Made by a program: the position numbers and the translations under genes
The notes under the pieces: generated by a model
What the model saw: only the letters and a program-made list of their open reading frames with translations
Databases searched by the model: none
What the model was told of the DNA's origin: nothing
Shown: piece by piece, positions 1 through 64,000 of the stretch
How positions within the stretch are numbered: position 1 is the first letter of the stretch
Layout: each line of letters starts with the position of its first letter
Assembly (NCBI RefSeq): GCF_001561955.1
Contig: NZ_CP014223.1
Coordinates: 620,001 to 684,000 of the forward strand
DNA length: 64,000 bases
Direction: 5' to 3'
Origin: Anaerotignum propionicum DSM 1682
GTDB taxonomy: Bacteria; Bacillota; Clostridia; Lachnospirales; Anaerotignaceae

Positions 1-219
1 ACAGCAGGCTTAGACCCCAATAAAGATACAATCTTTACAGAGAATGTTGATCCTGCGGTAAACGAAGCTGTGCCACAGTTGATTAATGTCATTGTTAGCC
101 GCACAGCAGATAAAGATAATGAAGTTTACAATAAAATTGTTGACGCTTACCATACCGAAGAGGTAAAAACAACGGTAAATGACCAGTATAAAGGTGCATT
201 TATTTGCACTTGGGAATAA
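1..219 (+). CDS. metQ: MetQ/NlpA-family methionine ABC transporter substrate-binding lipoprotein, C-terminal fragment
   Basis: Only the last 72 codons are in the window; the frame is open from base 1 to TAA at 217-219. The residues match the C-terminus of NlpA/MetQ lipoproteins: a GLDPNKDTIFTE-like stretch, then SRTADKDNEVYNKIVDAYHT and an ending close to QYKGAFICTWE. Members of this family are membrane-anchored receptors that deliver methionine to the MetNI ABC importer; the lipobox and most of the binding cleft lie upstream of the window. The next gene on the same strand begins about 155 bases later, so it may be a separate unit. The assignment to methionine rather than another NlpA substrate is by family only. 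Confidence 0.85.
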   Translation, partial: TAGLDPNKDTIFTENVDPAVNEAVPQLINVIVSRTADKDNEVYNKIVDAYHTEEVKTTVNDQYKGAFICTWE

Positions 220-287
220 GAATTAGACTTAACGAAACAATATTAAGATAACAGCGATTCTCGGGAGGGGATTCCCCATCCAATCAA

Positions 288-331
288 AAACAGATGGGTT
301 TATTGGTTACATTACGATGCCCCATCTGTTT
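288..331 (+). terminator. 11-bp perfect inverted repeat after metQ
   Basis: AAACAGATGGG at 288-298 is the exact complement of CCCATCTGTTT at 321-331, with 22 nt between the arms. It lies in the gap between metQ and the M20 hydrolase. The following T-run is weak (TTTGCATT), so it could be a poor terminator, an attenuator or an operator. Confidence 0.45.
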
Positions 332-374
332 GCATTATGGGAAAATCATTGCATTTAGAAAAGGCGGTAAAAAT

Positions 375-1550
375 ATGGCGATAAAGAATTATATCTTAGA
401 AGAAAAAGACTATATTATTTCTTTGAGAAGGCATTTTCATGCCCACCCAGAGGTTAGCTTAAAGGAATATGAGACCTGTAAGAAAATTGAGGAGGAGCTG
501 GATTCCTTGGGTATTCCCCATAGCAAAATAGGAGAAACGGGGGTATATGCTTGGGTTGATGGGAAAAAAGCATCTCATGGAAAAATTGTTGCCTTAAGGT
601 CAGATATGGATGCCCTTGCCATGGAGGACTTGAAAACAGTATCTTATCGTTCTCGAAATAAAGGCTTTTGTCACGCTTGCGGACATGATGCTCACACAGC
701 AACCTTGCTTGGGGCTGCGAAAATATTAAAATCAAAAGAGAATGAATTTTCAGGTCAGGTACGTTTGTTTTTTCAACAAGCAGAAGAAATCGGTCAAGGG
801 GCTAGGTTGTTTGTGGGGGCAGGGCTTTTAGAAGGCTGTGAAAGAGTATTCAGTGCCCATGTAACAAGTAGATTGAGAAAAGGGAAGGTTGCGCTGACCA
901 AAGGTCCTCAATCCGCCAGCTGTGATTATTTTAAAATAACTGTAAAGGGGAAAGGCGCTCATGTTTCCACGCCCCATTTGGGTATAGATGCGGCGTATAT
1001 CGCAGCCCAGATTGTTGTAAACTTGCAGTCTATTGTTGCCAGAAGCACAGCCCCTTTGGAAACTGTAGTGGTGGGTGTTGGTGTAATCAGAGCAGGCACC
1101 CAGTATAACATCGTTGCGGAGCACGGGGAAATTGAAGGGACGACCAGAAGCTTTTTACCAGAGGTGCGCAAGTTCACCAATGATAAAGTGGTGCAAATTG
1201 CAAAGCAGACAGCGGCAATGTATGGCGCAGAGGCAGAGGTAATCTTTTTGGATTACGCCGCTCCATTGGCAAATGATGAAGATGCTGTGAGAGAGGTGAC
1301 GGAGGTTGCCCAACAACTGATTGACCCAGCTGACATTGTTTCGGATTATCAGAAGTCTTTGGGGGCCGATGATTTTGCCGACTATTTGGCTGTTACAAAG
1401 GGAATGTATGCATATATTGGCACGGCCAATGAAGAGAAACCCAACACGAAAGCGGCTCATCACCATGGTTTATTTGATATTGATGAGGAAGCGTTACTAA
1501 TTTCTTGCAATTTGTATGTGGATTATGCTTTGCAGGTTTTGGAACAGTAA
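375..1550 (+). CDS. M20 family metallopeptidase / amidohydrolase
   Basis: A 391-aa M20D-type amidohydrolase, a family that hydrolyses N-acyl amino acids or similar amides with a metal centre. Family landmarks are visible: HFHAHPE near the N-terminus, LRSDMDALAM, the metal-binding HACGHDAHTA, a QQAEE stretch holding the catalytic acid and metal ligand, an internal dimerisation domain, and a late AHHHGLFDID segment. The frame is open further upstream, but ATG 375 is chosen because AAAGGCGG precedes it by about 6 nt and the family N-terminus starts there. A hairpin terminator follows directly. The metQ gene upstream hints at amino-acid or peptide salvage, which is inference. The exact substrate cannot be read from the sequence. 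Confidence 0.88.
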   Translation: MAIKNYILEEKDYIISLRRHFHAHPEVSLKEYETCKKIEEELDSLGIPHSKIGETGVYAWVDGKKASHGKIVALRSDMDALAMEDLKTVSYRSRNKGFCHACGHDAHTATLLGAAKILKSKENEFSGQVRLFFQQAEEIGQGARLFVGAGLLEGCERVFSAHVTSRLRKGKVALTKGPQSASCDYFKITVKGKGAHVSTPHLGIDAAYIAAQIVVNLQSIVARSTAPLETVVVGVGVIRAGTQYNIVAEHGEIEGTTRSFLPEVRKFTNDKVVQIAKQTAAMYGAEAEVIFLDYAAPLANDEDAVREVTEVAQQLIDPADIVSDYQKSLGADDFADYLAVTKGMYAYIGTANEEKPNTKAAHHHGLFDIDEEALLISCNLYVDYALQVLEQ

Positions 1551-1570
1551 AAAGACGCCTTTTAATAGAA

Positions 1571-1613
1571 AAGCCCATTCTGCAAAATAACTTGCGGAAT
1601 GGGCTTTTGTTTC
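1571..1613 (+). terminator. Rho-independent terminator of the M20 hydrolase gene
   Basis: AAGCCCATTCTGCA pairs with a G-rich right arm ending in AATGGGCTT, followed by TTGTTTCTT. It lies 20 bases after the stop codon and also separates this gene from the convergent MATE gene. Confidence 0.8.
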
Positions 1614-1679
1614 TTAGTTTAGCGAATACAAAATTTTAATTTTTAGGAAAATTCCTTTTTGTCCTAAAAAAAACAAAGG

Positions 1680-3038
1680 TTAGAAGTCCAGTTTTTTCAG
1701 TATTCTGATAAGATATGCGGTACAAAGGGCAAGGGCTACAATTTCCGCAATGGGGAAAGCAAGCCAAACATGATTTAATTCCCCTGTACGGGACAACAAA
1801 AAAGCGGCGGGTAAAAGCACAACCAACTGGCGCACGACAGAAATGATGAGGCTGTACATGCCATTGCCCAATGCCTGAAATACGGAGCTTGTAACAATGT
1901 TATATCCTGCCAGCAAAAAGCTGAAGGAGATAATTCTTAACGCAGGCACGCCGATGGCAATCATATTATCGGAAGCCTTAAACAGTGCTAAAAGCTTATA
2001 AGGGAGGACTTGGAAAGCCGCAAATCCTGCAAGCATAATAACCACTGCGGCAATTACACTGAGCTTTATTGTTTGGTGAATACGTTGTTTATTCCTTGCT
2101 CCATAGTTATAGGCAATAATCGGTATCATCCCATTGTTTAGTCCAAATACCGGCATAAAGATAAAGCTTTGCAATTTAAAGTATACACCGAAAACAGCAA
2201 TTGCTGTTGGGGTATAGCTATCTAAAATGCGGTTCATATAAAAAATCATGATGGAACCAATGGAAATCATCAAAATGGAAGGAATTGCAACAATATAAAT
2301 GCTTTTCAGAATATATCTGTTTGGTAGAACATTTTTTATATGAATGTGTATTTCATGATTTTTTCTTAGATTCAGATAGATACCTACTGCGCAGGAGATA
2401 AACTGTCCAATTACAGTGGCAATTGCCGCACCGGCAACTCCCATTTTCGGTAAGCCAAATAAACCAAAAATAAAAATTGGGTCCAAGATGATATTTGCAA
2501 CGGCACCCACACCCTGACTAATCATAGCTTCAAATGTTCGGCCTGTAGATTGCAGTAATCGCTCCATGGCAACTTGGATAAATATGCCTAAGGAGCCAAC
2601 CAGAACAATATGTAGGTAAACTTCGCCACCCTCGATAATCTCTAAAACATTTGTTTGTCCTTTTAAAAATGGTGTTGTAAAGAGAAGGGCGATGATAACG
2701 AAAATGAGCCAATTTAAAAAAGCCAGAAAGATGCTGACACTGGCCGTCTTGTTAGCAGTATCGAACTTTTTTGCCCCTAAGCTTTTTGAAAGCAAAGCAT
2801 TTGTACCAACCCCTGTGCCGGCTGCCACAGCAATCATAAAATTTTGCATTGGGAAGGCTAAGGATACTGAAGACAATGCATTTTCGCTGATTTGTGCAAC
2901 GAACGCACTATCTACAATATTATAAAGGGCCTGAACCAACATAGAAATAATCATAGGAACAGACATTGAAAAAAGCAATCTGTTAATGGGCATAGCACCC
3001 ATTTTATTTTCTTTTATTTCGGTAGTAACGGAACTCAT
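1680..3038 (-). CDS. MATE family multidrug/metabolite efflux transporter
   Basis: A 452-aa integral membrane protein, the usual size for MATE transporters, which exchange cations or protons for drugs or metabolites. It has about 12 hydrophobic segments. The N-terminal motif MPINRLLFSMSVPMIISMLV and the repeated QGVGAVANIILDPIFIFG signature identify the DinF/NorM superfamily, with the second half repeating the fold. The start ATG at 3036-3038 follows a strong GGGGG-type ribosome binding site about 8 nt upstream. The gene stands alone between convergent and co-directional neighbours, and no regulator is adjacent. The substrate is unknown. Confidence 0.9.
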   Translation of the reverse strand: MSSVTTEIKENKMGAMPINRLLFSMSVPMIISMLVQALYNIVDSAFVAQISENALSSVSLAFPMQNFMIAVAAGTGVGTNALLSKSLGAKKFDTANKTASVSIFLAFLNWLIFVIIALLFTTPFLKGQTNVLEIIEGGEVYLHIVLVGSLGIFIQVAMERLLQSTGRTFEAMISQGVGAVANIILDPIFIFGLFGLPKMGVAGAAIATVIGQFISCAVGIYLNLRKNHEIHIHIKNVLPNRYILKSIYIVAIPSILMISIGSIMIFYMNRILDSYTPTAIAVFGVYFKLQSFIFMPVFGLNNGMIPIIAYNYGARNKQRIHQTIKLSVIAAVVIMLAGFAAFQVLPYKLLALFKASDNMIAIGVPALRIISFSFLLAGYNIVTSSVFQALGNGMYSLIISVVRQLVVLLPAAFLLSRTGELNHVWLAFPIAEIVALALCTAYLIRILKKLDF

Positions 3039-3098
3039 GAAATTACCCCCTTTTCCGTATCGTGAGTTTAAATCTGTTGTAAAATTTGCGAAAGTATA

Positions 3099-3116
3099 GC
3101 GCTGCCGAGACAGCGC
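3099..3116. other. Short GC-rich hairpin upstream of the MATE gene
   Basis: GCGCTG, CCGAGA loop, CAGCGC forms a 6-bp stem between the MATE start and the end of the MBL gene. On the minus strand it would end the MBL transcript or sit in the MATE leader. No clear T-tract follows on the minus strand. Confidence 0.35.
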
Positions 3117-3235
3117 CTTCCTAGCTTTTTTTGGCTTCTTCGTGTAACATTAAACTATGATACGCCCATATAATTTTATTGTCAACAAAAATTTTAGATG
3201 GAAGAGAGGCATATACAATCAATTAAGTCTGCTTT

Positions 3236-4123
3236 TCATTTGGGAACAACAGTTTTCCATAAGAGATAATTGTTTTCCACAAAAGACTCTACTTTACCTG
3301 AATCATAAAGATAGGATAGATAGGAACGGATGGTGCTTCCCACTAATACGTATTGTCCATAGTCCATAGTTAGGCTGTATTCTTCAAAAATGGAGTGAAG
3401 GATACTTTCAAAATATTTTGGAGTCTGACAAATAGAAAGTAACTTTTCTAAGATTTCATTGGATTTTTTTCGGTTTGCCTCAACCAAAGGACGAATATCC
3501 TCTAATGGTTCTGCATGAGCAGGGATATAAAGGGCTCCGTCAAGGGTTTCCAAAAAATCAAGAGTTTTAAAATAGGCAGTTACATCGTAATTAAAGCTGA
3601 TATGATATTTATCTAAAATAGTTTCACTGAAAATAGAATCGGCCAAAAAATATACATTATCCGGTGTTTTTACACCAATCATCTGCCAAAAATGACCACC
3701 TAATGGGAAAATTTCCATTCCCTGGGGGAGCTGCGCTTGAGAAATATCTTGTGCTTTTGATGGCGTTGCCATCAAAAATTTATTTCGCAGCTTTTGAAAG
3801 GGATAGCCGCCATAGAGAAAAGATGGTTCAAGAATAGGATTTTCAATAACAGCGTTTTCCATGGGGGTAGAGTAGACGGGGCAACTCAGCCGGTCCTGCA
3901 ATAGGGTGTTTCCACCAATATGGTCGGCATTGGAGTGGGTATTGATGATACCCTTTAGCTTCCAGCCCTGCTGTTCTAAGATTTTTTGGATTTTGCGCCC
4001 TGCATCTTTATCGTTTCCGCTGTCAATCAACCAGACCTCTTCCGAAGAGGTACGGTATACTCCGATTTTTGAGGGGCAGTTAATGTAAAATGTATTTTCG
4101 CCAGCTTGCATTAATTCGTACAT
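3236..4123 (-). CDS. MBL-fold metallo-hydrolase
   Basis: A 295-aa metallo-beta-lactamase-fold hydrolase. The metal motif is NTHSNADHIGG, where the usual first His of HxHxDH is followed by S-N-A, giving H-S-N-A-D-H with the DH pair intact. A GGHFWQMIG segment and a LADSIF segment match later metal-binding strands. The open frame extends 23 codons further, but ATG 4121-4123 is preferred because AAAGGAGG lies about 9 nt before it. A terminator-like hairpin lies immediately upstream of this ribosome binding site, so expression may depend on read-through from fba. The substrate is unknown; thiol-ester hydrolase or glyoxalase-II-like activities are possible by family. Confidence 0.85.
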   Translation of the reverse strand: MYELMQAGENTFYINCPSKIGVYRTSSEEVWLIDSGNDKDAGRKIQKILEQQGWKLKGIINTHSNADHIGGNTLLQDRLSCPVYSTPMENAVIENPILEPSFLYGGYPFQKLRNKFLMATPSKAQDISQAQLPQGMEIFPLGGHFWQMIGVKTPDNVYFLADSIFSETILDKYHISFNYDVTAYFKTLDFLETLDGALYIPAHAEPLEDIRPLVEANRKKSNEILEKLLSICQTPKYFESILHSIFEEYSLTMDYGQYVLVGSTIRSYLSYLYDSGKVESFVENNYLLWKTVVPK

Positions 4124-4146
4124 AAAAATTGCCTCCTTTTTATAAA

Positions 4147-4173
4147 AAGCTGTTCCGATTTTCGGAACAGCTT
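4147..4173 (-). terminator. Terminator or attenuator between fba and the MBL gene
   Basis: Read on the minus strand, AAGCTGTTCCG and CGGAACAGCTT form a perfect 11-bp stem with a 5-nt loop, followed by TTTATAAAAAGG. The T-tract runs straight into the ribosome binding site of the MBL gene, about 25 nt before its ATG. It ends the fba transcript and could attenuate the MBL gene. Confidence 0.85.
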
Positions 4174-4350
4174 GAATTGTAGATAAGGTCATTAAATAGT
4201 GCGCAAAAGCTTGAGCAACAAGAGTTTTTCAAACGGAATCCGCTGATGGGCTTTGCCTATTGGAGGAAAAAAGCTTCAAGACCTTTGCTTTTCCTCGGCA
4301 TCAATGAATGAAACCTGAAAGAACTGAGCTTCTTTAATGATGTTAAAATT

Positions 4351-5298
4351 TTAGTTCATAGAATTTGTAGAGCCAATGACATTCTTAATTTTTTCTTCTA
4401 CCAGTTTTTGAATTAATTCTCTTGCATCGCCCAAATAGCCGCGAGGGTCAAATGCAGAAGGATTTTCGCCAAAAGATTTACGGATTGCTGCAGTCATTGC
4501 CAAACGGATGTCTGTATCCATGTTAATTTTGCAAACTGCCATAGCAGAAGCTTTTCTCAGCATTTCCGCAGGAATACCTTTTGCACCGGAAATATTTCCA
4601 CCATATTTATTGCAGGTTTCCACACTGGTTTCGTCAACAGAGGAAGCACCATGCAAAACGATAGGGAAATTATGAATGCCTTCTGCTTCTAATTTCTTTG
4701 TGATGGATTCCAAACGGTCAAAATCCAATTTAGCGTCCCCTTTAAATTTATAAGCACCATGGCTTGTGCCAATTGCAATGGCAAGGGAGTCTACACCGGT
4801 ACGCTTTACAAAATCAACTGCCTGATCAGGGTCTGTATAGGTAGCATTTGCAGAGTCAACTTTTACGTCATCCTCAACACCTGCAAGCTTGCCTAATTCC
4901 GCTTCAACAACAACCCCTCTTGCATGGGCATATTCAACGATTTCTTTTGTCTGTGCAACGTTTTCTTCATATTCTAAATGAGAACCGTCAAACATGACTG
5001 AGGTGAAACCATATTCGATACAGTTCTTGCAAACTTCAAAATCGGAACCGTGATCCAGATGCAATGCGATATCTAAGCCCGTTTCTTCAACAGCTGCATC
5101 TACCATAGCCTTTAAATATTTTGGATGAGCATATTTTAATGCACTTTTGGAAACCTGAAGAATAACGGCTGAATTTTGTGCCTTTGCGGCCTCCACAACC
5201 CCTTGAATAATCTCCATATTATTAATATTAAATGCGCCAATGGCATAGCCGCCCTGAAAAGCTTTTTCAAACATTTTTTTTGTTGTAACCAACGCCAT
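4351..5298 (-). CDS. fba: Class II fructose-1,6-bisphosphate aldolase
   Basis: A 315-aa zinc-dependent aldolase that splits fructose-1,6-bisphosphate into dihydroxyacetone phosphate and glyceraldehyde-3-phosphate in glycolysis, or the reverse in gluconeogenesis. Class II features are present: the N-terminal GAFNINNMEIIQGVVEAA, the zinc/active-site ALHLDHGSD, GFTSVMFDGSHL, VEAELG with a DPDQAVDFV insertion, LHGASSV and NMDTDIR. The length is standard. ATG is preceded by AGAGGTG. It is monocistronic or leads into the MBL gene through a terminator hairpin. Tagatose-bisphosphate aldolases share the fold, but glycolytic Fba is the simplest call for a solitary gene. Confidence 0.93.
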   Translation of the reverse strand: MALVTTKKMFEKAFQGGYAIGAFNINNMEIIQGVVEAAKAQNSAVILQVSKSALKYAHPKYLKAMVDAAVEETGLDIALHLDHGSDFEVCKNCIEYGFTSVMFDGSHLEYEENVAQTKEIVEYAHARGVVVEAELGKLAGVEDDVKVDSANATYTDPDQAVDFVKRTGVDSLAIAIGTSHGAYKFKGDAKLDFDRLESITKKLEAEGIHNFPIVLHGASSVDETSVETCNKYGGNISGAKGIPAEMLRKASAMAVCKINMDTDIRLAMTAAIRKSFGENPSAFDPRGYLGDARELIQKLVEEKIKNVIGSTNSMN

Positions 5299-5447
5299 TT
5301 TATTTACACCTCTTTCTTTTTATTTGCAAATCATTGTAACCTGTAATAAAATTATAATACGGTACTTGTGTTGTGGCAAGGAAATTTCATTGACAACAGC
5401 TCCTTTTGGAAAAAAAGCACAACAATTCAAAAGAAAGGTGATGGGTT

Positions 5448-5906
5448 TTGAAAAATATCTTAGTTTTTTTGAGTGTTTTGGGTTTGGATTTGGGAACTAA
5501 AAAATGGGCAGATGCAATGCTGCCCCTTGGCAAGCGAAAAAAAATAGCCAAAAATCTACTATATTTCCAGCACATAAAGAATTCCGGAATGGCATATCAT
5601 AAGCTTGAAGGAAAGAGAAATGTAATTCTTTGGATTACAGGCGGTCTAACCGCCGTTTATAGCTTTTTCTTCTTGCGGGCATGCTGTAGCAATGAGGAAG
5701 CAAAACGGTATGGTATTCCTTTGGCAATTACCCTGGGCGGAGCTTATGGTAATTTTTTGGAGCGTTGGAAAAAAGGAAGTGTAACGGATTTTATTTTTAT
5801 AGATAAGGGTAAAAATCCACCAATTTTTAATATTGCTGATGCAGCACTGTTCTTTGGTGCAATTTTGGTGGGTATTATGTCTTTAAAAGATAAAACAAAT
5901 ATGTAG
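5448..5906 (+). CDS. lspA: Signal peptidase II (LspA) family protein
   Basis: A 152-aa membrane protein of the lipoprotein signal peptidase family, which cleaves signal peptides from diacylglyceryl-modified prolipoproteins. Conserved blocks are seen in order: LDLGTKKWA, KNSGMAYHK, GGAYGNFLERW followed by GSVTDFIF, and FNIADAALF. The two catalytic aspartates (in TDF and IADA) are present. The usual GN..DR is GNFLER here, and the second box is divergent, so this could be an LspA paralogue rather than the main enzyme. The start appears to be TTG 5448, with GAAAGGTG upstream; a nearby ATG at 5441 is in another frame. The 6S RNA promoter follows immediately. Confidence 0.8.
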   Translation: MKNILVFLSVLGLDLGTKKWADAMLPLGKRKKIAKNLLYFQHIKNSGMAYHKLEGKRNVILWITGGLTAVYSFFFLRACCSNEEAKRYGIPLAITLGGAYGNFLERWKKGSVTDFIFIDKGKNPPIFNIADAALFFGAILVGIMSLKDKTNM

Positions 5907-5917
5907 AAGATTCCCTA

Positions 5918-5946
5918 TTGATGAATGGCAGATTACGTTGTATAAT
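5918..5946 (+). promoter_or_regulatory. SigA-type promoter of 6S RNA
   Basis: TTGATG at 5918-5923 and TATAAT at 5941-5946 are separated by exactly 17 nt. The predicted start lies near 5953, at the 5' end of the 6S RNA. Confidence 0.85.
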
Positions 5947-5953
5947 GTAAATA

Positions 5954-6146
5954 CAAAATCCTGAAGTGTTCGAGAGCTTACTATATTTGAACCTACAATA
6001 CTGACTCGGGATTCCTATATGCAGAAGTTATGTCAGGCCCCAAGATAATTCCCTTTGGGCAGGGGAAGGCAGAGACTTTGGCTGCGGTTACCCACCTGGC
6101 TTAGGCTAGGTGTCAAGCGGTAAGAACGGCACTTCGGGATATTTTT
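5954..6146 (+). ncRNA. ssrS: 6S RNA
   Basis: A roughly 190-nt RNA that binds housekeeping RNA polymerase holoenzyme by mimicking an open promoter, used in stationary-phase control. The ends pair as a closing stem (ATCCTGAAGTG near 5958 with CACTTCGGGAT near 6130-6140). Internal Firmicutes 6S landmarks are present: TTTGAACCTACAATACT, AGGCCCC, GGCAGAGACTTTGGCTGCGG and the hairpin CACCTGGCTTAGGCTAGGTG. It has its own near-consensus promoter and a downstream terminator. The assignment rests on recalled family sequence and structure, not on a covariance search. Confidence 0.87.
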
Positions 6147-6174
6147 ATCCGAATAATTCATAAAATCAATTTTT

Positions 6175-6209
6175 GGCTAAGTTACCTAAAAAGTGACTTA
6201 GCTTTTTTT
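6175..6209 (+). terminator. Terminator downstream of 6S RNA
   Basis: GCTAAGTTAC and GTGACTTAGC form a 10-bp stem with one G-U pair, followed by TTTTTTT. It ends any read-through from the 6S gene. Confidence 0.8.
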
Positions 6210-6312
6210 GTGTCAAGAATAATGAAATTTTTCAGTTGATATAATTTTTTTTAAAAACATTGGATGGATGAGGGTGGATTCATTGATGGCATTTCAGTAG
6301 AATTTATTGCAA

Positions 6313-6349
6313 TAAAAACCCCGTATGAGAGGTCTCTCTAATACGGGGT
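6313..6349 (-). terminator. Terminator of ridA
   Basis: On the minus strand, ACCCCGTAT and ATACGGGGT form a stem with an inner AGAGAG/CTCTCT element, followed by TTTTATT. It lies about 90 bases after the ridA stop codon. Confidence 0.8.
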
Positions 6350-6438
6350 GGATTTATGTTTCTAAAATACTCTTTATATAGTAGATTAGCAAAATAGCTT
6401 ACACTTCTTACATTAAAAATAAATCGCTAAAGATGATT

Positions 6439-6816
6439 TTACTTTAATAATGCAATTACTTCAACTTCGCACAAAACGTTTTTGGGAAGGGTTTTCACTG
6501 CAACACAAGAACGAGCTGGTTTACTTGTAAAATATTTACCATAAATTTCGTTGAAGGCTGCGAAATCCCCCATATCTGCCAAGAAACAAGTTGTTTTAAT
6601 AGAATCTGCAAAGGTTAACCCGTTTGCTTCCAGCACTGCGCTGAGGTTTTTCATAACCTGTTCTGTCTGTGCTTCAATTGTAGTTGCAACTACATCGCCA
6701 ACAGCGGGATCAATGGCAATCTGGCCACTTGTGAAAAGGAAACCATTTGCAGAAATAGCCTGGGAATAAGGGCCGATTGCTGCGGGTGCTTTGTCTGTGC
6801 TTGTAACTTTAATCAT
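6439..6816 (-). CDS. ridA: RidA family reactive enamine/imine deaminase
   Basis: A 125-aa protein of the RidA/YER057c/UK114 family, trimeric cytosolic enzymes that hydrolyse 2-aminoacrylate and related imines released by PLP enzymes such as threonine dehydratase. Typical blocks are present: APAAIGPYSQAI, FLFTSGQIAIDP, EQTEQVMKNLSAVLEA, and ARSCVAVKTLP, which carries the active-site Arg, followed by CEVEVIA. The length is that of a single domain. The start ATG has GGAGG about 8 nt upstream. It is flanked by its own terminator and is probably monocistronic. Confidence 0.93.
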   Translation of the reverse strand: MIKVTSTDKAPAAIGPYSQAISANGFLFTSGQIAIDPAVGDVVATTIEAQTEQVMKNLSAVLEANGLTFADSIKTTCFLADMGDFAAFNEIYGKYFTSKPARSCVAVKTLPKNVLCEVEVIALLK

Positions 6817-7106
6817 AATTTCATACCTCCAAATTTTTTGTTTTATGGGTTCAAAGGGCTTTGGTAAAGCCCCGCGGGATTCCGTAAAATTGATGTCTCC
6901 CTTAAGCGCTATTACGTATAACCATATTTTATATCAAAGACATTTTCTCGTCAATGTGTTTTTATCACATACATATAGTTTGTACATTTTTTGAATTTGT
7001 ACAATTTTATGTTTCCTTTTTTTAAAACTTCGGGTAAAATAAAAATAATGTGTATTTTTATTGGAAAGAATATGAATCAACAACGGATAGAAAGGAATTT
7101 ACAGAA

Positions 7107-8699
7107 ATGAGTATTTTGGAAGAAATCCAAAGAAGGCGGATTTTTGGGATTATTTCTCACCCTGATGCCGGGAAAACAACATTAACGGAAAAGCTTTTGC
7201 TTCACGGCGGAGCAATTCGTGAGGCAGGTACTGTAAAGGCAAGAAGAAATGCAAAATTTGCAAAAAGCGATTGGATGGAGATTGAAAAACAGCGTGGTAT
7301 TTCCGTTACTTCTTCCGTAATGCAGTTTGAATACAATGGAAAGGTTGTATCTATTATGGATACACCGGGCCATAATGATTTTGGTGAGGATACCTATCGT
7401 ATTTTAACATCTGTTGACAGCGCAGTCATGGTAATTGATGCGGCGAAAGGTGTGGAGGCTCAGACTGTGAAACTGTTTAAGGTTTGCAGTATGCGCCAGA
7501 TTCCTATTTTTACGTTTATTAATAAGTTGGATCGTCAATCGAAGGATCCTTTGGAGTGCATGGCGGATTTGGAAGATGCTTTAGGTTTACCTTCAACGGC
7601 TGTGACTTGGCCCATCGGGAATGGACTTACCTTTGAAGGAATTTATGATAGATTGGAAAATAAGGTTTTTCTGTATCGTAAACAAAACGGCGTGGTTGAC
7701 CTTGGACCACAGGGGGTTTTCGGAAGTGCCCTGGATGGCATTATATCTCAAGCAAATTTAGATATATTGCGAGATGAAATGGAGCTTTTGGATGGAGCAG
7801 GCAATTCTTTTGATTTGCAGGCGATTATGGAAGGAAAGCTTTCACCGGTATTTTTTGGTTCTGCATTAGCCGATTTTGGTATTACGCCCTTTTTGGAGCA
7901 TTTCTTGCAATGGGCGCCTGCACCCGGGGTTAGAAAGACAACGAAAGGCGAAGTAAAGCCTACTGATGAATTTTTCAGCGGCTTTATTTTCAAAATTCAG
8001 GCCAACATGAATCCTGCCCATCGGGATAGGTTGGCATTTTTGCGTATCTGTTCAGGAACCTTTACCAGAGGAATGACAGTAACCTTATCCAGAACGGGAA
8101 AGCAGATGAAGCTGAGCCAGTCTACACAGCTGATGGCCAACGAACGGGAAACCGTAGAAACTGCCGTTGTGGGTGATATAATTGGTATTTATGACAGCGG
8201 AAATTATCAAATCGGTGATACCTTAACGGATACCAAGGAAAAGCTGTTTTTTGAGCCGTTGCCAACGTTCCCTCCAGAATTGTTTATGCGTGTTCACCCT
8301 GTAAATTCCCTGAAAGCAAAGCAATTCCAAAAAGGGGTGCAGCAGCTGGCGCAAGAAGGTGCAATTCAGGTGTATCATAACGATTTTAATGATGTTATTT
8401 TAGGGGCTGTTGGTCAATTGCAGTTTGAAGTTTTTGAATACCGTCTAAATAATGAATACAACTCTGAAGTGCGTATGGAATCCTTGGATTACTGTGTTGC
8501 TCGCTGGGTAAACCCTGCGACGGTTGGAGATATTCGAGATTATTTGGTGGCCAGAAGCACATTGGTTTATGACCGTTTTGAACGACCGATTTTGCTTTTC
8601 GCAAATCAGTACACATTGAATAATTTTATGCAGAAAAATCCCGATATTGAGCTTTGGGAAGCCTTTCATCTGGATGACAGTGAATACCAAGAAGGATAA
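7107..8699 (+). CDS. prfC: Peptide chain release factor 3
   Basis: A 530-aa translational GTPase that recycles RF1/RF2 from the ribosome after peptide release. GTP-binding motifs are G1 SHPDAGKTT, G3 DTPGHNDFGEDT and G4 NKLDR. The RF3-specific N-terminus EIQRRRIFGIISHPDAGKT and C-terminal domains (FQKGVQQLAQEGAIQVY, GAVGQLQFEVFEYRL) are present, and the length equals that of the family. The frame extends upstream to 7050, but ATG 7107 is chosen because it gives the family N-terminus and has AAAGGA upstream. It is monocistronic, with a terminator right after the stop. Confidence 0.95.
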   Translation: MSILEEIQRRRIFGIISHPDAGKTTLTEKLLLHGGAIREAGTVKARRNAKFAKSDWMEIEKQRGISVTSSVMQFEYNGKVVSIMDTPGHNDFGEDTYRILTSVDSAVMVIDAAKGVEAQTVKLFKVCSMRQIPIFTFINKLDRQSKDPLECMADLEDALGLPSTAVTWPIGNGLTFEGIYDRLENKVFLYRKQNGVVDLGPQGVFGSALDGIISQANLDILRDEMELLDGAGNSFDLQAIMEGKLSPVFFGSALADFGITPFLEHFLQWAPAPGVRKTTKGEVKPTDEFFSGFIFKIQANMNPAHRDRLAFLRICSGTFTRGMTVTLSRTGKQMKLSQSTQLMANERETVETAVVGDIIGIYDSGNYQIGDTLTDTKEKLFFEPLPTFPPELFMRVHPVNSLKAKQFQKGVQQLAQEGAIQVYHNDFNDVILGAVGQLQFEVFEYRLNNEYNSEVRMESLDYCVARWVNPATVGDIRDYLVARSTLVYDRFERPILLFANQYTLNNFMQKNPDIELWEAFHLDDSEYQEG

Positions 8700-8707
8700 G
8701 TTTTTAC

Positions 8708-8735
8708 GGCGGACTCAAAAGGAGTTCGCCTTTTT
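8708..8735 (+). terminator. Terminator of prfC
   Basis: GGCGGACTC and GAGTTCGCC form a 9-bp stem with an AAAAG loop, followed by TTTTT. Confidence 0.88.
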
Positions 8736-9083
8736 CATGGGTAAGCTTATTAAACCTAAAAGTGCAGCTACTGTGTTTTCTTTGCCACTAGAAAGTTTCC
8801 AGAGCACTTGTGAGCAAATCCACTCAAGCAACCCCCTAGAGTATCCTTTGGGGACTAAAAGGGAGGCCATAAGATGCCTTAGAGATCGGATTTTGAAAAA
8901 TAATTCAATTTATCGGAACTAAGGAGAGCCAAATACGTCAAAACAATTTATTTTATTTTTTCTCTGGAAATAATTTTTTAGTAAAATAAAAAAAACCTGA
9001 GTATTTCAAAAAAATGCTTTTGATTCTCTTTGCAATCTATATTATGATGGTTGTATAGAAAAAAAGAATGGGGGTGATCCAAA
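8736..9083. other. Intergenic region without a recognised gene
   Basis: The stretch holds an open frame continuing from antisense or shifted prfC sequence, without recognisable domains or a convincing ribosome binding site. CCCC/GGGG arms around 8831-8851 could form a weak hairpin. An AT-rich segment before 9084, with TTTTGA at 9018-9023 and TATTAT at 9040-9045, may be the promoter of the sigma factor gene. Confidence 0.4.
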
Positions 9084-9725
9084 ATGGCGATAGAAGCTTC
9101 CGCGGAACAGGGGATGAAACAGCTCATTTCCAGAGCAAAGCAGGGGGATATGACTGCATTTGAACGGCTGGTGGAGCAGCACGAAAAAATTGTTTACAAT
9201 GTTACGCTAAAAATGATGAACCATAGCGAGGATGCAAAAGATATCTCTCAGGAGGTATGGATAAAGGCATATCGCAGTATAGAAAATTTTGATGAACGCT
9301 CGGCATTTTCCACTTGGATCTATCGTATTGCGGTGAATACCTGCATTGATGAAATGAGAAAACGAAAAGGGAAGCAATGTTTCTCTTTAGATAATGAGCT
9401 TGAGGATGATGAGGGAAGTTGGAAGCAAGAGATTGCTGATAAAGGCGATACCCCGGAAGAAAGCTTGATGCGCAAAGAAATGGAAAACGAAATTGTAATG
9501 GCGTTGGAAACAATTTCGGAAGATTATAAAACAGTATTTGTTTTAAGGGATATGCAGGGACTTTCCTATGAGGAAATTGCCGAAATTACAGGGTTGGCAT
9601 TGGGTACGGTAAAATCTAGAATTTCCCGAGCCAGAAATAATTTAAAAGAAGAAATCTTAAATATTTGGGAACGAAACGGCAGGAAACCTCGTCATAAGAA
9701 TAGAAAGGAGGGAAGCAATCCATGA
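9084..9725 (+). CDS. ECF-type RNA polymerase sigma factor (SigW-like)
   Basis: A 213-aa sigma-70 family factor of the extracytoplasmic-function type. Region 2 is seen in FERLVEQHEKIVYNVTLKMM and DISQEVWIKAYRSIENF, with STWIYRIAVNTCIDEMRKRK after it; region 4 is seen in LETISEDYKTVFVLRDMQGLSYEEIAEITGL and GTVKSRISRARNNLKEE. There is no region 1.1 or 3, as expected for the group. ATG is preceded by GGGGGTGA. It overlaps its anti-sigma partner by 4 bases (ATGA), a usual pairing in which the membrane partner sequesters the sigma factor. The signal it answers is unknown. Confidence 0.93.
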   Translation: MAIEASAEQGMKQLISRAKQGDMTAFERLVEQHEKIVYNVTLKMMNHSEDAKDISQEVWIKAYRSIENFDERSAFSTWIYRIAVNTCIDEMRKRKGKQCFSLDNELEDDEGSWKQEIADKGDTPEESLMRKEMENEIVMALETISEDYKTVFVLRDMQGLSYEEIAEITGLALGTVKSRISRARNNLKEEILNIWERNGRKPRHKNRKEGSNP

Positions 9726-10750
9726 GCTGTGAAAAATGCAGGGAATTGTTGTGGGAGTATTTGGCACAGGAATTAACGACGGAAGACACAGAATTTGTAA
9801 CGGCACATCTTAAAGAATGTGGGAACTGTCAGGAAGAAGCAAAGCAGCTAGAAAAGATTATGGATTCCATAAAAAGCCTTCCTGAGGAGGAACTGCCTGA
9901 AGGGTATCATGAGGAACTGATGGGAAAATTGGTGGCAGAGGGTAAAGTTATAACGCTATTCCCTCAGAAAAAGCCTGAATATAAATGGAAACAATTCGGA
10001 TTGATTGCAGCAGGAGTACTGTTAGTTGCTGTTTTCGGTGGTACCCAAGGCATTTTAAATATGCGTGGGCAAAAGGAAATAACTCAGAAAATGACGGTGG
10101 AAAGTGAATGGGATAATCAGGACTTTGCTGTGGCACAAGATGCAGGAGTACCAGAAGCTGATTTGAAAATAATGCAAGCAGAAGATACCGCACCTGAAAT
10201 GAAAATGGCGAAGCAAGCAGAAAATAATGTGCCTGAAAAGAAGATGTCGAAACAGGTAGAGCGCAGTGTGCCTGAAACGCAAAATGTGCAACAGGTAGAA
10301 GAAAAGATGGCTGTGCAAGAACCTCCAACCAAAGAGAAACAAAGTGGTGGGGAAAACAATCAGCTGGAACAGCCCAAGCTGTCTGGTACTCTGAAGGCAG
10401 AGAATTCTATGGATCAGATGTCCGACGAGGTTAGCCCTCAGCTAGCTCGGACTGAGGCAAGAGGAATGTTAGTTGCCCAAAATGATGAGGCCCCTCAAGT
10501 AATACAGCAGATAATCCTCACTGTGGAAAATAAAGAGGGCATGTTGGAAAAAATTAGAGACTTGGCAATCTCCCTTGGCGGGTATGAAGGGGAGCAGACC
10601 TTAGCAGACAGCATAAAAATATTTATACCATCAACTAAAACCAAGGAATTTATGGATGGTCTAAAGGCTTTGGGACAAACCCGTTCTATGGAAGAACCTT
10701 CTCAAAATGCAGAATTCATTCTTTATGAAGTCACCCTTGAGTCAAAGTGA
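9722..10750 (+). CDS. Membrane anti-sigma factor with zf-HC2 domain
   Basis: A 342-aa protein. Residues 1-40 form a zinc-binding anti-sigma domain (CEKCRELLWEYLAQEL, then H-x3-C-x2-C as HLKECGNC) that should bind the co-transcribed ECF sigma factor. One membrane helix lies near residues 97-115 (GLIAAGVLLVAVFGG). Outside it, residues 143-195 form about four imperfect 13-residue repeats of the type V/A-P-E-x-K-x-x-x-Q-x-E, then a Gln/Glu-rich linker. The C-terminal domain, about residues 258-342, resembles extracytoplasmic DUF4349-like sensors (IILTVENKEGMLEKIRDLAI, FIPSTKTKEFMDGLKALG). The start overlaps the sigma gene stop, implying coupled translation. Confidence 0.85.
   Translation: MSCEKCRELLWEYLAQELTTEDTEFVTAHLKECGNCQEEAKQLEKIMDSIKSLPEEELPEGYHEELMGKLVAEGKVITLFPQKKPEYKWKQFGLIAAGVLLVAVFGGTQGILNMRGQKEITQKMTVESEWDNQDFAVAQDAGVPEADLKIMQAEDTAPEMKMAKQAENNVPEKKMSKQVERSVPETQNVQQVEEKMAVQEPPTKEKQSGGENNQLEQPKLSGTLKAENSMDQMSDEVSPQLARTEARGMLVAQNDEAPQVIQQIILTVENKEGMLEKIRDLAISLGGYEGEQTLADSIKIFIPSTKTKEFMDGLKALGQTRSMEEPSQNAEFILYEVTLESK
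10148..10306 (+). repeat. Four in-frame 13-residue repeats in the anti-sigma linker
   Basis: The coding segment contains units beginning VPEADLK, APEMKMA, VPEKKMS and VPETQNV, each followed by a Q-A/V-E motif. Unit length is 13-14 codons. They form a charged extracytoplasmic spacer and look like a recent internal duplication with drift. Confidence 0.75.
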
Positions 10751-10751
10751 T

Positions 10752-10793
10752 AAAAAGCGCTTTTTTCTAAAAGTAGGAAGAAGCGTTTTTTTG
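10752..10793 (+). terminator. Terminator of the sigma/anti-sigma operon
   Basis: A stem around AAGCGCTTTTTTC and GAAGAAGCG is followed by TTTTTTTG, directly after the stop codon. Confidence 0.75.
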
Positions 10794-11210
10794 TTGCAGA
10801 AATTCAGACATTAGATTTTTTTATCCTTGCATAATACTCTTCATTTTTTGTGCACCAACCAATGAAGTATAGTTTCACTTACGAATCAACATATCTACCA
10901 TAAATGATGAGTTCCAAATTTGGGGCACTTATGCTGTATTATCTGGATTTCATTTCTTCAATTTAATTCTCTTCTGATGGGGGTTTATCATAATATCTTG
11001 CCTTGATTAAGACTTCATAAAAATATTAAACATGACTTTTGTTAAAGTTAAAGTATGGTAAATATAAAAGTATATTTATAGTGAATCATCAAAGTTTGCC
11101 TATTTTTAGGGTATAACCCTAATTTTTTTGCGAATTGTGAAATACAAGCCATTATATCAATTTGCATAAAAAAATAGAAAGATAAAAACGAGTTTCAGCA
11201 AAGATGATAA
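10794..11210. other. Intergenic region upstream of the his operon
   Basis: AT-rich with no gene seen. A small perfect palindrome TTAGGGTATAACCCTAA at 11106-11122 followed by seven T residues looks like a weak terminator insulating the his promoter. No T-box specifier loop or tRNA-like antiterminator element was recognised. Confidence 0.5.
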
Positions 11211-11254
11211 ACTTTAGTGTTCTACTTGACTAAAGTGGTAAACTGATATAAGAT
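11211..11254 (+). promoter_or_regulatory. his operon promoter with overlapping operator
   Basis: TTGACT at 11226-11231 and TAAGAT at 11249-11254 are 17 nt apart. ACTTTAGT (11211-11218) and ACTAAAGT (11229-11236) form a perfect inverted repeat with a 10-nt spacer, and its right arm covers the -35 box, as expected for a repressor site. The similarity to sites of TrpR-like histidine regulators is from memory and unverified. Confidence 0.6.
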
Positions 11255-11283
11255 TAAAGTAAATTGACGTGCGGAGGTGCAAC

Positions 11284-12411
11284 ATGACATTGCCGAAAAT
11301 GCTTTTGAAAAAAGAAGAGGAAGTTATATTTCGTTTGCGTGCTTTATTTGAGCAATTTGGATATAAGCAGTTTAAGATGAGTAAGTTTGAAGAATACGAT
11401 TTTTATGCGGAGAACAGAAGTTTTTTAAGCTGCGAAAACATATTGACATTCAGCGGTTTAGATGGAAAGCTTTTGGCGCTTAAGCCCGATGTAACCCTTT
11501 CTATTGTGAAAAATACAAAAGGTAATGATAAAGTTTCTGAACGGGTTTACTATAATGAGAATGTTTATCGTGTGAGAAAAGGTTCGGGAGAATTTAAAGA
11601 AATTATGCAGGTGGGGTTGGAGTATATCGGTGAGGTGGATCGCTATGCAACCCTTGAAGTCATTCGATTGGCTCAAAAAAGTTTGGAGATTGTAAGCCAC
11701 GATTATATTATAGATATTTCCCACATGGGTTTTGTATTGGGCATGATTGAAGAGCTTGGTCTAACCAATAGCCAAAATGAAGCCTTGCTCAAAGGAATCA
11801 GCGAGAAAAATATACATAGCATTCAGACCCTTTGCAAGGAATTCCATGTGAAGGAAGAGATGAAATCAGCCCTGGTTTCCATGACTTCTCTATATGGCAC
11901 CATGGATGATTGTTTGGAAAAAGCCAAGGCTCTTTGCTTAAATGAAAAAATGAAGCTGGCTTTAGAGGAACTGGAAGGGGTCTTTTTGGCTCTTAAGGCA
12001 AATGGGGGTAGCGAAAAAATGAAGCTGGATTTTTCTGTTGTCAATGGCATGGATTATTATACAGGTATCATTTTTCAGGGCTTTATCAATGGAGTGCCCA
12101 GTGGGATTCTTTCCGGAGGGAGATACGATAATTTGGTTCACAAATTAGGAAAAAATAGTGATGCCATTGGCTTCGCCGTCTATCTGGATTTATTGGAGCG
12201 ATATGACACACCACAAAAGGAATATGACACAGATATTTTATTGTTGTATGAAGAAAATACGGATACAGGGGCATTGCTCAAGGCCGTTGAAATGTTGACA
12301 GATAATGGGCAAAGTGTGATGGTACTAAGGAAGAATAATCAAACGGTTAAATATAGACAGCTGTGGAGTATGAAGGAAAGGGGGCTTGAAATCATTGCAG
12401 AAAATGATTAA
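11284..12411 (+). CDS. hisZ: ATP phosphoribosyltransferase regulatory subunit
   Basis: A 375-aa histidyl-tRNA-synthetase paralogue that lacks aminoacylation and forms a hetero-octamer with short HisG, giving histidine feedback control of the first pathway step. Class II synthetase-like motifs are visible: FEQFGYKQFKMSKFEEYDFY, LKPDVTLSIVK, RVYYNENVYRV, QVGLEYIGEVDRYATLEVI and GGRYDNLV. ATG 11284 follows GGAGGTG by 5 nt; the frame is open to a GTG at 11269, but spacing favours the ATG. It is the first gene of the operon and overlaps hisG by 8 bases. A short HisG next door supports HisZ over a true HisRS. Confidence 0.93.
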   Translation: MTLPKMLLKKEEEVIFRLRALFEQFGYKQFKMSKFEEYDFYAENRSFLSCENILTFSGLDGKLLALKPDVTLSIVKNTKGNDKVSERVYYNENVYRVRKGSGEFKEIMQVGLEYIGEVDRYATLEVIRLAQKSLEIVSHDYIIDISHMGFVLGMIEELGLTNSQNEALLKGISEKNIHSIQTLCKEFHVKEEMKSALVSMTSLYGTMDDCLEKAKALCLNEKMKLALEELEGVFLALKANGGSEKMKLDFSVVNGMDYYTGIIFQGFINGVPSGILSGGRYDNLVHKLGKNSDAIGFAVYLDLLERYDTPQKEYDTDILLLYEENTDTGALLKAVEMLTDNGQSVMVLRKNNQTVKYRQLWSMKERGLEIIAEND

Positions 12412-13030
12412 TATTGCCTTGCCAAAGGGCAGGCTTGGAGAAAAGGCTTATGGCGTTTTTGAAGAAATTGGCTATGGCTGTCCTTCTATTCGAGAAACCA
12501 ACCGTAAGCTGATTTTTGAAAACGAAGAAAATGGTGTTCGTTATTTTTGGGTAAAGCCCTCGGATGTGGCGGTCTATGTGGAGCGAGGGGTTGCCGATGT
12601 GGGGGTCGTTGGTAAAGACATTTTGTTGGAGCAGTCCTCTGATGTTTACGAATTATTAGACCTTGGCATGGGAAAATGCCGCATGGCGGTGGCAGGAAAA
12701 AAGGGTGGCAGAATAGATACAGACCGCACCCTTCGGGTAGCCACGAAATTTCCCAATATTGCTAGGGAGTATTATAGAAAGCAAAGCTTAGAAATAGAAA
12801 TCATTGAGCTCCACGGTTCCATTGAAATTGCGCCGATTTTGGGAATGTCCGATGTGATTGTGGATATTGTGGAAACTGGAACAACCCTTTTGGAAAATGA
12901 TTTGGAGCCATGGGAGGATATTGTTTCAATCAGTGCAAGATTCATTGCTAATAAAGCGAGCTATAAATTTTTGAATGAACCTATTCGCCAAATGTGTGAA
13001 AAGATGAATGAGGCTATTAAGAAATCCTGA
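12404..13030 (+). CDS. hisG: ATP phosphoribosyltransferase catalytic subunit, short form
   Basis: A 208-aa enzyme that joins ATP and PRPP in the first committed step of histidine synthesis. The family start INIALPKGRLGEKA, the VADVGVVGKDIL block, ATKFPNIAREYY and the PRPP loop DVIVDIVETGTTLLEN are present. The regulatory C-terminal domain of long HisG is absent, matching the hisZ gene upstream. The start is not certain: ATG 12404 gives the family N-terminus, while in-frame TTG codons at 12386 and 12395 are closer to the GGGGG stretch. It overlaps hisZ and precedes hisD by 9 nt. Confidence 0.93.
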   Translation: MINIALPKGRLGEKAYGVFEEIGYGCPSIRETNRKLIFENEENGVRYFWVKPSDVAVYVERGVADVGVVGKDILLEQSSDVYELLDLGMGKCRMAVAGKKGGRIDTDRTLRVATKFPNIAREYYRKQSLEIEIIELHGSIEIAPILGMSDVIVDIVETGTTLLENDLEPWEDIVSISARFIANKASYKFLNEPIRQMCEKMNEAIKKS

Positions 13031-13039
13031 GGTGATACC

Positions 13040-14323
13040 ATGATAAAACAGTATACTTATAATGAGATTCATATTAAAGATATTTTTTCTCGAACGGAAG
13101 AAAAAAATGAAATAGCCGAAGTGGTTACAGAAATTATAGCTACTGTGCGGCAAAAAGGGGATATAGCGCTAAGAGAATATAGCTTGCGTTTTGATGGAGC
13201 TGCATTAGAGGACATGGAAGTGAGTCCAGAGGAAATGCAAAAGGCATATGATGCAGTAGATAAGGAGTTTATCTCCATTCTGGAGGAAGCGGCAGAGCAT
13301 ATTCGTGGGTATCATGAAAAACAAAAACGTTCCGATACCATGTATATGCCAAGGGAGGGAGTTATTTTAGGTCAGAAAATAACGCCCTTGGAGAAGGTCG
13401 GTTTATATGTCCCGGGAGGAACAGCAAACTACCCTTCTACGGTTTTAATGAACGGTATTCCCGCTAAAATTGCAGGAGTAAAGGAAATTATCATGGTGAC
13501 ACCGGCAAAAGGCGGGAAAATTAATACTGAGGTTTTGGCGGCGGCAAAAATTGCAGGGGTTGATCGCATTTTTAAAATCGGCGGGGCACAGGCCATTGCC
13601 GCTTTGGCATATGGTACAGAGACTATTCCTAAGGTGGATAAAATTGTAGGGCCGGGAAATGCTTTTGTTGCGGAAGCGAAAAAACAGGTTTATGGAAGGG
13701 TTTCCATTGATATGATTGCAGGACCCAGCGAAATTTTAGTAATTGCTGATGGACAGTCAGAAGGGGCAGTGGTGGCGGCGGATTTATTGTCTCAGGCGGA
13801 GCATGATGCAATGGCAAGCGCTGTTTTGATTACAGATAGCAAGGAATTAGCAGAAGCGGTTTCGGTATGTTTGGAAGAGCAGATTCCTCTTTTACCACGA
13901 AAAGACATCGCAAGAAAATCCATTGATGATAACGGGAAAATTATCCTGTCGGAAAGTATTGAGGAAGCCATTGAAATTGCCAATCAAATTGCCCCCGAGC
14001 ATTTGGAATTATGTGTTGATAACCCTTTTGAATATCTGGCACAAATTCGTCATGCAGGCTCTATCTTTTTGGGTAGAAATGCTCCCGAAGCACTGGGGGA
14101 TTATTTTTCAGGCACAAACCATACCTTACCAACGGCAGGAAGTGCAAGATTTGCAAGTCCGTTATCAGTGGATGATTTTATCAAGAAATCTTCCTTTACT
14201 TATTACACAAAGGATGCCCTATTAAAAGAAGCAGAAAAAATCAATACCTTCGCCCAAAGAGAGGGCTTAACTGCCCATGGCAAGTCTGCTATGATACGTT
14301 TTGAGAAGGAGGGGGAGAAATGA
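13040..14323 (+). CDS. hisD: Histidinol dehydrogenase
   Basis: A 427-aa zinc/NAD enzyme that oxidises histidinol to histidine in the last two steps of the pathway. Typical blocks are LEKVGLYVPGGTANYPSTVLM, RIFKIGGAQAIAALAYGT, VDKIVGPGN, DMIAGPSEILV, LLSQAEHDAMASAVLIT, and NQIAPEHLEL with the catalytic Glu-His pair, followed by DYFSGTNHTLPT. ATG follows GAGGTG. It sits fourth step-wise but third in gene order, overlapping hisC by 4 bases (ATGA). Confidence 0.96.
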   Translation: MIKQYTYNEIHIKDIFSRTEEKNEIAEVVTEIIATVRQKGDIALREYSLRFDGAALEDMEVSPEEMQKAYDAVDKEFISILEEAAEHIRGYHEKQKRSDTMYMPREGVILGQKITPLEKVGLYVPGGTANYPSTVLMNGIPAKIAGVKEIIMVTPAKGGKINTEVLAAAKIAGVDRIFKIGGAQAIAALAYGTETIPKVDKIVGPGNAFVAEAKKQVYGRVSIDMIAGPSEILVIADGQSEGAVVAADLLSQAEHDAMASAVLITDSKELAEAVSVCLEEQIPLLPRKDIARKSIDDNGKIILSESIEEAIEIANQIAPEHLELCVDNPFEYLAQIRHAGSIFLGRNAPEALGDYFSGTNHTLPTAGSARFASPLSVDDFIKKSSFTYYTKDALLKEAEKINTFAQREGLTAHGKSAMIRFEKEGEK

Positions 14324-15384
14324 GCCGTTTTTTAAGTTCCAGATTTGCAAATTTAGTGGCATATACCCCTGGGGAACAGCCGAGAGATCAGCAATATATT
14401 AAGCTCAATACCAATGAATCACCCTACCCCCCTTCTCCAGAGGTAATCGAGCGGATCAATGCCGACGAAGTGAAACGACTGAATTTATACCCCGATCCAG
14501 CGGGGAAATCTTTGAAGGAAAAGCTTGCAAAGCTGTATGGTGTAGAAAAGGAAAACATATTTCTTTCCAACGGTTCCGATGATATTTTAAATTTTGCCTT
14601 TATGGCTTATTGTGATGAGAAAAGAGGGGTGGCTTTTCCTGAAATCAGCTATGGCTTTTATCCTGTCTATGCTGATTTATACCATGTTACCCATGTGAAA
14701 CTTCCCCTTAGGGAGGATTTTTCTATCGATTATAAGGATTATTGTAATATCAACAAGATGGTGGTCATTGCCAATCCAAATGCACCTACGGGAATGGAAA
14801 TCGGTTTGTTTGAAATAGAGGAGATTTTGAAATCCAACCCAAATTATGTGGTTTTGATTGATGAAGCCTATGTGGATTTTGGTGGAACTTCTGCTGTTGG
14901 GCTTGTAGGAAAGTATCCTAACTTGATGGTATCCATGACCTACTCAAAATCCCGTTCAATGGCAGGGGCTAGGCTTGGGTTTGCCATAGCATCAAAGGAA
15001 ATCATAGAAGATTTGGAAAAGATTAAGTTTTCCACAAACCCCTATAATATTAATCGCCTAACCTTAGTGGCAGGGGAAGCGGCAGTGGACAGCAATACTT
15101 ATTATAAGGAAAATGCAAAAAAAATCATAGCGACAAGAGAAACCACGGTAAAGGCATTAAAAAATCTGGGTTTTCTGGTTTTAGACTCAAAGGCAAACTT
15201 TATTTTTGCTAGACATGATAAAATCTCTGGTGGAGAATTCTATGCAGAGATTAAGAAAAAGGGTATTTTGGTGCGGCATTTTGAGAAAGAAAAAATTCGG
15301 GATTTTGTTAGAGTTACCATTGGGACGGATGGGCAGATGGATATATTTTTACAGAAAACCGCAGAAATTTTAAACGAGAGATAG
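14320..15384 (+). CDS. hisC: Histidinol-phosphate aminotransferase
   Basis: A 354-aa PLP-dependent class I/II aminotransferase converting imidazole-acetol phosphate to histidinol phosphate. Landmarks are IKLNTNESPYPPSPEV, LYPDPAGKSLKEKLA, LSNGSDDILNFAFMAY, NPNAPTG, LIDEAYVDFG, and TYSKSRSMAGARLGFA, where the Lys of YSKS binds PLP. Length and position inside the operon fix the role. The start overlaps the hisD stop; a 10-nt gap with AGGAGG leads to hisB. Confidence 0.95.
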   Translation: MSRFLSSRFANLVAYTPGEQPRDQQYIKLNTNESPYPPSPEVIERINADEVKRLNLYPDPAGKSLKEKLAKLYGVEKENIFLSNGSDDILNFAFMAYCDEKRGVAFPEISYGFYPVYADLYHVTHVKLPLREDFSIDYKDYCNINKMVVIANPNAPTGMEIGLFEIEEILKSNPNYVVLIDEAYVDFGGTSAVGLVGKYPNLMVSMTYSKSRSMAGARLGFAIASKEIIEDLEKIKFSTNPYNINRLTLVAGEAAVDSNTYYKENAKKIIATRETTVKALKNLGFLVLDSKANFIFARHDKISGGEFYAEIKKKGILVRHFEKEKIRDFVRVTIGTDGQMDIFLQKTAEILNER

Positions 15385-15394
15385 GAGGAATTCC

Positions 15395-15982
15395 ATGGGA
15401 AACAGCGTAATTTCAAGAAAGACGGCGGAAACGGAGATTAACCTTTCTCTTTCATTATATGGCACAGGTAAAAGTGAAATCTCTACAGGTTGTGGATTTT
15501 TGGATCATATGCTTACCCTTTTTGCAAAGCACGGACGGTTTGATTTAACGGTAAAATGCATAGGGGATACTTATGTGGACGATCATCACTCAGTGGAGGA
15601 TATCGGCATTTGCTTGGGCATGGCTTTTGCAGAAGCATTGGGTAAGGGCGCAGGAATTACTAGATACGGACACATTATTTTGCCTATGGATGAGGCATTG
15701 ATTTTAGCGGCAGTGGATATATCTGGTCGTGGACATTTGGAATATGGCTTGCAAGTTCCCACAGAGAAGGTGGGCACCTTTGATACACAGCTGGTGGAGG
15801 AATTCTTGATTGCCTTCACCAGAAAAAGCAACATAACCCTGCATGTTCAACAGATGGCTGGGAAAAACTCTCACCATATTATAGAAGGCACATTTAAGGC
15901 GATTGCTCGCTGTTTGGGAATGGCGGTTACCATTCAAGAGGCTTATCAGGATGAAATTCCTTCTACGAAAGGGGTGCTGTAG
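15395..15982 (+). CDS. hisB: Imidazoleglycerol-phosphate dehydratase
   Basis: A 195-aa metal-dependent dehydratase acting on imidazole glycerol phosphate. It carries the family motifs TGCGFLDHMLTLFAKHGRFDL, DDHHSVEDIGICLG, ILPMDEALILAAVDISGR and KNSHHIIEGTFKA, whose His clusters bind manganese. It lacks a fused HolPase domain; a separate PHP-type phosphatase ends the operon. ATG follows AGGAGGAATTCC. The stop codon directly abuts the hisH start. Confidence 0.96.
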   Translation: MGNSVISRKTAETEINLSLSLYGTGKSEISTGCGFLDHMLTLFAKHGRFDLTVKCIGDTYVDDHHSVEDIGICLGMAFAEALGKGAGITRYGHIILPMDEALILAAVDISGRGHLEYGLQVPTEKVGTFDTQLVEEFLIAFTRKSNITLHVQQMAGKNSHHIIEGTFKAIARCLGMAVTIQEAYQDEIPSTKGVL

Positions 15983-16594
15983 ATGATAGCAATTATAGAT
16001 TACGGCGTAGGGAATTTGTTTTCCTTGAAAAGCTCTCTGGGGGTTATCGGTGCTGAGGTTCAGGTGACAGGGGATGCGGACGTTATTCGAAACAGTGAAA
16101 AGATTATCCTTCCCGGTGTTGGTGCCTTTGAGGATGCCATTGGAAAGCTTAGGGAAACAGGCTTGGATATGGTAATACTAGAGGAAGCGGGAAAAGGAAA
16201 ACCTTTACTCGGTATTTGCCTAGGGATGCAAATGCTATTTGAAAAAAGCTATGAATATGGAGAGCATATGGGTTTGGGTTTGATTGAAGGCAGTGTGCAA
16301 CCTATTGCCCCTGTGATTAGAGAGGGGTTAAAGGTTCCTCATATTGGTTGGAATGGGCTAATCTTTTCAAAGAAAAGAAGTGTTTTATACCGCTACATAG
16401 AAGAGGGTGAGTGCGTTTATTTTGTACATTCCTTTGCGGCTATGGATTGCGATTCTGCGGTAACGGCAACGACGGAATATGGTGCAATGCTTACTGCATC
16501 TGTAGAAAAAGAGAATGTATACGGAACCCAATTTCATCCGGAAAAAAGCGGTGAGGTAGGGCTAAAGATATTAAAGGCATTTTGTGAATTGTAG
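15983..16594 (+). CDS. hisH: Imidazole glycerol phosphate synthase, glutaminase subunit
   Basis: A 203-aa class I glutamine amidotransferase that feeds ammonia to HisF. IIDYGVGNLFSLKSSL begins the protein; GICLGMQMLFEKS holds the catalytic Cys, and GTQFHPEKSGEVG holds the catalytic His and Glu. It starts at the base after the hisB stop. Unusually, it is separated from hisA by about 645 bp filled with tandem repeats, while hisF, its partner, lies beyond hisA. Confidence 0.95.
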   Translation: MIAIIDYGVGNLFSLKSSLGVIGAEVQVTGDADVIRNSEKIILPGVGAFEDAIGKLRETGLDMVILEEAGKGKPLLGICLGMQMLFEKSYEYGEHMGLGLIEGSVQPIAPVIREGLKVPHIGWNGLIFSKKRSVLYRYIEEGECVYFVHSFAAMDCDSAVTATTEYGAMLTASVEKENVYGTQFHPEKSGEVGLKILKAFCEL

Positions 16595-16596
16595 AG

Positions 16597-17211
16597 TTTA
16601 AGACCTTGGGTTCACCCAAACCCATCCGCTTTTTGAAAAAAGCGGAGCAAAAATTTTTATATCAAACCGTGTATACACGGTTTGTAAGGGTCAAGGGAGG
16701 AAGTCCCTTGTGGGGAATTGGGGCAAAGCCCCAAGGTCTATGTTTTGCATTGTAAGTTAAGAACTTGGGTTTCACCCAAACCCATCAGCTTTTTGAAAAA
16801 AGAGGAGCAAAAATTTTTATATCAAACCGTGTATACACGGTTTGTAAGGGTCAAGGGAGGAAGTCCCTTGTGGGGAATTGGGGCAAAGCCCCAAGGTCTA
16901 TGTCTTGCATTGTAAGTGAAGACCTTTACCTAAACCCAACCGCTTATTGAAAAAAGAGGAGCAAAGACTTTTATAACAAACTGTGTAACATAGTTGCAAT
17001 GGGGTCAAGAGGGGAAGTCCCTTGTGGGGAATTAGGACAAAGCCCCAGGGTCTATGTCTTGCATTGTAAGTGTAGACCTTCACCTAAACCAACCGCTTAT
17101 TGAAAAAAGCGGAGCAAAAACTTATATATCAAACCGTGCATACACGGTTTGCAAAGGGTCAAGGGAGGAAGTCCCTTGTGGGGAATTGGGGTAAAGCCCC
17201 AAGGTCTTAGT
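16597..17211 (+). repeat. Four tandem copies of a ~155-160 bp structured repeat between hisH and hisA
   Basis: Units begin near 16600, 16759, 16919 and 17073, so the spacings are about 159, 160 and 154 bp. Units 1, 2 and 4 are close copies; unit 3 is more diverged. Each unit contains several hairpins. Unit 1 has CCGCTTTTTGAAAAAAGCGG (16626-16645), the palindrome AAACCGTGTATACACGGTTT (16664-16683), CAAGGGAGGAAGTCCCTTG, GGGGCAAAGCCCC, and ends (GACCTTGGG ... CCCCAAGGTC) that pair to close the unit. Short open frames cross the units but have no ribosome binding sites. The array starts 2-3 nt after hisH and ends about 30 nt before hisA. Confidence 0.93.
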
Positions 17212-17239
17212 CTTTTTATGAATAGAAAGAGAGGAACTT

Positions 17240-17965
17240 ATGAAGCTTTTTCCAGCGATTGATATAATTGAAGGATGCGCCGTCAGGCTAGTAAAAGGCG
17301 ATTATGCACAAAAGACAGTCTATAGTAAACAGCCCGTTGCTGTTGCGAAAGGATTTGCAAAAGCCGGGGCGACTTATTTGCATTTGGTGGATTTGGAAGG
17401 TGCTAAGGATGGAGGCACTCCAAATTTGGAGGTAATCCGAAAAATTGTGAAAGAAAGTGGACTGTTGGTTGAGGTTGGCGGTGGCATCCGTTCGGAGGGA
17501 ACCATCCAAACATATCTGGAAGCAGGGGTTTTTCGCGTCATTTTGGGTACGGCGGCAGTGGGGAATCCAGATTTTTTAAAGGATATGGTAGTAAAATATG
17601 GTGAGAGAATAGCCGTTGGTGTGGATATTAAGGACGGTATGGTAGCCGTGAAGGGTTGGACTGAGCTTTCTCAGGAAAGCTGCTTTGATTTTTGTGAAAA
17701 GCTTGAAAAGATTGGCGTGAAAACTATTATTTGCACGGATATTTCAAAGGATGGTTTACTTGCTGGTACTAATTTGGCATTGTATCGGGATCTATCAGAA
17801 AAATTTAGGGTGGATATTGTTGCTTCAGGCGGAGTAACGACCCTTGCAGATGTAGAGCAATTACAAAAAATGGGTCTCTATGGTGCGATTTTAGGGAAAG
17901 CCTTATATACAGGAAATATTGATTTGAAAAAGGCCATTGACATGACAAAGGAGGAGCGCCTATGA
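17240..17965 (+). CDS. hisA: Phosphoribosylformimino-5-aminoimidazole carboxamide ribotide isomerase
   Basis: A 241-aa (beta/alpha)8 barrel isomerase converting ProFAR to PRFAR. The N-terminal FPAIDIIEGCAVRLVKGDYAQ holds the catalytic Asp; VEVGGGIRSEGTIQTYLEAG and later CTDISKDGLLAG hold the phosphate-binding loops and second Asp. ATG follows AGAGAGGAA, just beyond the tandem repeat array. It overlaps hisF by 4 bases. Confidence 0.95.
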   Translation: MKLFPAIDIIEGCAVRLVKGDYAQKTVYSKQPVAVAKGFAKAGATYLHLVDLEGAKDGGTPNLEVIRKIVKESGLLVEVGGGIRSEGTIQTYLEAGVFRVILGTAAVGNPDFLKDMVVKYGERIAVGVDIKDGMVAVKGWTELSQESCFDFCEKLEKIGVKTIICTDISKDGLLAGTNLALYRDLSEKFRVDIVASGGVTTLADVEQLQKMGLYGAILGKALYTGNIDLKKAIDMTKEERL

Positions 17966-18720
17966 TCACAAAAAGAATTATCCCTTGCTTGGATGTGCGG
18001 GATGGGCGTGTAGTAAAGGGTGTTAATTTTGAAGGGCTTGCCGATGTCTCATCTCCGGTTGCTTTGGGAAAGTTTTATAGTGACAACGGTGCAGATGAGT
18101 TGGTTTTTTATGATATTACTGCTTCTGTGGAAGGCAGAGGGTTGTTTACCGATATTTTGCGTCAGGTGGCCTCCCAGATTTTCATTCCCTTGACTGTTGG
18201 CGGTGGCATCAATACCATTGAAGATTTTGACCGCGTTTTAAAATGTGGTGCGGATAAAGTAAGTGTAAATTCAGGAGCAATCAAAAATCCTAACCTAGTG
18301 TTAGAGGCGGCAAAAAAATATGGAGATCAGTGCGTGGTTCTATCTGTTGACATGAAGCGGGTGGACGAGAAATTTATGGTTTTTGCAAAGGGTGGCAGAG
18401 AAAATACTGGCATGGAAGCGCTGAGCTGGATTAAGCGCTGCGAAAAAATGGGCGCAGGAGAAATTGTGGTAAACAGCATTGATACCGATGGCGTGAAGAA
18501 AGGCTTTGATTTGGAAATGCTTGAGGCGGTTTGCGATTTTGTTTCTGTACCTGTGATTGCATCTGGGGGTGCTGGTTGTATCCAGGATTTTGTGGATTTG
18601 TTTCATGCTTTGCCTAAAGTTGATGCAGGGTTGGCAGCATCTATTTTTCATTTTGGTGAGGTTACCATCCCAAATCTGAAAAAGGCTTTGGCAGAAAACA
18701 ACATTATTGTAAGAAGATAA
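17962..18720 (+). CDS. hisF: Imidazole glycerol phosphate synthase, cyclase subunit
   Basis: A 252-aa (beta/alpha)8 barrel that uses ammonia from HisH to make IGP and [25 protein letters not shown] carries the first catalytic Asp, followed by [23 protein letters not shown] and [15 protein letters not shown] with the second Asp. ASGGAG forms the phosphate loop. The start overlaps the hisA stop (ATGA). Confidence 0.96.
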
Positions 18721-18730
18721 GGAGAACAAT

Positions 18731-19381
18731 ATGCTGAATATCGAGGAATTGAAATTTGATGAAAAAGGACTGATTCCTGCGCTTGTAGTGGATGCAAAAA
18801 CCAAAAAGGTATTGACTTTGGCATATATGAACAGAGAAAGCCTTCAAATCAGTTTGGAAGAGGGTAGAACCTGTTTTTGGTCCAGATCAAGACAGGAGCT
18901 GTGGCGTAAGGGTGAAACATCGGGGAATATTCAAAAAATTGTTTCCATTACTGCTGATTGTGACAAAGATGCCTTGATGGTTGTGGTTGATAAAAATGGT
19001 CCTGCTTGTCACTTAGGTGAGGATTCTTGCTTCCATAACCAAGTTTTTATTCAGGAAAACTATCAGAGTTTTTCTATGGATAGCTTGATGGAGTTGATTG
19101 AGGGAAGAAAGGCAGAAAAAAAAGAAGGTTCCTATACAACGTATCTATTTGAAAAGGGGATAGATAAAATACTGAAAAAAATCGGAGAAGAGGCAACAGA
19201 GGTTATCATTGCGGCAAAAGATAAAGACAATCAGGAAACCGTTTATGAAATTGCGGATTTGGCGTATCATGTGATGGTGCTTATGGTGGAAGCGGGAATT
19301 TCCTTGGAGAATGTTCGGGATGAGCTGGCTTCTCGCCATGTGATAGACCATAAAGTGAAGCAGGAGAAGATGACAAAATGA
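18731..19381 (+). CDS. hisIE: Bifunctional phosphoribosyl-AMP cyclohydrolase / phosphoribosyl-ATP pyrophosphatase
   Basis: A 216-aa fusion. Residues 1 to about 120 are His[33 protein letters not shown], the metal site DCDKDALMV and [11 protein letters not shown]. Residues from about 120 on are His[29 protein letters not shown] with the MazG-like Glu motif, then [13 protein letters not shown]. It catalyses pathway steps 2 and 3. The preceding gap is 10 nt with AAGGAGAA, and it overlaps hisJ by 4 bases. Confidence 0.96.
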
Positions 19382-20220
19382 TTCCAAAAATGAATTTTCA
19401 TACCCATACAACCTTTTGTGATGGAAAAAATACGCCTGAGGAAATGGTTCTTGCGGCCATTGAGAAAGGATTTAAAGCGTTGGGATTCAGCGGACATAGC
19501 TATACCTATTTTGACGAGGCATATTGCATGAGCAAAGAAGGCATCAAAGAATATCAAAGAGAAATTCAGCGTCTAAAGGAAGCCTATGCCCCCAAAATTG
19601 CTGTTTACTGCGGTGTAGAACAGGATTTTTATTCTTTAGAACCTATTTCTGATTTTGAATATGCAATAGGTTCTGTTCATTATATCAAAAAAGGGGAACA
19701 GTATTTGCCTGTTGATGAAAGGGCCGATATCATGGAAAAGGATATTCAGGAGTTATTTAGCGGTGATTCCTATGAATATGCAAAGGTTTATTTTGAAACG
19801 GTAGCTGAGGTTTTGAAACAGACAGGAGCAGATATTATTGGGCACTTTGATTTGCTGAGTAAATTTAATGAGAAACAAACTTTTTTTGATACAGAGAATA
19901 AGCGATATCGTGAATATGGAGTTGGTGCCATTGAGGCTTTGATTCCATATGGGAAGCCCTTTGAAATCAATACAGGTGCAATTTATCGTGGATTGCGGAG
20001 TCAAGCTTATCCCTCCATCAATTTTTTGAAAGAGATTAAAAAACGAGGTGGGAAAATTATTTTCTCCAGTGACAGTCATGATTGCAATTCTTTAGGCTTT
20101 TGTTTTAAAGATATGATAAAGTTAGCCATGGAGATTGGATTTCAATCTACGCTGATTTGGACAAGGAAAGGTTTTGAGGAAGTGGGTTTAAAAGATTCAG
20201 TACTAAAGGATAATCTTTGA
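19378..20220 (+). CDS. hisJ: PHP-type histidinol phosphatase
   Basis: A 280-aa polymerase-and-histidinol-phosphatase-fold enzyme, the last missing activity of the operon. The metal-binding [11 protein letters not shown] motif is at the N-terminus, followed by [51 protein letters not shown] and IIFSSDSHD. These match HisJ/HisK of Firmicutes. It overlaps hisIE and is followed by a strong terminator. Together with the upstream genes, every dedicated step of histidine synthesis is covered. Confidence 0.93.
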
Positions 20221-20260
20221 TTGAAAAAACAAAAGTTAATATATTTATATAATTCATTTT

Positions 20261-20295
20261 TCCTCACAATTTTGCGATATTGTGAGGATTTTTTT
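20261..20295 (+). terminator. Terminator of the his operon
   Basis: TCCTCACAAT and ATTGTGAGGA form a 10-bp perfect stem with an 8-nt loop, followed by TTTTTTT. Confidence 0.92.
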
Positions 20296-20435
20296 CTAAG
20301 GTGGTTGTTTGATAACAGTTGTTTATCCTAAAAAAAATTATTTTATGAGAATTAATTTTCATATACATTTATTCTCTCGAGTATAATAAGATATTTTTTC
20401 TTAATAAACAAATGAAAAAATAATTTATAAAAGAC

Positions 20436-20473
20436 TTGACAATACAAATTTAATTGCGTACAATAAAATTGTA
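20436..20473 (+). promoter_or_regulatory. gpx promoter with OhrR operator
   Basis: TTGACA (20436-20441) and TACAAT (20459-20464) are 17 nt apart. The stretch TACAAATTTAATTGC, GTACAATAAAATTGTA (20443-20473) covers the spacer and -10 box and closely resembles the Bacillus OhrR operator, built of TACAATT/AATTGTA arms. An ohrR-like gene lies one gene downstream. Confidence 0.85.
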
Positions 20474-20522
20474 AAAAATATAAAACGAGAAGTATTTAAT
20501 TAATATAATTGGAGGTAATAAG

Positions 20523-21068
20523 ATGAGTATTTACGATTTTAAGGTTCAAGCAAGAGATGGCAGTGAGGTTTCACTTAGTGATTATAAAGGCAGGGTGCTT
20601 TTGGTAGTAAATACCGCGACAGGATGTGGTTTTACTCCTCAGTATAGTGATTTACAAAAAATTTATGAGGCTTATCAAAAAGACGGACTGGAAATCTTAG
20701 ATTTTCCTTGCAATCAATTTGCAGATCAGGCCCCCGGTTCTGATGAAGAAATTCATACTTTTTGTACAGGTCGTTTTGGAATTACCTTTCCACAGTTCTC
20801 AAAGGTTGATGTAAATGGGGATCAGGCAATTCCCTTGTATCAGTGGCTAACCCAAAATACTGAGTTTGGAGGGTTTGATAAGCTCCATCCCCTGGGAATA
20901 TTATTATCAGGTATGCTGAAAAAGCAGGATTCCGAATATAAAAAGAGCAGCTCCATCAAATGGAATTTTACTAAATTCTTGATTAATCGTAATGGAGAGA
21001 TTGTAGAACGTTTTGAGCCAACAGCTTCTATGAAAAAAGTGGAAGAAAGAATCAAAGAAATTTTATGA
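20523..21068 (+). CDS. Glutathione peroxidase family thiol peroxidase
   Basis: A 181-aa GPx-family protein that reduces hydrogen or organic peroxides, in bacteria usually with thioredoxin as donor. The active site block NTATGCGFTPQYSDLQ has Cys in place of selenocysteine; LDFPCNQFADQAPGSDEEI and WNFTKFLINRNGEIVERF supply the Gln, Trp and Asn of the catalytic tetrad. ATG follows TTGGAGG. The promoter carries an OhrR-type operator and the next gene is the OhrR-like sensor, so induction by organic peroxides is likely (inference). Confidence 0.93.
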   Translation: MSIYDFKVQARDGSEVSLSDYKGRVLLVVNTATGCGFTPQYSDLQKIYEAYQKDGLEILDFPCNQFADQAPGSDEEIHTFCTGRFGITFPQFSKVDVNGDQAIPLYQWLTQNTEFGGFDKLHPLGILLSGMLKKQDSEYKKSSSIKWNFTKFLINRNGEIVERFEPTASMKKVEERIKEIL

Positions 21069-21136
21069 TTAATTAGAATTTTTTGATAGAACCACTGCTT
21101 AATGAGGGGTTGCTTGTAAAGATTGATTATGATAAA

Positions 21137-21161
21137 CTAAATTGTTTAAAATGCAATTTAG
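21137..21161 (+). promoter_or_regulatory. Second OhrR-like inverted repeat in front of ohrR
   Basis: CTAAATTG and CAATTTAG form a perfect 8-bp inverted repeat with a 9-nt spacer. The arms share the AATT core with the upstream operator, and the right arm abuts the ribosome binding site AGGAGG. It suits autoregulation or an RNA hairpin that masks the ribosome binding site. Confidence 0.6.
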
Positions 21162-21173
21162 GAGGTTCTAATT

Positions 21174-21620
21174 ATGAATGAAGAGTATGATTTGTTAAAG
21201 TTAGAAAATCAGCTTTGCTTTCCACTATACGCTTGCTCTAAGGAGATCATACGTCGATATAAACCCTATCTTGATCCTTTGGATTTGACTTATACCCAGT
21301 ATATAACGATGATGGTTATGTGGGAAAAAAGTGAAATTACAATCAAGGGCTTGGGGAAAATTCTCTATCTTGATTCCGGGACTTTGACCCCTGTATTAAA
21401 AAAACTGGAGACAAAGGGTTATATTAGCCGTGAACGATCACAGGAAGATGAGAGAAATGTATTTGTTACAATTACGGAAAAGGGACAGAAACTGAAGGCG
21501 GCTGCAGCGGAAATACCCATTAAGCTAGGTGCTTGCGTGAAACTTTTGCCTGAGGAGTTCCAACAGTTGCAAAAACTCTTGCATCAGGTGCTTTCTGGTT
21601 TGGAGATTAATTTACCTTAA
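21174..21620 (+). CDS. ohrR: OhrR family peroxide-sensing MarR regulator
   Basis: A 148-aa winged-helix repressor. The N-terminus LLKLENQLCFPLYACSKEI aligns with Bacillus OhrR, and the single reactive Cys falls at position 15, the redox-sensing residue of the one-Cys group. The helix-turn-helix and wing are seen in KGLGKILYLDSGTLTPVLKKLE and RSQEDERNVFVTITEKG. In this family oxidation of the Cys releases DNA. It lies 105 bp after gpx, with an operator-like inverted repeat in front of each gene. ATG follows AGGAGG. Confidence 0.92.
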   Translation: MNEEYDLLKLENQLCFPLYACSKEIIRRYKPYLDPLDLTYTQYITMMVMWEKSEITIKGLGKILYLDSGTLTPVLKKLETKGYISRERSQEDERNVFVTITEKGQKLKAAAAEIPIKLGACVKLLPEEFQQLQKLLHQVLSGLEINLP

Positions 21621-21784
21621 GTGGTAAGATTTACTTTGTCAGGCATGGTGATTTACAAAAGAAAACCACTTCCTTTTAAAAAGAGGGGATTGGTTAATTT
21701 TATTATTTTATTGCTAAAGTAGGTACTAGGATTGCTTTTGTTAGTAATATAGGGAGAACTAATGAATCATAATAGATTGTATGT
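21621..21784. other. Intergenic region between ohrR and the K+ channel pseudogene
   Basis: No gene or strong signal seen. The two flanking genes are convergent. A GCCCC/GGGGC hairpin at 21789-21806 lies in the last codons of the channel gene and may act as its terminator. Confidence 0.4.
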
Positions 21785-22567
21785 TTATGCCCCTGAAAAG
21801 GGGCTATAGTTTAATTTCTTGCTTTGATTAGAAATAATTGTGACATACATTCTAACTGCAAAACTACTCAAAATAATCATAACAATTCCGACAATAGAAG
21901 AAATCATGCTTACTACTCGGCCTAAATCACTGTTAGGATATACATCACCATAACCAACAGTAGTGAGTGTAATAACTGCCCAATAGAAAGCATTAAAAAA
22001 ATTATTGAATGTATCTGGGCACAACAGAGAACATAACTAATGCAGAAACTAACACACATATGTACTTGCGAGTATGCAAACAGCTAGGAGCGGTCTACGC
22101 TCTTTTTTTATTACAGCAATCATTGTTTCAAAATTTTTAGAGTATCTAAGAAGTTTTAAAGTTCTGAATGCTCTACCTAGTCGTAAGAGTTTTAAAAGTT
22201 TAAAACTAGCATTGATCCCAATAAATGATGGAAGGATTGAAAACAAATCAATGATTGCGAAGAATGTAAATGGATACTGCAAAATGGCTGTGACCGTAGA
22301 CTTTTGTGATTTTAATCCACATGTAATCCACCTTAAGATATAATCCACAGTAAAAGCTGCAACTGTAATTTTATCAATGAAAAGAAAGATACTGTTACTA
22401 CCTTTAAAGAAAAGGGGAATTATACTAACTAAAATTAAAATGAACATTAGTTTATTGTAGAGACAACTTACTTTATTACCAGGTGTGCTAGATTCTATTA
22501 CATCGTAGATACACCATTTAATCACATCTCTATCAGGTTCACTTGATGCCATGTCTAATTTTTTCAT
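21785..22567 (-). pseudogene. Voltage-gated potassium channel, doubly frameshifted
   Basis: Read on the minus strand, the first part (22567 down to about 22040) encodes S1-S4 of a six-helix K+ channel: LMFILILVSIIPLFF, KITVAAFTVDYILRWI, and an S4-like LLKLLRLGRAFRTLKLLRYSK with spaced Arg/Lys. The last part (about 22024 to 21785) encodes the pore NNFFNAFYWAVITLTTVGYGD, with the TVGYGD selectivity filter, and S6. The linking S5 residues (VLVSALVMFSV) are in a third reading of the 22015-22050 stretch, so two nearby compensating shifts break the gene. The start is placed at 22567 because of AAAGGA upstream. Two sequencing errors are the alternative. Confidence 0.8.
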
Positions 22568-22648
22568 AAAATCAATTCCTTTACAAGCACAGAAATAACC
22601 TTTTTTTGTATGACTAAGTTCATGTTTTATAGATTTCATATCACTGTC

Positions 22649-22918
22649 TTATTTTAATCGTTTTACCATGTCTATTACAAATTGCAAATCTTCCGCCGAT
22701 ACCCCGCGTGCAGTATCAAATAGTATATGCAAGTTAGGATTCTGTGCTAATTCCTCTGCAATTTCTCGTGCGTCATCGTTAATGTAATACGGTGTTTCTT
22801 CTGTCTTAGTTTCTCCTGTCATCAAGTATTCAAGTGATACACCGAAATAGTCGGAAATTTTTTGAAGTTTATCTTGCTTTGGTGTGTACTTGCCTTGCTT
22901 CCAGCTAGTTAATGTCGC
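22649..22918 (-). pseudogene. XRE-family phage repressor, N-terminally truncated
   Basis: On the minus strand the frame SRTATLTSWKQGKYTPKQD, LQKISDYFGVSLEYLMTGE matches the recognition helix and end of a helix-turn-helix repressor domain. An acidic C-terminal tail ending in FVIDMVKRLK precedes TAA at 22649-22651. The first one to two helices and the start codon are missing: at about 22918 the sequence changes abruptly to plus-strand tail-protein coding. The remaining part is about 90 codons. It is the immunity gene of a prophage, cut by the deletion that formed this remnant. Confidence 0.8.
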
Positions 22919-24173
22919 AGTTCTAGAGGACGCCTACAAATCAATGAGCGAAGCAATATCTAAAAAATATGAAAATGGGTTCATTGACTTAAAAACCTAT
23001 ATTACCAATACGAAAAAAGAGCGGGATAAGTATTTACAGGGAAATAAAGAAGCTTGGGTGGGTTCCACTCAGGAAATGTTTGACGAGGTAATATCCATTT
23101 ACAATGATATTGTTGCAGAGCAACAGAAAATGGCTGACAGTTTGGCGGATTACGGAGATTTATTCTCCCGTGATGACGATGGCAAGGTTCAACTTGAGAA
23201 TATTGAAAAGCAAATTGATGCATTAGAAAAGTATGAAAAAGCTCTGGACGATTTAAAAGGAAAGGGCATTTCCGATGGGTTACTCAATGAAATTGCTGGA
23301 ATGGGGGTTGAGGATGGGACGGACGTTGCACAAAAGCTTCTTGCGAAAAGTGAGGCCTCCTTCCAAAAGACGATTGAGGATTGGGAGAAAAAGCAACTAA
23401 AGGCTCAGGAGATTGCAGATAAGTTTTATAAAGATCAGAAAGATGAGTTGAAAACTAACTATATAGATGAGTTGATATCTGATCTAAATGGTTTGGAAAC
23501 AGAGGCATATGATGCCGGTAAGAATATTGCGGAAAACGTAACCAAAGGTATTGTGGATGGCGGAGGTTATCAAAGCCAAGGACAAGGAGAAGAAAAAGCC
23601 CCAAAAGGAAAGAGCGATGGGGGAAGCAGCGATGGCATGAAAGCAGTCCTTGCAAAATGGGAAGCTGACTAGGCTTTGATTCAGGAGCAGATGCAAACCT
23701 ACACGGATATGTTGATTGAAAAAATTAGTGTATTAGAGAATGAATCCATTGAAATAGGCTATCAAAGTATGTTAGGCATGGCAAAGGGCATTGAGCAGGG
23801 GGAATCAGAAGTTGTAAAGGCTATTACAAGAACTGTGAGAGCTGCTATCGAAGCGGCTAGGGATGAGTTGGATATCCATTCACCTTCCCGTGAATTTGAA
23901 GAGATTGGTGATTATTCCGTAGATGGATATATCAAACCATGGAAAGGCCGTGCTGCAGATGTAGAGCAATCCATACGTGATACCCTCAGGGCTGGGGTGG
24001 ATATTGCAAGGCAACAGATTACCAATACCTCAAGTGCCACTACAATCAACGAGGGCGATTTAGTATTACAGATTGCAAACGTAAATAATGGGAGTGATCG
24101 GGATGTGTCAGACTTCTTGCGAGTGGGTGAGTTCATGAGAAAACAGCGCAGTTCAGCAAGAGGGGGGAAATAA
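22919..24173 (+). pseudogene. Phage tail tape measure protein, C-terminal part with in-frame amber
   Basis: The frame from about LEDAYKSMSEAISKKYENG onward is a coiled-coil-rich tail protein. It reads through to TAA 24171-24173 except for a single TAG at 23670-23672 (after KWEAD). Downstream of the amber, GYQSMLGMAKGIEQGES and ELDIHSPSREFEEIGDYSVDGYI are characteristic of the tape-measure C-terminus, where helices are followed by an I-x-SPS motif. The N-terminal several hundred residues are absent because of the junction with the repressor fragment. Base composition resembles the neighbours. A re-initiating downstream fragment is possible but there is no ribosome binding site. Confidence 0.85.
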
Positions 24174-24175
24174 TC

Positions 24176-24883
24176 ATGCAGCCTTATTTCACATTTAAAG
24201 GAATAAGAAGCACTGACATGGGTATTATCGTGACAAAAGTCCCTCCTATCACGAAGCCGGAGCGAACGGTTTTAGAAATCAAGATTTCCGGAAGAAACGG
24301 TGTATTACATAACGATGAAGGGACCTATCTGAATTATACAAAAGAAGTAGAGTGCGCCATTAAAAATAAGGGGAAAGATGTACCTCAGTATGCGGAAAAG
24401 ATTAATGCATGGTTGGATGGGTATGGAGAAATTACTTTTTCCAATGAACCGGATAAGAGTTATCGTGTATTGGTAAAAAATCAAATGGATATGAATGGAG
24501 TTTTGAATAGTTTCTCGAAGTTCCTGATACAATTTGATACCTTCCCTTTTAAATATGCTGTAAATGCTTTTGCGGATCATTTTATTCTGACTACACCCAA
24601 GACCATTACCAACAATGGAAATGTTTATGCAGAACCAACTATCACGGTTTATGGGAATGGCAACATTATTTTAACCGTAAACGGCACGAATTATGGATTG
24701 AATGGTATAAGTGGCAGTGTAACCATTAATAGTGAGATGATGGAAGTTTATAAAGACGTCACTAATGCAAACAACAAATACTCTGCTTTGGATTTTCCTC
24801 GGTTTCAGGTAGGGGAAAATAGTATCAGTTGGACAGGAAGTGTCACAAAAATAGAAGTGGAACCGAAATGGAGGTGGTTATAA
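24176..24883 (+). CDS. Phage distal tail protein (Dit family)
   Basis: A 235-aa siphovirus-type distal tail protein that joins tail tube and baseplate. FTFKGIRSTDMGIIVTKVP, GRNGVLHNDEGTYLNYTKEV and YGEITFSNEPDKSYRVLV match the Dit N-terminal ring domain; the C-terminal half (NNGNVYAEPTITVYGNGN, DFPRFQVGENSISW) is the galectin-like part. It is intact, starting 2 nt after the tape-measure stop and overlapping the next gene at TAATG, so gene order matches a functional tail module. It is stranded in a deleted prophage and probably not functional. Confidence 0.88.
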   Translation: MQPYFTFKGIRSTDMGIIVTKVPPITKPERTVLEIKISGRNGVLHNDEGTYLNYTKEVECAIKNKGKDVPQYAEKINAWLDGYGEITFSNEPDKSYRVLVKNQMDMNGVLNSFSKFLIQFDTFPFKYAVNAFADHFILTTPKTITNNGNVYAEPTITVYGNGNIILTVNGTNYGLNGISGSVTINSEMMEVYKDVTNANNKYSALDFPRFQVGENSISWTGSVTKIEVEPKWRWL

Positions 24884-25741
24884 TGGCCCAAGTTTATGAT
24901 AAGTTTGTTGTTGATGTGAAAGTAAAGAGAGATAGCATTATTACGGCTGTGCAGAACGACTCTAACAGCCGTTTTTTAGATGTTTATTTGAAGGACAATG
25001 GGTTGCCCATTGATCTTGCAGGTCATGAGGTGCGAATTTATTGTAGGAAGCCCGAGGACGGTGGCGAGATTTACAATAACGGTGTGATTACGGAGGCGGC
25101 TAACGGCAGGTGTCAATTCCCTCTAACAGATCAAACCCTTGCAAAAGTGGGATATGTGGAAGTGCAGATTATGATTTACTACCAAAACGTACAAATTTTG
25201 CAAACCATGGAGTTTAAAATTCATGTAGTAAAAAGTTTGTTCTCCAAAAATGCTGTACAAAGTAGTAACGAATACGGCGCATTGGTGGTGCTATATCAAA
25301 CCTATACGAAGCCTATGATTTAATGACTACTATGGTGCAAAATATCGGTGTTCCCGGGGAGATTGCACAGCAGCTTACCATCGATACCATGTGGGATGCT
25401 TGGGAATACCTTTGCAATTATGTTTCCGAGGATTTAACCACATTGCTACAGAATGCAATCAATAACAACTCTGTGGATGGGGTTGTGCAGAGGTTGGGAA
25501 ATACTGCGGACATAGGCGGAACGGCAACGGCAGGTACGGTAATGGGGAAGCTAAATGCATTAACAGATTTTAACTGGAATTATCAGATGGTTCAGAGGGT
25601 AAAAAGCAGTGCTGTTACAACAATTCCAGCACCGGTAGCCAGCGGCACCCAAGGAACGGTAAGTTTTGGTATTGAGTTTGATACGCCTGTTCCATTGGAT
25701 TATATAAAAATAAATATCTTAAGTGTTCCTAGTGGTATGGT
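24883..25741 (+). pseudogene. Phage baseplate upper protein (BppU-like), frameshifted and truncated
   Basis: ATG 24883 follows GGAGGTGG and opens a 146-codon frame with a BppU N-terminal-like domain (DSNSRFLDVYLKDNGLPIDL, GHEVRIYCRKPEDGG, VEVQIMIYY, TMEFKIHV). At about 25285-25300 the reading shifts: the downstream frame continues as LYEAYDLMTTMVQN, then an AINNNSVDGVVQRLGNTADIGG linker typical of phage fibre proteins. The second frame runs into the Dam-methylase fragment near 25741, so the C-terminus is missing. One indel and one deletion are needed to explain it. Confidence 0.75.
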
Positions 25742-26052
25742 GACAGGTCTGGGATTACAGGGAATATCAGGCTTACTTTTTATTGTGATCCACCCTATCA
25801 TAATACGGAAAAATATTATGATACAGGAGAGGATGGTTTTGGAGAAGAAATGCATATTTTTTGAGGGATACACTAAGAGGTATTAAAGGGAATTTTGTTT
25901 TATCATATAATGATGATGAATTTATCAGAGAGCTTTAAAAGGATTTTGTAATTGAAGAAGTTGAGCGGTCTCATAATTTAAAAATGGTTATGGGTGATTT
26001 GGGTAGTACATACAACATACAAAGAATTAATTATCAGAAATTTCTGATTTAA
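25742..26052 (+). pseudogene. DNA adenine methylase (D12 class) C-terminal fragment, decayed
   Basis: In the frame starting at 25742 the residues LTFYCDPPYHNTEKYYDTG contain the catalytic DPPY motif (25787-25798) of adenine-N6 methyltransferases, as in Dam. After GFGEEMHIF a one-base shift is needed in the T-run near 25860; the reading then continues as RDTLRGIKGNFVLSYNDDEF, with one in-frame TAA, and ends NIQRINYQKFLI at TAA 26050-26052. The N-terminal SAM-binding part is absent. It looks like a phage-encoded methylase gene reduced to its last third and joined to the baseplate gene by deletion. Confidence 0.78.
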
Positions 26053-26141
26053 TATATGCTTAAGGTGAACTAAGGAAAACAGTCTCACGGAGAGCTACAT
26101 TAAATATATGTCTTAATAAAATACGAATAGTGATGCGAAAA

Positions 26142-26184
26142 ATGCTACAATTGGTGATATGAAAGCCGATTGTAGCATTTTTTT
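26142..26184 (+). terminator. Terminator at the right end of the prophage remnant
   Basis: ATGCTACAAT and ATTGTAGCAT form a 10-bp perfect stem, followed by TTTTTTG. Confidence 0.85.
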
Positions 26185-26267
26185 GTATTTGTGGGAATAT
26201 TTTGCAAAATTACATATAATGGTTTATAATATATAATTAATAAATAATTCTTGTTAGGGGGAAAAAC

Positions 26268-27268
26268 ATGTTATATATTTATTTGCTTTTACTCTTTATA
26301 CTCAGCCCATTTTTACTGCTATTCGTTGTTATTATTTATAAATTCTTAACATTTGATAACCAATATGATAAATCAGTTTATAAAACCATTGTGGATATTC
26401 CCAGGTCAAAGGTGTTTTTCGATAAAGGGTACTATGGGGAGTATTTGACTGTCAGATGCTTAGAGGGCATTTCTGAAAAAGAAAAGTTCCTGGCTAATGT
26501 GTATTTAAATAAAGCTGCAAAAGAAGGACAAACAACGGAGATTGACGTTGTGTATATTAATGAATATGGTATTTTTGTCTTGGAGAGCAAAAACTATAGT
26601 GGTTGGATTTTCGGAAATGATAAAGCAAAGTATTGGACACAGAGTTTGAATAAAAGAGTTAAGAATAAATTTTATAACCCCGTTTTTCAAAATGCTGGAC
26701 ATAATTTCTGGCATTAAAAGCCACGTTGGGATTTAGTTTTGACACTACATATAAAAGCATAATTGTTTTTAGTGAGCGTTGTGAATTAAAAAATGTTACG
26801 GTGCAGACACCTGACGTTTATGTTATAAAACGAAATAATATAAGGAAAATTGTTCAAAGTCTAAGCCGTACTCCTGTATTAACGGAGAACGATATTTCTG
26901 AAATTTACAATGTTCTATCAGCTCACACAAAAATAGATGAAGAACTAAAACAGAAGCATATAGAAGATATAAAAAATGACATAGAACGTCCTAAGCAGGC
27001 TTCTTTTGAAGTTAAGAAGGAGATTGAAAAAGAAGCATTCGGGGAAGAAAAAAGATTACCTTCTGAAGATGATAGTAAAATTTGCCCTAAATGTGGTGCA
27101 CCCATGGTTTTGAGGATTGCGCAAAAAGGTGCGAATAAAGGGGCAGAATTTTGGGGTTGTTCCAAATTTCCTAAGTGCAGAGCAATTGAGCAGGTTGAAG
27201 AAAGTCACAATAATGATGTAGCGAAAGAAGCTGTGGAAATTGAGGATGTTCATAAGCAACTTGCATAG
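26268..27268 (+). pseudogene. NERD-domain protein with topoisomerase-type zinc ribbon, frameshifted
   Basis: ATG 26268 opens a 149-codon frame: an N-terminal membrane helix, then a NERD nuclease-related domain (FFDKGYYGEYLTVRCLE, TTEIDVVYINEYGIFVLESKNYSGWIFG, NPVFQNAGH) and a stop at 26717. The rest of the protein follows in another frame: LKATLGFSFDTTYKSIIVFSE, a helical linker, and a C4 zinc ribbon (CPKCGAPM ... FWGCSKFPKCRA) ending at 27268. One indel near 26703-26712 explains the break. If it is a sequencing error, the gene would be an intact protein of about 330 aa. NERD proteins are linked to DNA processing and sometimes defence; the role here is unknown. Confidence 0.82.
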
Positions 27269-27333
27269 GATAATATGAAAATAAAATAAGGCGAATTTAC
27301 ATAGGGGTATAACCCTAATGTCAAGGAGGATTT

Positions 27334-28164
27334 ATGCAAAAAACAATTACATATCTGTATCCAGATGAAAAGAACGCAGCCAATTTAAAAATGTACCAGG
27401 ACCGCACAAACCAAATCAAGGCGTTTTATTTTACTCGTGAAAGTTACAAAAAGGTATATGAATTACCTTGTTCGTTAAACTATGCAATTTACTTTCTATT
27501 TAATGATAGTGAAGATGAGAGCGTTGTGTATATTGGACAATCTGTGAACGGAATACAGAGGATTGAAGAGCATGTTAGGCGTAAAGATTTTTGGACATAT
27601 GGTATATTGTTTGTCACGGACAACAATAGCTTCGATAAACTTTCAATTGATTATTTGGAGTACGAATTTATACAGAAGTTTAAGAAAAGTAGCTATGTAT
27701 TAACAAATAAAGATCTGAGACTTAATAAGCCCAATATTAGTGTTTACGATATTCCTAATATTGAGACCTTCATTTCTCAAATTAAATTTTTGTTAAGTGC
27801 TGAGGGCATTGATATTGATGAACAGCAGGATAGGAACGAATTAATAAAATACTATTATCCACCGACAAAACACAATGCTAAATTGTTTGTAAAAGATGGA
27901 AGGTTTATATTGGCAGCAGGAAGCGAAATTAAAAGGCCGCTAGAATCAACAAAAGATTGGAAAGACAAGAATCATTACAAAAGAGGGAATGCAATAATAA
28001 ATAGTTATATAGCAAATGAAAAAGTTAAAGAAATAGATGGGAAGCTAATAACTCAAGTTAATTTGGCGTTCAAAGCACCTTCGGCACCGGCTGATATGAT
28101 AACTGGATTATCTGAGAATGGATGGAAGTTTTTTAAAGAGTTAGAGGAGATAAGAGGTAAATAA
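27334..28164 (+). CDS. GIY-YIG nuclease domain protein with DUF4357
   Basis: A 276-aa protein. Residues about 45-130 form a GIY-YIG-type nuclease fold: NYAIYFLFN takes the place of GIY, VVYIGQSVNGIQRIEEH gives YIG and the following Arg/Glu region, and DYLEYEFIQ supplies a late acidic residue. Residues about 190-270 (AKLFVKDGRFILAAGSEIK, FKAPSAPADMITGLSENGW) match DUF4357, often fused to such nucleases. ATG follows AAGGAGG. It is intact, unlike its upstream neighbours. Related genes occur in mobile and defence-linked regions; a defence role here is only inference. The partner gene, if any, is unclear. Confidence 0.85.
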   Translation: MQKTITYLYPDEKNAANLKMYQDRTNQIKAFYFTRESYKKVYELPCSLNYAIYFLFNDSEDESVVYIGQSVNGIQRIEEHVRRKDFWTYGILFVTDNNSFDKLSIDYLEYEFIQKFKKSSYVLTNKDLRLNKPNISVYDIPNIETFISQIKFLLSAEGIDIDEQQDRNELIKYYYPPTKHNAKLFVKDGRFILAAGSEIKRPLESTKDWKDKNHYKRGNAIINSYIANEKVKEIDGKLITQVNLAFKAPSAPADMITGLSENGWKFFKELEEIRGK

Positions 28165-28218
28165 ATTTTATAGTGGGCGAAGACTGGATGAATAGTAGAA
28201 TATCACAAGTGATTTTTT

Positions 28219-28270
28219 TATGAGCATAATTCTTATTAAAGTTAGTTTCTCATTATGTTTAAAGTGTACT
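28219..28270 (+). repeat. Spacer repeat copy A
   Basis: TATGAGCATAA at 28219-28229 and TTATGTTTAAAGTGTACT at 28253-28270 match spacer copy B almost exactly at both ends, while the interior differs. CATAAT and ATTATG form the outer inverted repeat. It lies between the GIY-YIG gene and the next small gene. Confidence 0.65.
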
Positions 28271-28328
28271 TAATTAAAATAAGTTGAGATACTAAAGACT
28301 ATTTTTATAATTTGAGAGGTAATTGAAT

Positions 28329-28631
28329 ATGAAAAATGTTATATTAAGTGCAGATGGAGATAGAGTTGTTTACTCTGTTCCTGACGATGTTGCTGACAAC
28401 TTGGATAGGTATTGTAACCAATTCTGTAATGAATGGCTACATACAAGCCCTAATGCGAAAAAATATAGGGTTGAAGACGTAGTTTGTTACAACGAGGCTG
28501 ATTTCATCGATTACTTAAATAAATGGGTTTTCCCAGACAAGCCGTCGAAACCTATAAAAAATCTCGGTTGGATTGAATTTGATAATCCGTTGCCGAAAGA
28601 ATATGAAAACTGTCCTTGGTTTAACTTTTGA
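28329..28631 (+). CDS. Hypothetical protein, 100 aa
   Basis: An unrecognised small soluble protein. ATG 28329 follows GAGAGGT with good spacing; a TTG six bases earlier is less likely. The sequence has Asp/Asn-rich and aromatic-rich character (VPDDVADNLDRYCNQFCNEW, FIDYLNKWVFPDKPSK, ending CPWFNF), no membrane helix and no known motif. Three cysteines are scattered. It is a single gene between spacer repeat copy A and the cyclase-like gene, with a gap of about 130 nt to the latter, so it seems separately expressed. The composition suggests a folded protein rather than a chance frame. Confidence 0.65.
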   Translation: MKNVILSADGDRVVYSVPDDVADNLDRYCNQFCNEWLHTSPNAKKYRVEDVVCYNEADFIDYLNKWVFPDKPSKPIKNLGWIEFDNPLPKEYENCPWFNF

Positions 28632-28763
28632 TCTGATAAAAAATAGGGTAAGATTAAGGACATGTCCCGTAGCAAACCCAACTTTATAAGCAGTAATTAT
28701 ATTGATTGTAGCAAATACTAATTATTTAATAGATAAAAAGAACCCTTGAGAGGAAATAAAGAT

Positions 28764-29585
28764 ATGAAAAAAAACAAATATGATGAAAAATTTCCTAAAT
28801 TACTCAATTCCATTGTTTGTGCAATAGATATACTAGGGTTTTCCGATATGATACTAGATTCTTGTAATAATGGATTAGGAAATAATTTGCTGGGTGAAAT
28901 AAATTACCTTATTGAGAAAAACAAAAAGTGTATTATTCCTGACAAGTATAGTCAAGGAAAAATTAAAATATTTACGGACAATATGGTTGTTGCATATCCA
29001 ATAGATAATGATGGGGAATCTGAATTAAATGAGATATTGGATAATGTTGCAGAGTATCAATTCAATTTAGCGTTAGAAGGCCTTTTTGTTCGAGGTGGAA
29101 TAAGCATTGGCGAATTTTATATTAATGAAGATATTGTTTTTGGGCCAGCTTTGTTAGATGCTCATTATCAAGAAAGCCAAGTAGCCTGTTATCCAAGAAT
29201 TGTTTTAGATGATAAAACTGTAGGGCAAATACAAATACATATACAGAACTACAATAAGATGCCAGAAAACCAGAACATTCTAATTGACACCGATGGTAAA
29301 TGGTTTATAGGGTATTTAAACACTATTTTTAAATATTATAAAGAATGCAATAACGACTACGAGTTTGGATTAGTTAAAATTAAGCTATTAGAAAAACATA
29401 AAGAAAAACTTGAGGAAATGTTAATGAAACATAAGGAAAATATATTTGTTTGGGATAAGTATGTTTGGACTGCAAATTATCATAATTTTTTCTGTGATTT
29501 GTACTTCCCCCTGGAAACAGATTTAAAAATTGCTAAGCACTTATTACTTTCATGGCCTAGACAAATCTCAACTGGTGATTTTTGA
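28764..29585 (+). CDS. Class III nucleotidyl-cyclase-fold protein, function unknown
   Basis: A 273-aa protein. VCAIDILGFSDMI (Asp22) resembles the first metal-binding strand of class III adenylate/guanylate cyclases, and KIKIFTDNMVVAYP (Asp72) the second. LEGLFVRGGISIGEFYINEDIVFGPALLDAHYQE and ACYPRIVLDD follow, a pattern I know from a family of cyclase-like proteins of unknown activity. Substrate-specifying residues of true cyclases are not recognisable. ATG 28764 follows AGAGGAAAT; an upstream in-frame TTG at 28746 is less likely. Neighbours are a 100-aa unknown and a zinc-ribbon protein. A role in nucleotide signalling, including phage defence, is speculative. Confidence 0.65.
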   Translation: MKKNKYDEKFPKLLNSIVCAIDILGFSDMILDSCNNGLGNNLLGEINYLIEKNKKCIIPDKYSQGKIKIFTDNMVVAYPIDNDGESELNEILDNVAEYQFNLALEGLFVRGGISIGEFYINEDIVFGPALLDAHYQESQVACYPRIVLDDKTVGQIQIHIQNYNKMPENQNILIDTDGKWFIGYLNTIFKYYKECNNDYEFGLVKIKLLEKHKEKLEEMLMKHKENIFVWDKYVWTANYHNFFCDLYFPLETDLKIAKHLLLSWPRQISTGDF

Positions 29586-29605
29586 ATAAAATCTTATTTG
29601 AACAA

Positions 29606-29652
29606 TATGAGCATAACCTTTAGGAAACTTCAGGTTATGTTTAAAATGTACT
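29606..29652 (+). repeat. Spacer repeat copy B
   Basis: TATGAGCATAA at 29606-29616 and TTATGTTTAAAATGTACT at 29635-29652 match copy A. The interior forms a perfect inverted repeat, CATAACCT and AGGTTATG, around a 12-nt loop. It lies right after the cyclase-like gene. Confidence 0.7.
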
Positions 29653-29709
29653 GATAGTATATAAGGTATGAGAAAAAATATTTATATTTGATTTGGAGGA
29701 GGGGTGGAG

Positions 29710-29949
29710 GTGAAGTGTCCATATTGTAATCATGTTATGAAACGTGGTCATATTCAATCCGGTAATCTCTTATCATGGACTCCTGAGGGAGAGTCTTCAA
29801 CGGGAGTAAGTCGGTGGTCAAAGAGTCCAAACAGCATCGTTTTAGCCAACTGCTCTCTTCTTTCGGGATCTGCGGTTGATGCATTTTATTGCCCTAACTG
29901 TAAAAAAATTATTATTAATGTGGACAACCAAAATGAGTTTACCCTGTAG
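29710..29949 (+). CDS. Small zinc-ribbon protein (PF20097/DUF6487-like)
   Basis: A 79-aa protein starting with GTG 29710; GGAGGAGGG lies about 8 nt upstream, and an in-frame GTG at 29704 is the alternative. It opens with a CPYC pair and closes with a CPNC pair (KCPYCNHVMKRGHI ... FYCPNCKKIII), giving a four-Cys zinc ribbon. The middle has LLSWTPEGESSTGVSRW. This arrangement matches small Firmicutes proteins of the PF20097/DUF6487 type, whose function is unknown. It follows spacer repeat copy B, so it may be expressed separately from the cyclase-like gene. Confidence 0.75.
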   Translation: MKCPYCNHVMKRGHIQSGNLLSWTPEGESSTGVSRWSKSPNSIVLANCSLLSGSAVDAFYCPNCKKIIINVDNQNEFTL

Positions 29950-30274
29950 TAAATGAGTTTTCATTATGTTTATATCAGGGATATCCTTTGGGATTGTGAG
30001 TAACAAGTTAGCTCGAAAATTCCTAAAATGATAGATTAGTATCATAATCGGACGTTTACATAGTAGCTCATAAAGTGGATAATTTAAAAATTCTGTTATG
30101 TTTAAAAGCTAAAACACTCACAGCATAACCAGTTTGAGGGGTGTGCAGTTGTACCATAATGAGCAATATCCTATCCAGATAGAAATATGATTAATATAAG
30201 ACGTGTTATGAGTTTTATTTTTATATAATGTCTGAAATAAGACGGCCTGAGATCTAATAAAAAGAGGATAAAAA
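29950..30274. other. Intergenic region with spacer-repeat remnants
   Basis: No gene seen. TTATGTTTA recurs near 29964 and GTTATGTTTAAAA near 30092, followed by GCATAACC at 30123-30130, echoing the ends of spacer copies A and B in a rearranged order. TAACCAGTTTGAGGGGTGTGCAG at 30126-30148 is partly repeated at 30675-30696. Confidence 0.45.
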
Positions 30275-30487
30275 ATGATTGATCAACAGGAAATCATTAT
30301 AATTTTAATTTTGTTTTTATTTGCTGTGTCTAATAACATGTTTTGTCATAAACTTCTTATGATATCAGACGTGAATCATAAAAACTATAAAATATATATT
30401 CAAATAATAAAATATTACAGAATAATTATAAATATAATATTATTATTTATTCTTGGTATATGTATCTATTGTATTTTTTTGATGTAA
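30275..30487 (+). CDS. Small two-helix membrane protein
   Basis: A 70-aa protein with two hydrophobic segments (residues about 7-23, IIIILILFLFAVS, and about 50-69, IIINIILLFILGICIYC) joined by a basic, Tyr-rich loop. ATG 30275 is preceded by AAAGAGGATAAAAA, an acceptable ribosome binding site. No family is recognised. It is very AT-rich, so a chance frame cannot be excluded. The position after a cyclase-fold gene invites comparison with membrane effectors or toxins, but nothing in the sequence proves it. Confidence 0.45.
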   Translation: MIDQQEIIIILILFLFAVSNNMFCHKLLMISDVNHKNYKIYIQIIKYYRIIINIILLFILGICIYCIFLM

Positions 30488-30619
30488 GGCTAGTTATCTC
30501 ATTGTGGTGAAACGAAAAAATATATTAAAAAGAATTTTTTTCAGTATGCATTAAAATTGTATTTTTTGAGGAATGCTTCATTGCTTAAAGCAAAAGACCT
30601 AGATTTTGATAGTAGTATG

Positions 30620-30700
30620 AGGTAAGGTGGACACATATGTTTTGATCCAGTAGGAAAGTGGACATATGTAAACGTAACCAGTTGATGGGTGCACAGTATG
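30620..30700. mobile_element. Possible IS21-like terminal repeats (relic)
   Basis: Two related stretches, GTGGACACATATGT near 30629 and GTGGACATATGTAAAC near 30658, are followed by TAACCAGTTGATGGGTGCACA. This pattern of repeated GTGGACA and CCAGTT motifs resembles the multiple terminal repeats of IS21-family elements. A related CCAGTT/GGGTG motif lies at 30129-30143. No transposase genes are present. Confidence 0.3.
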
Positions 30701-30752
30701 TTTAGACATAGAATTAAAAGAATATTCATATAATGTCGAATAATGTAAATAA

Positions 30753-30790
30753 AAAAATCCGTCAAAAATACATTTTGTCGGATTTTTTTA
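30753..30790. terminator. Hairpin with T-tracts on both sides
   Basis: AATCCGTCAAAA and TTTTGTCGGATT pair with a short loop, with A-tract before and T-tract after, so it can terminate in either direction. It separates the island from the tRNA-Pro locus. Confidence 0.75.
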
Positions 30791-30865
30791 TAGCGTACTT
30801 GCTTTTTGATGAAAAAAGCCATGCATAAAACCATGCATAGGTAACATTTTTTAGTGTTTTTTAAC

Positions 30866-30885
30866 GTGATTTACCGCAAAATCAC
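30866..30885 (-). terminator. Hairpin downstream of tRNA-Pro
   Basis: GTGATTT and AAATCAC form a 7-bp stem; on the minus strand it is followed by GTTAAAAAAC. It probably ends the tRNA transcript. Confidence 0.5.
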
Positions 30886-30957
30886 CTCTACAAAACAAAA
30901 ACAAAAAAGCGTTAAAAACCCTGTAAAATCAACGTTTTCAACACCTTTTATAAGTCA

Positions 30958-31031
30958 TCGAGGCGACAAGATTTGAACTTGCGACCTCTACATCCCTAAT
31001 GTAGCGCTCTACCAAGCTGAGCCACGCCTCG
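30958..31031 (-). tRNA. tRNA-Pro (anticodon AGG)
   Basis: On the minus strand the acceptor arms CGAGGCG and CGCCTCG pair fully, with discriminator A at 30958. The D-arm is GCTC/GAGC, the anticodon stem CTACA/TGTAG, the variable loop AGGTC and the T-arm GCAAG-TTCAAAT-CTTGT. The anticodon loop TTAGGGA places AGG at 30995-30997 with G37, so it reads CCU. The CCA end is not encoded. A34 in a bacterial proline tRNA is uncommon and would need deamination to inosine for wobble reading. The 3' end faces the accessory region at 21.7-30.9 kb. Confidence 0.93.
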
Positions 31032-31045
31032 CCGACGACTTCTAT

Positions 31046-31074
31046 ATATTACAACAGGAAAAACCAAATGTCAA
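31046..31074 (-). promoter_or_regulatory. Promoter of tRNA-Pro
   Basis: On the minus strand TTGACA (31069-31074) and TAATAT (31046-31051) are 17 nt apart, about 15 nt before the mature tRNA 5' end. Confidence 0.85.
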
Positions 31075-31079
31075 CACTT

Positions 31080-31530
31080 TTTTTATTTTGTGCCTGAGAA
31101 ATAAATATTGTTTTTATTCATTTAATAATAGTTAAACTTTTAGAGATTTAGCCCAAATACAAAAACGAAAAACAAGACTTTTGAAGCATTTTTTGCAAGG
31201 GATTTTTTTGGATTCTTTTATCTTATGAAACACCTCTTTCACAAAACAAACCTTGTAAAAAGAGTAGATTCATAAAATTATATAAGATTTATATTATTTT
31301 CAAGCAAAACGGGGAGAATAAAGGTATCTTTATACAATCTTAATGCTCTGGAGAATATTTTAATTCCGTTTTAACTAAGTATGGAGTATGCTGTGAGATG
31401 TTGTGAGATGCATTAAAATCTTGTTTTGCAGAATGTAAGTGCATTCGTTATCATGATATTTATTTGGGGAATACAAAAGGAATTATGCAGATTGGATTAG
31501 TAGGGGGCGTTTGAAATAAAGGATAAACTT
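31080..31530. other. Intergenic region upstream of ktrB
   Basis: About 450 bp with no gene. No ydaO/c-di-AMP or other riboswitch pattern was recognised. A ribosome binding site AAAGGATA lies just before the ktrB ATG. Confidence 0.4.
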
Positions 31531-32871
31531 ATGAAGCATTTTGCGGATATCTCACCAATGAAGGTAATTCTTTTTGGATATTGTTTTATTATTTTAATTG
31601 GAGCGTTATTGCTGATTATGCCGTTTGCCAGTCAGGATGGAAAATACACGGATTTTCTGACGGCTATTTTTACGGCGACTTCTGCAACGTGTGTAACGGG
31701 ATTGATTGTGGTAAATACATATACCCATTGGTCCTTTTTTGGACAGCTTATTATACTTTGTTTAATTCAAATTGGCGGTATTGGGTTTATGACTTTTTGC
31801 ATTGCTGCTATTTCACTAACGAAGAAAAAAATTGGTTATATTTCTCGCTCGTTAATGCAGAATTCAATTTCCGCACCTCAGCTTGCGGGAATTGTGCGTA
31901 TGACAAAATTTGTAATATATGGGACTCTTTTGGTAGAAGGAAGTGGGGTGCTGTTTCTTTCAAATTTTTACATTCCTCGTTATGGTTTAAGCAAGGGGAT
32001 TTGGTATTCCATATTTCATAGTATTTCTGCCTTTTGTAATGCTGGTTTTGACTTGATGGGGGAGAAAACGGAGTTTATTTCTTTTACAGCGCAGGTAGGT
32101 AATTTATATGTCAATTTAATATTAATGCTTCTTATTATTGTGGGCGGACTTGGCTTTTTTGTCTGGCAAGATTTATTAGAAAGCAAATTGCATTTTTCTC
32201 GAATGCATCTGCATACGAAGCTTGTTATTTTTTTAAGCAGTATTTTGGTTATTGGTGGTGCGGTATTGTTATATACCAGTGAAAAAGGTGGAGCTGAATT
32301 TCAAATGCTCAATTTTTCGGAACGGATTATCGCTTCGTTCTTTCAATCTGTCAGTGCAAGAACGGCAGGATTTAACACCATTGATATAGGTTCCATGACA
32401 CAAACAGGTCAGTTTTTAATAATATGTCTTATGTTCATTGGCGGTTCCCCAGGCTCAACAGCGGGTGGTATAAAAACAACAACTTTTGCTGTGCTTACGC
32501 TAAGTGTGCTTACCACCTTCTGGCATAGAAAATCTATTGAGGTTTTTGGACGCAGAATGGAAGAGGGCATTACCCGATTGGCATCTTGTGTTTTTATGAT
32601 TTATCTATTTTTGGTTTGCTTTGCTGCTATGGTTATTTCTCGAATAGAAGGGATTCCACTGCTTTCTGCTTTATTTGAGAGTGTCTCGGCAATTGCCACT
32701 GTAGGTTTAACTACAGGGATTACACCCATTTTGGGAAATACATCTTTGATTTTATTAATTGTTTTAATGATTATTGGCAGAGCCGGTTCGCTTACGATGC
32801 TATTGGCTTTTTCATCCAGAAAAAATCCTGCGGTATCTACACTTCCGCTGGAGAAAATTCAAATTGGTTGA
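31531..32871 (+). CDS. ktrB: Trk/Ktr potassium uptake channel subunit (KtrB-like)
   Basis: A 446-aa membrane protein with four membrane-pore-membrane repeats, mediating K+ (with Na+) uptake. The pore segments carry the selectivity-filter glycines: ATCVTGLIV, AFCNAGFDL, ARTAGFNTIDI and IATVGLTTGI. GGSPGSTAGGIKTTT precedes the fourth pair. The length is near KtrB/TrkH. ATG has AAAGGATA upstream. It is followed after 23 nt by its cytoplasmic RCK subunit, so the pair forms a KtrAB system. Gating is expected to respond to nucleotides bound by the partner. Confidence 0.92.
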   Translation: MKHFADISPMKVILFGYCFIILIGALLLIMPFASQDGKYTDFLTAIFTATSATCVTGLIVVNTYTHWSFFGQLIILCLIQIGGIGFMTFCIAAISLTKKKIGYISRSLMQNSISAPQLAGIVRMTKFVIYGTLLVEGSGVLFLSNFYIPRYGLSKGIWYSIFHSISAFCNAGFDLMGEKTEFISFTAQVGNLYVNLILMLLIIVGGLGFFVWQDLLESKLHFSRMHLHTKLVIFLSSILVIGGAVLLYTSEKGGAEFQMLNFSERIIASFFQSVSARTAGFNTIDIGSMTQTGQFLIICLMFIGGSPGSTAGGIKTTTFAVLTLSVLTTFWHRKSIEVFGRRMEEGITRLASCVFMIYLFLVCFAAMVISRIEGIPLLSALFESVSAIATVGLTTGITPILGNTSLILLIVLMIIGRAGSLTMLLAFSSRKNPAVSTLPLEKIQIG

Positions 32872-32894
32872 TTGTTTGAAAGGAAGGCTGTAAA

Positions 32895-33539
32895 ATGAAA
32901 TCAATATTAATTGTTGGACTTGGAAGATTTGGCAGACATATGGCTCACAAACTGGTGGAGCAGGGGAATTCTGTTTTGGCGGTGGAAAAAAGTGAAGAGC
33001 GTGCGGATAACGCCATTAATATTGTACCGAATATTCAAATTGGGGATGCCGCAAATGAGGTTTTTGCCCAATCTTTAGGAGTTAGCAATTTTGACCTTTG
33101 TGTGATTGCCATTGGGGATGATTTTCAAATATCATTGGAAATCACTGTTTTATTTAAAGATTTGGGAGCGAAATTCATCTTAGCTCGTGCCAGTCGTGAA
33201 GTGCACCGAAAACTGCTGCTTCGCAATGGTGCCGATCATGTGGTTTATGCAGAACGGGAGATGGCGGAACGCTTAGCTATAAAATATGGTTCAAAAAACT
33301 TGTTTGATTATATTGAGTTGACACCGGAGGCGGCAATCTATGAAATGAGAGTTCCTGAAAGCTGGTATGGTAAAACAATATTGGAAAAGTCCGTTCGCAC
33401 CAGATACCACATTAGTATTTTAGCAACTAAGAAAAAGGGCCAAATTATACCCCTTCCTCAACCAGAACATGTTTTCACTTCGGATGAAACCTTGATTGTG
33501 TTTGGTGGAAAAACTGCGGCACGAGATTTATTAAAGTAA
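32895..33539 (+). CDS. ktrA: Potassium uptake regulatory subunit (KtrA-like, single RCK)
   Basis: A 214-aa cytoplasmic protein with one RCK_N Rossmann domain (IVGLGRFGRHMAHKLVEQGNSVLAVE, with GLGRFG as the nucleotide loop and a Glu at the end of strand 2, a pattern of NAD(H)/ATP-binding RCK domains) and one RCK_C domain from about residue 135. The single-RCK length marks KtrA rather than the duplicated TrkA of Enterobacteria. It forms a ring on KtrB. AGGAAGG precedes the ATG. Confidence 0.92.
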   Translation: MKSILIVGLGRFGRHMAHKLVEQGNSVLAVEKSEERADNAINIVPNIQIGDAANEVFAQSLGVSNFDLCVIAIGDDFQISLEITVLFKDLGAKFILARASREVHRKLLLRNGADHVVYAEREMAERLAIKYGSKNLFDYIELTPEAAIYEMRVPESWYGKTILEKSVRTRYHISILATKKKGQIIPLPQPEHVFTSDETLIVFGGKTAARDLLK

Positions 33540-33540
33540 G

Positions 33541-33840
33541 ATTTTTAGATAAAATTCTTCCTGCTTTCAAAGAATCTAGGAAAGAATTGTTTAGAGCTGG
33601 GGCTGGTTTCAGATAAAAGGAATCTAGTTTAGGAAAAGCCAGCCAGTAAAGGGAATGAAGTGTGGGCTTATGGCATAGTATTCCTTAGAAACTTACAATA
33701 TTGATAGAAATACGTTGCATGCTTAAGCAAAGGTGATTTTGGGGAACTTTCTGTACATAATGAAGAGTCAAGCAGAAATGCGTCCCTAATATTTTCGTTT
33801 TTAAATACACCAGCATTTCAAACGGAAAGGGGAACCGTGC
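33541..33840. other. Intergenic region between ktrA and the sensor kinase gene
   Basis: No gene seen. GGCTGG near 33606 and CCAGCC near 33639 can pair around an inner AGAT/ATCT stem, a possible weak terminator or structured leader. No promoter of clear quality was found. Confidence 0.4.
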
Positions 33841-35376
33841 TTGAGAAAAACCGGTAAAATAAAATGGCTGAATATTTTTTTGACAATTTTAGTATTGATA
33901 GGAACTTCCTTATTAGGAGGAGGATTCTATTCAATGGGTTTTGAGTCTTCTAATATTATCATGGTTTATATTCTGGGGGTTCTGTGCACAGCGGTTTTAA
34001 CATCAAATCGTGTATATACTATGATTTCTGCCATGATCAGTGTTTTAACTTTCAACTTTTTCTTTACAGAGCCTGTTTTTACGTTTACTTCCTATGATAC
34101 GGGGGATACCATAACAATTCTCATAATGTTTGTTGTTGCTATTTTTGCTGGCAGCCTGGCTGTAAAAATTAAGTTGCAGGCAGAACAATCCGAGGCAATG
34201 GCCTTTAGAACCAAAATCCTGTTGGAAACAAATCAGCTATTACAGCAGGCCAAGGATATGGATGGCATTTTGGAGGAAACGGCAAAGCAGCTGGTAAAAT
34301 TATTGGATCGAACGGTAATATTCTACAGAAAAGAAGGCGGTAATCAATTATCAAAAGGGATTTTATTTCAGGGGACGAATGAATCTAATGGTTTGGCATA
34401 TCTCACCCAAAAGGAGATGGATGCAGCCCTCTGGACATTTTATCATAACCAACAGGCAGGTGCGGGTACGGCTGAATTTGGTGATGCCCTTTGCAGGTAT
34501 CTAGCTATAAGAAGCAAAGGAACTGTTTTTGGGGTATATGGAATAGCCATTCACGGAAAGCCTTTTGATACTTTTGAAACAAATTTACTGTTATCAATTT
34601 TAGGGGAGTGTGCCTTGGCTCTTGAAAAGGAGCTCATAAGCCGCCAAAGAGAAGAAGCGGCGGCTCAGGCGAAAAACGAGAAGCTACGGACAAATCTTCT
34701 AAGAGGCATTTCCCATGACCTTAGAACGCCATTAACCAGTATTTCAGGAAATGCGGCGGTGCTATTAAATAATGGAGATACCATTGATGAAGAACGTAGG
34801 AAAAATTTATATCTGGATATTTATGATGATTCTATGTGGCTGATAAATCTGGTGGAAAACCTACTTTCGGTTACGCGAATTGAAAATGGAACCATGAAGC
34901 TGTATTTGCAGTCGGAGCTTATGGAAGAGGTAATTACCGAGGCAATGCGTCATATTGATCGTAAAAGGACGGAGCATGTGATTACCATTGAGGAAAGTGA
35001 CGAAATGCTCCTAGCAAAAATAGATGCCCGCTTGATTATGCTGGTGGTGATAAATCTGGTAAATAATGCAATTAAATACACAAAGGTGGGTTCGGAAATT
35101 AAAATCAGCATGAAGCGTGTCGGTGATCAAATTCAGGTTTCTGTAGCGGATAACGGAGAGGGGATTCCCCATACTCTAAAGAAAAAGCTTTTTGAGTTGT
35201 TTTATACCGCAGGATATACGATTTCAGATAAAGGCAGGGGCTTGGGATTAGGACTGCCTCTTTGTAAAAGTATCATTTTAGCCCATGGCGGAACGATTAC
35301 CATAACAGATAATATTCCCCACGGAGCAGTTTTTACCTTCACATTACAGGCAGAGGAGGTACCTACACATGAATAA
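33841..35376 (+). CDS. KdpD-like sensor histidine kinase lacking the N-terminal KdpD domain
   Basis: A 511-aa membrane kinase. Four N-terminal helices (about residues 10-105) resemble DUF4118 of KdpD, followed by a GAF-like segment, a HisKA dimerisation helix with the phospho-acceptor His in LLRGISHDLRTPLTSISGN, and a HATPase domain (NLVNNAIKYTK, VADNGEGIPH, GRGLGLGLPLCKSI). The cytoplasmic KdpD/Usp-like region of about 370 residues found in full-length KdpD is missing. The start is TTG 33841, with AAAGGGGA upstream. It overlaps the response-regulator gene and follows ktrBA. No kdpFABC is in view, so Ktr genes may be its target (inference). Confidence 0.88.
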   Translation: MRKTGKIKWLNIFLTILVLIGTSLLGGGFYSMGFESSNIIMVYILGVLCTAVLTSNRVYTMISAMISVLTFNFFFTEPVFTFTSYDTGDTITILIMFVVAIFAGSLAVKIKLQAEQSEAMAFRTKILLETNQLLQQAKDMDGILEETAKQLVKLLDRTVIFYRKEGGNQLSKGILFQGTNESNGLAYLTQKEMDAALWTFYHNQQAGAGTAEFGDALCRYLAIRSKGTVFGVYGIAIHGKPFDTFETNLLLSILGECALALEKELISRQREEAAAQAKNEKLRTNLLRGISHDLRTPLTSISGNAAVLLNNGDTIDEERRKNLYLDIYDDSMWLINLVENLLSVTRIENGTMKLYLQSELMEEVITEAMRHIDRKRTEHVITIEESDEMLLAKIDARLIMLVVINLVNNAIKYTKVGSEIKISMKRVGDQIQVSVADNGEGIPHTLKKKLFELFYTAGYTISDKGRGLGLGLPLCKSIILAHGGTITITDNIPHGAVFTFTLQAEEVPTHE

Positions 35377-36070
35377 GCCTTTTATTTTAATTGTTGAGGA
35401 CGACAGCGCAGTGCGCAATCTGATTTCAACTACGATGGAAACCCAAGATTATAAGTATCATACTGCGGCTTCAGGTGGTGAAGCCTTAATTGCAGCCGTT
35501 TCTCAAAATCCGGATGTGGTTTTATTAGACTTGGGACTGCCGGATATGGATGGCGTGGAAATTATTAAAAAGATTCGTTCATGGTCAAATATGCCTATTA
35601 TTGTAATCAGCGCAAGGGCTGAGGATCAAGATAAAATTGAAGCGTTGGACGCAGGGGCAGACGATTATTTGACAAAACCCTTTTCTGTGGAGGAGTTATT
35701 GGCTCGTTTGAGGGTGGCATTAAGAAGGATAAGCTATACACAGCGTATGGGTAGGGAGCAGGTTGAGTTTGTGAATGGTGATTTACGTGTGGATTATGCT
35801 TCCGGCTGTGGATATTTTGCAGGGGAAGAGTTGCACTTGACCCCGATAGAATATAAGTTATTATGCCTGCTAAGTAAAAATGTAGGAAAGGTTCTGACAC
35901 ATACCTATATTACCAAAGAAATTTGGGGTAGTACATGGGACAATGACATTGCTTCTCTAAGGGTATTTATGGCAACTTTACGAAAGAAGATTGAAGAAAA
36001 CCCAGCACAACCACAATATATTCAAACCCACGTTGGTGTTGGATACAGGATGCTGCGTATTGAGGAATAA
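35369..36070 (+). CDS. KdpE-like OmpR-family response regulator
   Basis: A 233-aa regulator. The receiver domain has the acidic pair VEDD, the phospho-acceptor Asp in VVLLDLGLPDMDG, a Ser/Thr in VISAR and Lys in LTKPF. The C-terminal winged helix (LTPIEYKLLCLLSKNVGKVLTHTYITKEIWG, RVFMATLRKKIEENP, HVGVGYRM) is OmpR/KdpE-type. It overlaps the kinase gene by 8 bases and is followed by a terminator. It likely controls potassium transport genes by relationship to KdpE. Confidence 0.92.
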   Translation: MNKPFILIVEDDSAVRNLISTTMETQDYKYHTAASGGEALIAAVSQNPDVVLLDLGLPDMDGVEIIKKIRSWSNMPIIVISARAEDQDKIEALDAGADDYLTKPFSVEELLARLRVALRRISYTQRMGREQVEFVNGDLRVDYASGCGYFAGEELHLTPIEYKLLCLLSKNVGKVLTHTYITKEIWGSTWDNDIASLRVFMATLRKKIEENPAQPQYIQTHVGVGYRMLRIEE

Positions 36071-36072
36071 AA

Positions 36073-36143
36073 ATGCACCGATAGTTTGAAGTTAGCTGAC
36101 GAAAGAAGTTGGCCGGCGACATCCTATTTCGGTGCTTTTTTTA
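36073..36143 (+). terminator. Terminator of the two-component operon
   Basis: GCACCGA at 36075-36081 and TCGGTGC at 36129-36135 close a long, branched hairpin, followed by seven T residues. Confidence 0.7.
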
Positions 36144-36214
36144 AAGAATAATATAATTCAAAGTTCAAATTTATAAATAATTTTTAAACATATTTGAAAC
36201 AAAGTGTAAGAAAG

Positions 36215-36268
36215 TTGACAGAAATTCCTAATAGAATAAAAATAAAAGACGTGTATACTTAAAAGTAT
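36215..36268 (+). promoter_or_regulatory. Putative promoter and palindrome before the secreted protein gene
   Basis: TTGACA at 36215-36220 could pair with an A/T-rich -10 near 36237. A perfect palindrome with arms TATACTT and AAGTATA around AA lies at 36253-36268, about 30 nt before the ATG, as a candidate operator. Confidence 0.45.
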
Positions 36269-36298
36269 AAGTAATTTATACGCAGGGGGTATTAAAAG

Positions 36299-37369
36299 AT
36301 GAAGAAAAAAGGTTTGGCTATCGCTTGTGCAGTAACAATGCTGGCATCTTCGGTGCCTGCACGTGCGGCGGATGGCATTAAGGTTTTTGTAAATAATTAC
36401 GAGGTGGTTTTTCAAGGGCAACAGCCTGTGATTGCCGACGGTTACACCTTAATTCCGGTAAGGGGAGCCTTGGAGGCTATGGGTGTTCAGGTGGTTTGGA
36501 ATGAAAAAGAAAAATCAGTTTTGCTGACGAAGGACAAACAGGAGGCAAAGCTTGTGATTGGCAAAAAATCTTTTGAGGGCGGCAAGGTTCAGTTGGAAAC
36601 TCCTGCACAGATTATAGGTGGCTCAACTATGATTCCTTTAAGAGCAGTTGCAGAATATTTTAACGGACATGTAGCTTGGGATGGAAAGAGTAAGACTGTT
36701 TCAATTACCATTGACAAGAAAGAAGATGCATATTCTGCTGTTACATATAAAAAGGATTTAAAGGCAGCAAATGGCACAGTCTTAATTACGGGTACTGTGA
36801 AATATCCTCAGCTTAATACTGAGACGTTAGGTGTAGAGGCAAGAGCAATCAATGATAAAATAGCCTCATGGGCAAAGGGAAGCTTAGAATCCTACTTATC
36901 TGAAAACAAGGAGTTGGTAACAAAAGAAGCTGGAGATTTAGGCAGTGATTTTAAAACCCATGATTTTATTATTGATTTTGAAACACCTTATTTTAAGGAC
37001 AATATATTCTCTTTTTATAGCAATCAATATACCTATACAGGCGGTGCTCATGGTAATTCCTACGCAAAGGGTTTTACATATGATTTAAAAGCTGGAATAG
37101 AGAAATCCTTGTCAAATTTTGTGGCATTGAAAGATACAAATCCTGAGAGGGCATTTTTGAAGAATATCATAAAAGACGATATCAAACAAAATCCTTCCAA
37201 ATATTTCGAGGGTGCAGATAAAATGTTGGAGGAAAGCCAGGCAGATATTGGCTTCTATTTGACAGCTGAAAATCAGCTGGTGGTATTTATTAGTGAAGCT
37301 GGGGTAGTTTCTCCTTATTCTTCAGGAATCATCAGGGTTGAAAAAAAACTGGCTTTGGGAAATAAGTAA
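36299..37369 (+). CDS. Secreted copper-amine-oxidase-N-domain protein with DUF4163/DUF3298
   Basis: A 356-aa exported protein. Residues 1-24 are a signal peptide (KKKGLAIACAVTMLASSVPARA). Residues about 27-140 form a copper amine oxidase N-terminal-like domain, a wall-associated repeat fold without copper chemistry: GYTLIPVRGALEAMGVQVVWNEKEKSV and STMIPLRAVAEYFNGHVAWDGKSKTV. From about residue 150 the DUF4163/DUF3298 pair, as in PdaC and RsiV-like proteins, is seen in YPQLN, FYSNQYTYTGGAHGN and GFTYDLKAG. ATG follows AGGGGGT. It is probably a cell-wall-facing protein; no catalytic residues are evident. Confidence 0.87.
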   Translation: MKKKGLAIACAVTMLASSVPARAADGIKVFVNNYEVVFQGQQPVIADGYTLIPVRGALEAMGVQVVWNEKEKSVLLTKDKQEAKLVIGKKSFEGGKVQLETPAQIIGGSTMIPLRAVAEYFNGHVAWDGKSKTVSITIDKKEDAYSAVTYKKDLKAANGTVLITGTVKYPQLNTETLGVEARAINDKIASWAKGSLESYLSENKELVTKEAGDLGSDFKTHDFIIDFETPYFKDNIFSFYSNQYTYTGGAHGNSYAKGFTYDLKAGIEKSLSNFVALKDTNPERAFLKNIIKDDIKQNPSKYFEGADKMLEESQADIGFYLTAENQLVVFISEAGVVSPYSSGIIRVEKKLALGNK

Positions 37370-37426
37370 AACATTTAGAACTTCTGAAAAGGAGTACAAC
37401 TATTCGATAGATAGTGAAAAAATGAA

Positions 37427-37466
37427 ATGGCGCCAATTTGATGAAAAACAAGTTGGCGTCATTTTT
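37427..37466 (+). terminator. Terminator after the secreted CAO-N/DUF3298 gene
   Basis: GGCGCCAATTTG and CAAGTTGGCGTC pair with G-U tolerance around an A-rich loop, followed by ATTTTTATG. Confidence 0.75.
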
Positions 37467-37864
37467 ATGTCTCTAAAAAATGGAGAGGGTAGAAAAAATT
37501 TCTGGTATAGGAAATCCAATATGAACGATGTGCTAGAAGTTTTCTTGTGGACTTTCAGCTAAGATATTAATATGAACGTTCTCAATTGGGTCATCATGAA
37601 GAGCGTGGATATTTTCCACACTTGATGTTGGTTCGCCGGACAAGACTGCATTATACAGTCTTTAGATATTCCGTCATATGACTCGACCCGAGCTTCCGGT
37701 TTTCCTTCCTCCTCGTATTCCTTATGTTAGAATTATTTTACATATATCATTCACTGGAGTTTAACCTAAGTTGGAGGGTTGTTTTTTTTTGGAAAATACT
37801 GTGGTATAATAAAATATGCAAGCCATATAAACATGAGATAAATATATGGAAGGGGAGAAATAGG
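37467..37864. other. Intergenic region
   Basis: About 400 bp without a recognised gene. TATAAT at 37805-37810 is a plausible -10 for the DUF3788 gene; the -35 is unclear. The middle has no clear repeat or RNA signature. Confidence 0.4.
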
Positions 37865-38281
37865 TTGGAGAGGCCATTATTAAACGATGGAAATCAGTAT
37901 CCTACGGATATCATTTTAGCTTCTGTGTTGGGCAACAGCATGGAAGTTTATCAAGCGTTCGTAAGTAATCTTTCAAAATATCAGATTGATCTGGAATGGC
38001 ACTATTATAATGATAGCAAATCGTGGCTTGGAAAAGCTGTTTCAAAAAAGAGAACTGTTTTTTGGCTGTCAATTTGGCAAGGCTTTTTTAAAGTGAGTTT
38101 TCACTTTGCCGGAAAAACCCACTTGGACATAATGAATCTGCCTATCGCAGTTGATATAAAAAGGGAAATAGAAAATGCACCTATTAAAGGAAAGTTAGTA
38201 AGTGTTGCAATTAAAGTTTCAGACAAAGCACATCTTGACGATATCTATACATTGATGTCTTATAGACAAAGCTGTAAATAA
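37865..38281 (+). CDS. DUF3788 family protein
   Basis: A 138-aa protein. The frame is open far upstream, but the coding signal begins at TTG 37865 (ERPLLNDGNQYPT), preceded by AAGGGGAG. The pattern LEWHYYNDSKSWLGKAVSKKRTVFWLSIWQGFFKVSFHFAGK, an aromatic-rich strand set, matches DUF3788 proteins of small soluble type and unknown function. It is followed by a gap of about 108 bp before the ATPase gene, so co-transcription is uncertain. Confidence 0.75.
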   Translation: MERPLLNDGNQYPTDIILASVLGNSMEVYQAFVSNLSKYQIDLEWHYYNDSKSWLGKAVSKKRTVFWLSIWQGFFKVSFHFAGKTHLDIMNLPIAVDIKREIENAPIKGKLVSVAIKVSDKAHLDDIYTLMSYRQSCK

Positions 38282-38389
38282 ATCAGTGACATGAAAAAAT
38301 CAATATAAGTTATTGACGGATAAAACAGATAAATTATCATTTATTTTAAGCTTGCTGAAGTACATTATAATAGGAAAGGAGGGACTAGC

Positions 38390-39115
38390 ATGAGCTCTCC
38401 CCGATATATTCGAGATGTAACATTAACTTTGCCTGTTTCCAAGGAATCATATCTGTCCCAGATTCCTGCAGTTCAACACTTAATGACAAATAAAAGGCTA
38501 TTACTCACGAGTCCAGTTACTTTCTTTGTTGGCGAAAATGGTACGGGCAAATCCACGCTGCTTGAAGCAATTGCAGTTGCATACGGTTTCAACGCCGAGG
38601 GTGGAACCAAAAACTTTCAGTTTTCCACAAATAGCTCACACTCGGAACTGTATAAACATTTGTCACTACTAAAAGCTGCTTATGCCAAGGATGGATTTTT
38701 TCTTCGGGCTGAGAGCTTTTACAATGTGGCTAGTTATGTGGATGAAGTGAATGCTGTTGATAGCTATGGAGGGACTTCTTTACACTGTCAATCCCATGGT
38801 GAAAGTTTTTTGGCATTGGTTCAGAATAGATTTAGTGGAAATGGTTTATATATTTTAGATGAACCGGAAGCGGCACTCTCGCCATTGAGGTTGCTTACTT
38901 TAATGGGGGAAATTGATATTCTTGTGAAAAATAATTCACAATTTTTGATTGCCACACATTCACCTATGCTTATGATGTTTCCGAATGCGGAAATTTTAGA
39001 ATTTTCGGAGAAAGGAATAAAGTCTGTTTCTTACAAGCAAACGGAACATTACCGGATTACAAGAAGTTTTTTAGAGAATCCCGAGAAAATATTAAAGCAC
39101 CTGCTATCCAGATGA
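38390..39115 (+). CDS. Predicted AAA/ABC-type ATPase (COG3910-like)
   Basis: A 241-aa soluble ATPase. Walker A is FFVGENGTGKSTLLEAIA, Walker B LYILDEPEAALSP, and the switch His lies in FLIATHSPMLM; a SHGESF stretch stands at the signature position. There is no membrane domain or long coiled coil, so it is neither a transporter nor an SMC protein. The family is widespread, and its cellular role is poorly known. AAAGGAGGG precedes the ATG. The downstream cyclase-family gene begins 60 nt later and may be co-transcribed. Confidence 0.88.
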   Translation: MSSPRYIRDVTLTLPVSKESYLSQIPAVQHLMTNKRLLLTSPVTFFVGENGTGKSTLLEAIAVAYGFNAEGGTKNFQFSTNSSHSELYKHLSLLKAAYAKDGFFLRAESFYNVASYVDEVNAVDSYGGTSLHCQSHGESFLALVQNRFSGNGLYILDEPEAALSPLRLLTLMGEIDILVKNNSQFLIATHSPMLMMFPNAEILEFSEKGIKSVSYKQTEHYRITRSFLENPEKILKHLLSR

Positions 39116-39175
39116 TTTTTTATCTGAGGATTTTAAACATGAACTATGCAATTATGTAAAGCGAGGAGGAATTAT

Positions 39176-39817
39176 ATGAAGATTATTGATTTGACACACA
39201 CCATTTCAAATACAATCCCTGTTTATCCTGGTACGGAGGGTCCCAACCTCTCTATTTCCAATACATATGAAGAAGATGGTTTCAAAGAAACCCTACTGAA
39301 GATGTTTTCTCATACAGGAACCCATATGGATGCGCCCCATCATATTTTCCCCAAGGGTATTTCTTTAGATAAAAAGGATGCATCAGGATTTGTGGGGAAA
39401 GCCTGTGTCATTGATGCCACCGACGTTCCAGAAGGAGGAATGATCGATATTTCCTATATTGAACGAAACAAAGAGCGTGTGGAGAGAGCCGAATTTATAC
39501 TTTTCCGAACGGGTTGGGAAAAATATTGGGGGCAAGATGCTTATTTTGGTGAGTATCCTGTGATTTCAAAAGAAGTTGCCAGATATCTGGTAGAGCATAA
39601 TAAAAAAGGTATTGGTTTGGATAATATCGGTTTAGATCCCATATCCGATACTGCCCTTACATTGCATCATATTATTTTGGAGAAAGAAACGATGGTAATC
39701 ATTGAAAATCTTTGTAATCTAGATTTGATAGGTGAAGAGGATTTTTTGCTGGCGGCGCTTCCTTTGAAGTTTGAGAACTCTGATGGGGCTCCCATTAGGG
39801 CGGTTGCTATTTTGTGA
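39176..39817 (+). CDS. Cyclase family protein (kynurenine-formamidase-like)
   Basis: A 213-aa metal-dependent hydrolase of the PF04199 cyclase family. The metal motif is SHTGTHMDAPHH (H-x-G-T-H-x-D-x-P-x-H), with IDLTHTISNTIPVYPG at the start and GIGLDNIGLDP late. Family members include KynB formamidases and isatin hydrolases. ATG 39176 follows GAGGAGG; the frame opens earlier at 39146. The substrate cannot be told; no kynurenine pathway genes are nearby. Confidence 0.88.
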   Translation: MKIIDLTHTISNTIPVYPGTEGPNLSISNTYEEDGFKETLLKMFSHTGTHMDAPHHIFPKGISLDKKDASGFVGKACVIDATDVPEGGMIDISYIERNKERVERAEFILFRTGWEKYWGQDAYFGEYPVISKEVARYLVEHNKKGIGLDNIGLDPISDTALTLHHIILEKETMVIIENLCNLDLIGEEDFLLAALPLKFENSDGAPIRAVAIL

Positions 39818-39905
39818 TAAGGGTGAAGGAACCATATTGCTTGGCGATTCACGGGATATAAGAACATTAAAATGCAAAAAAAATAATTAGGGAACCCCCA
39901 TTTGT

Positions 39906-39930
39906 AACAGCAGGCTGCTTTGCCGCTGTT
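39906..39930 (+). terminator. Hairpin after the cyclase-family gene
   Basis: AACAGC, GGC and GCC, GCTGTT pair with a one-base bulge and a TGCTTT loop. Only TTTAAATTC follows, so termination strength is uncertain. Confidence 0.5.
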
Positions 39931-40077
39931 TAAATTCATGTACTTTATTATCTTATAGGCGCGCGCGAAATTGTTTATCAAATGCTTTTTAGGTAAATAG
40001 GGGTTTTAGGGTTTATACTACGTTTTTAGCACGCTTGTGTAAACTTAAAATAAAACATAACATTATTCCCGAAAATA

Positions 40078-40106
40078 TTGACATAATATGTCGAAATTAT
40101 TATAAT
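40078..40106 (+). promoter_or_regulatory. Consensus SigA promoter of the c-di-GMP riboswitch transcript
   Basis: TTGACA (40078-40083) and TATAAT (40101-40106) match the consensus fully with a 17-nt spacer. The predicted start near 40113 lies just before the riboswitch aptamer. Confidence 0.92.
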
Positions 40107-40120
40107 TAATAAATATCTCA

Positions 40121-40205
40121 GATAATGGCAAACTCGGCGAAAGCCAAGGACGCAAAGCCACGGGTCTAAAGCATTCTGCTATGATAGCCGGGTTACCGAA
40201 GAGGT
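40121..40205 (+). promoter_or_regulatory. Cyclic di-GMP-I riboswitch (GEMM-I)
   Basis: GGCAAACTCGGCGAAAGCC is followed by AAGGACGCAAAGCCACGGG and then TAGCCGGGTTACCG, the conserved aptamer of class I c-di-GMP riboswitches, including the GAAA tetraloop and its receptor region. It is followed by an intrinsic terminator at 40219-40250 and a secreted protein gene. Whether ligand turns the gene on or off depends on pairing between the aptamer and terminator and was not resolved. Confidence 0.93.
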
Positions 40206-40218
40206 CACAGGGTTAATA

Positions 40219-40250
40219 GACTGTGTGTCAATTTCGGCACGCAGTTTTTT
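40219..40250 (+). terminator. Riboswitch expression-platform terminator
   Basis: ACTGTGTGTC and GGCACGCAGT pair with G-U pairs, followed by TTTTT. It lies between the aptamer and the ATG at 40292. Confidence 0.85.
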
Positions 40251-40291
40251 AATACATTTTATTCTATCTAAAAGAAGGGGAGTGTAACAAA

Positions 40292-41242
40292 ATGAAAAAA
40301 AATTTGAAATTATTTTTTGCAATTACTGTGGCCATGTCGGTGTCAGTTACTCCAGTTGCAGCTAAGCCTGCTGAAGGAAAGTCCAATGTTTCAGCCTCAC
40401 AAAAAGAAACTAAGGAAAAAGAAATCTCAAGTGCTATAAATGAAACTGATGACGCAAAAGCTTCAAGCCAGAAAACAGAAGTAAATAGCCAAGCAAATAA
40501 AAAAACTTTTAGAAATGAACTGAATGAGCAAAAGAAGGATCTACAACAAGAAAAAATTTCTTTAAACCAACAGTTAGATGACCTTAAATTAAAATATGAG
40601 AATTTGATTGCATCGGGAGATGCAGAAGGTGCAAAATCTGTTTTAGAAAACATAACTGCACTGAATCAGCAGATTCAGGATATGAATGCTCAGATTAAAC
40701 AAACAATAAATGAGCGTTATATGCTTGTGAAAACAATGTATACTAATGAAGAGCTTGCTGAATTTTCCAATGCGAAAGAATTAATTTCTAAGATGTACGC
40801 TGATGCTGAAGTATTATCAGCTGGCAGCGTGACTATAAATAATAACCTAATTAAGTTTGATACACCTGCATATATTAAAAATGGCGTGACATTAGTACCA
40901 CTCAGAGCCATATCAGAAGCGTTGGGCGGGGAAGTGTCATGGGATGCAGAAACACAGACTGTAGTAATAAAGAATGGTGATACGGTAGTTCAAATCACTG
41001 CAAACAGCACAACAGCTACAGTTAACGGTGAAACTGTTAAAATAAGTGCTCCACCCACTAAAAATTGTGGCAGGACATATGTCCCTCTCCGTTTCTTAGC
41101 TGAAGCATTAGGTTTTAATACAGAATGGGATAGTGAAAATGAACAGATTGCTATCAGTGATGATGTAGAAACACCTGTACAAGAAGAATCTACAAATGAC
41201 AGTGTGAGTACCAGCGATGAGGTGGCATCTGTTCAGGGATAA
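40292..41242 (+). CDS. Secreted copper-amine-oxidase-N-domain protein under c-di-GMP control
   Basis: A 316-aa exported protein. A signal peptide spans residues 1-24 (LFFAITVAMSVSVTPVAA). Residues about 25-70 are Ser/Lys-rich, and residues about 70-150 form a coiled coil (QKKDLQQEKISLNQQLDDLK). The C-terminal part, residues about 180-295, is a copper-amine-oxidase-N-like wall domain with two repeats (VTLVPLRAISEALGGEVSWD, RTYVPLRFLAEALGFNTEWD). The tail is acidic and Ser-rich. ATG follows AAGAAGGGGAG. The c-di-GMP riboswitch upstream suggests a role in the sessile/motile switch or surface adhesion, which is inference. Confidence 0.9.
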   Translation: MKKNLKLFFAITVAMSVSVTPVAAKPAEGKSNVSASQKETKEKEISSAINETDDAKASSQKTEVNSQANKKTFRNELNEQKKDLQQEKISLNQQLDDLKLKYENLIASGDAEGAKSVLENITALNQQIQDMNAQIKQTINERYMLVKTMYTNEELAEFSNAKELISKMYADAEVLSAGSVTINNNLIKFDTPAYIKNGVTLVPLRAISEALGGEVSWDAETQTVVIKNGDTVVQITANSTTATVNGETVKISAPPTKNCGRTYVPLRFLAEALGFNTEWDSENEQIAISDDVETPVQEESTNDSVSTSDEVASVQG

Positions 41243-41270
41243 TTATAATAGTACTACTAAAAAGTGTGCG

Positions 41271-41317
41271 CAGTAAAAACAGCCTCCTATGTTGCAAAAA
41301 TATAGGAGGTTTTACTG
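41271..41317 (+). terminator. Long terminator hairpin
   Basis: CAGTAAAA and TTTTACTG enclose CCTCCTAT and ATAGGAGG, forming a stable two-part stem just after the secreted protein gene. It has potential in both directions. Confidence 0.8.
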
Positions 41318-41502
41318 TGCCTAGAAAAATAGAAAAACTGAAGGTAACATTTTTAAATATTTATGATTAATAAACGGTAGTGAAACTACTCTTTGGACTT
41401 ATTCTCACCTGTGACCAAATAGCAAGAGGTCTTAGTAGAAGGATTCCAGAAGATATATCATGTAGATGAATAGTACATTTTAGTACGAATTGATAGAAAA
41501 GA

Positions 41503-41537
41503 GCCTTGGAAATGCCATAATTACAGCATTCCAAGGC
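41503..41537 (-). terminator. Terminator of the 135-aa hypothetical gene
   Basis: GCCTTGGAAATGC and GCATTCCAAGGC pair with one bulge. On the minus strand TCTTTTCT follows. It lies 10 nt from the stop codon. Confidence 0.8.
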
Positions 41538-41546
41538 ATATTATTT

Positions 41547-41954
41547 TTATTCCGTTTCAATTATGGCGTAGATTTCTGCCGCCATTTTTTGATAATACCC
41601 TGTTTTATCTTCGGAAACCAGTTTCGCTGTTTGGGATTCATAATACTTTCCGCATGCTTCCAAGGCGTCAAAACCATGCTTCTTTGCAAGCAAAGCCACA
41701 ACCTCAGAAACCAAGGCGGTACGCTCTTTGTAGTGGGCGTAGTCGTTTTCCTCAGCGTCGCTTTCCATTGCCACAATTCCATCTATCATTCCGGCATAAA
41801 ACTCCAAATCCATTTCTGGGAAGTTTTTTTGGCTCTCTAAAATCATGTCAAGAATAGAGGTTTGTCGAAATGAAAGAAACACTTTATCAGCGGGAATATT
41901 CTTTAGAAAACTGTAATATTCAACGCATGATACAATCAATACTTTTTGCTCCAT
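41547..41954 (-). CDS. Hypothetical protein, 135 aa
   Basis: An unrecognised soluble, mostly helical and acidic protein (KVLIVSCVEYYSFLKNIPAD, ESQKNFPEMDLEFYAGMID, LAKKHGFDALEACGKYYESQ). No membrane segment or signal peptide is visible. ATG is preceded by AAAGGAGAG on the minus strand and the gene ends in a good terminator, so it is a real monocistronic gene. No functional clue is given by the neighbours. Confidence 0.7.
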   Translation of the reverse strand: MEQKVLIVSCVEYYSFLKNIPADKVFLSFRQTSILDMILESQKNFPEMDLEFYAGMIDGIVAMESDAEENDYAHYKERTALVSEVVALLAKKHGFDALEACGKYYESQTAKLVSEDKTGYYQKMAAEIYAIIETE

Positions 41955-42036
41955 TTTTGTTCTCTCCTTTACAATTCATCACTGAGTATGATACCTGTTT
42001 TTAAGGTGAATTTCAAGGGGATGGGACAAGTAAAGT

Positions 42037-42061
42037 CAGTTATCAGTTTTTTAGATAACTG
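42037..42061 (+). promoter_or_regulatory. Inverted repeat upstream of megL
   Basis: CAGTTATC and GATAACTG form a perfect 8-bp inverted repeat with a 9-nt T-rich spacer, about 90 bp before the megL ATG. TATAAT at 42104-42109 is the likely -10. The repeat could be an upstream regulator site or a terminator fragment. Confidence 0.5.
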
Positions 42062-42152
42062 AGTATAAAAAACCGCTAATAACTGGATAAATTTTCTCTA
42101 TGATATAATAATAAGTACATTATAAATTATATTCGGAAAAGGAGTGTTTTAC

Positions 42153-43346
42153 ATGGCACACGGGAGCAGCGGTTTTGGCACAAAAGCAATTCATGCAGGA
42201 AATCTTAGGGATAAACAATATGGTTCACTGACAATGCCCATTTATCAAACATCTACATTCTTTTTTGAAAACTGCGAACAAGGGGGACATCGTTTTGCAG
42301 GACAAGAGAATGGCTATATTTATACCCGTTTAGGCAATCCTACCACCTCTGTTTTGGAAAGCAAGGTTGCGGCTTTAGAAAATGGTGAAGCCTGTGTTGC
42401 TGCATCCAGCGGTATGGGTGCAATTTCTTCCTGCCTTTGGAGTATTGCAGGTGCCGGAAAACACATTTTGGCGGACGAGACCCTTTATGGTTGTACTTTT
42501 GCGTTATTACAGCATGGAATGACACGCTATGGCGTTGATGTTACCTTTGTGGACACTTCCAATTTAGAAGAAGTAAAGGCAAATTTAAAAGAAAATACTG
42601 TTTGTGTTTATTTGGAAACACCTGCGAACCCTAATTTAAAAATTGCCGATATTTCTGAGATATCAAGAATCGCTCATGAATTTAATCCTGCTATCAAGGT
42701 TGTATGTGATAACACCTTTGCATCACCCTATCTGCAAAGACCTTTAGAATTGGGTGCGGATGTTGTTGTTCACTCTGCAACAAAATATTTGAATGGTCAT
42801 GGAGATGTGATTGCAGGATTTGTAATTGGCAAGGCGGACTTTATGCAGGAAGTAAGAATGTTTGGTCTTAAAGATATGACAGGAGCTGTGCTTGGGCCTT
42901 TTGAGTCCTTCTTAATTTTAAGAGGCTTAAAAACCTTGGAAATTCGTATGCAAAGACATTGTGCAAGTGCGAAGGCAATCGCCGAGTTTTTGGACGGACA
43001 TGAAAAAGTGGAAAAAGTCTACTTCCCCGGCCTAGTAAACCATCTCGGGCATGAAATTGCCAAGAAACAAATGGACGATTTTGGTGGCATGATTTCTTTT
43101 GAGGTGAAGGGTGGCAAAGAAGCAGGCATGAAATTTGTAAACAGTCTGTCACTGGCAACCATTGCTGTTTCCTTAGGAGATGCTGAAACTTTAATCGAGC
43201 ATCCCGCATCTATGACCCACTCAACCTATGGAGAGGAAGATTTGAAAGCCGCAGGCATTTCTGCCGGACTCATTCGTTTATCTGTAGGGTTGGAGAATGT
43301 TGAGGATATCATTGAAGATTTGAGAATGGGATTGGAAAAAATTTAA
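42153..43346 (+). CDS. megL: Methionine gamma-lyase
   Basis: A 397-aa PLP enzyme of the Cys/Met metabolism family that splits methionine into methanethiol, ammonia and 2-oxobutyrate. The PLP Lys is residue 211 in HSATKYLNGHGD; GFGTKAIHAG opens the protein and YTRLGNPT follows. The YGCTF motif with Cys114 corresponds to the Cys of true methionine gamma-lyases, where cystathionine lyases usually have Gly or Ser. ATG 42153 follows AAGGAG. It is monocistronic. The 2-oxobutyrate product would feed propionate-type fermentation (inference). Confidence 0.9.
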   Translation: MAHGSSGFGTKAIHAGNLRDKQYGSLTMPIYQTSTFFFENCEQGGHRFAGQENGYIYTRLGNPTTSVLESKVAALENGEACVAASSGMGAISSCLWSIAGAGKHILADETLYGCTFALLQHGMTRYGVDVTFVDTSNLEEVKANLKENTVCVYLETPANPNLKIADISEISRIAHEFNPAIKVVCDNTFASPYLQRPLELGADVVVHSATKYLNGHGDVIAGFVIGKADFMQEVRMFGLKDMTGAVLGPFESFLILRGLKTLEIRMQRHCASAKAIAEFLDGHEKVEKVYFPGLVNHLGHEIAKKQMDDFGGMISFEVKGGKEAGMKFVNSLSLATIAVSLGDAETLIEHPASMTHSTYGEEDLKAAGISAGLIRLSVGLENVEDIIEDLRMGLEKI

Positions 43347-43635
43347 TAAAAAGAAGTGATCTTTTCTATTTACTTGCACAAAAATGATGATATATCTGCT
43401 GTGAGAGAACACACTATGAAAAGCTGAAAAGCTTGTTTTCGAGTATTTAGCTGACTGTAAATAAATTGATTGTCTGAGATTTTTTGATGATAGCAATGTA
43501 AACTGCCAAAGCACATGGTGGGTATAAAGAGAGATTATATTATAAGGAAGTATAAAAATCCCATTTATGAGAGAGAAAGAGAAAATATGAATTAAAGTAA
43601 GAACCCTTTTGTTCTAAATATGCTTTTTCAGGTTT

Positions 43636-43663
43636 AAGGCCGCCGTTAATTAACGGCGGCCTT
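43636..43663. terminator. Perfect GC-rich bidirectional hairpin
   Basis: AAGGCCGCCGTTAA and TTAACGGCGGCCTT form a perfect palindrome. On the plus strand GTTTATTTT follows. It lies between megL and the convergent LysR gene and may end both transcripts. Confidence 0.8.
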
Positions 43664-43683
43664 GTTTATTTTATCAGTAAGAA

Positions 43684-44601
43684 TCAGTATTTTTTTATTT
43701 GCTCTTCCAAAATTTCAACGAACTCCTTTGCTTTTTGGGAAAGAAGTTCTCCTTTTCTGGAAATCCACCCAATGCACATATCACAAACAGGAGAAGCCAA
43801 GGGGATTGCTGAGATGCGTGGATCATAATACCCTTCGGGTAAAACGCCGCTTCCTGTTGAAATTGCAGTGGTATGGGCAATAATATTATAGGCAGTTGCC
43901 CGATCATTCACGTAAATAATTTGGCTATATTCTATATTTTGACTGAGCACTGCTTCTTCTGAAAAATTCAGAGAGCTTTCTTCCTTTTTTGAGAATATGA
44001 CAAAGGGATAATTTTTTAGCTCATCTAGAGAGATTTCTTCTTTTTGTGCCAAGGGATGTACTTTATTCATAAAAACATGAGGTCGCAGACGTTTCATTTC
44101 GTGGAAAACTAAGTTTTTAGAGTCAAATAGCTTACTTAGAAAAACTTCTGTAATATCTGAAAGGAAAATAATTCCTAAATCGCTTTTTCCATTATGTACT
44201 TCTTCTATAACCTTACCCATGGGACATTCCTTAAAGCCATATCGAAAGAATGGATCATTTTGTTTTTTCAAAAATTCCACAAAGGCCTTGGCACAGAAGG
44301 GGTAGCGCTGGGTTGAAATATAGAGATGGTTATTGATTGGGCCATTTTTTCCGGTATAGAAAAGAGATACTTCTTTTGCTTGTAGCAAAAGAGGATGGAT
44401 CTTTGCAATAAATTCCTGACCTTCCTCTGTTAAAGAAATGCCCCTATTGCTGCGAACAAAAATGGAAATACCCAATTCCTCTTCCAATTCTTTAATGGCG
44501 GAGGAAATTGCAGATTGAGAAACAAATAAGTTTTGAGCTGCTTTATTCATAGAACCGCAATGATAAATTTCCATGATATATTCCAACTGCATTAGGGTCA
44601 T
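43684..44601 (-). CDS. LysR family transcriptional regulator
   Basis: A 305-aa LysR regulator. The N-terminal helix-turn-helix reads MQLEYIMEIYHCGSMNKAAQNLFVSQSAISSAIKELEEELG, then FVRSNRGISLTEEGQEF. The rest is the periplasmic-binding-like effector domain with LYISTQRYPFCAKAF and DLGIIFLSD. ATG 44599-44601 gives the family N-terminus and has AAAGGAG upstream; the frame opens 33 codons earlier. It is divergent from the B3/4-domain gene at 44757, its probable target. The ligand is unknown. Confidence 0.9.
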   Translation of the reverse strand: MTLMQLEYIMEIYHCGSMNKAAQNLFVSQSAISSAIKELEEELGISIFVRSNRGISLTEEGQEFIAKIHPLLLQAKEVSLFYTGKNGPINNHLYISTQRYPFCAKAFVEFLKKQNDPFFRYGFKECPMGKVIEEVHNGKSDLGIIFLSDITEVFLSKLFDSKNLVFHEMKRLRPHVFMNKVHPLAQKEEISLDELKNYPFVIFSKKEESSLNFSEEAVLSQNIEYSQIIYVNDRATAYNIIAHTTAISTGSGVLPEGYYDPRISAIPLASPVCDMCIGWISRKGELLSQKAKEFVEILEEQIKKY

Positions 44602-44693
44602 AGAGGACGCGCTCCTTTTTCTTTTTATCATAACATAAGATTTCATGAAAAAGTAAGTGTAGGAGCAAATTTTTAAAAAACACATGATTTTCC

Positions 44694-44721
44694 TTGACAA
44701 GATGTTTTTTTGTCGTAAGCT
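44694..44721 (+). promoter_or_regulatory. Promoter of the B3/4-domain gene
   Basis: TTGACA (44694-44699) and TAAGCT (44716-44721) are 16 nt apart in the divergent gap, where a LysR box would be expected. No clear T-N11-A palindrome was picked with confidence. Confidence 0.55.
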
Positions 44722-44756
44722 GGAAGAATGAGAATTTTAGAAGGGAGTAACATATT

Positions 44757-45416
44757 ATGAAAAATATTTCAATAGATAGCAGTATAAAAGAGAGATGTCC
44801 TGAAGCGGTTTTGGGGGTATTACAGTGTAAGGTTGCAGTGAAAGAAGATGATGCCCTTTTCTTGGAATTATTAAATGATAAAATTGCAGAGTTGGCTGAG
44901 ATTGAACTTTCTCAAGCAAATAAGAGAGAAAAAATTCAATCCACACGAAAAGCTTATAAGGCTTTGGGTAAGGATGCAAATCGCTATCGTTGCTCTGCCG
45001 AGGCAATGTGCCGTAGGATTTCTAAGGAAAGAGGACTGTATTATATTAATAATGTGGTAGATATTAATAATTATCTGTCCATAAAAACAGGTTATTCCAT
45101 GGGGACTTATGATTTAGAGCAGGTGCAGGGAGATATTTTATGGGCTCGTGCCCCCGAGGGCACAGCGTATCAAGGGATTGGCAAGAATGTATTGAATATT
45201 GAATTTTTGCCTGCATTGTTTGATGAAAAAGGGCCATTTGGAAACCCCACCAGCGATAATACTAGGGCGATGATTACAGAAAAAACCAAGGAGATTGTTA
45301 TGGTTTTTTATGTCTTTGACGGAGGTGAAGGGCTTTTAGAGCTTCTGAAAGAAGCAGAAACACTGCTCCAAGAGTTTGCTGGAGGGTATGAGTTTAAAGG
45401 GGAAATTGTTGAGTAA
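44757..45416 (+). CDS. B3/4 domain-containing protein (PheRS beta B3/B4-like)
   Basis: A 219-aa stand-alone protein with the B3/B4 domain of phenylalanyl-tRNA synthetase beta chain (COG3382 type). LGKDANRYRCSAEAMCRRI, LYYINNVVDINNYLSIKTGYSMGTYDL and FGNPTSDNTRAMITEKTKEIVMVFY match the fold around the editing/binding pocket. Such proteins may act as tRNA editing or amino-acid binding proteins, though the function is unproven. ATG follows AGAAGGGAG. It is divergent from a LysR gene, an arrangement that suggests ligand-controlled expression. Confidence 0.82.
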   Translation: MKNISIDSSIKERCPEAVLGVLQCKVAVKEDDALFLELLNDKIAELAEIELSQANKREKIQSTRKAYKALGKDANRYRCSAEAMCRRISKERGLYYINNVVDINNYLSIKTGYSMGTYDLEQVQGDILWARAPEGTAYQGIGKNVLNIEFLPALFDEKGPFGNPTSDNTRAMITEKTKEIVMVFYVFDGGEGLLELLKEAETLLQEFAGGYEFKGEIVE

Positions 45417-45664
45417 TGGTTGCAGTGCTTTAAAGAAAATGGAAGACTTTTGATAAGTAGGCAACACTCGAAAGGCTTGGGCTCATTTAAAAAGAAAGGT
45501 CGACTTCATTTTATTCAGTGCAGACTCCAAAGCAAGACAATGAGTTTTTATATTTAATTGGGATGATAAAAACCGATGACCATGCTTACTAAAGTCTTTC
45601 GTGTGGATTTTTTAAAAAATCTATGGTATGATGTCACTAGATTTTATTGAAAGAAGGTGATGGA

Positions 45665-46171
45665 TTGAAATCCTTCGAAGCCCTTTATACAGAGTATTAC
45701 GACAGGGTATATTGTTTTTTATATCGGCTTTGTGCCGATGGAGATTTGGCAGAGGATATGACCCAGGAAACGTTTTTACAGGCGTATACTTCCTTTCACA
45801 GATTCCGTGGAGAGTGTGAACTTTTTACTTGGTTGGCTTCCATTGGAAAACATGTGTATTTTAAATATTTAAAAAAAAATAAATTGGATTTGGATTCGGC
45901 CAATCTGGAATTGGTTGTAAACACATATTGTGATGGATGTGTTGATCCGGAAGAGCATATGAGAAGAAAAGATGTAGAGAAGGCGGTACGGGCAATTATT
46001 GAGGGTATTCCGAAAAAGTATCGGGATGTTATATTACTACGTATTTATGCCGAATTATCTTTTTCTCAGATTGCCTTGGTTTTAAAAATTAGTGAAAATT
46101 CTGCAAAGGTTATTTATTTTAGGGCAAAAAAAATGCTGGTGGAGGTGTTAAAACATGAGTTTGAACTGTGA
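45665..46171 (+). CDS. ECF-type RNA polymerase sigma factor
   Basis: A 168-aa sigma factor. Region 2 is KSFEALYTEYYDRVYCFLYRLCADGDLAEDMTQETFLQAYTSFHRF and region 4 is IIEGIPKKYRDVILLRIYAELSFSQIALVLKISENSAKVIYFRAKKML. The start is uncertain: TTG 45665 has AAGGTGATGG just upstream and gives the family N-terminus; TTG 45647 is an in-frame alternative. It overlaps the next gene, a zf-HC2 anti-sigma factor, by 17 bases. The group and signal are unknown. Confidence 0.88.
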   Translation: MKSFEALYTEYYDRVYCFLYRLCADGDLAEDMTQETFLQAYTSFHRFRGECELFTWLASIGKHVYFKYLKKNKLDLDSANLELVVNTYCDGCVDPEEHMRRKDVEKAVRAIIEGIPKKYRDVILLRIYAELSFSQIALVLKISENSAKVIYFRAKKMLVEVLKHEFEL

Positions 46172-46463
46172 TATTGTTAAGGATCTTGTGGCATTATACC
46201 ACGACGGCGTGGCAAGCGAAGCCAGTGAATCTGCTGTAGAGACTCATTTAAAAGAATGTAAAAGCTGTCGAAATTATTATAAACAGTATGGAAATACTCA
46301 GCCTGCTTCTTTAAAGTTTGATGTGAATGCCTCTGGAGATTATGGGGAATTGGCAAAGCATATGCGAATCCGCAGGTTATGGATGTTAGTTTCCGCATTA
46401 GCATATGTAAGTGCTTCTTTGTGTGCATTTATCATGCTTTTTATGCGAATTAGGAAAAAATGA
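46155..46463 (+). CDS. Small membrane anti-sigma factor (zf-HC2)
   Basis: A 102-aa protein. The N-terminus is a zinc anti-sigma domain (CDIVKDLVALYHDGVASEASE, then THLKECKSCRNYY with H-x3-C-x2-C). One membrane helix is at residues about 75-97 (LVSALAYVSASLCAFIMLF), followed by a short basic tail, so almost no sensory domain lies outside. It overlaps the sigma gene by 17 bases, implying translational coupling. It should hold the sigma factor at the membrane. Confidence 0.87.
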   Translation: MSLNCDIVKDLVALYHDGVASEASESAVETHLKECKSCRNYYKQYGNTQPASLKFDVNASGDYGELAKHMRIRRLWMLVSALAYVSASLCAFIMLFMRIRKK

Positions 46464-46512
46464 ATAAAATTTTCAAAAATTAGAAAATTATAATAAAATG
46501 ATAAAAAGTTGG

Positions 46513-46548
46513 AAAGATAGGCTTTATAGCCTGTCTTTTCTTTTTTTG
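46513..46548 (+). terminator. Terminator of the second sigma/anti-sigma pair
   Basis: AAGATAGGC and GCCTGTCTT pair around TTTATA, followed by TTCTTTTTTT. Confidence 0.82.
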
Positions 46549-46569
46549 GAGAGATAAGTCGAAAATTTT

Positions 46570-46651
46570 TTTATTTTTCTTGTAACCTTTTTCAAATTTT
46601 TAGGTACTAAGTATGCATAACACAAAAGAATGCGGCTCGGAGGATTGTAAA
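46570..46651 (+). promoter_or_regulatory. Probable promoter region of the fatty-acid operon
   Basis: TTGTAA near 46579 followed by TTAGGTACTAA near 46602 suggests a promoter, and the GGTACTAA half is reminiscent of a FapR half-site. No full palindrome is present, so the regulator is not assigned. CGGAGG lies before the fabH ATG. Confidence 0.35.
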
Positions 46652-47605
46652 ATGACTTTTAATGTGCTTGGAACGGGGATGTATGTACCCCCGAGGATTG
46701 TAACCAATGAAGATATTTCAAAATTTGTGGATACCAACGATGAGTGGATTATGCAGAGAGTGGGCGTAAAGCAAAGACATATCAGCGAGGATGAAACTGC
46801 GGCGGACATGGGATACAAGGCAGCCTTGGCAGCTCTGGAAAATAGTGGTGTTAAGAAAGAGGAAATTGATTTGATCTTAGCAGCCAGTGTGAGTGGTGAG
46901 TCAATTTCTCCTTCTGTTTCCTGCATGATTCAAAATCTTTTGGGTGTTTCCTGTATGGCTTTAGACATTAGTGCTGCTTGCTCAGCCTTTGTTTTTATGT
47001 TAGAAACAGCGGCGGGTTTTTTTGCGCGAGGCCGTGCAAAGAAGGTTTTGGTGATTGGCGCGGAACGTTTGAGCCGTATTGTTGATTGGGAAGATAGAGG
47101 AACCTGTGTTATTTTTGCGGATGGTGCCGGTGCCATGGTGCTTGGCGAGGGTGATTCTTATATGGATGCTGTCTTTGATGTAAAAGGTGGTTCTGATGTA
47201 ATGGATATTCCTCAGTTTATCGGCAAATCCCCCTTTTATAAAGGAACCCAGAAAAAGCCTTATATTCATATGGCAGGGCAGGAAACTTTTAAATTTGCAG
47301 TAAATGCAATATGTAATGATTGCACTACCCTTTTGAAACGGCAAGGGCTGACCATGGACGATATAAAATATATTGTTCCCCATCAAGCCAACAAACGAAT
47401 TATAGATTTTGCCAGTGTAAAGCTGAAGGTGCCAAATGAAAAGTTTTATGTAAATATTGAACGATTTGGTAATACCTCCTCAGCAAGCATTCCCATTGCA
47501 TTGGATGAATTGAATCGTCAGGGAATGCTGAAAAAAGGCGATTTGCTTTTGCTGCCTGCTTTTGGCGGCGGTTTGGCAAGTGCGACTTGTATTTTAAGAT
47601 GGTAA
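46652..47605 (+). CDS. fabH: 3-oxoacyl-ACP synthase III
   Basis: A 317-aa condensing enzyme starting fatty-acid synthesis from acyl-CoA and malonyl-ACP. The catalytic triad is visible: Cys110 in ALDISAACSAF, His in IVPHQANKRII and Asn in RFGNTSSAS. GTGMYVPPRIVTNEDIS and DTNDEWIMQRVGVKQRHI form the family start. ATG 46652 is preceded by CGGAGG; the frame opens 13 codons earlier. It is first in a ten-gene operon, followed by acpP after 63 nt. Confidence 0.94.
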   Translation: MTFNVLGTGMYVPPRIVTNEDISKFVDTNDEWIMQRVGVKQRHISEDETAADMGYKAALAALENSGVKKEEIDLILAASVSGESISPSVSCMIQNLLGVSCMALDISAACSAFVFMLETAAGFFARGRAKKVLVIGAERLSRIVDWEDRGTCVIFADGAGAMVLGEGDSYMDAVFDVKGGSDVMDIPQFIGKSPFYKGTQKKPYIHMAGQETFKFAVNAICNDCTTLLKRQGLTMDDIKYIVPHQANKRIIDFASVKLKVPNEKFYVNIERFGNTSSASIPIALDELNRQGMLKKGDLLLLPAFGGGLASATCILRW

Positions 47606-47668
47606 TGAACGCCTATAGGCTTCATATATAAACTAAAAAATAATTGTATTTAAAAGGAGATTATAATC

Positions 47669-47893
47669 ATGGTATTTGAAAAAGTTGCAGCAATGTTGGC
47701 AGAAAAATTGGAATGTGAAGTTAGCGAAATTAAAATGGACACAAAGTTTGAAGCTTTGGGCATTGATTCTTTGGATGTTATGGAATTGCTTATGAACGTG
47801 GAAGAAGAATTTGGCACTGAAATCGAATTGGGTGAAAACAAAGTAAACGCAGTAGGCGACTTAGTTACACTTATCGAAAACAAATTGAAGTAA
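47669..47893 (+). CDS. acpP: Acyl carrier protein
   Basis: A 74-aa acidic protein that carries growing acyl chains on 4'-phosphopantetheine. The attachment Ser is in FEALGIDSLDVMELLMNVEEEF. Length and acidic composition are typical. ATG follows AAAGGAG. Confidence 0.95.
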   Translation: MVFEKVAAMLAEKLECEVSEIKMDTKFEALGIDSLDVMELLMNVEEEFGTEIELGENKVNAVGDLVTLIENKLK

Positions 47894-47910
47894 GAGAGGA
47901 GGAGGACAGA

Positions 47911-48861
47911 ATGATCCTTTCACCGATCTGTTCTATGTTGGGAATTGAATACCCCATTTTTCAGGGCGGCATGGCATGGATTGCCGATGGCAAGCTTGCG
48001 GCGGCGGTTTCAAACGGCGGCGGCTTAGGCATTATCTCTGCAATGAATGCCGGGGGAGATTATCTTCGTGAGCAAATTCAAATTGCACGAGGTTTAACTG
48101 ATAAACCCTTTGGCGTAAATATTATGCTGATGAGCCCCCATGTGGAGGAGGTCGCTAAAATTGTTGTGGAGGAAAAGGTTCCTGTGGTAACCACGGGCGC
48201 CGGAATCCCTACAAAATTCATTCCTATGTGGAATGAGGCGGGAATTAAAGTAATTCCTGTTGCGGCATCTGTAGCGGCGGCAAAGATGATGGAAAAAGCA
48301 GGGGCAACGGCGGTTATTGCCGAAGGCGGCGAATCCGGCGGTCATATCGGCGATATGAGTACTATGCCTTTAATCCCTCAGGTTTGCGACGCTGTGAAAA
48401 TTCCTGTATTGGCGGCAGGTGGTATTGGTGATGGCAGAGGAATTGCGGCGGCCTTTATGTTGGGAGCTGTTGGGGTACAAATGGGTACCAGATTCCTTTT
48501 GGCAGAGGAGTGTTCCGTTCATTCCAACTATAAAGAAATGGTTTTAAAGGCAAGTGATATTTCTACCACAGCCACTGGCAGAAGATTTGGCGGAAATACA
48601 TGTCGTAGTTTGAAAAATAATTTTACAAGAGAATTCTTGAAAAAAGAGTATGCGCCTGAAACCACACCGGAGATGGTGGCGGAATTAGGTGTAGGCGCTT
48701 TGAGAAAGGCGGCTGTGGAAGGTGACACCAAGGATGGCTGCTTTTTAGCTGGGCAGATTTCAGGTTTGGTGAAAAAAGAACAGCCTGCCGCAGAAATTTT
48801 AAAGGAAATTGCCATAGAGGCAGAGCTTTTGTTAAAAGGAGGCACAAAATGGGTAAAATAG
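47911..48861 (+). CDS. fabK: Enoyl-ACP reductase II (FMN-dependent)
   Basis: A 316-aa flavoprotein of the nitronate monooxygenase/FabK family that reduces enoyl-ACP in the last step of each elongation cycle. It replaces FabI, as in many Firmicutes. Blocks are IEYPIFQGGMAWIADGKLAAAVSNGGGLG, GVNIMLMSP, VTTGAGIP, EGGESGGHIGD and AAGGIGDGRGIAAAFMLGA. ATG follows AGGAGGAGG. It overlaps fabD by 13 bases. Position inside the fab operon separates it from nitronate monooxygenases. Confidence 0.93.
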   Translation: MILSPICSMLGIEYPIFQGGMAWIADGKLAAAVSNGGGLGIISAMNAGGDYLREQIQIARGLTDKPFGVNIMLMSPHVEEVAKIVVEEKVPVVTTGAGIPTKFIPMWNEAGIKVIPVAASVAAAKMMEKAGATAVIAEGGESGGHIGDMSTMPLIPQVCDAVKIPVLAAGGIGDGRGIAAAFMLGAVGVQMGTRFLLAEECSVHSNYKEMVLKASDISTTATGRRFGGNTCRSLKNNFTREFLKKEYAPETTPEMVAELGVGALRKAAVEGDTKDGCFLAGQISGLVKKEQPAAEILKEIAIEAELLLKGGTKWVK

Positions 48862-49778
48862 CATTTGTTTTCTCTGGTCAAGGCGCGCAGAAAGCGGGCA
48901 TGGGCAAAAGCTTTTATGATGCAAAGGAAAGTATTCGAAACTTATTTGATGGGGCGGAAGAAATTCGCCCCAATACCTTGAACCAGTGCTTTTTTGGAAC
49001 AGAGGAAGAACTGAAAAATACGGAAAATACGCAGCCCTGCTTATATTTAACAGATTTAGCAGCGGCATTGGCATTGAAAGAAGAAGGCATTATGCCTGAT
49101 GGTGTGGCGGGCTTTTCCTTAGGGGAAATACCAGCGCTGGCCTTTGCAGGAGCTTATACTCCCTTAGATGGTTTTCGACTAGCCTCTTACAGAGGAAAGG
49201 TTATGGCAAGAGAAGCCGTGAAAAACCCCGGTTCCATGCTTGCCATCATGAAGCTTGAAAACAGCAAGGTTGAGGAAATATGCAAAAGCTTTGAACAGGT
49301 TTATCCTGTAAACTACAATGGCCCCGGGCAATTAGTGGTTGCAGGGCAAAAAGAGGAAATGGATGCCTTTTCTAAGGCAGTGAGAGAAGCTGGCGGCAGA
49401 GGGTTGCCCATTAAGGTTGGCGGTGGTTTTCATTCTCCATTTATGAAAGAAGCGGCAAAGGATTTTGCCCAGGTTCTAACAGAATATCAGATTCAAAAGC
49501 CCCAAATTCCCGTATATTCCAATTATATGGCAAAGCCTTACGAGGAAGATGTGAGAGCTTGGATGGCACCCCAAATTGATCATGCTCTGCGTTGGCAGGA
49601 AAGCATAGAGCAAATGGCGGCAGATGGTTTTGATACCTTTATTGAAGTAGGCATAGGGGATACCCTTAAGAAGTTAATTTCTCGTATCTTGCCTGATAGC
49701 AAGGTCTATGCTGTTTCTTCCATGGAGGAGATACAAAAGCTGAAAGAGGAGGATTTGATATGCTCAAAGGAAAAGTAG
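48849..49778 (+). CDS. fabD: Malonyl-CoA:ACP transacylase
   Basis: A 309-aa transacylase moving malonyl groups from CoA to ACP. IAFVFSGQGAQKAGMGKSF opens the protein; the catalytic Ser is in VAGFSLGEIPAL, the His in GGGFHSPFM, and the final VGIGDTLKKLI is typical. It starts within the fabK end and overlaps fabG by 19 bases. Confidence 0.95.
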   Translation: MGKIAFVFSGQGAQKAGMGKSFYDAKESIRNLFDGAEEIRPNTLNQCFFGTEEELKNTENTQPCLYLTDLAAALALKEEGIMPDGVAGFSLGEIPALAFAGAYTPLDGFRLASYRGKVMAREAVKNPGSMLAIMKLENSKVEEICKSFEQVYPVNYNGPGQLVVAGQKEEMDAFSKAVREAGGRGLPIKVGGGFHSPFMKEAAKDFAQVLTEYQIQKPQIPVYSNYMAKPYEEDVRAWMAPQIDHALRWQESIEQMAADGFDTFIEVGIGDTLKKLISRILPDSKVYAVSSMEEIQKLKEEDLICSKEK

Positions 49779-50494
49779 CAGTGGTGACGGGTGGTTCCAG
49801 AGGAATTGGCGCCGCTATTTGCAAATTATACGCGACAAATGGAGCAGATATTGCTTTTTTATATGCAGGAAATACCCAAAAGGCTGAAGAAACACAAAAG
49901 GAATTGGAGGCACTTGGGGTAAAGGCCAAAGGCTATCAATGTAATGTTGCCGATGCGGAGCAGGTTTCAGCTAAGGTGAAGGAAATTGTGGCTGATTTTG
50001 GCGGAATTCACATTTTGGTGAATAACGCAGGAATTACAAAGGACAGTTTGATTCCGATGATGAAGGTTGAGAATTTTGACAGTGTGGTAGACACTAATTT
50101 AAAGGGTGCTTTTTACATGATTAAGCAGGTGTACCCACTGTTTCTGAAACAAAAAAGCGGAAAAATTATTAATGTCAGCTCAGTATCCGGCTTAATGGGA
50201 AATGCAGGTCAGTCCAATTATTCTGCTTCCAAGGCGGGCTTGATTGGTTTGACAAAATCTGTAGCAAAAGAATTGGCATCCCGTGGGGTTTGCTGTAATG
50301 CCATTGCACCGGGTTTTATTGCAACGGATATGACAGAGACATTTACTTCAAATGATGAGATTAAAAACGCGATTCCCATGAAACGCTTTGGGCAGGCGGA
50401 GGATGTGGCAAAATTGGCGCTATTCCTTGCTAGCGATGCATCAAATTATATTACCGGCGAAGTAATCCGCATCGACGGCGGCATGGCAATGTAG
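49760..50494 (+). CDS. fabG: 3-oxoacyl-ACP reductase
   Basis: A 244-aa short-chain dehydrogenase reducing beta-ketoacyl-ACP with NADPH. The nucleotide loop is TGGSRGIGAA, with LVNNAGIT in the fold centre; the catalytic Ser and Tyr-Lys are in NVSSVSG and YSASKAGLIGLTKS. The ending YITGEVIRIDGGMAM is typical. ATG overlaps the end of fabD, so translation is coupled. Confidence 0.96.
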   Translation: MLKGKVAVVTGGSRGIGAAICKLYATNGADIAFLYAGNTQKAEETQKELEALGVKAKGYQCNVADAEQVSAKVKEIVADFGGIHILVNNAGITKDSLIPMMKVENFDSVVDTNLKGAFYMIKQVYPLFLKQKSGKIINVSSVSGLMGNAGQSNYSASKAGLIGLTKSVAKELASRGVCCNAIAPGFIATDMTETFTSNDEIKNAIPMKRFGQAEDVAKLALFLASDASNYITGEVIRIDGGMAM

Positions 50495-50503
50495 GAGGTT
50501 TGT

Positions 50504-51736
50504 ATGAGAAGAGTTGTTGTGACAGGTTTAGGGGCAGTAACCCCTATTGGAAATACAGTGGAAAGCTTTTGGCAAGGCTTGATGGAAGGAAAAAACGGAA
50601 TCTCTTTTATTACTCGTTTTGATACTTCTGACAGTAAATACCGCTTGGCGGGGGAATTAAAAGATTTTGACCCTACCTTATATATGGAAAAATTGGCGGC
50701 TAAAAAATTAGACCGATTTTCAATTTATGCATTGGCGGCTACTGCCCAGGCGATGGAAGACAGTGGTTTGGAAGGGAAAGTGGAAAAAGATGAACTGGAT
50801 GTATACTTCGGTTCCGGTATTGGCGGTTTTGAGACTTTTTGCGAGAGTAGCACAACCTTGGCTGAAAAAGGGGCAAGAAAAGTATCTCCTTTGTTTATCC
50901 CTAAAATGATTAGTAACATTGCGGCAGGAAATATTGCCATTCGCTATGGTGCGGAGGGTGCTTGTGTTTCTGTTACCACTGCTTGCGCCACAGGGACCAC
51001 TGCAATTGGTGAGGGATATCGTGCTATTTTACATGGATATGCCATAGCGGCAATCTGTGGAGGTAGTGAAGCGGCAATTGTACCTTTGGCGATTGCAGGT
51101 TTTGGCAGTTGTATGGCGTTAAGCCCTTCTGAAGATCCCGATGGAGCTTCTCTGCCCTTTGATAGCAGAAGAGGCGGATTTGTTATGGGCGAGGGTGCAG
51201 GAACTTTGATTTTAGAGGATTATGAGCATGCCAAGGCAAGAGGTGCAAAGATTTATGCTGAGGTGGTAGGCTATGGTTCTACCTGTGATGCACACCATGT
51301 GACAGCACCATCCCCTGAGGCAAAGGCAAGTGCAAAGGCTATTCGTGATGCGGCGAAAGGACTGGAAGGCCTTGGGGCGGAACAGATTTATTATAATGCT
51401 CATGGAACTGGAACACCCATGAATGATACTGTAGAAACCCATGCCATTCACAACGCTTTTGGCGAAGATGCAGGTAAGCTTCATATCAGCTCTACTAAGT
51501 CTATGACAGGGCATATGCTGGGTGCCGCTGGTGCGGTGGAAGCCATTGCTGCTATTCTGGCAGTGAAAAACGGCATGGTGCCTCCTACCATTAACTTAAA
51601 GGAGCAGGATTCACAGTGTGATTTGAATTATACACCCAATGTTGCAGTGAAAGCGGCTTTGGAAGGTGCACTTTCCACTTCCTTGGGTTTTGGTGGACAT
51701 AACGCCTGCGTGGCATTTAGAAAAATAGAGGATTGA
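50504..51736 (+). CDS. fabF: 3-oxoacyl-ACP synthase II
   Basis: A 410-aa elongation condensing enzyme. Catalytic Cys161 is in VTTACATGTTAIGEG, with the two His in NAHGTGTPMNDTVE and STKSMTGHMLGAAGAVE. RRVVVTGLGAVTPIGN opens the protein and SLGFGGHNA closes the active site. ATG follows AGGAGG; its stop overlaps the start cluster of accB. Confidence 0.96.
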   Translation: MRRVVVTGLGAVTPIGNTVESFWQGLMEGKNGISFITRFDTSDSKYRLAGELKDFDPTLYMEKLAAKKLDRFSIYALAATAQAMEDSGLEGKVEKDELDVYFGSGIGGFETFCESSTTLAEKGARKVSPLFIPKMISNIAAGNIAIRYGAEGACVSVTTACATGTTAIGEGYRAILHGYAIAAICGGSEAAIVPLAIAGFGSCMALSPSEDPDGASLPFDSRRGGFVMGEGAGTLILEDYEHAKARGAKIYAEVVGYGSTCDAHHVTAPSPEAKASAKAIRDAAKGLEGLGAEQIYYNAHGTGTPMNDTVETHAIHNAFGEDAGKLHISSTKSMTGHMLGAAGAVEAIAAILAVKNGMVPPTINLKEQDSQCDLNYTPNVAVKAALEGALSTSLGFGGHNACVAFRKIED

Positions 51737-51738
51737 TG

Positions 51739-52194
51739 ATGATGGAACTCAAAAAGATATCAGAATTGGCTAAAATATTAAAACAAAATCAGCTGACAAA
51801 GCTGGATTTAACAGAGGGTGATGTCCGTCTGGTTTTAGAATCTGCCGGTGGCAAGGTTGTTTTGCAGGAAATGCCAAAGGAAATTGAAATTTTCCAGGAA
51901 GAAACAACGATCACCATGGAAGAAAAGAAGCTGGTAGTGGAATCCACATCGGCTTATGAACAGAAATCTCCTTTGGTAGGTACTGTTTATTTAGCACCTC
52001 AAGCAGGCTCCGCACCTTACGTAAAGGTTGGGGATAAGGTGAAAAAGGGTGACCCTGTTTGTATTGTGGAATCCATGAAAATGTTTAATACCATTGAAGC
52101 AGAAAAAGACGGCGAGGTTGTTGCAGTTCCTGTGGACAATGGGCAGATTGTAGAATACGGTCAGGTATTGGTTTGCATTCGTGAGGAGGCTTGA
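51739..52194 (+). CDS. accB: Biotin carboxyl carrier protein of acetyl-CoA carboxylase
   Basis: A protein of about 151 aa. The C-terminal biotinyl domain has the acceptor Lys in IVESMKMFNTIEA, preceded by PLVGTVYLAPQAGSAPYV and the V-x-V-G-D-K-V-K-K-G turn. The N-terminal LKKISELAKIL resembles other AccB proteins. Three ATG codons in a row (51736, 51739, 51742) make the start ambiguous by one residue either way; GAGG at 51728-51731 fits the second. It overlaps or abuts the fabF stop. Confidence 0.93.
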   Translation: MMELKKISELAKILKQNQLTKLDLTEGDVRLVLESAGGKVVLQEMPKEIEIFQEETTITMEEKKLVVESTSAYEQKSPLVGTVYLAPQAGSAPYVKVGDKVKKGDPVCIVESMKMFNTIEAEKDGEVVAVPVDNGQIVEYGQVLVCIREEA

Positions 52195-52195
52195 C

Positions 52196-52612
52196 ATGAA
52201 TCAAGAGGAAATTAAAAAAATTCTGCCTCACAGAGATGCAATGCTTTTGATTGACGAGGCAGAACTTTCCGAGGGTGTTGCTTATGGTAAAAAAGCCATT
52301 ACAGGTGATGAGTGGTTTTTGCAGGGACATTTTCCTGATAAACCTGTGGTACCCGGCGTAATTCTTTGCGAAATTTTGGGTCAGTCTGCCTGTGTGCTTC
52401 TATCTGAGAAAAGTGCAGGGGCAACACCTTTTTTTACGGGCCTTGATAAGGTACGCTTTAAAAACAGTGTGCGTCCCGGCGATGTGATTGAAACGCAGTG
52501 TAAACTGATCAAGAATAAAGGTGTGTTTTACTGGGCCGAAGGAAAAGGCTATGTAAACGGAAAACTATGTGTGAGCGCAGAATTTTCGTTTGCATTAATA
52601 AAGGAGACTTGA
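52196..52612 (+). CDS. fabZ: 3-hydroxyacyl-ACP dehydratase
   Basis: A 138-aa hot-dog-fold dehydratase. IKKILPHRDAMLLIDEA opens it; the catalytic His is in GHFPDKPVVPGVILCEILGQ, and the Glu in the same stretch. The length is that of FabZ, not FabA. ATG 52196 follows GGAGGC; the frame opens five codons earlier. It lies 1 nt after accB and 4 nt before accC. Confidence 0.95.
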   Translation: MNQEEIKKILPHRDAMLLIDEAELSEGVAYGKKAITGDEWFLQGHFPDKPVVPGVILCEILGQSACVLLSEKSAGATPFFTGLDKVRFKNSVRPGDVIETQCKLIKNKGVFYWAEGKGYVNGKLCVSAEFSFALIKET

Positions 52613-52616
52613 GTAT

Positions 52617-53939
52617 ATGTTTACAAAAATTCTCGTGGCAAATCGTGGAGAAATCGCAGTGCGCATCATTCGTGCCTGCAAGGAAATGGGAATTGAAACA
52701 GTAGCGGTGTATTCTGAGGCAGACCGCAATTCTTTGCCTGTGGCGTTGGCAGATGAGAGAATCTGTATTGGCGGAAAAAGTGCCACGGAGAGCTACTTAA
52801 ATCAAAAAAATATCATCAGTGCTGCTTTGGCTTGCAATGCCGGCGCCATTCATCCCGGATACGGATTTCTTTCGGAAAACGCTGAGTTTGCCGCCCTTTG
52901 TGAAGCAAATGATATTGTTTTTATCGGGCCCAAAAGCCAAGTCATGGAGAGCATGGGTGACAAAGATAATTCCCGCAGGCTAATGAAGGAAATTGGTGTG
53001 CCTGTTGTTCCCGGAACAGAAATTTTAAAGGATGTTTCGGAAGCAAAAGCTTTGGCGGAGGAAATCGGCTTTCCTTTATTGGTGAAGGCTACAGCCGGCG
53101 GCGGCGGCAAAGGCATTCGAGTGGTTAATTCCAAAGAAGAGCTGGAAAATGCATTTCATACCGCATCAGCAGAAGCAAAAAGTGCCTTTGGCAACGGAGA
53201 AGTCTTTTTGGAAAAATATTTAACTCATGTGCGCCATGTGGAAATGCAAATTCTTGCTGATACCTTTGGAAATATGGTGTGTTTGGGAGAAAGAGATTGC
53301 TCTCTACAACTGAACAAGCAAAAGGTTTTAGAGGAGACCCCCAGCCCTGTGATGACACAGGAGATTCGCTCCAAAATGATGGAAGCTGCAATCAAGGCGG
53401 CAAAGGCTGCAAACTACACCAATGCAGGAACGGTGGAATTTTTGCTGGCGCCCAATGGAGAATTTTATTTCATCGAAATGAATACCCGTTTACAGGTAGA
53501 GCATCCCATTACCGAGGAAATCAGCGGTGTTGATATTGTAAAATGGCAGATTCGCATTGCCTGCCAGATTCCTTTGGATTTTAAGCAGGAGGATGTGCAT
53601 TTAAAAGGACATTCCATCGAATGCCGTATTAATGCAAGGTCTACCGGAAAAATTGATTTTCTTCATATTCCAGGTGGTGCAAGGGTACACTTTGATACTG
53701 CCTTAATTCAGGAATGTGAGGTTGTGCCTTTTTATGATTCCATGCTGGGGAAGCTGATTGTTTTCGCTAACACCAGAGAGGATGCCATCCGCAAAATGGA
53801 GGCGGCCTTGTGTGAAATGATCATTCAAGGTGTTGAAACAAATATTGAGGATCAGCTAAGGCTGGTACGAAGCAAAACCTTTTGGCAGGGTGCGTATGAT
53901 ACGCTGATTTTGCCTGAAATCTTAGCGGAAGGGAAGTGA
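52617..53939 (+). CDS. accC: Biotin carboxylase subunit of acetyl-CoA carboxylase
   Basis: A 440-aa ATP-grasp enzyme that carboxylates biotin on AccB. KILVANRGEIAVRIIRACKEMGI, NAGAIHPGYGFLSENAEFA, KATAGGGGKGIRVVN, and EMNTRLQVEHPITEEI are family blocks. The length is standard. ATG follows AAGGAGACTTGAGTAT. It overlaps or adjoins accDA, and expression should match the other carboxylase subunits. Confidence 0.96.
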   Translation: MFTKILVANRGEIAVRIIRACKEMGIETVAVYSEADRNSLPVALADERICIGGKSATESYLNQKNIISAALACNAGAIHPGYGFLSENAEFAALCEANDIVFIGPKSQVMESMGDKDNSRRLMKEIGVPVVPGTEILKDVSEAKALAEEIGFPLLVKATAGGGGKGIRVVNSKEELENAFHTASAEAKSAFGNGEVFLEKYLTHVRHVEMQILADTFGNMVCLGERDCSLQLNKQKVLEETPSPVMTQEIRSKMMEAAIKAAKAANYTNAGTVEFLLAPNGEFYFIEMNTRLQVEHPITEEISGVDIVKWQIRIACQIPLDFKQEDVHLKGHSIECRINARSTGKIDFLHIPGGARVHFDTALIQECEVVPFYDSMLGKLIVFANTREDAIRKMEAALCEMIIQGVETNIEDQLRLVRSKTFWQGAYDTLILPEILAEGK

Positions 53940-53944
53940 TTCAT

Positions 53945-55642
53945 TTGCATGATATCGTGGGATTATTCCGCAAATCGAAGAACAATTTGGAAGAAGGGGG
54001 CATCACCCCTATTGTGGATGAGAAAATGCGCTGTCCCGTTTGTAAGTCCTTTGATACAAAGCGGAATGTGGCGAAAAATAAAATGGTTTGCCCTTCATGC
54101 GGTCATCATTTTCGCATTGGAGCAAGAATAAGAGTAAAAGCCCTTTGTGACAAAGGTAGTTTCCAAGAAATATTGACAGAGCTGACAACCATTGATCCGT
54201 TGGATTTTCCCGGCTATGATGTAAAGATGGAAAGCGGTAAGATGGGTTCAGGAGAGGATGAGGCGGTTTTATGCGGCCGTGCTTCCTTCAAAGGTCAGCC
54301 TTGTGCGTTATTTGTCATGGAGCCCCAATTTATGATGGGGAGTATGGGTTCTGTTGTAGGGGAAAAGTTGGCAAGGCTTTTTGAATATGCTGCGGCAGAA
54401 AAACTTCCTGTGGTTGGATTTACTTGCTCCGGTGGTGCACGAATGCAGGAAGGAATTCTCTCTTTAATGCAGATGGCTAAGGTGAGTGGAGCCGTGGACT
54501 ATCACAGCAAGCGGGGTGGATTGTATATTACTGTTTTAACTGATCCTACTACAGGCGGAGTGACTGCCAGCTTTGCCATGCTGGGAGACATCATCCTTTC
54601 CGAACCCAATGCTACCATTGGTTTTGCGGGACGCAGGGTCATTGAGCAGACCACAAAGAAAAAATTACCTGATGGTTTTCAGAAGGCGGAATTTTTGTTG
54701 GAACACGGATTTGTGGATGCCATTGTGCCAAGAACTGAGATGAGAAAAACCATTGCCACCCTTCTTCGTCAGCATGAAATGAAAGATCATCATACTGCTT
54801 TGGAGGATGCTTTATATCGTCAAGAGGCTGAAAAGTATAAATTCAATACGTTGTCACCTTACGAAAGAGTGCTGACAGCAAGAGCACAAGATCGTCCAAC
54901 GGCAAGGGCGTACATTGAACAGATGTTTACCGATAGAACAGAGCTTCACGGAGATAGAAAGTATGCCGATGACCAAGCCATTGTAGGAGGCATCGGTATG
55001 CTGGGTGAAATGCCTGTAACCTTTATTGGCATTGAGCGAGGCAGAAACCTGGAAGAACGCATTCAGTGCAATTTTGGCAGTCCTATGCCCGAAGGCTATC
55101 GCAAGGCGTTGCGCTTAATGAAGCAGGCGGAGAAGTTTCAAAGACCCATTATTTGTTTGGTGGATACCGCAGGGGCCTTTTGTGGTGAAGAAGCGGAAGA
55201 ACGAGGTCAGGGGCAGGCCATTGCCGATAATTTGATGGAGATGATGGCTTTAACAACGCCTGTGATTACTATTGTTATCGGTGAAGGTGGCAGTGGCGGC
55301 GCTTTGGGTCTATCTGTTGCCAATAAGCTGTATATGTTGGAAAATGCAGTATTCTCTGTCATTTCTCCCGAAGGATGTGCCAGCATTTTATGGGGGGCAT
55401 CTTCCCCGGAAGCTTCGGCAGAGGCGGCAAAATGTCTTTGTATTACTGCCGAAGATATGAAACGCTTTGGCGTTGCTGAGCGTATTATATATGAAGATTT
55501 TGTGTGTTTTGAAGAAATGTGCCATGACTTGAAAGGCACACTGATGGGTGATTTTAAGGAGATTTATAAGGATTCTCCGAATATCAGTGAAAAAAGATAT
55601 GAAAGATTTCGCAAACTGGGCAGTTGGAACGAAAATAAATAA
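53945..55642 (+). CDS. accDA: Acetyl-CoA carboxylase carboxyltransferase, fused beta-alpha subunits
   Basis: A protein of about 565 aa fusing AccD (residues 1 to about 285) and AccA (about 290 to the end). AccD has a zinc ribbon (RCPVCKSFDTKR ... CPSCGHHFRIG) and the crotonase-like FTCSGGARMQEGILSLMQMAK. AccA shows LTARAQDRPTARAYIEQMF, ELHGDRKYADDQAIVGGIG, DTAGAFCGEEAEERGQG and EGGSGGALGL. No stop or frameshift separates the halves. Start options are TTG 53945 (GGAAGGGA at good spacing) or GTG 53936. It transfers carboxyl from biotin to acetyl-CoA. A terminator follows. Confidence 0.93.
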   Translation: MHDIVGLFRKSKNNLEEGGITPIVDEKMRCPVCKSFDTKRNVAKNKMVCPSCGHHFRIGARIRVKALCDKGSFQEILTELTTIDPLDFPGYDVKMESGKMGSGEDEAVLCGRASFKGQPCALFVMEPQFMMGSMGSVVGEKLARLFEYAAAEKLPVVGFTCSGGARMQEGILSLMQMAKVSGAVDYHSKRGGLYITVLTDPTTGGVTASFAMLGDIILSEPNATIGFAGRRVIEQTTKKKLPDGFQKAEFLLEHGFVDAIVPRTEMRKTIATLLRQHEMKDHHTALEDALYRQEAEKYKFNTLSPYERVLTARAQDRPTARAYIEQMFTDRTELHGDRKYADDQAIVGGIGMLGEMPVTFIGIERGRNLEERIQCNFGSPMPEGYRKALRLMKQAEKFQRPIICLVDTAGAFCGEEAEERGQGQAIADNLMEMMALTTPVITIVIGEGGSGGALGLSVANKLYMLENAVFSVISPEGCASILWGASSPEASAEAAKCLCITAEDMKRFGVAERIIYEDFVCFEEMCHDLKGTLMGDFKEIYKDSPNISEKRYERFRKLGSWNENK

Positions 55643-55649
55643 AGTATGG

Positions 55650-55684
55650 AACCGCTTTTCTATTTGGAGAGGCGGTTTTTTTAT
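55650..55684 (+). terminator. Terminator of the fatty-acid operon
   Basis: AACCGCTTTTC and GAGAGGCGGTT pair, followed by TTTTTT. It lies 8 nt after the accDA stop. Confidence 0.88.
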
Positions 55685-55941
55685 GGAAGCGAAACTGCTT
55701 TTTTCAAATCATATCCCACTCTATTAATTATTTGAAATACTACGGCTTAAATGATTATATATTATTATTAAGTCGATGTCCTCAAAAACAAAATACTCCC
55801 AAATGGGTATCTTTGCCCTTTTGACTGCATCTTTTCTGTACCCAGCGTAAAAATGTTTCATATGTTTTTGTTTAAAGGGATTGGTTTTAAAACATACAGA
55901 TTTATGGATTACAAGCTAATTATAAAAGAGAGGTGTGAAAA

Positions 55942-56238
55942 ATGAAAATAAACTGGAAGGTACGTTTCAAAAATCCCTATTTTTGGATTGGTCTATTTGG
56001 GGTAATCATGGCAGCCATAGGAGCAAAACCGGAGGATTTTACCAGCTGGGCTTTGGTTTTAGAAGAAATAAAAAATGTATTAGGCAATCCCTTTTTATTG
56101 TTTAGTGTGATTTTGGCTGTGATTGGTGTGGTGTCAGACCCTACAACAAAAGGAATTTGTGACAGCAGTCAGGCGTTAAGTTATTCTAAACCTAGAGATG
56201 ATACTGCAAACCAGTCTGATTTAAATAATAAGGTGTAA
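55942..56238 (+). CDS. phiLC3-family phage holin (orphan)
   Basis: A 98-aa membrane protein. INWKVRFKNPYFWIGLFGVIMAAIG and NPFLLFSVILAVIGVVSDPTTKGICDSSQALSYSKP match the phiLC3-type holin family, with two hydrophobic helices and the DPTTKG-x-x-DS signature. ATG follows AGAGAGGTG. No lysin or other phage gene is beside it; the prophage remnant lies 30 kb away. It may be a domesticated holin linked to autolysis or toxin/protein export, or a phage relic. Confidence 0.85.
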   Translation: MKINWKVRFKNPYFWIGLFGVIMAAIGAKPEDFTSWALVLEEIKNVLGNPFLLFSVILAVIGVVSDPTTKGICDSSQALSYSKPRDDTANQSDLNNKV

Positions 56239-56260
56239 GAGGCAGGCTTCTGACAAATAA

Positions 56261-56288
56261 AACCCCCTAAGCTTTGAGCTAGGAGGTT
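56261..56288 (-). terminator. Terminator of the padR-flavoprotein operon
   Basis: AACCCCCTAAGCT and AGCTAGGAGGTT pair with a short loop. On the minus strand GGGGGTTTTATTTG gives the T-tract. Confidence 0.7.
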
Positions 56289-56358
56289 GAAGGACATAAA
56301 AGCATCCAATACACATTTGTTTGGAATGATATAAAACTTTTTTCGTTAATTTTCTTGA

Positions 56359-57939
56359 TTATCCTCTTGCGTACCTTGCTGGATACCACCTCTGGAACCA
56401 TGCCGTAAAAATACCCATCAGTGCAGGAATGATATTATTGATGATACCGATGTAGGGTGAGAGGGCAGTATTCATTAAGAAATAAGCCCAGACAGCTGAG
56501 TGAAGAAAAACTATACCCCATGCGGCAGTTAATATGCGGTTTGTTCGGATAAAGAGGGGATTGGAAAAAGCACTTTCTTCCCCGTAATCGGTGGCACTAT
56601 AATAGGCTGTAAGGGGGATTTTGGTGATGGAGCCAATCAACCACAACAATCCAAATAATAAGTAGCTGGCAGAGACGATAAATCTTATATTTAAGCCCAA
56701 TAGACCTGCCAAGGAGATTCCTATAGCCATAGGAATGCCGATTTGCTCAAAAATAACAGGCTTGTATTTTAGCCAGAATATTGGAATCAATGCTCCGATG
56801 AAAACGGCTATGCTACCCCCGATAGTGGAATGTATTGGCATACCTGCCCAGATGACAATCCATGGTGCTAGAAGAAGCAGCATATTGGTTTTGCAAGGCT
56901 GTGCTGTTTGTTCTTTAGGGACAGAAATACCAAACAAATCATCCCATTTAAGCATAACATTAAAATCTCCATGGACTTGATAAAGTCTTTGAAATAGAGC
57001 ATCTTGCCCTGAAATCTCATTACGGGAGATGGCCCTCCAGAGGGAGAAAGGTGTTTCTATTTTTGTGGTAAATGGTCTAAATCCATGGGTGATGACCTCG
57101 GAGCCATGCTTGGATAACAATATTTGATAGGTTTTATCAATGTCGGTATAATGAAACTCCAAGACCCGTTCTTTCCCATCGGGTTTGTACAAGGCGGCCA
57201 TTTGAGTTGTAAAGGAAAGGCTTTCATCCGGAAGGGTTTCAATATTTTTGCCTTTTGCAATTCCCCAGGAGGCATCTGCCATTTTTTCAAATACATCTTT
57301 TGGAAATAATGGCTTTGCTAGTGCTGTTTTTGTTTGTGATTGAATCCCTCCTATGGCATATTCCCTTCCAGCACGGTGTACTATTTCCAAATAATCGTCT
57401 GTACGATTTTTTAGCTCAGGGATATGAAACAATTCTCCTTGCCCGCAAAGGATGTTTGCATAGTTATCTTTCCCAAGAAAATGGTCAAACATGGAAAGAA
57501 CAGAATCATAATTATGTTCAGATGTCCAAAAGCCGCAGGTCGAAATAATAAGATGCCTTTGATGGGACAGATCATAGCGTTGGGGATGCCCTCCGCTTTT
57601 GCTATCCTCTGCCATGAAAGGTAGATTCATAGGAAGCTGTCGATCGATGAGATTTTTTAATCCACCGGGAACACTAAAATAATATAACGGAAAAGACCAA
57701 ATAATCACATCAGCGGCAATGATTTTGGGAAGGATGTGTTCCATATCATCTGAAATAACACATTTTCCCGGTGTTTTATTCCAACAGGCAAAACAACCAA
57801 GGCAACTATTGATGTGGGCTTTTGCCACATCAATAATTTCTGCATCTGCCCACTGGGCTCCTTCTAAAAAAGCATGAGTGAGGCACATTGTATTGCTTTG
57901 CTCTATCTTTGGTGAACCATTTAATACGAGAACCTTCAT
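56359..57939 (-). CDS. Flavodoxin-like NAD(P)H oxidoreductase fused to SCP2-like and membrane domains
   Basis: A 526-aa three-part protein. Residues 1 to about 200 are an NADPH-dependent FMN reductase/flavodoxin-like domain (KVLVLNGSPKIEQSNTMCL, CLGCFACWNKTPGKCVI, DVIIWSFPLYYFSVPGGLKNLIDR). Residues about 230-340 resemble an SCP2 sterol-carrier-like domain (EFHYTDIDKTYQILLSKHG, TPFSLWRAISRNEISGQDALF, VHGDFNVMLKWDDLF). The rest holds five to six membrane helices. ATG follows GGAGGC and overlaps the padR stop by 4 bases. Substrate is unknown. PadR control suggests induction by a phenolic or drug-like compound (inference). Confidence 0.8.
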   Translation of the reverse strand: MKVLVLNGSPKIEQSNTMCLTHAFLEGAQWADAEIIDVAKAHINSCLGCFACWNKTPGKCVISDDMEHILPKIIAADVIIWSFPLYYFSVPGGLKNLIDRQLPMNLPFMAEDSKSGGHPQRYDLSHQRHLIISTCGFWTSEHNYDSVLSMFDHFLGKDNYANILCGQGELFHIPELKNRTDDYLEIVHRAGREYAIGGIQSQTKTALAKPLFPKDVFEKMADASWGIAKGKNIETLPDESLSFTTQMAALYKPDGKERVLEFHYTDIDKTYQILLSKHGSEVITHGFRPFTTKIETPFSLWRAISRNEISGQDALFQRLYQVHGDFNVMLKWDDLFGISVPKEQTAQPCKTNMLLLLAPWIVIWAGMPIHSTIGGSIAVFIGALIPIFWLKYKPVIFEQIGIPMAIGISLAGLLGLNIRFIVSASYLLFGLLWLIGSITKIPLTAYYSATDYGEESAFSNPLFIRTNRILTAAWGIVFLHSAVWAYFLMNTALSPYIGIINNIIPALMGIFTAWFQRWYPARYARG

Positions 57940-58499
57940 TTCTGTGCCTCCTTTTCCAATATTGTAATGGCTTTGTCTGCCCAGTTTAGCCCTGCCTCGT
58001 AATAGGACTCTCCATAAAGTACTGTAATTTCCCAGTAAATTGATTTTCTTTCATCGCAAACCATTTTGCCATATTCAGAGATTGCGTTATGGGCTTCCCC
58101 AAGCCCTTGGATAGCCTGTAAACAACTTTCTCGATATTTATGTAGCAAATCCAGCGATTGTTGGAGGCTGGTTTCTCCGGCAAAGAATATACGCATCAAA
58201 AATGCGCTTTTTACCCGCATAGCATCGTCAATATGGGCTTCCCCTAAAGATAACCAGTTTGAAAGTTCCTTTTTTCCCCTTTCTGTGATGGTGTATATTC
58301 GCTTATTTGGTTTTTCGCTTTGAATGAAACGTTGGCTGCTAAGCCAACCGTTAGTTTCCATAGCATCCAGCTCTCGATATATTTGACTGGTTTTTGCTTG
58401 CCAGAAAAAAGATAGAGAAGCTTTAAAAGCTTTATCCAGTTCATATCCTGTCATTGAGGAATAATTGAGAAGTCCCAGCAGACCATGTTTTAGCGACAC
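57936..58499 (-). CDS. PadR family transcriptional regulator
   Basis: A 187-aa regulator. The winged helix begins LKHGLLGLLNYSSMTGYELDKAFKASLSFFW, with QIYRELDAMETNGWL and KRIYTITERGKKEL as the wing; the rest is the C-terminal helical dimer domain of the Vir_act_alpha_C type. The start is GTG 58497-58499, with AAAGGAG seven bases upstream. A long perfect palindrome lies between promoter and ribosome binding site, so it should repress its own operon. Confidence 0.9.
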   Translation of the reverse strand: MSLKHGLLGLLNYSSMTGYELDKAFKASLSFFWQAKTSQIYRELDAMETNGWLSSQRFIQSEKPNKRIYTITERGKKELSNWLSLGEAHIDDAMRVKSAFLMRIFFAGETSLQQSLDLLHKYRESCLQAIQGLGEAHNAISEYGKMVCDERKSIYWEITVLYGESYYEAGLNWADKAITILEKEAQK

Positions 58500-58510
58500 A
58501 ATAACACTCC

Positions 58511-58563
58511 TTTTGTTATATATTCAACAAGTTGAATATATAACAAAATAGAACTATTGTCAA
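58511..58563 (-). promoter_or_regulatory. Promoter and 38-bp PadR operator palindrome
   Basis: On the minus strand TTGACA (58558-58563) and TATATT (58535-58540) are 17 nt apart. A perfect inverted repeat with 18-bp arms around a 2-nt centre spans 58511-58548, with the arms reading TTTTGTTATATATTCAAC and its complement. It covers the -10 box and transcription start, as expected for strong autorepression. Confidence 0.85.
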
Positions 58564-58756
58564 TATAGTTTATTTTATAAATATAGCCTTTTGCCCTAAA
58601 TTTTTATGATTTGCCAATTGCAATATGCAGTTATTGTTAAGACCTACAGAAAAAAAGCAATTTTCAAGTTATGTTTTTAAGAGGTTAGCGTGGGGAAGAA
58701 TTTTTGCATTTCTAGCAAGTAGATAAGAAATGCAAAATTGTAATTCAAATTAAGCA
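58564..58756. other. Intergenic region
   Basis: AT-rich; no gene or clear element seen between the padR promoter and the gpr terminator. Confidence 0.4.
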
Positions 58757-58789
58757 CAAAAAAGAGCCGCAGCATAAAAAGCCTGCGGC
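58757..58789 (-). terminator. Terminator of gpr
   Basis: On the minus strand GCCGCAG and CTGCGGC pair around an AT-rich loop, followed by TCTTTTTTG. Confidence 0.85.
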
Positions 58790-58862
58790 AAATTTCAAAA
58801 ACTGACGAACTAACTGAAATGTTTCTTAGGTGGGAGCAGTGTTTTAAATGATAGTTATTATT

Positions 58863-59876
58863 TTAGCTATACTTACTGATATCCTCCATAGTGATGCCGG
58901 GGTGAAGGGCAATATTAATGCCATTGGCAATAATATTAGAAAGCCTGTCTATGACTGCATCTACTTCTTTTGGAGTCACAAACATATTTTCTGTATAAGG
59001 ATCAAGAATTTCAGTAATCATGGTATACTTTTCTTCTTCCTCTAAATCTTGCAGCATGCGGTAAAAGTCTGTTCCTTTTTTTGTTTGTTCAATCATACTG
59101 GCTAGGATTCGGTCCATTGTATCGTTCACCAGTGTAGCGGCGTCCACAACTGTGGGCACGCCAATGGCGATAACAGGAATGCCCAAAGTTTCTTGACTCA
59201 GCATCATTCGTTTATTGCCCACACCAGCACCGGGTGCAACACCTGTGTCTGACATTTGTATGGTTGCATTGATACGACTGGAACGTCTTGCGGCAAGGGC
59301 GTCAATGGCAATTAATAGGGTAGGCTTTACTTTTTCCACCAATCCTTTTATAATTTCTCCTGTTTCAATGCCGGTAAGGCCCATAACACCGGGGCTGATT
59401 GCGGCCACAGGACGCACTGTCCCCTCAATCTCCACAGGGAGGGAGCCTTGCAAATGGCGTGTAACCAAGATTCGGGAAATAACCTTTGGTCCTAAGGCAT
59501 CAGGGGTAATATTCCAGTTGCCAAGCCCGGCTACAAGTATACAATCATCTTCCTTGGTTTTGGCCAGCTTACGCAGTTGTTCAGCCAAAAGCTTGATAAT
59601 TTCCTCATGGCAATCAACTGCATTTTCTTTTAGTTTTTGAGATTCAATGGTGATATATTCTCCTTTTGGTTTTCCCATTGCCTTACTGCCTTCGTCATTT
59701 ATAATACTTACCCTTGTTAACGTGTAGCAATCCCCTTCTTGGGTTTCCACTTTAACACCGTTGGGTTCGTCTTCTTTTTTTTCTTGGGACTCCTGAATCA
59801 GTTCTCTTGCCTCAATGGCTAAGTCAGTTCTGATTTGAAATGTATTTTTTACATCCACTTCCTTCAATTTTCCCAC
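58863..59876 (-). CDS. gpr: GPR spore germination endopeptidase
   Basis: A 337-aa aspartic-type protease that degrades small acid-soluble spore proteins at germination. FQIRTDLAIEARELIQ near the N-terminus marks the propeptide cleavage region. VAGLGNWNITPDALGPKVISRILVTRHL, GVMGLTGIETGEII, AIDALAARRSSRINATIQMSDTGVAPGAGVGN and GVPTVVDAATLVNDT are diagnostic. The start is GTG 59874-59876 with AGGAAGGA upstream. It is divergent from rpsT, as in other Clostridia. It shows the organism forms spores. Confidence 0.95.
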   Translation of the reverse strand: MGKLKEVDVKNTFQIRTDLAIEARELIQESQEKKEDEPNGVKVETQEGDCYTLTRVSIINDEGSKAMGKPKGEYITIESQKLKENAVDCHEEIIKLLAEQLRKLAKTKEDDCILVAGLGNWNITPDALGPKVISRILVTRHLQGSLPVEIEGTVRPVAAISPGVMGLTGIETGEIIKGLVEKVKPTLLIAIDALAARRSSRINATIQMSDTGVAPGAGVGNKRMMLSQETLGIPVIAIGVPTVVDAATLVNDTMDRILASMIEQTKKGTDFYRMLQDLEEEEKYTMITEILDPYTENMFVTPKEVDAVIDRLSNIIANGINIALHPGITMEDISKYS

Positions 59877-59927
59877 CGTCCTTCCTGCTTTTTGCCTTAT
59901 TTTTTCCCTCCATTTGAAATATATTCA

Positions 59928-59956
59928 TTGACTTATTTTCATTCATCGGGTAGAAT
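59928..59956 (+). promoter_or_regulatory. Promoter of rpsT
   Basis: TTGACT (59928-59933) and TAGAAT (59951-59956) are 17 nt apart. The predicted start near 59963 gives a leader of about 157 nt. Confidence 0.85.
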
Positions 59957-59968
59957 ATATGGTGTTGA

Positions 59969-60077
59969 ATTAACCAAGGGATTTGAGACAAAAATATCCC
60001 AAGCCGTGTCGTAGGAGATAAAGCTCCTTAAAGGTGGTTAATATTGTAGTAATAAAAAGCGATATTCCCCAATATCG
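59969..60077 (+). promoter_or_regulatory. Structured rpsT leader RNA
   Basis: ATTAACCA (59969-59976) pairs with TGGTTAAT (60035-60042) and encloses two hairpins: GGGAT/ATCCC (59978-60000) and GGAG/CTCC (60014-60027). A third hairpin CGATATT/AATATCG (60060-60077) follows before the ribosome binding site. The layout suggests a multi-branch RNA for S20 autoregulation or another control. Confidence 0.6.
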
Positions 60078-60119
60078 GAAACCACAGAAAATGAATGATT
60101 GAACTAGGAGGAAAACACA

Positions 60120-60380
60120 GTGGCAAATATTAAATCCGCTAAGAAAAGAATTAAAGTAATCAGCAAAAAAACTTTGAGAAATAAAATGATTAAATCTCAG
60201 GTTAAAACAGCTATGAAAAAAGTAATCGTTGCAGTGAATGCAGGCGATAAAGACATAGCTTCCGCAGCTTTGAAGAACGCTACCTCTGTAATTGACAGAG
60301 CATATATGAAGGGCATCTATCACAAGAATGCAGTTGCTAGAAAAAAATCTTCTTTAACAAAATTGGTTAACAGCCTGTAA
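60120..60380 (+). CDS. rpsT: 30S ribosomal protein S20
   Basis: An 86-aa basic helical protein binding 16S rRNA early in 30S assembly. ANIKSAKKRIKVISKKTLRNKMIKS and GIYHKNAVARKKSSLTKLVN are typical. The start is GTG, preceded by AGGAGG; a weak start with a structured leader fits the known pattern of S20 control in other bacteria. It is monocistronic with a terminator. Confidence 0.97.
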   Translation: MANIKSAKKRIKVISKKTLRNKMIKSQVKTAMKKVIVAVNAGDKDIASAALKNATSVIDRAYMKGIYHKNAVARKKSSLTKLVNSL

Positions 60381-60396
60381 TTTTTTATGTCCTGAA

Positions 60397-60431
60397 GGGA
60401 TACCCTACGTATGATTGGGTATCCCTTTTTT
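60397..60431 (+). terminator. Terminator of rpsT
   Basis: GGGATACCC and GGGTATCCC form a 9-bp perfect stem, followed by TTTTTT. Confidence 0.9.
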
Positions 60432-60549
60432 ATTGAAACTTAATTTCTAATAAATCATTTTTAGTATGTACAAAGTTTTGAGGAAGTTGCTTGCATTTGG
60501 TATGGAATTCGTTGTAACATCACAAAACTTAAGAATCTGGAGGTGTCTT

Positions 60550-60963
60550 ATGGATAGTAGAATTGAAAAAGTAATGGAGAACCACCACAAGGGTTACAAT
60601 TGTTCTCAGGCAGTGGCGTGTGCCTATTGTGATTTGTTTGGAGTGGAGGAAAAGGAAGCTTTCCGTGCCGTTGAGTGTTTTGGCCGAGGCATGGGGATTA
60701 TGGGTCCTTGCGGGGCTGTTTCCGCTATGGCATATTTAGTAGGGCTAAAGGTTTCTGATGTCAATTTGGAAAACCCACGGAGTAAAATTAACAGCTATAA
60801 CACATTAAAGCCAATGACCCAAGCTTTTGTTGATAAAAATCAAACCTTGGAATGCAGGACGCTGAAAGGCATGGACACCGGGGTTGTTTTGCGTAGCTGC
60901 CCGGGATGTATGCAGGATGCAGCAGAAATAATTGAGTCATACCTTTTAAATGAGAAAAAATAA
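60550..60963 (+). CDS. C_GCAxxG_C_C family protein
   Basis: A 137-aa small cysteine-rich protein. The family signature is visible: GYNCSQAVACAYCDLFG, FGRGMGIMGPCGAVSAMAYLVGL, ECRTLKG and SCPGCMQDAAEIIES. Proteins of this family are probably redox or metal-binding, and some associate with anaerobic metabolism; the exact function is unknown. ATG 60550 follows GGAGGTG; the longer open frame upstream lacks coding signal. A terminator follows. Confidence 0.9.
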   Translation: MDSRIEKVMENHHKGYNCSQAVACAYCDLFGVEEKEAFRAVECFGRGMGIMGPCGAVSAMAYLVGLKVSDVNLENPRSKINSYNTLKPMTQAFVDKNQTLECRTLKGMDTGVVLRSCPGCMQDAAEIIESYLLNEKK

Positions 60964-60992
60964 GAACTAAAAAATCATAGGTAAGAACTGAT

Positions 60993-61029
60993 CCACTGGT
61001 GTGTGAAAAGCATATGCAGTGGGTTTTTT
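60993..61029 (+). terminator. Terminator after the C_GCAxxG_C_C gene
   Basis: CCACTG and CAGTGG pair around an 18-nt loop, followed by GTTTTTTC. Confidence 0.75.
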
Positions 61030-61292
61030 CTTTCATAATGATTTTTTTCAGGAGTTGTGGTATAATAAATCTATGGTTAATTCTGGTCAATTGTTTGGTT
61101 TTCTACTAGAATTTTAGAGATTTTCGTTATTTTGAAGCAAGTCTATTTTTTATTTTATTCTTCTACGGTTATAATGATGGTGTATTGGGTTAAAGAAGAT
61201 AAATTTTGTTATCTGTTCTTTGATCTAATACGAAAGATTCTAAAACAGTGTTCATTTTGTAAGAATAGAACTGCATCTAAGGAGGGCTTTTC
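61030..61292. promoter_or_regulatory. Leader region of the pdp-deoB operon with an imperfect palindrome
   Basis: TATAAT motifs occur at 61061-61066 and 61170-61175; -35 boxes are weak. AAAGAA, GATAA and TTATC, TTCTTT form an imperfect inverted repeat at 61192-61221, downstream of the second -10, as a candidate operator for nucleoside control. Confidence 0.45.
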
Positions 61293-62594
61293 ATGAATAT
61301 TGTGGATATAATTATAAAAAAAAGAGATGGTAATCGATTATCGAATGAAGAAATTTCGTATTTTGTAAAGGGTGTGACAGATGGCAGTTTGCCTGATTAT
61401 CAAATAGCAGCTTTTTTGATGGCTGCGTTTCTTAAAAAAATGGATGCAGAAGAGACTGCCTGCCTGACCATGGAAATGGCCCAATCCGGCGGTATGTTTG
61501 ATTTTTCCCAAGTGGAAGGTTTCAAGGCTGATAAACACAGCACAGGAGGGGTTGCCGATACGACGACTCTGATTTTAGCACCCTTGGTGGCTTCAGTTGG
61601 CGTTCCTGTGATAAAAATGAGTGGACGGGGTCTTGGCTTCTCAGGAGGCACCATAGACAAGCTGGAATCTATTCCGGGGTTTCGAGTAAACGTGAATGAA
61701 GAAGAGGCCATCGCCTTTGCAGAAGAAAGTAATATCGTTTTAATGAGCCAAACGGATGATTTGACTCCGGCGGATAAAAAGTTATATGCTTTGCGGGATG
61801 TAACGGGAACGGTAGACAGCATTCCTTTGATTGCGGCGAGCATTATGTCCAAAAAAATTGCGGCAGGGGCCGATGGCATTGTTTTAGACGTGAAATGCGG
61901 CAGTGGTGCCTTTATGCAGGAATTGGAATCCGCAGAAACCCTTGCCTCCATTATGGTTGAGATGGGGCGTCATGTTGGGAGAAAGGTTACTGCTGTCATT
62001 AGCGGTATGGATCAGCCGTTGGGGATGAATATTGGCAATAGCTTGGAAGTAATAGAAGCAATTGAGGTTTTAAAAGGAAATGTTGGCGGTGATTTGTTAG
62101 AGGTATCCCTTACTTTGGGCGCTTATATGATTCTGATGGCAGGGCGAGTAAATAGCTTAGAACAAGGGAAATATTTATTACAACACCACATTAAAAATGG
62201 CATGGGACTGGATAAGTTTCGTGAGCTTTTGGTACAGCAAGGCGGAAATCCTGTTATCATTGATGACTATTCATTATTACCTTTAGCGCCATGTAAAGTG
62301 ACTGTTTTTGCACAAAAAGAGGGCTATTTAAATCATATGAACACTGCATTAATTGGAAGAGCTTCCTTAGAGACAGGGGCAGGGCGTGCCTATAAGGAGC
62401 AGCCTTTGGATTTTGGTGCAGGGATTGTTATGAAGAAGCGCTTAGGGGATACGGTAAAAGAGGGAGACCCCTTGGCGGAGATTTTTGCAGCTAGTGATGA
62501 AAAGTGTGAAAATGCAGCGAAATATTTACAACAGGCAATTACAATTGGGATACAAAGGCAACCTTTGCCTCCATTGATTTTGAAAACAATTTGA
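61293..62594 (+). CDS. pdp: Pyrimidine-nucleoside phosphorylase
   Basis: A 433-aa enzyme that phosphorolyses thymidine, uridine or deoxyuridine to base and (deoxy)ribose-1-phosphate. [21 protein letters not shown] opens the protein; [48 protein letters not shown] is the active-site block, and [11 protein letters not shown] and [11 protein letters not shown] follow. The length is standard. ATG follows AAGGAGGG. It overlaps or abuts deoB, with which it feeds ribose phosphate into central metabolism. Confidence 0.94.
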
Positions 62595-62614
62595 GTATGG
62601 AAAGGACGATGCTT

Positions 62615-63793
62615 ATGAAGAGAGCGATTATTGTTGTGTTAGATAGTGTGGGAATTGGTGAATTACCTGATGCCAAGGATTTTGGTGATGTTGGCAGTAA
62701 TACATTGGTTAATATTAAGAAAGTACGCCCACAAACAGAATTGAAAAATATGAGTGCTCTGGGTTTGGGCAATATTCAAGGAGAGGACATTTACCTTTTA
62801 GGTAAAACGGATGCACCTCAAGGGGCATTTGGCAAAATGGCTGAAAAATCTATCGGGAAAGATACCACTACAGGGCATTGGGAAATGGCGGGAATCATTA
62901 CAGCAAAGCCATTCCCTACATTTACAAAAACTGGTTTCCCTAAAGAGGTAATGGATGCTTTTGAGCAGGCCATCGGAACAAAAACACTGGGGAACATAGC
63001 GGCATCCGGTACTCAAATTATTCAGGATTTAGGTGCTGAGCATGTAAAGACGGGCTATCCTATTGTTTATACCTCTGCGGACAGTGTTTTTCAAATTGCG
63101 GCTCATGAGGCAGTAATTTCCATTGAAAAGCTTTATGAGATGTGCCAAAAAGCAAGGGAAATCTTGACAGGAGAGTATGGCGTTGCCCGTGTGATTGCCC
63201 GTCCTTTTGTGGGAGAGAACGGCAACTATACGAGAACCAAAAACAGAAGAGACTTTTCTTTGCCTCCTACAGGGACTACAATTTTGGACTTGGCCAAGGA
63301 AAAGGGTTTAAATGTAACTGCTGTTGGAAAAATAGAGGATATTTTTGAGCACAGAGGCATTACTCGTGCTGACCATACCACAAATAATAATGAGGGTATT
63401 GAAAAGACTATTTTCTATGCGAAAGAAGAATTTGAAGGAATTCTCTTTACTAATTTGGTGGATACCGATATGATATATGGCCACCGCAATGATGTGGAAG
63501 GGTATGCAGGTGCTTTGGAGTATTTTGACAGCAAACTGCCAGAAATTATTGCACAAATGAAGGATGAGGATATTCTCTTTATAACAGCTGACCATGGATG
63601 TGATCCCACTACCCCCAGCACAGACCATTCCAGAGAGTATGTGCCCTTGCTGGTTTATGGGAAAAAGGTTAAAGCGGGTGTGGATTTAGGCGTACGTAAA
63701 TCCTTTGCTGATTTAGGTCAGACAATTTCTGATTATTTAGGGCTTAATGCAAGATTTGAAGCAGAGAGCTTTTTAAATGAGATTTTGATGTAA
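62615..63793 (+). CDS. deoB: Phosphopentomutase
   Basis: A 392-aa alkaline-phosphatase-superfamily mutase interconverting (deoxy)ribose-1- and 5-phosphates. [28 protein letters not shown] has the metal-binding Asp; [13 protein letters not shown] has the catalytic Thr; [17 protein letters not shown] and [22 protein letters not shown] supply further metal ligands. ATG 62615 has GGAAAGGA eight bases upstream; ATG 62609 is too near it. It completes nucleoside catabolism begun by Pdp. A terminator follows. Confidence 0.95.
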
Positions 63794-63809
63794 ATGCATT
63801 GGATGAAAA

Positions 63810-63840
63810 GGGCGGGTCTTAGGAACCGCCTTATTTTTTT
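63810..63840 (+). terminator. Terminator of pdp-deoB
   Basis: AAGGGCGG and CCGCCTT pair with one bulge around a GTCTTAGGAA loop, followed by ATTTTTTT. Confidence 0.82.
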
Positions 63841-63905
63841 GTATGCTTTATTTATAATTGTAATAACTAATATTAATCTTTTTTAATTATGACGATAAAA
63901 ATTTG

Positions 63906-63934
63906 GTGACAATTGGTTCATATGGGTGTACAAT
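63906..63934 (+). promoter_or_regulatory. Promoter of the last gene
   Basis: GTGACA (63906-63911) and TACAAT (63929-63934) are 17 nt apart. The ATG follows 28 nt later with GGAAGGATG between. Confidence 0.7.
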
Positions 63935-63961
63935 CAAAAAAACAACGGAAGGATGACAAAA

Positions 63962-64000
63962 ATGGATAAAAAAATCACTCTTCGACTGGCTTCTGCATCA
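63962..64000 (+). CDS. maf: Probable Maf-family nucleotide pyrophosphatase, N-terminal fragment
   Basis: Only 13 codons are present. The residues DKKITLRLASAS fit the start of Maf proteins, where L-A-S-A-S-P-R-R is the conserved opening loop; the P-R-R would fall just outside the window. Maf proteins hydrolyse non-canonical nucleotides. AAGGATG before the ATG and a good promoter support a real start. The call rests on few residues. Confidence 0.5.
   Translation, partial: MDKKITLRLASAS

Follow-up and report, generated by a model that had tools for sequence, protein, structure and literature searches.

The window analyzed here, a stretch of 64,000 nucleotides from the genome of Anaerotignum propionicum DSM 1682, contains a complete his operon that runs hisZ-G-D-C-B-H, then a repeat array, then hisA-F-IE-J. 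Among the ten his genes, hisZ is the sole one scoring below the cut-off of its best model (230 versus 271.65 bits). A first-pass annotation of this DNA had described four head-to-tail repeat copies between hisH and hisA, in an operon whose other genes are tightly packed, and both observations are correct. The remaining his junctions overlap or measure 0 to 10 nt, and the 645-nt hisH-hisA gap is occupied by four tandem units (window positions 16600 to 17210). Head-to-tail copies span 16595 to 17222 at spacings of 160, 154, and 154 nt, and TRF reported a repeat at 16611 to 17214 with a period of 154, 3.9 copies, 87% matches, and a score of 870. The features of the array and its flanking genes are given below, with bit scores for the units from two covariance models, R1 (left arm) and R2 (right arm).

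15983 to 16594, plus strand: hisH, the gene before the array (TIGR01855, 220.8 bits)
16600 to 16741, plus strand: unit 1, a complete element (R1 80.2 bits, R2 77.9 bits), with left arm at 16600 to 16658, central palindrome at 16663 to 16684, and right arm at 16688 to 16739
16740 to 16758, plus strand: spacer 1, similar to the hisH end (letter shuffling gives P = 0.001, in a set of 14 comparisons)
16759 to 16901, plus strand: unit 2 (R1 70.4 bits, R2 77.9 bits; 97% identical to unit 1), with left arm at 16759 to 16818 and right arm at 16848 to 16899
16919 to 17056, plus strand: unit 3, with degenerate left arm and center (R1 35.4 bits, R2 62.5 bits), left arm at 16919 to 16972 and right arm at 17002 to 17053
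17073 to 17210, plus strand: unit 4, with shortened left arm and intact right arm (R1 33.9 bits, R2 74.9 bits), left arm at 17073 to 17125 and right arm at 17156 to 17207
17240 to 17965, plus strand: hisA, the gene after the array (TIGR00007, 273.1 bits; ATG at 17240), with an AGAGG ribosome-binding site read from the sequence at about 17230

Full his units are about 140 to 146 nt long. They begin with AAGACC, hairpin 1, ACCC, hairpin 2, an A-rich link, and a central hairpin, and continue with a right half made of GGGT, hairpin 4, YGGGG, hairpin 5, and GGTCTT. An element arm is the series AAGACC, hairpin, ACCC, hairpin; two such arms, inverted, flank a variable hairpin core, and the AAGACC...GGTCTT ends are terminal inverted repeats like those of MITEs. 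Judged by eye, the conserved hairpin feet are AAGACC, ACCC, GGGT, and GGTCT; the foot of the REPIN hairpin carries a GTAG-type tetranucleotide. The closed multi-hairpin fold previously ascribed to every unit holds for unit 1, whose quoted arm ends are intact, but arm ends are altered in units 2 to 4: unit 2 reads GAACTTGGG, and units 3 and 4 lack part of the left arm (GACCTTTACC and GACCTTCACC). The closed fold therefore differs among the four units. Similarly, the palindrome centered on GTATAC is exact in units 1 and 2 only: unit 3 has a degenerate version, and unit 4 has GCATAC.

Because the host genome is a single contig of 3,120,417 bases, and because the complete chromosome of Anaerotignum sp. 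MB30-C6 (locus L045) carries three right arms at the same place, an assembly artifact is unlikely to lie behind the array. Copy number does vary, but between species; the assembly error that would have refuted the first-pass reading was not borne out. The closest relatives of the host genome are named Anaerotignum and kin.

Further copies of the unit, whose absence from this genome and from relatives would have counted against the first-pass reading, were recovered both by DNA search and with the covariance models. Searching the host genome with the unit gave 14 matches at E ≤ 0.001, two of which are the palindrome against its own complement, and the same search found matches in 25 of 60 genomes, host included. 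With the covariance models, the host genome has at least 25 R1 and at least 25 R2 matches at E ≤ 0.1, which merge into at least 23 places; these counts are lower bounds from the best 150 candidates scored per genome. Merging left out seven of the 25 R1 matches (five short and two longer opposite-strand self-matches), and two weak places among the 23 (around 300 kb and 3,080 kb) exceed E = 0.01 and were not recovered at E ≤ 0.001. R2 is present in 27 of the 60 genomes, a number that includes the host and five of the 24 genomes from other families of the order, with 0 to at least 100 matches per genome (best 100 candidates scored in each). In the genomes searched, the element family is thus dispersed, patchy, and burst-like. 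The arms are arranged as inverted pairs, as in REPINs, either left with right or two right arms, and some places hold a single arm.

Several of these loci have other features of their own. Regular tandem right arms occur at L265 (1 to 540), L272 (1151 to 1520), L223 (1174 to 1604), and L148 (1105 to 1429), all in other genomes. Arm pairs flank small genes at L050 (2206 to 2969), L061 (2166 to 2978), L268 (1169 to 2582), and L270 (1256 to 2459); the flanked L050 ORF has no NCBIfam match, and the L270 gene is NrdR-like by eye. Such arms may carry cargo, or may equally be separate elements. Other REP-like hairpins, of the GGGGCAGACAT...GTCTGCCCC type and the GTAGGGGAT type, are seen in some element cores (L008, L257, L277, L278, and L282).

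The position of the array inside the his operon invites the explanation that it is a histidine-specific attenuator or riboswitch, and the array does contain weak terminator-like hairpins (4, versus 1.0 with an SD of 1.1 in shuffles). We regard this as highly improbable, given that the same arms lie, by gene models, at gyrB-gyrA, argB-argD, murD-ftsW, pgsA-cinA, and jag-mnmE in the host genome (several flanking genes are cut at locus ends, and gyrB and gyrA score below equivalog cut-offs) and, by ORF reading only, at recR, yqzL-recO, glnK, ftsH, and others. A cis-regulatory leader or riboswitch is expected upstream of one gene class; these arms sit beside unrelated core genes, at gene ends. Within the array, no hairpin is cleanly followed by a U-tract, and Rfam returned no family at gathering score and three chance-level matches at E ≤ 5. 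Elsewhere in the window, Rfam matches at 40117 to 40200, 5955 to 6144, and 30958 to 31031 are a c-di-GMP-I riboswitch, 6S RNA, and a tRNA on the minus strand, respectively.

We then scored placement relative to genes in 61 clusters, 20 from the host genome and 41 from 40 stretches of three other genomes (G003, G004, and G007); 54 were scorable and seven were not. Of the scorable clusters, 22 lie between convergent genes, one between divergent genes, 21 between tandem genes in the co-directional orientation, and 10 between tandem genes in the opposite orientation. The excess of convergent over divergent sites is significant (P = 6e-6), and the orientation within tandem genes gives P = 0.07; gene calls were crude (longest open frames), orientation is less sure for mixed or single-arm clusters, and two G007 stretches (L245 and L246) carry similar elements with the same neighbors. 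The elements sit at gene ends. The TAAGACC end of the element overlaps or abuts the upstream stop codon at L276 (2095 to 2097, recR), L309, and L219.

The places are also concentrated near coordinate 0 of the chromosome, which we infer to be the replication origin because gyrB-gyrA lies at 7 kb. The enrichment was seen in the host genome (Kolmogorov-Smirnov [KS] P = 8e-6 for 23 places; P = 9e-5 minus the two weak places), in G004 (KS P = 0.04; 8 places), and in G006 (KS P = 1e-6; 20 places among the matches listed, of 72). Gyrase binding has been proposed for enterobacterial BIMEs, and by analogy the element might act at the DNA level by binding a protein of the nucleoid or of DNA topology, gyrase for example, so that the transcript would not matter. 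The near-origin enrichment would suit such a role, as would hairpins that are nearly perfect on both strands and copies found between gyrB and gyrA in two genomes (the second, G004, by ORF reading). The near-absence of elements between divergent genes and their excess at gene ends point instead to transcripts or to tolerance, and we consider a DNA-level function decidedly unlikely.

REPINs are accompanied by a RAYT transposase (PMC3116915). A RAYT profile (A9) that we built from G006 matched three of 60 genomes. NF047646, the curated RAYT model, matched 25 of 60 at E ≤ 1e-5, with two genomes over its cut-off and six at 50 bits or more; among these six, only G006 carries the element. Three genomes with at least 99, 96, and 96 right arms (G052, G023, and G044), each 95% complete or less, had no NF047646 match. 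Set against the R2 counts, the results with A9 and NF047646 led us to reject RAYT as the driver for most of the element-rich genomes tested. Of the seven RAYT loci read in G006, one (L263) is located within an element, perhaps by chance insertion, and a further two, which form a duplicated stretch, have a weak arm match at a distance of about 600 nt. Weak NF047646 matches (29 to 38 bits) in G000, G002, G004, and G007 proved to be IS200-type loci; IS200 was rejected as the driver, as the ends read at these loci are unlike the element, and the weak matches of G031 fall outside the loci read. The search for a partner transposase covered the Y1 class. Y1 transposases (PF01797) occur in seven of eight genus genomes; none was found in G003, a genome with at least 60 right-arm matches. 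We read the flanks of 12 Y1 loci from the genus, and searches of 11 of them with both arm models gave no match. Nor was there a match in phages and plasmids searched with unit 1, or in viral contigs searched with two narrow exact patterns. Empty sites are, by eye, too diverged to define an insertion junction, and a target-site duplication could not be read. Judged by the profiles, the enzyme that would spread the element in most element-rich genomes tested is no recognizable RAYT.

Unit 1 is predicted to fold at -63.2 kcal/mol, compared to a mean of -36.6 for shuffled sequences (z = -7.2). Since the unit is a palindrome, both strands fold similarly, and the complement of unit 1 reaches a z of -7.1. 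Across five folded units (the four his copies and one pgsA copy), the element strand lies 5.2 to 7.3 SD below shuffles and the opposite strand 4.8 to 8.2 SD below; the whole array gave a z of -7.5 (20 shuffles). As the two arms repeat a single plan in inverted form, a unit has two alternatives, a local fold with five hairpins or a single long closed stem.

Covariation in the paired arms, which had been posed as a check on the predicted structure, was found, with compensatory change in every arm helix. We aligned arms, those of the his copies among them, by fitting to the models. This gave 127 right arms, of which 119 are distinct, and 81 left arms, of which 79 are distinct; such alignments lean towards the structure, and their counts are inflated by related copies. 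Paired cells made up 94.4% of right-arm and 96.4% of left-arm positions, levels reached in none of 500 shuffles, and sliding the structure lowered pairing to 25 to 72% and 37 to 65%, respectively. Double changes occurred at 14 of 14 right-arm pairs and 12 of 15 left-arm pairs, again matched by none of 500 shuffles. The arm hairpins therefore vary by compensatory changes. The seven his copies from four genomes, taken alone, had 97.7% of cells paired (0 of 500 shuffles) and double changes in seven cells (0 of 500 shuffles); their covariation is thin, with double changes in three of 43 pairs (a count of three reached in 64 of 500 shuffles) and five further pair types, not above shuffles (476 of 500). 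Their central hairpin had double changes in one of nine pairs, with two rows unpaired there. A spacer hairpin was predicted in the copies folded.

In a strand-neutral count, the stems contained 2201 Watson-Crick pairs, 14 G-T, 5 A-C, and 11 others. G-U pairs are few, and their ratio to A-C (14:5) gives P = 0.064; we prefer this count to the plain one (87:42 in all), which is distorted by alignment register. The rarity of G-U fits maintenance of DNA hairpins or correction of palindromes at least as well as selection on RNA, and the pairing data do not distinguish RNA from single-stranded DNA as the folded form. Nearly pure Watson-Crick stems with so few one-sided intermediates raise the prospect of covariation without selection, in which template switching within palindromes rewrites one hairpin arm from the other. 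This process, compatible with the other readings, would leave unexplained both the conservation of unpaired stretches, for example the right-arm GGGT, and that of the his copy between species, and we think it improbable as the source of the pattern.

We next compared the hisH-hisA junction among relatives, using the best 80 of 442 loci, of which 77 have hisH beside hisA. The gap is 59 nt or shorter at 67 of the 77 loci (four of them, with genes overlapping by one base, were flagged by the script) and exceeds 100 nt at the other 10. Five of these long gaps, of 344, 556, 601, 184, and 181 nt, contain the element, with 2, 3, 3, 1, and 1 right arms, respectively. At L050 and L061, the gap has arms on both sides of a small ORF. 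In Chakrabartyella piscis (L048) two genes occupy it (929 to 1414 and 1559 to 2746), one RAYT-like (77 bits; its cut-off is 80) and one from IS110, and neither model gives an arm match; at L066 and L079 it seems, by eye, to have other content. The junction seems prone to insertions. Within the genus, seven of eight genomes, host included, carry the element at hisH-hisA (in G002 only its start is seen, as the contig ends inside the left arm), and G006 has none. All his copies read point with transcription.

The his copies are better conserved than silent sites nearby. In 15 pairs among six genomes, the best element pair between species is 80 to 93% identical without gaps, and 55 to 92% with gaps counted (lowest with the long left arm of L045), versus 41 to 63% at the four-fold sites in hisD, C, B, H, A, and F; between species, the operon is nearly saturated at silent sites. 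We also built a tree from 60 elements that have both arms; it rests on 114 columns and leaves 28 of 56 inner branches open. One branch, supported at 99/97, separates the 11 his rows, which come from five genomes, from 49 others that include copies from the same genomes and the rows from the L050 and L061 gaps. As those two rows lie outside the his clade, their elements look like separate insertions. MB30-C6 has no row, since its first left arm exceeds the length limit and its other two elements have no left-arm match. Tandem copies group by genome (94/86 for the four copies of the window, 96/60 for the two of L043, and 99/83 for the three of L046), with full support only for L046.

The spacers add a local signature. 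In the window, the 24 nt of spacer 1, counted from where unit 1 ends, match the hisH end. Three spacers resemble the downstream flank: that of L043 (P = 0.0005) and, more weakly, one from L045 (P = 0.0065) and one from L046 (P = 0.008). The other 10 of 14 comparisons, from which one L046 spacer with an N was left out, gave P > 0.05. After correction for 14 tests, only spacer 1 and the L043 spacer survive. Duplication seems to have carried bits of the neighboring flank along with the units, the side differing from species to species. Taken together, element identity, four-fold sites, tree, and grouping indicate one insertion before the sampled Anaerotignum species split, followed by vertical descent under constraint, and in part indicate duplication or homogenization within each genome, giving 1 to 4 tandem copies. 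The idea, raised at first pass, of a mobile-like intergenic repeat that expanded in place is thus well supported, by dispersed relatives and by species lacking the element at hisH-hisA as to mobility, and by flank-like spacers and by copies that cluster by genome as to expansion.

Two further sites served as controls. Modules at pgsA and recR are 83 to 98% identical between species without gaps, compared to 88 to 98% for his modules; recR left arms fall to 63% when length is counted, some pgsA and recR cores carry insertions, and the few rows from these sites do not group by site in the tree. Six of eight genus genomes have an arm in the pgsA-cinA interval (in G001 it is changed), and six of eight have one following recR; G004 and G006 lack it at both sites. 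G017 and G008 also have the recR arm; in the recR survey, eight of 30 loci fetched, drawn from 37 genomes with a match, had an arm. Because these copies are nearly as conserved as those in his, the constraint may belong to the element family and not to a his-specific job. The his clade, and a G007 his right arm that averages 96% identity to three his arms of other species, against 87% to 32 right arms dispersed in G007 itself, make it unlikely that his elements are re-copied from dispersed ones.

Conservation of this kind is also what a purely selfish element might show, one whose insertion at hisH-hisA was tolerated and whose sequence is held by its own replication through DNA-hairpin arms, with no role for the host. 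Besides the similar conservation at pgsA and recR, the patchy bursts (0 to at least 100 scored matches per genome), the almost perfectly Watson-Crick stems, and the other insertions that relatives carry at the junction are in keeping with it, and the partial degradation of units 3 and 4 speaks against a function for the host. An immobile resident, however, should decay towards the 41 to 63% of silent sites, and the his lineage is a separate conserved clade; on balance we find the purely selfish account rather unlikely.

We therefore favor the reading that a non-autonomous, REPIN-like palindromic element, present in tandem copies, makes up the array. In its identity and history we have high confidence; that these hold jointly with constraint for the host's sake, we think somewhat probable. 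A role as an intercistronic RNA structure is plausible from the sequence. The array would be transcribed within the his mRNA, with no clear terminator, and each unit would fold, so that the message's hisG-H half is separated from its hisA-J half by a multi-hairpin block. Such a block could act on the RNA as a barrier, or as an element governing processing or stability, and so set how much each half yields relative to the other; copy number might serve as a slow dial on that output, and the host would presumably benefit. This specific regulatory step is tentative, a possibility to which we give less than even weight. The array may be a structured RNA that tunes hisA-F-IE-J expression, another of the earlier suggestions, as the his copy appears constrained and all his copies read point with transcription. 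At the speculative end, the element might found a new REPIN-like superfamily of Clostridia, moved by an enzyme that is neither RAYT nor a known Y1, whose his member is an RNA rheostat with its copy number (1 to 4) re-set per species to balance the halves of the pathway; we consider this combination improbable.

These results bear on the old question of whether small bacterial palindromic repeats are parasites only or working parts of operons. Here one insertion can be traced across species, set against relatives without the element, and accompanied by a measure of constraint, and natural variants with 1, 2, 3, and 4 copies open domestication to a direct test. That RAYT is missing suggests another machine by which REPIN-like elements can spread.

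Our literature searches listed no description of this element family, which is not proof that it is unpublished, and several known systems resemble it. Candidate structured RNAs from human microbiomes (PMC8040213) include structured intergenic palindromes on both strands, and that report names REP as a possible class among them; one of its 250 palindromic motifs may be this family. ERIC, RU, and other bacterial MITEs are likewise small, palindromic, and intergenic, with no transposase of their own (RU-1 is 127 bp and RU-2 168 bp). For our element, no target-site duplication was read and no partner transposase was found within the Y1 class; the likeness to ERIC and RU is one of description. REP sequences have an intercistronic or 3' placement near gene ends (PMC12306157), are co-transcribed with flanking genes, and are proposed as barriers to exoribonucleases. 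The likeness to REP and BIMEs is drawn without sequence comparison; our unit is much longer, belongs to Clostridia, and keeps an orthologous position across species while its copy number changes. REPINs, as described in PMC3116915, come closest in plan: they share the inverted pair of repeated palindromic modules with a variable spacer between, the hairpin or "clover" alternatives, the extragenic location, and tandem clusters whose units include flanking sequence. They differ in size, since our element has two hairpins per arm and about 140 to 146 nt, whereas GI doublets have 71 bp between 16-mers (PMC3116915), and in partner, RAYT not being found in most element-rich genomes tested. REP doublets are described there as randomly distributed in extragenic space, whereas our element is biased to gene ends, and one copy of it appears to have been kept, under constraint, inside a biosynthetic operon.
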